This document shows, one piece after another, positions 1-16,602 of a DNA stretch of 16,602 bases (position 1 is its first letter; each line of letters begins with the position of its first letter). The translations under genes and the position numbers were made by a program. The DNA lies in NCBI GenBank assembly GCA_910592005.1, contig CAJVPP010002045.1, forward strand, positions 1 to 16,602, in the 5' to 3' direction. The notes beneath the pieces were generated by a model. That model saw nothing but the letters and a program-made list of their open reading frames with translations, did no database searches and had not been told where the DNA came from. The DNA comes from Funneliformis mosseae (Eukaryota > Glomeromycota > Glomeromycetes > Glomerales > Glomeraceae).

Positions 1-166
1 TGGGCATTTTAAAAAAAATTATATTTGAATACAAGAAGTTCGTAGCTATGCAGGAAAAAAAATTGACTCAATTTTATACATTAGATCACAAGTTATAATC
101 GGCAAAAATTACGCCAATTAGTATAATAAAAATCACGTGGTCCAATACTTTTGACCGGGGAGTGTA
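1..166 (-). mobile_element. Terminal part of a Tc1/mariner-like transposon
   Basis: Read on the minus strand, the sequence from 164 downward begins CACTCCCCGGTCAAAAGTAT, the style of a Tc1/mariner terminal inverted repeat, and is flanked outside by TA at 165-166, the target dinucleotide of this superfamily. The following roughly 130 bp would be the non-coding leader. An ATG on the minus strand at 5-7, followed by a proline codon, sits where the transposase could begin; its frame leaves the window at once, so this start is only a guess. The other terminal repeat and the transposase are outside the window, so whether the copy is intact or active cannot be judged. The terminus-like sequence plus TA is what I see; the family is inferred from it. 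Confidence 0.6.
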
Positions 167-1979
167 TGTTAATAAAGAATATGATAATACAGTTTCAAGA
201 TTTAGAAAAAGAAGGTGAAATTTAACTTGATAATATTTCAGAAATCAAAATAGTAAAGGGTTGAATAGCAAGATATTTGTCAAACTTGAAAAAAATATTT
301 AGTATAAAGAGTTGTAGAGAATAATATTTCTAACAATAGATAAATCTGATATTAAATCTAGACACAAAATCTTACAATAATAACAATAATACTAACTTCA
401 GTAATGTCACTAATAGTATTAATAATTATTATAATGCTATGAAAGCAAGTGGGTCTAGAAATAAAAGATTGTAATCTGAAAAGAAAAAAAAGTTAAAAAT
501 AGTATAAAGTGTCAAAAAAATATAATTATAAATAGTAAACTGCTAATTTTACATAAATTTAATAAATTCTGAATTTAAGACTGTTCTAAATTCTATTTTC
601 AATATAGTAAAGTCTTTAATGAAAAAATACAATTGATTCTGTAAATAAATAAATAAAATTTATAAAATTTTATTTATGTCATGTAATCTGTTTTTTGTAA
701 ATCTATGACTTTATATATTCATCAATTACAACATAATAATTGCTTCAAAATTTTTAATTAAGTATATTGGTTTATTTGTGAATTGGCAATTAAATAATCT
801 AATTTAAACTGTTTATTATTAAATAATATATTATGTTATTTGATCATAATCAGCTATATATTTTAATTATAATTATTTAAATTTAAATTAAATTACTTAA
901 AAAATATATGAATACATATTATGGTAAAATAAAAATAATTTTTCTTTAAAATATTATTTTAATTAATTAATGTAAAAAGGTTTAGAATTAAATATAATGA
1001 TACAAACTTTTATTTTTAATTTTAAAATAATATTATAAAAAATGTAATTTTATTTTAATGATGAAATATTAAAGTTAAAATATTAAATTATAATAGCATA
1101 TATTACTATAAGTAAAAAGAAGAGATTATAAAATAAAATCAATACATATCTTTAATAAAAAATAATATTAATTATGTTAAAATATATATAAAAAAAAATA
1201 CTATTTTTTTTTATTTTTTTGATTAGAAGAAAAGGGTATTTCAGTATTTTATATGAAGATATAAAAAAAGCATTAAATTATAAAACTATTTTATTAAATT
1301 ATAAAAAAAAGATTAATCTTAACTTTTCAAATATATTATAATTATATAAATTGTCCAAGAAATGCTAGTGAGATTTTAATTATAGAAAATTTTGATATTA
1401 TAAAAAAGGTTAATAAAAAAAAAATAGATATTAAATACCATCTAAAAAGAATATTAAGTTTATATATATGTTTAATAATAAAGATAAGAAATATAAGTCA
1501 ACTAATTTTACAGATATAACACATATTTATAAAATGAGTTTATGATTATGAAATTAAATTTATGCTTTTCATTTATAGTTATTTTTTTTTAAAAAATTTA
1601 AAAAAGTAATTAATTGACCAACCGAAATTGATTAATAATCAATTTTATCCCGAAATTTGAAATTAAAAACACCCCTATTTTTTTTTTTCAGATCGTCCGA
1701 TTTATTCATCGCATTATAAAAAAAAAACAAGTTTATATACATGTTTGAGCCAAATATAATCCAAAAAATTTTTTATAAACAATATTATTAACAAGAAATG
1801 CATTTGTTTCAAAAAAAAATAATGGATGATCTAAAAGGTTGAGAATTAAAAATTTCGTAGGTTTTTTCTAAATTTTTTACACAAGCAAATTTGTTCAACA
1901 TTTATTCAGTAGTATTTATCCTAAATTTAGCTTAGCCTAACTCCTTTTTTGTTGAATTCAAAAAAATTCAAAATTAAAC
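167..1979. other. Gene-free, extremely AT-rich intergenic DNA
   Basis: About 1.8 kb of A/T-dominated sequence without a credible gene on either strand. Short open stretches occur on the plus strand (about 375-470, 1200-1340 and 1345-1520), but they lack starts, are interrupted in all frames and have the Lys/Asn/Ile-rich composition expected of random AT-rich DNA. A perfect 21-nt palindrome (10-bp arms AAATTGATTA/TAATCAATTT around one base) lies at 1625-1645. A pyrimidine run ending in CAG at about 1678-1691 resembles a splice acceptor but leads to no sustained frame. It may contain eroded transposon DNA; nothing recognisable remains. Confidence 0.6.
1960..1966 (-). terminator. RNA polymerase III terminator of tRNA-Gln
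   Basis: Seven consecutive T residues on the transcribed (minus) strand begin 13 bp beyond the tRNA 3' end, the usual form and distance of a Pol III stop. Confidence 0.75.
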
Positions 1980-2051
1980 AGGTCTCGCCGAGAATCGAAC
2001 TCGGATTACAGGATTCAAAGTCCTGGGTGCTAACCATTACACCACGAAACC
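1980..2051 (-). tRNA. tRNA-Gln (anticodon TTG)
   Basis: The minus strand starts GGTTTCGTGGTGTAATGGTT and folds as a full cloverleaf. The 7-bp acceptor stem pairs GGTTTCG with CGAGACC, including one T-G pair. The anticodon loop is CTTTGAA with anticodon TTG (bases 2016-2018 on the plus strand), reading CAA glutamine codons, and the T arm contains GTTCGATTC. There is no intron in the anticodon loop. The A box (TGGTGTAATGG-like) and B box (GTTCGATTC) of the internal RNA polymerase III promoter are present. CCA is not encoded, as expected for a eukaryotic nuclear tRNA. Confidence 0.95.
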
Positions 2052-2292
2052 ACGTTCTATAATAGAGAAAATTTTATTAAAATTTTATTGAATAATGCAA
2101 AATTTACCAATTTTCAAACCATGTGACTCCACAATAAGTAACAAGAATAGCCGCAGTAAAAATTCTTTTATAAAATTAATTTTATATTAAATCTCCTTTA
2201 TTGGTTATTAATGGTTATACATCTATATAAATCTATGTAAACGTACATATATTATTTATAATTAATTGAAATTAAAATATTAGATTATTTTT

Positions 2293-3063
2293 TTAATTAA
2301 TTGATAAATCTAAATTTTCACCCCTATAAACCACCAAATTTTTTTCGGTTTCATATAATTTCACTTCATATAATTCACCATCTTTTAAGACTTGACGGAT
2401 ATTATGCCAAATGAAAACAACTAAATTTTCCGATGTGCTATAAAGAAAAAAAAATTATCGTTAATTAAAAATTAAAGACGAATTAAAAAATTCTTATACA
2501 AATATATCTCAGATTCTTTGAAAATTTTCTACATCATCGTTTCTGCTAGATAACGCAGTTTATATGAAAAAATACATCATTGAAAATTTTTTTTTTCTCG
2601 ATAAGAATCTAATTCTCACCTAGGCTTATCTTTAAAATATGGTACATCAAGATCCTATAATGCAGAATAAATTAGATTAATTATTTATCAAATGAAGTAA
2701 TGAATAAATGAGACGTCCTTTGTATCTTTACCAGATTCTTATGATCCAAAACATCCATGACTGCTATCTTTATGCATTCTTTTAAATCCATTAGATTCAT
2801 AACCATACCTGTTATTGGATTAATCTCTCCTTTCACCGTTACCTCAACTAATCGTTTTCATAAATTAATAACAGCTCTAATGGTGGAATTGATTCAATTC
2901 ATAACCGAATTGCGTGCGAACCTTTGTAATTGTGTCCATGACCGTTAGGATTATTACATTTTCCAAATATTTCTTTATTTTCCTTGTCTGATAAAGACGA
3001 AGAGTGCAATCGATGTGCCGCCGAAAAAGTTTCAATTCTACTTAAATATACAATTGCTCCCAT
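2293..3063 (-). CDS. 6-pyruvoyl-tetrahydropterin synthase
   Basis: Converts 7,8-dihydroneopterin triphosphate to 6-pyruvoyl-tetrahydropterin, the second step of tetrahydrobiopterin synthesis, in the cytosol. Four exons: 2922-3063, 2732-2847, 2620-2654 and 2293-2437, with GT-AG introns of 74, 77 and 182 bp; the frame closes exactly to 145 residues, the length of the mammalian enzyme. Zinc ligands are His17 (in FSAAHRLH), His42 and His44 (in NGHGHNY). The catalytic Cys36 ([11 protein letters not shown]) and the Asp82-His83 pair (LDHKNL) are present, as is the pterin-anchoring Glu127. All sit at a constant offset of six from the mammalian numbering, so the enzyme should be active. The ATG is preceded by an in-frame TGA. 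It is divergent from the PEN-2 gene and shares its promoter region. Tetrahydrobiopterin synthesis is known in Mortierella-type fungi, which fits the lineage. Confidence 0.95.
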
Positions 3064-3249
3064 AAGAAGGTTTACCAATATAAAGTTTGTTCATTTTCGC
3101 AAGAAATTTATCGCAGACATTGGTAACTTTTTACGGGTAATAACTTTATACAGCAGTTTTTAATTGGTTGGCGTAAATAATTCGTGTTACATGAGTAAGT
3201 TGAAGGTTTATACGTTACGGTTTTCTTTCGGATAAAAAAAAATTCAAAC
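3064..3249. promoter_or_regulatory. Shared divergent promoter region of PTPS and PEN-2
   Basis: Only 186 bp separate the two divergent start codons, so both core promoters and 5' leaders must fit here. An inverted CCAAT box (ATTGG, 3163-3167) lies near the middle. I see no clear TATA box. The region is less AT-rich than the flanking intergenic DNA. Co-regulation of the two genes is an inference from spacing only. Confidence 0.55.
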
Positions 3250-3634
3250 ATGCCTCCAAATCCCTCAAAAACGACTCCTTCCGAAATATTATCCTTATGT
3301 AAAAAATTTTTTTATATAGGTTTTTTATTCTTACCTTGGTTATGGGTTGTTAATGTAATTTACATGTGGCCCTTAACCAAACGGTCAGATATCGGTAAAG
3401 AAATAAAAAAGTGTAAGTTTTTCAATTTCTTTTTTTTTATATTTTTATTTTATTTTATATATATATATATCTTTTTTAATTAAAATTATTTCTTTAGATC
3501 TATATTATTCAATGGCAGGTGCTCTGTTTTGGTTTATCGCACTGTCAACTTGGTATGGAATTTTTGTAAACCAAAGAATTGCTTGGGGGGAATTCGCCGA
3601 TAAAATTATCGTAATACCCATAAGAGGAAAATAA
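3250..3634 (+). CDS. PEN-2, gamma-secretase subunit
   Basis: Small membrane subunit needed for maturation and activity of the presenilin/gamma-secretase intramembrane protease. Two exons, 3250-3412 and 3498-3634, with an 85-bp GT-AG intron (3413-3497); the spliced frame is 99 residues against about 101 in animals. The N-terminal part has LCKKFFYIGFLFLPWLWVVN, matching the PEN-2 pattern of a short cytosolic helix followed by a hydrophobic FLP-LW-VN segment. After the junction comes ALFWFIALSTWYGIF, the second membrane segment, and then an RIAWGEFAD...IP tail matching the family's RxxWG...D...IP ending. Without splicing the first exon would run into a low-complexity Phe/Ile tail, which is intron sequence. 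The start is the first ATG. Yeast lacks the whole complex, so presence here implies presenilin, nicastrin and APH-1 elsewhere in the genome. Confidence 0.9.
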
Positions 3635-3852
3635 TTGTTAATTTTACAAAAAGTTTTTAATTTCATAGAAATTACATTAATCTAATTAAAGTTTCCAAAT
3701 AATATATTCTTTCTCTCATATGATACTACTTATATAGAATTAATCGTGTATCTTTCAATAGATTCAACTAATATAAATGTAACAGAAAGATAAATTAACT
3801 GTATTAGTCTTCAAAACAATAAAATAGATGAATGAATAAATAGAAATCATAT

Positions 3853-5988
3853 TCACTTTCGCGCTCGTTTGACATCTCGAGGTGTAGCAGGAAGCGATCC
3901 TCTATCTCTCTTCGTCTGATTTATAATGATGATGATAAAAATTCAGCAAGTAAATAAGTCACGTTAGATAATTTCCTCTTTAACTTACTGGAATGGTACT
4001 CGAGTCAATGTATCCGTCAGTCGAAGCTCCTTCTTGGGCAATATTTCCTGCCTTTTCCCCCCCTGAAGCCGATAAAACCTTTTGAAGCGTCGTCCGTTTG
4101 ACTTTTAAGTCGTGCTCTTGCTTATCAACTAGCTTTTTAAGATCTAACAGGTTTTGAGTCATTTTCTGTAATTCGGTAAACTTTGCACAAACAGTTTCTG
4201 TTGGCATAGTTGGGCGTGGTCCCAAACCAAATTCTTGTAAAGACTTGTGGACTTTGTGTAATAAGGCTAGTTTTGGTATAGGTATCTTTTGACTTCGTAC
4301 CAAAACACCCGGAGTGAGTTTTTCCTTCTTTACCACCATTGGAGTATGAACTTCTTTTGGTGAATGAGCTATTTTCACGCGAATCAAAAGGTTTCATTTG
4401 TATAGAGATAAAGGATGAATGACAAAAATAAATAAATCAATAAAATAAAATAAAATAAAATAAAAATATATCATTAATAAATATTACCTTCAATCGCAAT
4501 CGAACCAACAGATGATGCCGATGTACGACGATTTTTTTTGGGTAAATCAGAGGTATTATGAAAGCCCGAACCACTCGCCTCTATTGTAGGAGTTGTGGGT
4601 CCGCTAAGCAACGATTTCTTGCGCTTTGGTTGAAGCGCTTCCACCGTAAATTGTTTCATTAAGGCCTCCCTTTCCCTGATGAATTTTTTTTCATTTGCTT
4701 GAATACGATCACTTATTTCTTGTAATGCTTCTTCTTCTTCAATTTGTTCTTTTGTCCGTGAATATAAAAGAAGCAACATATTTTTCCTTTTTTCCTCTTT
4801 AACTAAAAAAGAGGGTAATTTTCATTTAATGAACGAGCAAAAGGATTTGACGATATGATATGATTTTACGACATACCTTTATCATAACTATTTAATGCAA
4901 TCTGTTGACCCTTGTCAGTTTGACTACCAGGCGTTATTGGTCGTACTTGCAAAATTTTTTTAATGACAGAGTAATATCGATCTCGCAAATCCTAAAATAC
5001 AAGACCATATGAGCATGAGCATGATAATGAGTGTAATCACATAAAAAGGTTCCGTTACCTCCATCGTTCTGTCCTTATCTTTCCAATCGTAACGATCATG
5101 AATTACGGTCCATCTGATATCATACTTTCGACATAAATCAAATAGATAGTCAGTTTCTTCCCTACTCCAATCCCGATCTATTATCAATGATAATAGTCGA
5201 AAATTAAAAATTTTCATATAAAAAAATAACAAAGAAGAAAAAAAAAATTTTTTGAAAACTTGTCGTACCTTTCAAATACTTTTCATATTCTTCATCTGTA
5301 TACTCTTCGATTTCAACTTTTTTATTAAAGTCTGCAAAACTAATTGTTTCTTTATCAAATTAAATGAAATAACAATTAACATAAGAATTCCGTCGGTTAA
5401 AACCTTTCATTGATTCAAATACCTTCTTCTGTATTCTCTTTTGTCCAATGACTTAGCATCAGATCATCGTTTCTAGCAGGATTTATATACTTGTTCCATG
5501 TCCTAGGGGAAGTGTGATGTGTGATTATTAGTAAATCAATTTTTTTTTTTTTTTTTTACCATTACATTTGTTTCTTCAATATAAATAAAAAAAAAAATTA
5601 CACATCATTCTATGATCAAGATCGAATTACCATTTGCCTACCGCCTTATGTAGATTTGGTTTTGCTTTTAATGCAGTTGCTCTTTCAAAAGCTACTGAAA
5701 CGTGATGCCCAACTAAAGCCGATAACTCCCGACTGACTGGCGTGTCTATTACCGTTCAAAATTTTTTAATAATCAAAGGCAAAACATTGTATTTAATAGT
5801 TAAAAACGAAATATACCTTTAAAAGTTCTTTTCTCATTTCTCTTCTCTTTTCTTTCCTTTTCTTTTTTAGCATTATTTATAGCTTCAACTACGTGACTAA
5901 TCTTTTTATCAGAATTTACTTTATCAAGTACTGAACTAGTTTCAACTCCTAAAATCTCACGAACATCACTTATATTCTTGTTTGACAT
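3853..5988 (-). CDS. DMAP1/SWC4 family chromatin subunit (SANT domain)
   Basis: Shared subunit of the NuA4 histone acetyltransferase and the SWR1 (H2A.Z-depositing) remodeller, nuclear. Nine exons: 5817-5988, 5631-5745, 5423-5502, 5269-5349, 5059-5177, 4877-4991, 4488-4802, 3989-4368 and 3853-3915. Introns are 67-128 bp with GT-AG ends, and phases agree at every junction, giving 479 residues (human DMAP1 467). The order matches the family: the N-terminal DVREILG; the NPARNDD..L.HW block; FADFNKKVEI leading into the SANT domain at about 150-200 (RDWSREETDYLFDLCRKYDI, VIHDRYDW, DLRDRYYSV); a charged helix with EEEEALQEI; and a C-terminal block GVLVRSQKIPIP...LGPRPTMPTE..C..FTELQ, the DMAP1-specific region. 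The last exon supplies a basic tail (TPRDVKRARK) after a strong GTAAGT donor; without that splice the protein would end two codons later. An RTCACGTG octamer lies about 105 bp upstream of the start. Confidence 0.93.
4441..4465. repeat. (TAAAA)5 microsatellite
   Basis: Five tandem TAAAA units inside the seventh intron of the DMAP1/SWC4 gene; no effect on the reading frame. Confidence 0.9.
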
Positions 5989-6091
5989 CGTTAAATCTAC
6001 ACTAATCTAGCATGTAAAAGTTTGAAACTGACTTATTGCTTGAAGAGTGAATTCGTGTAACCATAATCAAAAGTCAGTAAATTGATAGAAC

Positions 6092-6100
6092 ATCACGTGG
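6092..6100. promoter_or_regulatory. RTCACGTG E-box upstream of DMAP1/SWC4
   Basis: ATCACGTGG, a CACGTG E-box with the RTCACGTG flank bound by bHLH factors of the Cbf1/USF/MiT type, lies about 105 bp before the DMAP1 ATG in a 293-bp intergenic gap. That a factor binds here is inferred from the motif and position. Confidence 0.4.
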
Positions 6101-6281
6101 ATTTTTTAATTAATTATTTTATTTATTGATTTATAATTGCACATCCGTAATTTTTGTAACATATAAAATAAAGAAATTTTTTTTTTTTTTTATTATGAAA
6201 ATCTGATAATACATATTATAGCAAATGAATACTTTGATATTGATATAATAATAATAATAATATTCTGTTCAGTCAAGGTAT

Positions 6282-8619
6282 TCAAGTTTCCACTTTCAAC
6301 GACAAATTTCGATCCTCCTATTATTTCATAAAATTAATAGTCAAGTCAAAGTGTGATAAATCATTTTTTCTTACCGGCAATTCTTGGCTCTTTAATTCTT
6401 TGCTCTTTAATCGGTAATATCGCTCAAGAACTCCGAGGTCATATAATTGTTCCCTAATAAGAATGTTGATGACCACACCCGGAGGACCATAGGCACCGCA
6501 ACAGCAAAGTCTTCAAAAAATCAAATAGTATTTTGTTAAAAAGCAAGGATTTAAGGTGATTGGTCACGTGGATTTAAGTTTAAAATCAATAAATACCGAT
6601 CATGGTACTCTTCCTTTTTATATGGTAAATCAAAATGTACACTATAATCTACGGGATGGAACGCTAAAACGGATGAGAAGCAATCTGTAGTTACAATTAC
6701 AGCTACTTCTGATTTCCAGAAAGATTTGACAATTTCATGTCTGTCTGATTGTTTTGTAGAGGAATGCTAAGTAAATGAATAAAATAAATTTTATCGTTAT
6801 ATAGATGATTATTTTTTTTCTGTAAAAAAAAAAAAGGCATGAATACATAAAATACCATGGCGTAGACGGTCATGTTTTCAAATAAAGTTGTTAGCTTGTC
6901 AGACAACCAATCAACTCGTTCCGAATTATCACAAAAGATTACGGATTTTTGAATATCTACATCCTTGTAAATTTCGCATAACGCATTGAGCTTCTGATCA
7001 TCTTTTTCAACAACCGTGTAATATAATCGCAACTCGTCACTCATATTTACGTCATCAAGAACGATGATAGTGTTATTTGTTATCTTATTTTTAATATCAG
7101 CAAGGGTAAACGTTGTCGCGGTCGTCATCAGAACTTTTTGAGCACTTTTTGGTATTTTATAAATGATGTCGAAAGCTTGTGAACGAAAGTTGCTATTAAA
7201 CATGATACAAGAGTCTTCAACAATAATCGTTTTAATGCGTTGAAAATCGAATTTACGATCCGTCATTAGTCCAATCAATCTACCTGTTCATTCAGTCACG
7301 TGTAAATTGTAACGTTTAAAGTTTTTAAACGACAAATTATTAAATGATCCGTTATTTTACTGACCCGGAGTCCCGACTATGATTTGGTGCCCTTCATTTC
7401 TCAGATTTTCTACGTCCTGTCTCACCGGAATACCACCGATACAAACCAAACATGAAAATCGCATGTGTTGACCTACGACATCGATTAAATCTTGAATCGC
7501 AAGGCACAAATCTTTCGAATGCACGATTATAATTGCTTGGCATGACTTGTCACTTGTTTCAATTTGTTGAAGTAGGGCAGCGATGTAAGTTATGGTTCTT
7601 TCTTCCAGTCGAGGGATTTGGATTACAGCATCCCGACGAGATAATATCGCCATGATCGCACGTTGCTGAATGGATGTCGGTTGATTGTAACTACTTGCAA
7701 GATGTCAATAAAAAAAAAAGAAAAGAAAAGGACGATTAAATCAAACTTTTCAAGGTTAATAATAAAAAAAAAATTTTTTTTTTTATATTAATACCCTAAT
7801 GCATGGATTCCCAACAAAATCTCTGATTTCAAATTCATTTCTTCAAATGTAGAAGCTAGCTGTTGCCAATTATCTTTCAACATCTCGCGTTGATATCCAG
7901 TCGATTGATTTGATTTACCTCTCATTTCAAGACGATCCCTGCCGTCATTTTTAGGTGAAACCGCAGTATCTGTCCGATTCAACTAAATCGAAAAAAAAAA
8001 ATAAAATAAGGGGACGTAATTAAAAAACAACAACAACAAAAAAAAAACTGGCATGGAACATTCCCAAAAGTAAACGCACTTGAAATCGCGGGGAAGGGCG
8101 AGCTGGTACACGTGACAATGCAACCTCTTTGGAAGGTCGAGGCGATTGGATTTCCGATGTAGATCTCAAGTTCAAATCAATGGATGAAGAACCTTCAGGG
8201 CTTAATTTTGTATTGGATCGCTTTCTTTTCATCCTCCTTAATTTCTTTTTTTCACTCAAACTAAATTTTTTCTTGGGCTTATCGGTTAATTCTGCCGAAC
8301 TTAATAAATTTTCTACTTTGGACTCGTTTTGATCATTCTCCTCTTCATTATTTAATGGATGATTTCTCATGTCATTTATGTAATTTATACCACCTTCCGA
8401 TTCGATGGAATCTACGATAGGAAAGACGATTTGCGATACAAACGAGTCAGATATTCCATTAACCAATTGTGCCGCAGCAGGTACATCAATCGTATCATGT
8501 CCGTGAACAAGTTGCAAAGCCTTCACGGCTTCCGTGAGTTTTTCTAGAAGAGTTTTGATTTCAGGCAAGATAGCCAACGAGGTTTGGATATCTTTTAATA
8601 TATTTTCTGTATCAGACAT
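6282..8619 (-). CDS. eIF4A-like DEAD-box protein lacking catalytic motifs (pseudo-helicase)
   Basis: Seven exons: 8080-8619, 7795-7982, 7365-7690, 6856-7283, 6597-6766, 6375-6510 and 6282-6317; six GT-AG introns, all phases consistent, 607 residues. Residues 1-180 are an extension: a Leu/Ile-rich helical start (about 5-37), acidic linker, basic patch 114-138 and Ser/Pro-rich stretch. Residues about 220-600 follow eIF4A: FEEMNL and a good Q motif (GYNQPTSIQQRAI, 243-255), CIGG, IIVGTPGR (346-353), VIFCDN (466-471). The catalytic motifs are gone: AQSGTGKT is IQIPRLEERT (266-275), PTRELA is HSKDLC, DEAD is EDSC (374-377), SAT is TAT (406-408), TDLLARGID is TDCFSSVLAFHPVD (521-534), HRIGRGGR is DRLCCCGAYG (550-559). 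ATP hydrolysis and unwinding should therefore be impossible; a binding or scaffold role on RNA or translation factors is inference. The last exon is less certain: reading through the final donor ends the protein at 614 residues instead. Confidence 0.88.
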
Positions 8620-9193
8620 TGTTAATAAAAAGATAAAAAAAAAAAAAAAAAGGTAAGAAAAACGAGATAAATAAAGAAAAGGTCGGTTTAAATTAATATT
8701 TATTTATTTTAATTTGGTGATCTGGAGTATGTTTGATGACATAACAAAAACATGATTTTATGTCGTATATGCATTTCCTTTGTTAGTATATGTCATCATT
8801 TATGTAGTTTTATACTTTCCATCACATCAATAAATAAGTTAAAGCGAGGTGACTATATCACGTGATTTCAGCACGTTGATTTATAATCGGATTTTATTTA
8901 TTTTATTTATATAAAACAATAAGGGGATTTTATTATAAAGATGACATTTTACATATAAACACTATCATCAATATCTGAATAATAAAACTTCACCTTACAT
9001 ACCACACATATATACAAACAATGAAGTCAAATTTATAATATAAGGAAGGGAAAAGATTGAAATCATATAAAATAATGAGGAAAAACAATTTAAAATCTCT
9101 CACATCGTACGTAAATGTCCCTTTTAAAAAAAAGCTAATTATTTCAAAAAAAAAAAAGGTAAAGGATCAAATTATTATTAAGCTCAGATCGTT
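8620..9193. other. Intergenic region: promoter of the pseudo-helicase and 3' flank of the C2H2 gene
   Basis: 574 bp of AT-rich DNA with no credible coding frame. It must contain the pseudo-helicase promoter and leader and the 3' UTR of the zinc-finger gene. A perfect 8-bp palindromic E-box TCACGTGA (8858-8865) lies about 240 bp upstream of the pseudo-helicase ATG. A-runs occur at about 8636-8651 and 9147-9158. Confidence 0.6.
8858..8865. promoter_or_regulatory. Palindromic E-box TCACGTGA upstream of the pseudo-helicase
   Basis: TCACGTGA, preceded by A so that it also reads RTCACGTG, is a full palindromic bHLH site in the only promoter-sized gap upstream of the pseudo-helicase. Function is inferred from motif and position. 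Confidence 0.4.
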
Positions 9194-10474
9194 TCACATG
9201 TTACCATTCATGTCTCCATCAAACATTTGATCGATCGAATCTTCAGGCATCGATTCATCCATCAAATTATCTATTGTATCAATTGTTGATGAGGTTGAAG
9301 AATTTTCAACATTTAAAGAATTAACTAAATCATCAGTTGAAAATTTCATGGTATTTGAAGTCGAGAAACGTTGATCTAAAGGTGCGATCGCTGTCGACAT
9401 ATTCAAAAAGTATATTTATTTTCCAATCCATCCACAAAAAATTATTTTATCTGTAACAACATTACGCGTACCTTGTTGTCCAAAATTAATTTCCCGATCA
9501 TATTTGGTATATTTGGTCTTCGAAGTAGGTCTACGTCTTCTTCTCTCTTGAACTTCATATTCCGGAATTTCCTCAAATAAATGACATGTAAGTGAATGCC
9601 TCTTACAAGCATCCTTTCGAGTGAAGGTTCTACTACAATTAAAACATTTAAATTCGTGCTCGGGAAGTTCATGAATGCCGTATATATGACGTTTAAGGTC
9701 GTGTTTTCTCGTGAAACGATGTTCACAATCCGGATAACTACAAAGGAAGGGTTTCACTCGATCAACCTCATGAGTAAGTTGGTGGGTCTGCATGTTGAAT
9801 TTACGCGTAAAACGTCTATTGCATATCGGACAAGCGAATCTTTTTTCATTGAACGCCTCATTCTCTAACTTTCGTTTCTTTGTTGTCGTCTCTTTAGGTT
9901 GTTCATCATCATTATTATTAATGATTTCAGATTTTATTTCTTCTTTTATTTGTAATTTGGATTCGACTGCGGATTCATCTGCATCATCTGTTGTCCTTGG
10001 TGAAATTTTAACTAGTTTAGACTTATTCGAAACTTTTACCGTTTTTTCTGCGGGAAAGACTTTGATGGATGTAGGAGTAACTATAGGCGTCATTGAAGAG
10101 ATAACCGAGGTCGAAATATTTGCCGGTGGCATCATTGAGGAGACCGTTCCTGAAGTAATTTGACTAGTCTTATTGCCTCCGGTAGAAAGATTTTTTGTTT
10201 CTAGCTTTACATAACTACTACTAAATTCTCCATGAAACCCTGTATGAAACTTTGTTAAACTTGACTTTGGAGGTATCGTTGAAAAATTAGCATGTCTCAT
10301 TATTTTAGAAACTCTTGTTCTCGAAGATTCAGGGTCTAAAGACGGTGGACGAATGGGAACCAACTGTGGATTAGGCTGTCGATTGGAAACTGGCAATACG
10401 GTTTCAAGGTTACCACCTTTAATTACTTTTTTTTCTTCAATATCTTCTCTTTTGAGTACAAACTGATTCTCCAT
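9194..10474 (-). CDS. Three-finger C2H2 zinc-finger transcription factor
   Basis: Two exons, 9472-10474 and 9194-9390, with one 81-bp GT-AG intron; 399 residues. Three C2H2 fingers lie at about 215-298: C215/C218/H231/H235 (CPICNRRFTRKFNMQTHQLTH is the core), C245/C250/H263/H268 (a CxxxxC finger ending HDLKRHIYGIH) and C277/C280/H293/H298. The FTRK turn recurs in all three and RKHDLKRH resembles DNA-reading helices of Crz1-like fungal factors, but I cannot assign an orthologue. The N-terminal 200 residues are Ser/Thr/Pro-rich and probably disordered. Nuclear-localisation candidates are KKRKLE (199-204) and RRRRR (311-315). The C-terminal exon is acidic and Ser/Thr-rich (DDLVNSL, MPEDSIDQMFDGDM), as in activation domains. 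The ATG has a purine at -3 and follows an in-frame stop. An 80-codon upstream frame overlaps this start. Confidence 0.85.
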
Positions 10475-10679
10475 GTTTACAGAATGACAAGTGTTTTACT
10501 ACTGCGGGCAGATTACTAACAATATTAATATTGAACCGTGATTGGTCGGTAATGTTTTGCCGATCAGGTAATGTTGCTAGATCATGACGTAACACAACGT
10601 AACGTGAGTAGAAGTTGTTCTTACATACTTTAATCGATTTATCATGTGAGGTTACCAAATTAGTCACTGGTAATACCAT
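10437..10679 (-). other. Upstream open frame overlapping the C2H2 start
   Basis: An ATG-started frame of 80 codons begins 205 bp upstream of the zinc-finger ATG and ends 38 bp inside that gene in another frame. Its composition is less AT-rich than other leaders here. A strong donor (GTATGTAAG) after codon 17 and a CCCGCAG acceptor just before the main start allow a version in which this frame stops directly after the junction. It resembles no family I know. I read it as a leader element (upstream ORF) and not as a separate gene. Confidence 0.3.
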
Positions 10680-11062
10680 ACTTCAAAATGTGGGGATATA
10701 AAGTTTTTTTTTTTTATGTATATATATTTATATATATATAATAACTAATCAAATGACGATTGAATATCTATTTACATTGTTATTTATTCATCTATATATT
10801 TTTGGGAGGGAGGAGTTAGTACAGTCTATAATATAATTAGTAAAGGTATGATGTAAATAATTTTAAGTTTTTGTCATTATAATAATTGTGTTCTGAACAT
10901 AGTTAAATCAGCTTTCAATGGCGCACAAATTGCCACATATCTTGTACCCTTCTCACGAAATAATTTTTCGGAAAAATTTTAAAGGATTGATAAAACTAAA
11001 ATAAAATGTAAAAATTTAGGTTCACATGAACAAAATCTCGATAAAATAAAATAAAAAGGTTT
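10680..11062. other. AT-rich intergenic region
   Basis: Promoter-side DNA of the C2H2 gene and 3' flank of the repeat-containing gene. It has T- and TA-runs at about 10707-10740. An acceptor-like TTTTATTTTAG before a short open stretch (around 10994 on the minus strand) would allow one further exon of the gene ending at 11063. No independent gene seen. Confidence 0.5.
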
Positions 11063-12626
11063 TTACCTAATAATGGTATTGCTATCTTCACAATCTTCAA
11101 TTGTTTCATTTAATAAATTAGTGGACGTCGAATTTTGGGTCAAAGATTCCCCATCATCACCAAGATCGTCCGTGCTATAAGATATATTCGATATTTGATT
11201 TCTTGGCATTGTGAATTGTGATTTGGAAATGCCGGAAATTGTCTGTGATCCAAAATCTAACGAAGACGTCGATTCAAGCGAATTTTGACTCGTCCTAATG
11301 CCCCTTATGAATGATTCTTGAGATGATCCTCTGGATGATGTTCTGGATGCCTAATAAATGGAAAAGCAATTAGGATTGTAAGGTTGATATTATATATATA
11401 TATATATATATTAAAATTAAAACTGGGTTTCACTAACATTGTCCGAATTCTCTTGATATTCAAACTGAGCTCCATGTGAATCGGCCATAAATTCCGAATA
11501 TTTTCGATTCTCGAATCCCTGCATATGCCCTCGGTTATCAATCGGAGTCGTGTACGTGGATTCACGATAGTTAAATAATGTTGCATATGCGCTGTCAACT
11601 GGTTTTTGCACATGTTTTTGATTATAAAATGGTGTTATATACGTATTTTCCTCGAAACCTTGTATCGTATCTCGATTTACCAATAACGGTGTACGCGTAT
11701 TTTCGTTAGACCTTGGTAAATTCGAGATAGTCGACGTAGCCCCTTTTCTCGTATCCCGATTCTCAACTGGTAAATTGTTGGTCCTTGCCGTCACTTGCTG
11801 TAACATTTCTTGATTAACCGCATTATTGCTACTCTTTGGCATTCCAGCACTATCTTCCAAAGACACGTCTCTTAAAATAGAAGCATTGTTCTTGTTGCTA
11901 TCAGTTATACTTTTATTTTTACCTCTATAATAATAGGCATATTAACATAACATAATTAATGATGTAAAAAAAAAAAAAAGTAAGGATAATTCATTATATT
12001 ACAATTATCTCTTTATACATGCCTGTTGACAACTTGGCTCATAAATTCCAGTTCGAAATTATATTTATATTGATGCGGTAGGATTTCTTGATCATTTTCA
12101 TAAAAGATATAATTCCTTCCAAAATTCCAAATACTCTTTTCTATATTATATTTTAGAGTTGAAAAAATTATATTAGAAAAATTGCCTTTTAAGATACGAT
12201 AAAAAAAAGAAAGAAAGAAAGAAAAGATTACTGCAAAGCAAATAGTATCCTTCGCCGTCGATGATGTGATCCTCGTCCATGAACTTCACAAATGCTATTA
12301 TGACTTGCTAAAGGAGAAAAAATATGTTAAATCACAAAAGATCAAACATATTCCGAATATCACAATGTTACAAAAATACTTTGATTTCTTCTTGTAAATC
12401 ATGGTATTCCGTATAGAGTGAAATATCTGATCTAAAAATAAGATATTTTTATAACAAATGTGTAATTTCAAAGAATTGAGAAAAAAAAAAAAGGAAATTG
12501 AAATTTCGGGAATTTCAAAAAAATAAATTTGACTCACTCATTATGCAACTTAAAAGTAATTTGTACGATTTCGTCATTAATGACTAAAAGTCGTGTTTCG
12601 TTATGTGAGAACGAATTTATTTCCAT
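11063..12626 (-). CDS. Unrecognised protein with degenerate 18-residue repeats
   Basis: Six exons: 12538-12626, 12380-12431, 12232-12307, 12023-12140, 11438-11924 and 11063-11350, giving 369 residues. I do not recognise the family. Residues 1-111 look folded: alternating hydrophobic stretches (RLLVINDEIVQITFKLHN, DEDHIIDGEGYYLLC, SIWNFGRNYIFYEND). Residues 112-369 are polar, Ser/Asn/Thr-rich and probably disordered. Within them residues 187-251 hold degenerate repeats of about 18 residues with the pattern N/S-T-Y-x-T-P-x-x-N-R-x-x-x-Q-G-F-E. The fourth intron joins in frame only with a GC donor (CAG/GCATGT, 12022) and the acceptor at 11925. The third intron has two in-frame acceptors (12141 or 12186); the 91-bp version is used here and the 46-bp one would add 15 residues. 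The stop codon AGG-TAA at 11063 also resembles a donor, so a further short exon is possible. The start is the first ATG, with a possible leader intron upstream. Confidence 0.65.
11391..11410. repeat. (TA)10 microsatellite
   Basis: Ten TA units within the last intron (11351-11437) of the repeat-containing gene. Confidence 0.9.
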
Positions 12627-12796
12627 TAGGGGACTCGATATTTTAAATAAATATTAAAAATAAAAAGATAAAAATTTATTCATCAAGTCGATGATGATTT
12701 TTTGATACGTGATTTGTTGTATTTAATCACAAACCTTAATACTTACACAATTTCTCAATTTGATACAAACTACTGAATTTGGACTTTTTTGACGCG

Positions 12797-12828
<32 letters not shown>

Positions 12829-12991
12829 TTATTCACATGACATGATTTTTGTATTAATTACCATTCAATATATTCGGTGAATACGCGATTTAATTAAACG
12901 AGAAAGAAAAGAAATTCATCTTTGAAATTTATGAAATAATTTATTAAATTAAAATATTAATATTAATTGTACAAAAGTAAATACTGCCCGA
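12627..12991. other. Leader and promoter region of the repeat-containing gene
   Basis: 365 bp without a coding frame. A run of 28 A (12797-12824) is a poly(dA:dT) tract of the kind that keeps promoters free of nucleosomes. On the minus strand a strong donor GTAAGT at 12746 and an AG at 12634, eight bases before the ATG, allow a 113-bp intron in the 5' leader. The exon before it contains no ATG, so it would not extend the protein. Confidence 0.45.
12797..12824. repeat. A28 homopolymer
   Basis: Twenty-eight consecutive A residues followed directly by T6, about 170 bp upstream of the start codon at 12626. Its length may be unreliable in the assembly. Confidence 0.9.
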
Positions 12992-13218
12992 TTATTCAAA
13001 ATCTTGTGAATACGAGTCCTGTAACATTTGCTGTAAAAATACTACACCAAATGAATTTGGCAAGAGCATATTACTTTTTAATATTGCACCAATTGTAGAC
13101 AAAAAAATCTGATCAATCGTTTTTCTGTTTTGTTCAATATTGGTGCTTTTGATTTAACAATGTTATCTCGCAATATATTAACGTAACAATTATTTATAAG
13201 TGCCAGGTAATTTATATC
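12992..13218 (-). pseudogene. Short frameshifted coding remnant downstream of ALG6
   Basis: Two overlapping minus-strand frames look coding in composition and complement each other. The first runs from an ATATAG acceptor at 13219 and reads DINYLALINNCYVNILRDN, continuing to KAPIL near 13135. The second continues from about 13135 as EQNRKTIDQIFLSTIGAILK and ends QDSYSQDFE with TAA at 12992-12994. A single missing base near 13133-13137 would join them into about 75 residues. An ATG with a GT donor directly behind it lies at 13291-13293, only 7 bp after the ALG6 stop, and would give a 72-bp intron. I recognise no family. It could be a decayed gene, a base error in the assembly, or chance open frames in the ALG6 3' UTR. 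Confidence 0.3.
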
Positions 13219-13300
13219 CTATATATCAATTATTATAAAAAATTCAGAACGTTTCTCTCAAACTATAAATTTAAAGCATAATATCAGCACCATCTTTAAT

Positions 13301-15495
13301 TTATTCGGCCTTTCTCTTATCCTTTTTATCAATCAAATTATACGAGATTATTTGCCGATAATTAAAGTATATAAGCATCAATGAATATATTCCCGCGCTG
13401 AACGTAAGATTTAATACAGTATAAAGATCAGGATATCTTTTTGGTGGAGTGATGTTAAATTCTAAGAAATGAATTGCAGCCATCATAAAATAAGAAGCCT
13501 ATTTGTTGTATATAAAACATAAAATTAGGGTATGTTTTGTTTTCCTTTCGATTACAACAATATTGACGCAAAAAAAAAATTACCCAAGAAATATATTTTA
13601 ATATTATTGGTTCCACATTCTGCTGAACAAAAGATCCCATCCAATTCCACATAAGCCATACAACGAAATAAGGCAGAATCAAATGCTCCCTCTTCAATAA
13701 AGGAAACAAACTGTATCATAAAAAATAATATTTATTAAATAAAAAGTGGCTAAATTCTTTTAAAAAAAAAATGTATGAAACATATCATACCTGAATACAG
13801 CAACATTATTAAACCATGAACTCCAGAATGGCTCATCTAAAATCAACAGTGTAATTGGTAATGCAGGTAATAATATTGACTTTTCATGAACTTGGAAAGA
13901 AAACATAAAAAATGCCAATGCAGAATTCGCTAAACAATAAACAAGCCGACGTTTGTCAGGATTTGAACCGAGGTGTAGACACGATGGTAAGATAGCTAGA
14001 AGTGTTGTAAACAAACTAGAAAAAAACAAAACAAAACAAAATAAAATTTAAAATTAATCTCATTTATAATTGATAAACCTAATAATATAAAATGTAACTA
14101 CACATTACCTTATTTTTGTCAACGTATGAATTTCAAACATTTCGCGTAATTTGATGAAAATGTTTACAGCGCACCAAACATTGGCTACCTTGTCTTCATA
14201 CAATCCACGCTGAAAGGGGAATAGACGTGTGATGACTTGCGAGATATGTTCAACCGAATCCAAGAAAGGGAAAAACACGATAGCAAAAGTGATAACCACT
14301 GTAACGCCCAATTTCACAAAAAGTATTATCCTAGATAATCAAAAAGATTTAAAGCGAGTCAAAGATAAATGTTAAATATGAATTGATGCGTTTAACATAA
14401 CGCTCACCCTTTTCTGTTGTTTTTTATGCACTTTCCTAATAAATAAGCGAAAATAGCGGGTGCGAAGTAAAGAGCCATTTGCTTAAAACTCAATGCCAGG
14501 CAAAAGAAAATACTTCCTAAAACGTCATAATCAAAGAAAAAGCAATTCAATGCCCATATCGTAAGTCCTAACATCACAGAATTATACCTATAACGAAAAA
14601 AATTATAATGAAATGCAAATAAAAAAAATAAATAAATAAATAAGAAGTCATTACTACAACTCACTGGAAATGGCCGTGATCTATTAGTATTAGAGCAGGC
14701 TGAAGGAGAATGAACAATATTGCTAATCCCTAAATAAAGGCAAAATATTAACAAAATATTTTATGTTTGATCATACAAGTTTAAATGTACTTACACGCCT
14801 TTTCCAAGATTCATTAGCGAACCACCAATTCACAAACACAAAGACTGATGGTATATATATTAAATATTCAAGAACCAACACGGAAGATCGCATGAACAAT
14901 TTATTTTCCTCATTTTCCAACCCACGCGATGTGTCCAGCACAAACCATTCTGGGTTAAATAACGATCCTCTGCATGAAAAGGTATAATATAAATACAGAG
15001 AAGGTAATATACGTGTATTACAAAGGATCATACATTTTACCACAAATCCAGCTAACATATGCTGTTAAAGGAGGATAATCAAGACCCCACCATTCAAAAT
15101 CATAGTAATACCATTGATCTATCGGAACATGTAATGTTAATTCCATCCAATGTCTCTGAGCTTCATAATCTCCATACTTGGGTGGAGTGTTTTGACCTAA
15201 ATGATGAATAACGCGAATTAATTCTAATTCGAGTAATCATTGAGTTAGATCCTCAAAAAGGCGTCTGATTTTTATATCGAAGCTTACCAGAGTATGGATG
15301 CAAACCAACTGTCCATCTTACGTAAATTCCAAATAATAGCGATATTATTGCTGACCATTTTTCCAAATTTGATTTTTCTAACCAATTAAACCACCTCACT
15401 GCTGGTGATTCCACTATTGAGTCTCGATAATCTTTATAAATAGGCTCATGGTTCTCTGCTAATTTAGAACTTCCGAGCATTTGTTGTTTGTTCAT
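13301..15495 (-). CDS. ALG6: ALG6, dolichyl-P-Glc:Man9GlcNAc2-PP-dolichol alpha-1,3-glucosyltransferase
   Basis: ER membrane GT-C enzyme (family GT57) that adds the first glucose to the lipid-linked N-glycan precursor. Nine exons: 15288-15495, 15041-15196, 14795-14967, 14665-14729, 14408-14587, 14109-14330, 13791-14015, 13584-13710 and 13301-13498. Introns are 65-93 bp, GT-AG, phases consistent; 517 residues (human 507). Signatures in order: PPKYGDYEAQRHWMELTLHV at about 74-93, whose Asp79 corresponds to the proposed catalytic base; QWYYYDFEWWGLDYPPLTAY; FNPEWFVLDTSRG; DHGHFQYN (196-203); LFPFQRGLYEDKVANVWC (297-314); FSFQVHEKSILLP (373-385). The TPP..GDYEAQRHW form separates it from ALG8. 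Many hydrophobic segments agree with a multispanning protein. It ends KRKAE, fitting a KxKxx ER-retrieval signal. The ATG is the first after an in-frame TAA, with an ATTCAG just before it that could be a leader-intron acceptor. Confidence 0.95.
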
Positions 15496-16031
15496 TCTGA
15501 ATATATGCAATTAAAAAAAAACTCGGTTTAACTTTCTATAACTTCTATATAAATCAATGTCGCATGCAGATCTTTTTTATAGTGTAACTAATCAATTTAT
15601 CAATTTCGCGTTTTAAAGTCTAATGTGTTTCTTGTAGTACGTGTTAAGCTTTTTCTAACAGTCCGATACATATATCCCCATATGTGTTCTGAATGTTAGT
15701 TATATCATGCTATGTTGTAATAAAACAAACTCATTTTCGACAATAAGTCATTGAATGTGTGCAATTGAAAATTCAACGTGAATCGTTTCCTAATAATATC
15801 CGTCAGCATGAGAGCGTAATTTAAGATGCTTGAATTATTAATTTCATTTCGATAGTGCTTCAGCTAAGGATGGAAATTCGAATAGAGTCATCGTCGAAAA
15901 TTTGCTTGATACTACGTTATTACACCTTGAGTGCTACATGCATATTGGTGAAATTATTATAATTATGATATCGATGAACTATCCCAAGTGGCAATTAGAT
16001 AATTTGAAGTTTTGTATATTCTAATCATGTG

Positions 16032-16057
16032 ATTTGTCCAATGATTATTGGACAAAT
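16032..16057. repeat. Perfect 11-bp inverted repeat with CCAAT/ATTGG
   Basis: ATTTGTCCAAT and ATTGGACAAAT flank a GATT spacer, giving a perfect hairpin-forming palindrome. The inner ends form two facing CCAAT boxes, so it may be a symmetric promoter element for divergent transcription; that reading is inference. Confidence 0.7.
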
Positions 16058-16103
16058 ATTTAAAATGGAACAGTCTGAAATGAGTAAGCCACATCTAAAT
16101 CAC

Positions 16104-16127
16104 AAAAGTTCATGTGCACGAACTTTT
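16104..16127. repeat. 8-bp inverted repeat followed by a T run
   Basis: AAAAGTTC and GAACTTTT flank an 8-base loop (ATGTGCAC), followed by further T residues. It can form a hairpin in DNA or RNA. No associated gene is recognised. Confidence 0.6.
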
Positions 16128-16420
16128 TTTGACGGTTACGCAGGGGCAGTTACTATATCGGGTTTATTCCCTAAACTATTACTCTAAAAATGGAAAAATG
16201 TCATATTGTCGATCAATATATTAGTATTAGTAATACACCAATCGCATCAAAAGTTTATGTTTCTTAGGTGTTATAAATAAGAAGTTTCTCGTGTAAAATT
16301 TTTTAATATCGTTATTTTCTAATACCTTTTTTATCATGACTACCTCTATTGCTTACCAACAAGAAACCGAAAAACATTTCATACGAAAAAATACGTAACT
16401 CCTGCATTTTGTTTCAACAG

Positions 16421-16602
16421 TTATTGATAGAGAAAAAGAAGACACATCACAACACTCTTTGTGTTGCTCAGGAACTCCTAAACGATAAAAAAAAAAAAGT
16501 AAGTATAGTGGGATGAAAAATTTACACGGATGGGGGTTGCGTCTACTACCTGGTTTGGTAGGCCTTATGGAATTTTCCAGTTACAGTTTCTCGATAAAGA
16601 TC
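16421..16602 (+). CDS. Possible partial gene at the right edge (two exons)
   Basis: An exon of exactly 26 codons (16421-16498) reads LLIEKKKTHHNTLCVAQELL followed by NDKKKK. It is preceded by a good branch-point-like TAACT and acceptor TTTGTTTCAACAG and followed by a strong donor GTAAGT. An 82-bp intron then ends in TTTTCCAG at 16580, and the frame continues LQFLDKD to the window edge. The piece is Lys/Leu-rich and likely helical, possibly coiled coil. No start exon was found: ATG-started frames at 16065, 16190 and 16336 do not join it cleanly. On the opposite strand, 16546-16602 could instead be the end of a minus-strand gene (DLYRETVTGKFHKAYQTR then a stop). Splice signals favour the plus strand. 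Confidence 0.35.

Follow-up and report, generated by a model that had tools for sequence, protein, structure and literature searches.

A pseudohelicase family of eIF4A descent in arbuscular mycorrhizal fungi

Few dead helicases have been described. Among the closest known systems, eIF4A-III/FAL1, the EJC clamp, needs ATP to clamp RNA. For eIF4A itself (eIF4A1/TIF1), a protein of two RecA lobes, the accessible part of one study names D265, E268, D296 and T298 of the human protein as the eIF4G-binding residues, and reports that either substitution, E268R or D296K, is by itself enough to lower eIF4G binding in human cells (PMC7470955). Utp25/Def, of the SSU processome, is called the first fully validated pseudohelicase in the available part of a 2022 paper, which describes a DEAD-box fold with its motifs gone and a disordered N-terminus, and reports the vestigial motifs to be dispensable (PMC9539457). 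It has been described in yeast and human.

The gene considered here encodes the Funneliformis mosseae member of a new family of eIF4A-derived pseudohelicases, termed family A, which is specific to arbuscular mycorrhizal (AM) fungi as far as found. The family has kept the helicase fold and its constraint and has lost the catalytic motifs, from which inactivity is predicted. An eIF4A-derived family with a rebuilt, frozen ATP site offers a natural experiment on the DEAD-box fold without the ATP cycle, and this one is, on present findings, limited to fungi whose plant symbiosis is the most widespread of all. It is accompanied by a second pseudo-eIF4A and by the question of the active enzyme. The claim of a preliminary description of this DNA, that no described family has this set of replacements, agrees with our searches of the open-licence literature.

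Gene structure and protein layout

The window, which is the whole stretch of DNA analysed (16,602 nucleotides), is one complete contig (C2045) of an 82 Mb assembly of 4154 contigs. In-silico splicing gives a minus-strand gene from 8619 to 6282 with seven exons and 607 codons, closed by a TGA ending at 6282. The six introns of the spliced model measure 57–104 bases and are all GT...AG, and GC content is 0.385 in exons against 0.232 in introns. A stop-free run of 607 codons would arise by chance with a probability of about 1e-19 at this base composition. The seven-exon frame and the motif positions given in the preliminary description (EDSC at 374–377, DRLCCC from 550) were exact. An extension of about 210 residues, which is less conserved, precedes two RecA lobes in the protein, and Pfam recognises both DEAD (E 4.3e-19, 69.3 bits against a cut-off of 26) and Helicase_C (E 9.8e-15, 55.2 bits against 23.5). 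Both lobes of the DEAD-box fold are thus present in family A, by Pfam on the window protein and by AF2 and VIA on the R. clarus orthologue. The parts of the gene are as follows:

8080..8619, minus strand: exon 1, N-terminal extension, residues 1–180 (splice model)
8506..8613, minus strand: N-terminal helical hairpin, about residues 3–38 (AF2 of an orthologue; positions conserved within the family)
8221..8283, minus strand: basic, NLS-like stretch with KPKKKFSLSEKKKLRRMKRKR, about residues 113–133 (kept in several family members)
7795..7982, minus strand: exon 2, linker and start of lobe 1, to residue 243 (splice model)
7365..7690, minus strand: exon 3, Q motif, degenerate motif I, Ia, GG and start of Ib (splice model, alignment)
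6856..7283, minus strand: exon 4, remainder of TPGR, motif II (EDSC), motif III and motif IV (splice model, alignment)
6597..6766, minus strand: exon 5, QxxR (IVa), motif V and start of motif VI (splice model, alignment)
6375..6510, minus strand: exon 6, motif VI remnant (LCCCGAYG) and C-terminal helix (splice model, alignment)
6282..6317, minus strand: exon 7, final 11 residues and TGA (splice model)

In the AF2 model of orthologue P0004, helices span residues 4–17, 22–40 and 119–135, and the stretches 41–115 and 135–215 are of low confidence. The basic stretch, missing in the Entrophospora proteins P0010 and P0011, may be a nuclear localisation signal, which would place the protein in the nucleus.

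The adjoining gene, SWC4/DMAP1, runs on the minus strand from 5988 downwards and starts about 290 bases past the stop of the helicase-like gene. For F. caledonium (P0002) and F. geosporum (P0003) the pseudohelicase and SWC4 are annotated as a single fused protein, which is probably an annotation error and possibly read-through.

Replaced motifs and their conservation

Alignment to human eIF4A1, whose numbering is used here, shows motifs I, II, III and VI of the window protein to be replaced and motif V partly so. The substitutions are G81E, K82R, D182E, E183D, A184S and D185C in motifs I and II, and S213T/A214T/T215A, G335V, D337A, H358D, G361C, R362C and R365A in motifs III, V and VI. Residues Q59, T83, G136, G137, T158–R161, Q308, R311, T328–D330 and R359 are retained. 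The alignment bears out what had been read earlier from the letters, namely replacement of Walker A, the DEAD box, motif V and motif VI, and persistence of the Q motif, GG and TPGR (Q59, G136/G137, T158–R161). Those calls are refined in that the ATP lysine has become arginine, motif III aligns as TTA and the glutamine of the Q motif is kept. The replaced motifs lie at:

7594..7617, minus strand: former Walker A, IPRLEERT, residues 268–275 (alignment)
7207..7218, minus strand: former DEAD box, EDSC, residues 374–377 (in 13 of 13 homologues)
7117..7125, minus strand: former SAT, TTA, residues 405–407 (alignment)
6498..6506, minus strand: former arginine-finger motif, CCC, residues 553–555 (alignment)

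In the AF2 model of the orthologue, the helix of the former Walker A begins two residues earlier than in eIF4A, and the region of CCC is predicted to be a helix and not a loop. By motif criteria family A appears catalytically dead. Across the family, T83 is retained in 6/8 rows, R359 in 7/7 and the Q motif glutamine in 8/8. The last, an adenine contact, argues against a complete loss of contacts to the nucleotide; and since K82R, D182E and E183D are chemically mild, some residual nucleotide binding is possible.

The full search covered 5.8 billion proteins; the 7995 candidates with most words in common were scored, and 103 passed E 0.001. Thirteen of the candidates scored are close relatives at 47–98% identity, all from AM fungi and spread over seven genera; the remaining 90 matches are other DEAD-box proteins with identities up to 32%. 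The closest named match, from Funneliformis caledonium (98%), is identical in the lobes at 374/374 positions. EDSC, (E/K)ER(T/A) after P(R/H), and TTATTFTLAD each occur in all 13 relatives, and DR(I/L)CC(C/S)G in nine, the gene models of P0009 and P0012–P0014 stopping or diverging ahead of motif VI. Neither GxGKT, DEAD nor HRxGRxGR is found in the window protein or in any of the 13, these four incomplete models included. The suggestion that orthologues with restored GKT or DEAD motifs might expose this copy as an isolated decayed allele is contradicted, since 0/13 restore either. Odd letters around TPGR in P0005 and P0006 resemble annotation errors.

A search with the signature stretch of the Gigaspora protein (EDSC...TTATTFTLAD) returned, among 35 candidates, 11 family members and one unrelated match at E 4.3, with no family A member outside AM fungi. 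Its exact-word and length filters dropped P0002 and P0003 by length and may miss members from Paraglomus, Ambispora and Archaeospora. As far as found, family A is specific to Glomeromycotina, the arbuscular mycorrhizal fungi. Searching the genome of F. mosseae itself gave no second close copy, the next lobe-spanning matches being at most 29% identical. Several relatives are named ATP-dependent RNA helicase in the databases, or SWR1-complex protein 4 where models are fused, and because of such names the family is easily overlooked. Family A is present in Entrophospora sp. SA101 as two or more diverged proteins (P0009 versus P0010–P0014), and the annotation joins P0009 to a Sel1-repeat (PF08238) protein in one gene model.

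Conservation was compared between eight family A rows and eight reference rows (six eIF4A, two eIF4A-III), using lists of 21 ATP-site and 14 RNA-contact positions that we drew up ourselves, the former omitting the Q motif. Family A has changed 19 of the 21 ATP-site positions, and 14 of these 19 are invariant within the family (mean conservation 0.925), compared to 19 of the 83 reference-invariant positions outside the motifs that have also changed (mean 0.750; permutation p 0.00015, and 0.0001 with six rows and in two alignments). Family B, the second degenerate eIF4A family described below, serves as a contrast: 12 ATP-site positions have changed and none of the 12 is invariant. The F. caledonium and F. 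geosporum proteins agree at 94.2% of lobe positions and at 79.6% of those in the N-terminal part, and SWC4, the chromatin gene next door, shows 94.7% identity between the two species. Since the replacements are mostly invariant, family A appears to be frozen in a new state and not decaying: the ATP site would have been rebuilt and then fixed. Most replacements are conserved with the strictness once shown by the motifs they replaced. The earlier argument for selection over decay also holds in that the frame is kept in orthologues. A pseudogene in decay, or a copy under relaxed selection whose frame is still open by chance, could be suspected from the lost catalytic motifs and from a stem branch of 1.48 changes per site, but the intact frame across six introns, orthologues in seven genera, core conservation level with SWC4 and the invariance of most replaced ATP positions make it extremely improbable.

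Far from being a relic, the rebuilt pocket (E272/E273/R274, E374/D375/S376/C377, C553/C554) probably offers a surface that has a structural role or binds a partner. One could instead imagine a neofunctionalised site in which the R/E/D/C set binds a metal, another nucleotide or works through redox cysteines, as a new ligand-binding or catalytic site. In keeping with this, the former pocket motifs have gained invariant cysteines (C377, C553, C554), with a further one, C305, in motif Ia; the E and D of motif II are swapped and not lost, and the glutamine of the Q motif is retained. However, C555 is Ser in Acaulospora, and the meeting of the cysteines is hypothetical; we consider such a site unlikely.

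Descent, family B and the eIF4A complement

We computed a maximum-likelihood tree of 28 rows, six of them other DEAD-box proteins as outgroup and none from Utp25 or CMS1. Families A and B group with eIF4A/eIF4A-III against the six outgroup rows with support of 100/100, and each forms one clade (100/100 and 100/99, respectively). Family A thus descends, on the evidence of this tree, from the eIF4A/eIF4A-III branch of DEAD-box helicases. The sister grouping of A and B reaches 84/84 in the free tree, with four alternatives not rejected (AU p 0.064–0.258). The family B gene of the assembly lies on another contig:

C919:11474-13503, minus strand: second degenerate eIF4A gene (L016), with its own N-terminal extension

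It has AKTGQDKFST for Walker A, keeps DEAD, reads FCGN at motif III and TPNR for TPGR, and has lost motif VI. Seven orthologous proteins (P0106–P0112), from Glomus, Rhizophagus, Entrophospora and Paraglomus, were found among 7996 candidates scored. Their ATP motifs are drifting, with GxGKT and HRxGRxGR absent from all seven and 9/21 ATP positions kept by the majority. The two families are alike in their branch, in N-terminal extensions of similar length and in shared intron positions and phases; they differ in that family B has a drifting ATP site, two of four eIF4G contacts and members in Paraglomus. Three core introns fall in the same column and phase in both (eIF4A1 51 phase 2, 303 phase 0, 359 phase 2), and each also has a phase-0 intron in the N-terminal linker and another near the C-terminal end, the latter unplaceable in the alignment. 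By eye, the introns of the eIF4A-III gene match none of these in position and phase, although one falls within codon 51 too, with a different phase. The shared introns support a common gene ancestor of A and B, though they may simply be ancestral. Comparison of the N-terminal domains of A and B by hhalign gave a probability of 0.7% and p 0.078; 0/500 residue shuffles scored as high, these shuffles also breaking helix periodicity.

Two canonical eIF4A queries found no canonical eIF4A in the 82 Mb assembly. Their best matches are eIF4A-III (71–72%) and then family B (39–40%), and eIF4A-III has its own canonical gene (C3262), scoring 710 bits to eIF4A-III against 581 to eIF4A-I. A helicase census of 31 loci taken from genome-search matches, with C1278, C3353, C2388 and many Helicase_C-only contigs outside the set, gave DEAD-type exons at 28, two loci having no match and one only a weak one. 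These presumably cover many of the yeast DEAD-box types, labelled by eye, and none appears to be canonical eIF4A; a DHH1-like gene is present besides eIF4A-III. The gap may simply be one of assembly. That AM fungi turned eIF4A into two pseudohelicases, A and B, with no active eIF4A left, is a doubtful reading to which we give little weight; if true, cap-dependent initiation would have to make do with a dead eIF4A-like subunit and another helicase such as Ded1. In its favour are the lack of a canonical match to the two queries where 28 of the 31 helicase loci are recognisable, the intron positions and phases common to A and B, and an R. clarus family B protein that is annotated as eIF4A. The listings for families A (7995) and B (7996) hold best-word candidates and are uninformative on whether AM fungi have canonical eIF4A. 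The main text of AM-fungus gene-loss papers, in the parts available, mentions neither 'initiation factor', TIF1 nor helicase. One such paper, in its accessible part, uses a BLAST criterion (bit score 100) by which dead and live eIF4A would be inseparable, and eIF4A-III or family B would count as present.

The preliminary description proposed a decoy, scaffold or regulator of RNA or eIF4G binding. Its premise of an intact eIF4A fold under selection stands, and the contact residues weakly disfavour an eIF4G decoy, that is, a dominant-negative decoy or regulator in eIF4F that takes the place of eIF4A on eIF4G and inhibits or modulates initiation. Descent from eIF4A/eIF4A-III is in favour of such a role, with eIF4A1 structures as the best solved relatives (234 bits compared to 217 for eIF4A-III), and so is an eIF4G-like gene in the genome (C490, MIF4G 181 bits). 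However, most family A rows are altered at the eIF4G contacts: position 265 is Glu in 7/8, 268 is Lys in 6/8, a charge reversal, 296 is Asp in 0/8 and T298 is kept in 3/8, counts that include row P0010, a broken gene model at these positions. Family B (D265 in 6/6, an acid at 268 in 6/6, Asp 296 in 2/6, Thr 298 in 0/6) would, by D265 and the acid at 268, be the likelier eIF4G partner. The argument is weakened because the reference rows vary as well (at 268, Gln stands in 2/6 eIF4A rows; at 296, both eIF4A-III rows have Asn) and because B keeps two of the four contacts. On balance we regard the decoy as improbable. The eIF4G-like gene (L038, C490:7993-8733) has an extended run of charged repeats rich in E, K, R and A, for instance EAEEKARKEQEEKERQEAERKKEEERLA, before its MIF4G domain.

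A putative ATP-independent scaffold

The reading that we favour, with modest confidence, is that the window protein, as the Funneliformis member of family A, is an ATP-independent RNA-binding protein or RNP scaffold, probably nuclear, and a pseudohelicase derived from eIF4A. RNA-contact positions are kept at 11/14 and ATP positions at 2/21 (Fisher 5e-5), which would argue for RNA or RNP binding. The protein would not hydrolyse ATP and hence would not go through conformational cycling; the conserved N-terminal helical hairpin would join partners, and the basic stretch would bring the protein to the nucleus. Family A resembles eIF4A in its two RecA lobes and in keeping Q59, GG, TPGR, QxxR and the TTD of motif V; eIF4A-type proteins are its nearest solved relatives by sequence, and the family protein is 29–32% identical to proteins of this type (P0015–P0019). 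Unlike eIF4A, it has replaced motifs, altered eIF4G contacts and an N-terminal extension with hairpin and basic stretch. Within the EJC, eIF4A-III is the best structural match of the modelled R. clarus orthologue (rmsd 2.4 over 381 residues); it differs in its need for ATP and in having the canonical gene of its own noted above. The closed conformation of the model was considered as a hint of a permanent clamp and set aside as uninformative, because the same rows give a closed model for a canonical eIF4A too.

The closest known mode of working is, by analogy, that of the pseudohelicase Utp25 in ribosome assembly. The likeness extends to lost motifs, two kept lobes and a disordered N-terminus, as far as the available part of the Utp25 paper goes (PMC9539457). 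Family A, by contrast, is found in AM fungi only and its replacements are frozen, unlike the dispensable vestiges reported there. That family A is strictly a ribosome-assembly pseudohelicase, orthologous to Utp25 or CMS1, is very unlikely, although Utp25 has lost its motifs in the same way and kept two lobes. Orthology of the window protein to Utp25 was rejected, the genome having a separate UTP25 gene (C1248, Utp25_C 79 bits), and no Utp25 match is among the four Pfam families listed for the protein up to E 1. CMS1 scores 14.8 bits against a Pfam cut-off of 35, and the tree joins family A to eIF4A/eIF4A-III against the six other DEAD-box rows, in a sampling without Utp25 or CMS1.

Elsewhere in the window lie a gene for PEN-2, the presenilin-enhancer subunit of gamma-secretase (3250-3634, plus strand; Pfam 92.9 bits), its host here being a fungus, and a tRNA-Gln (TTG) gene (1980-2051, minus strand).
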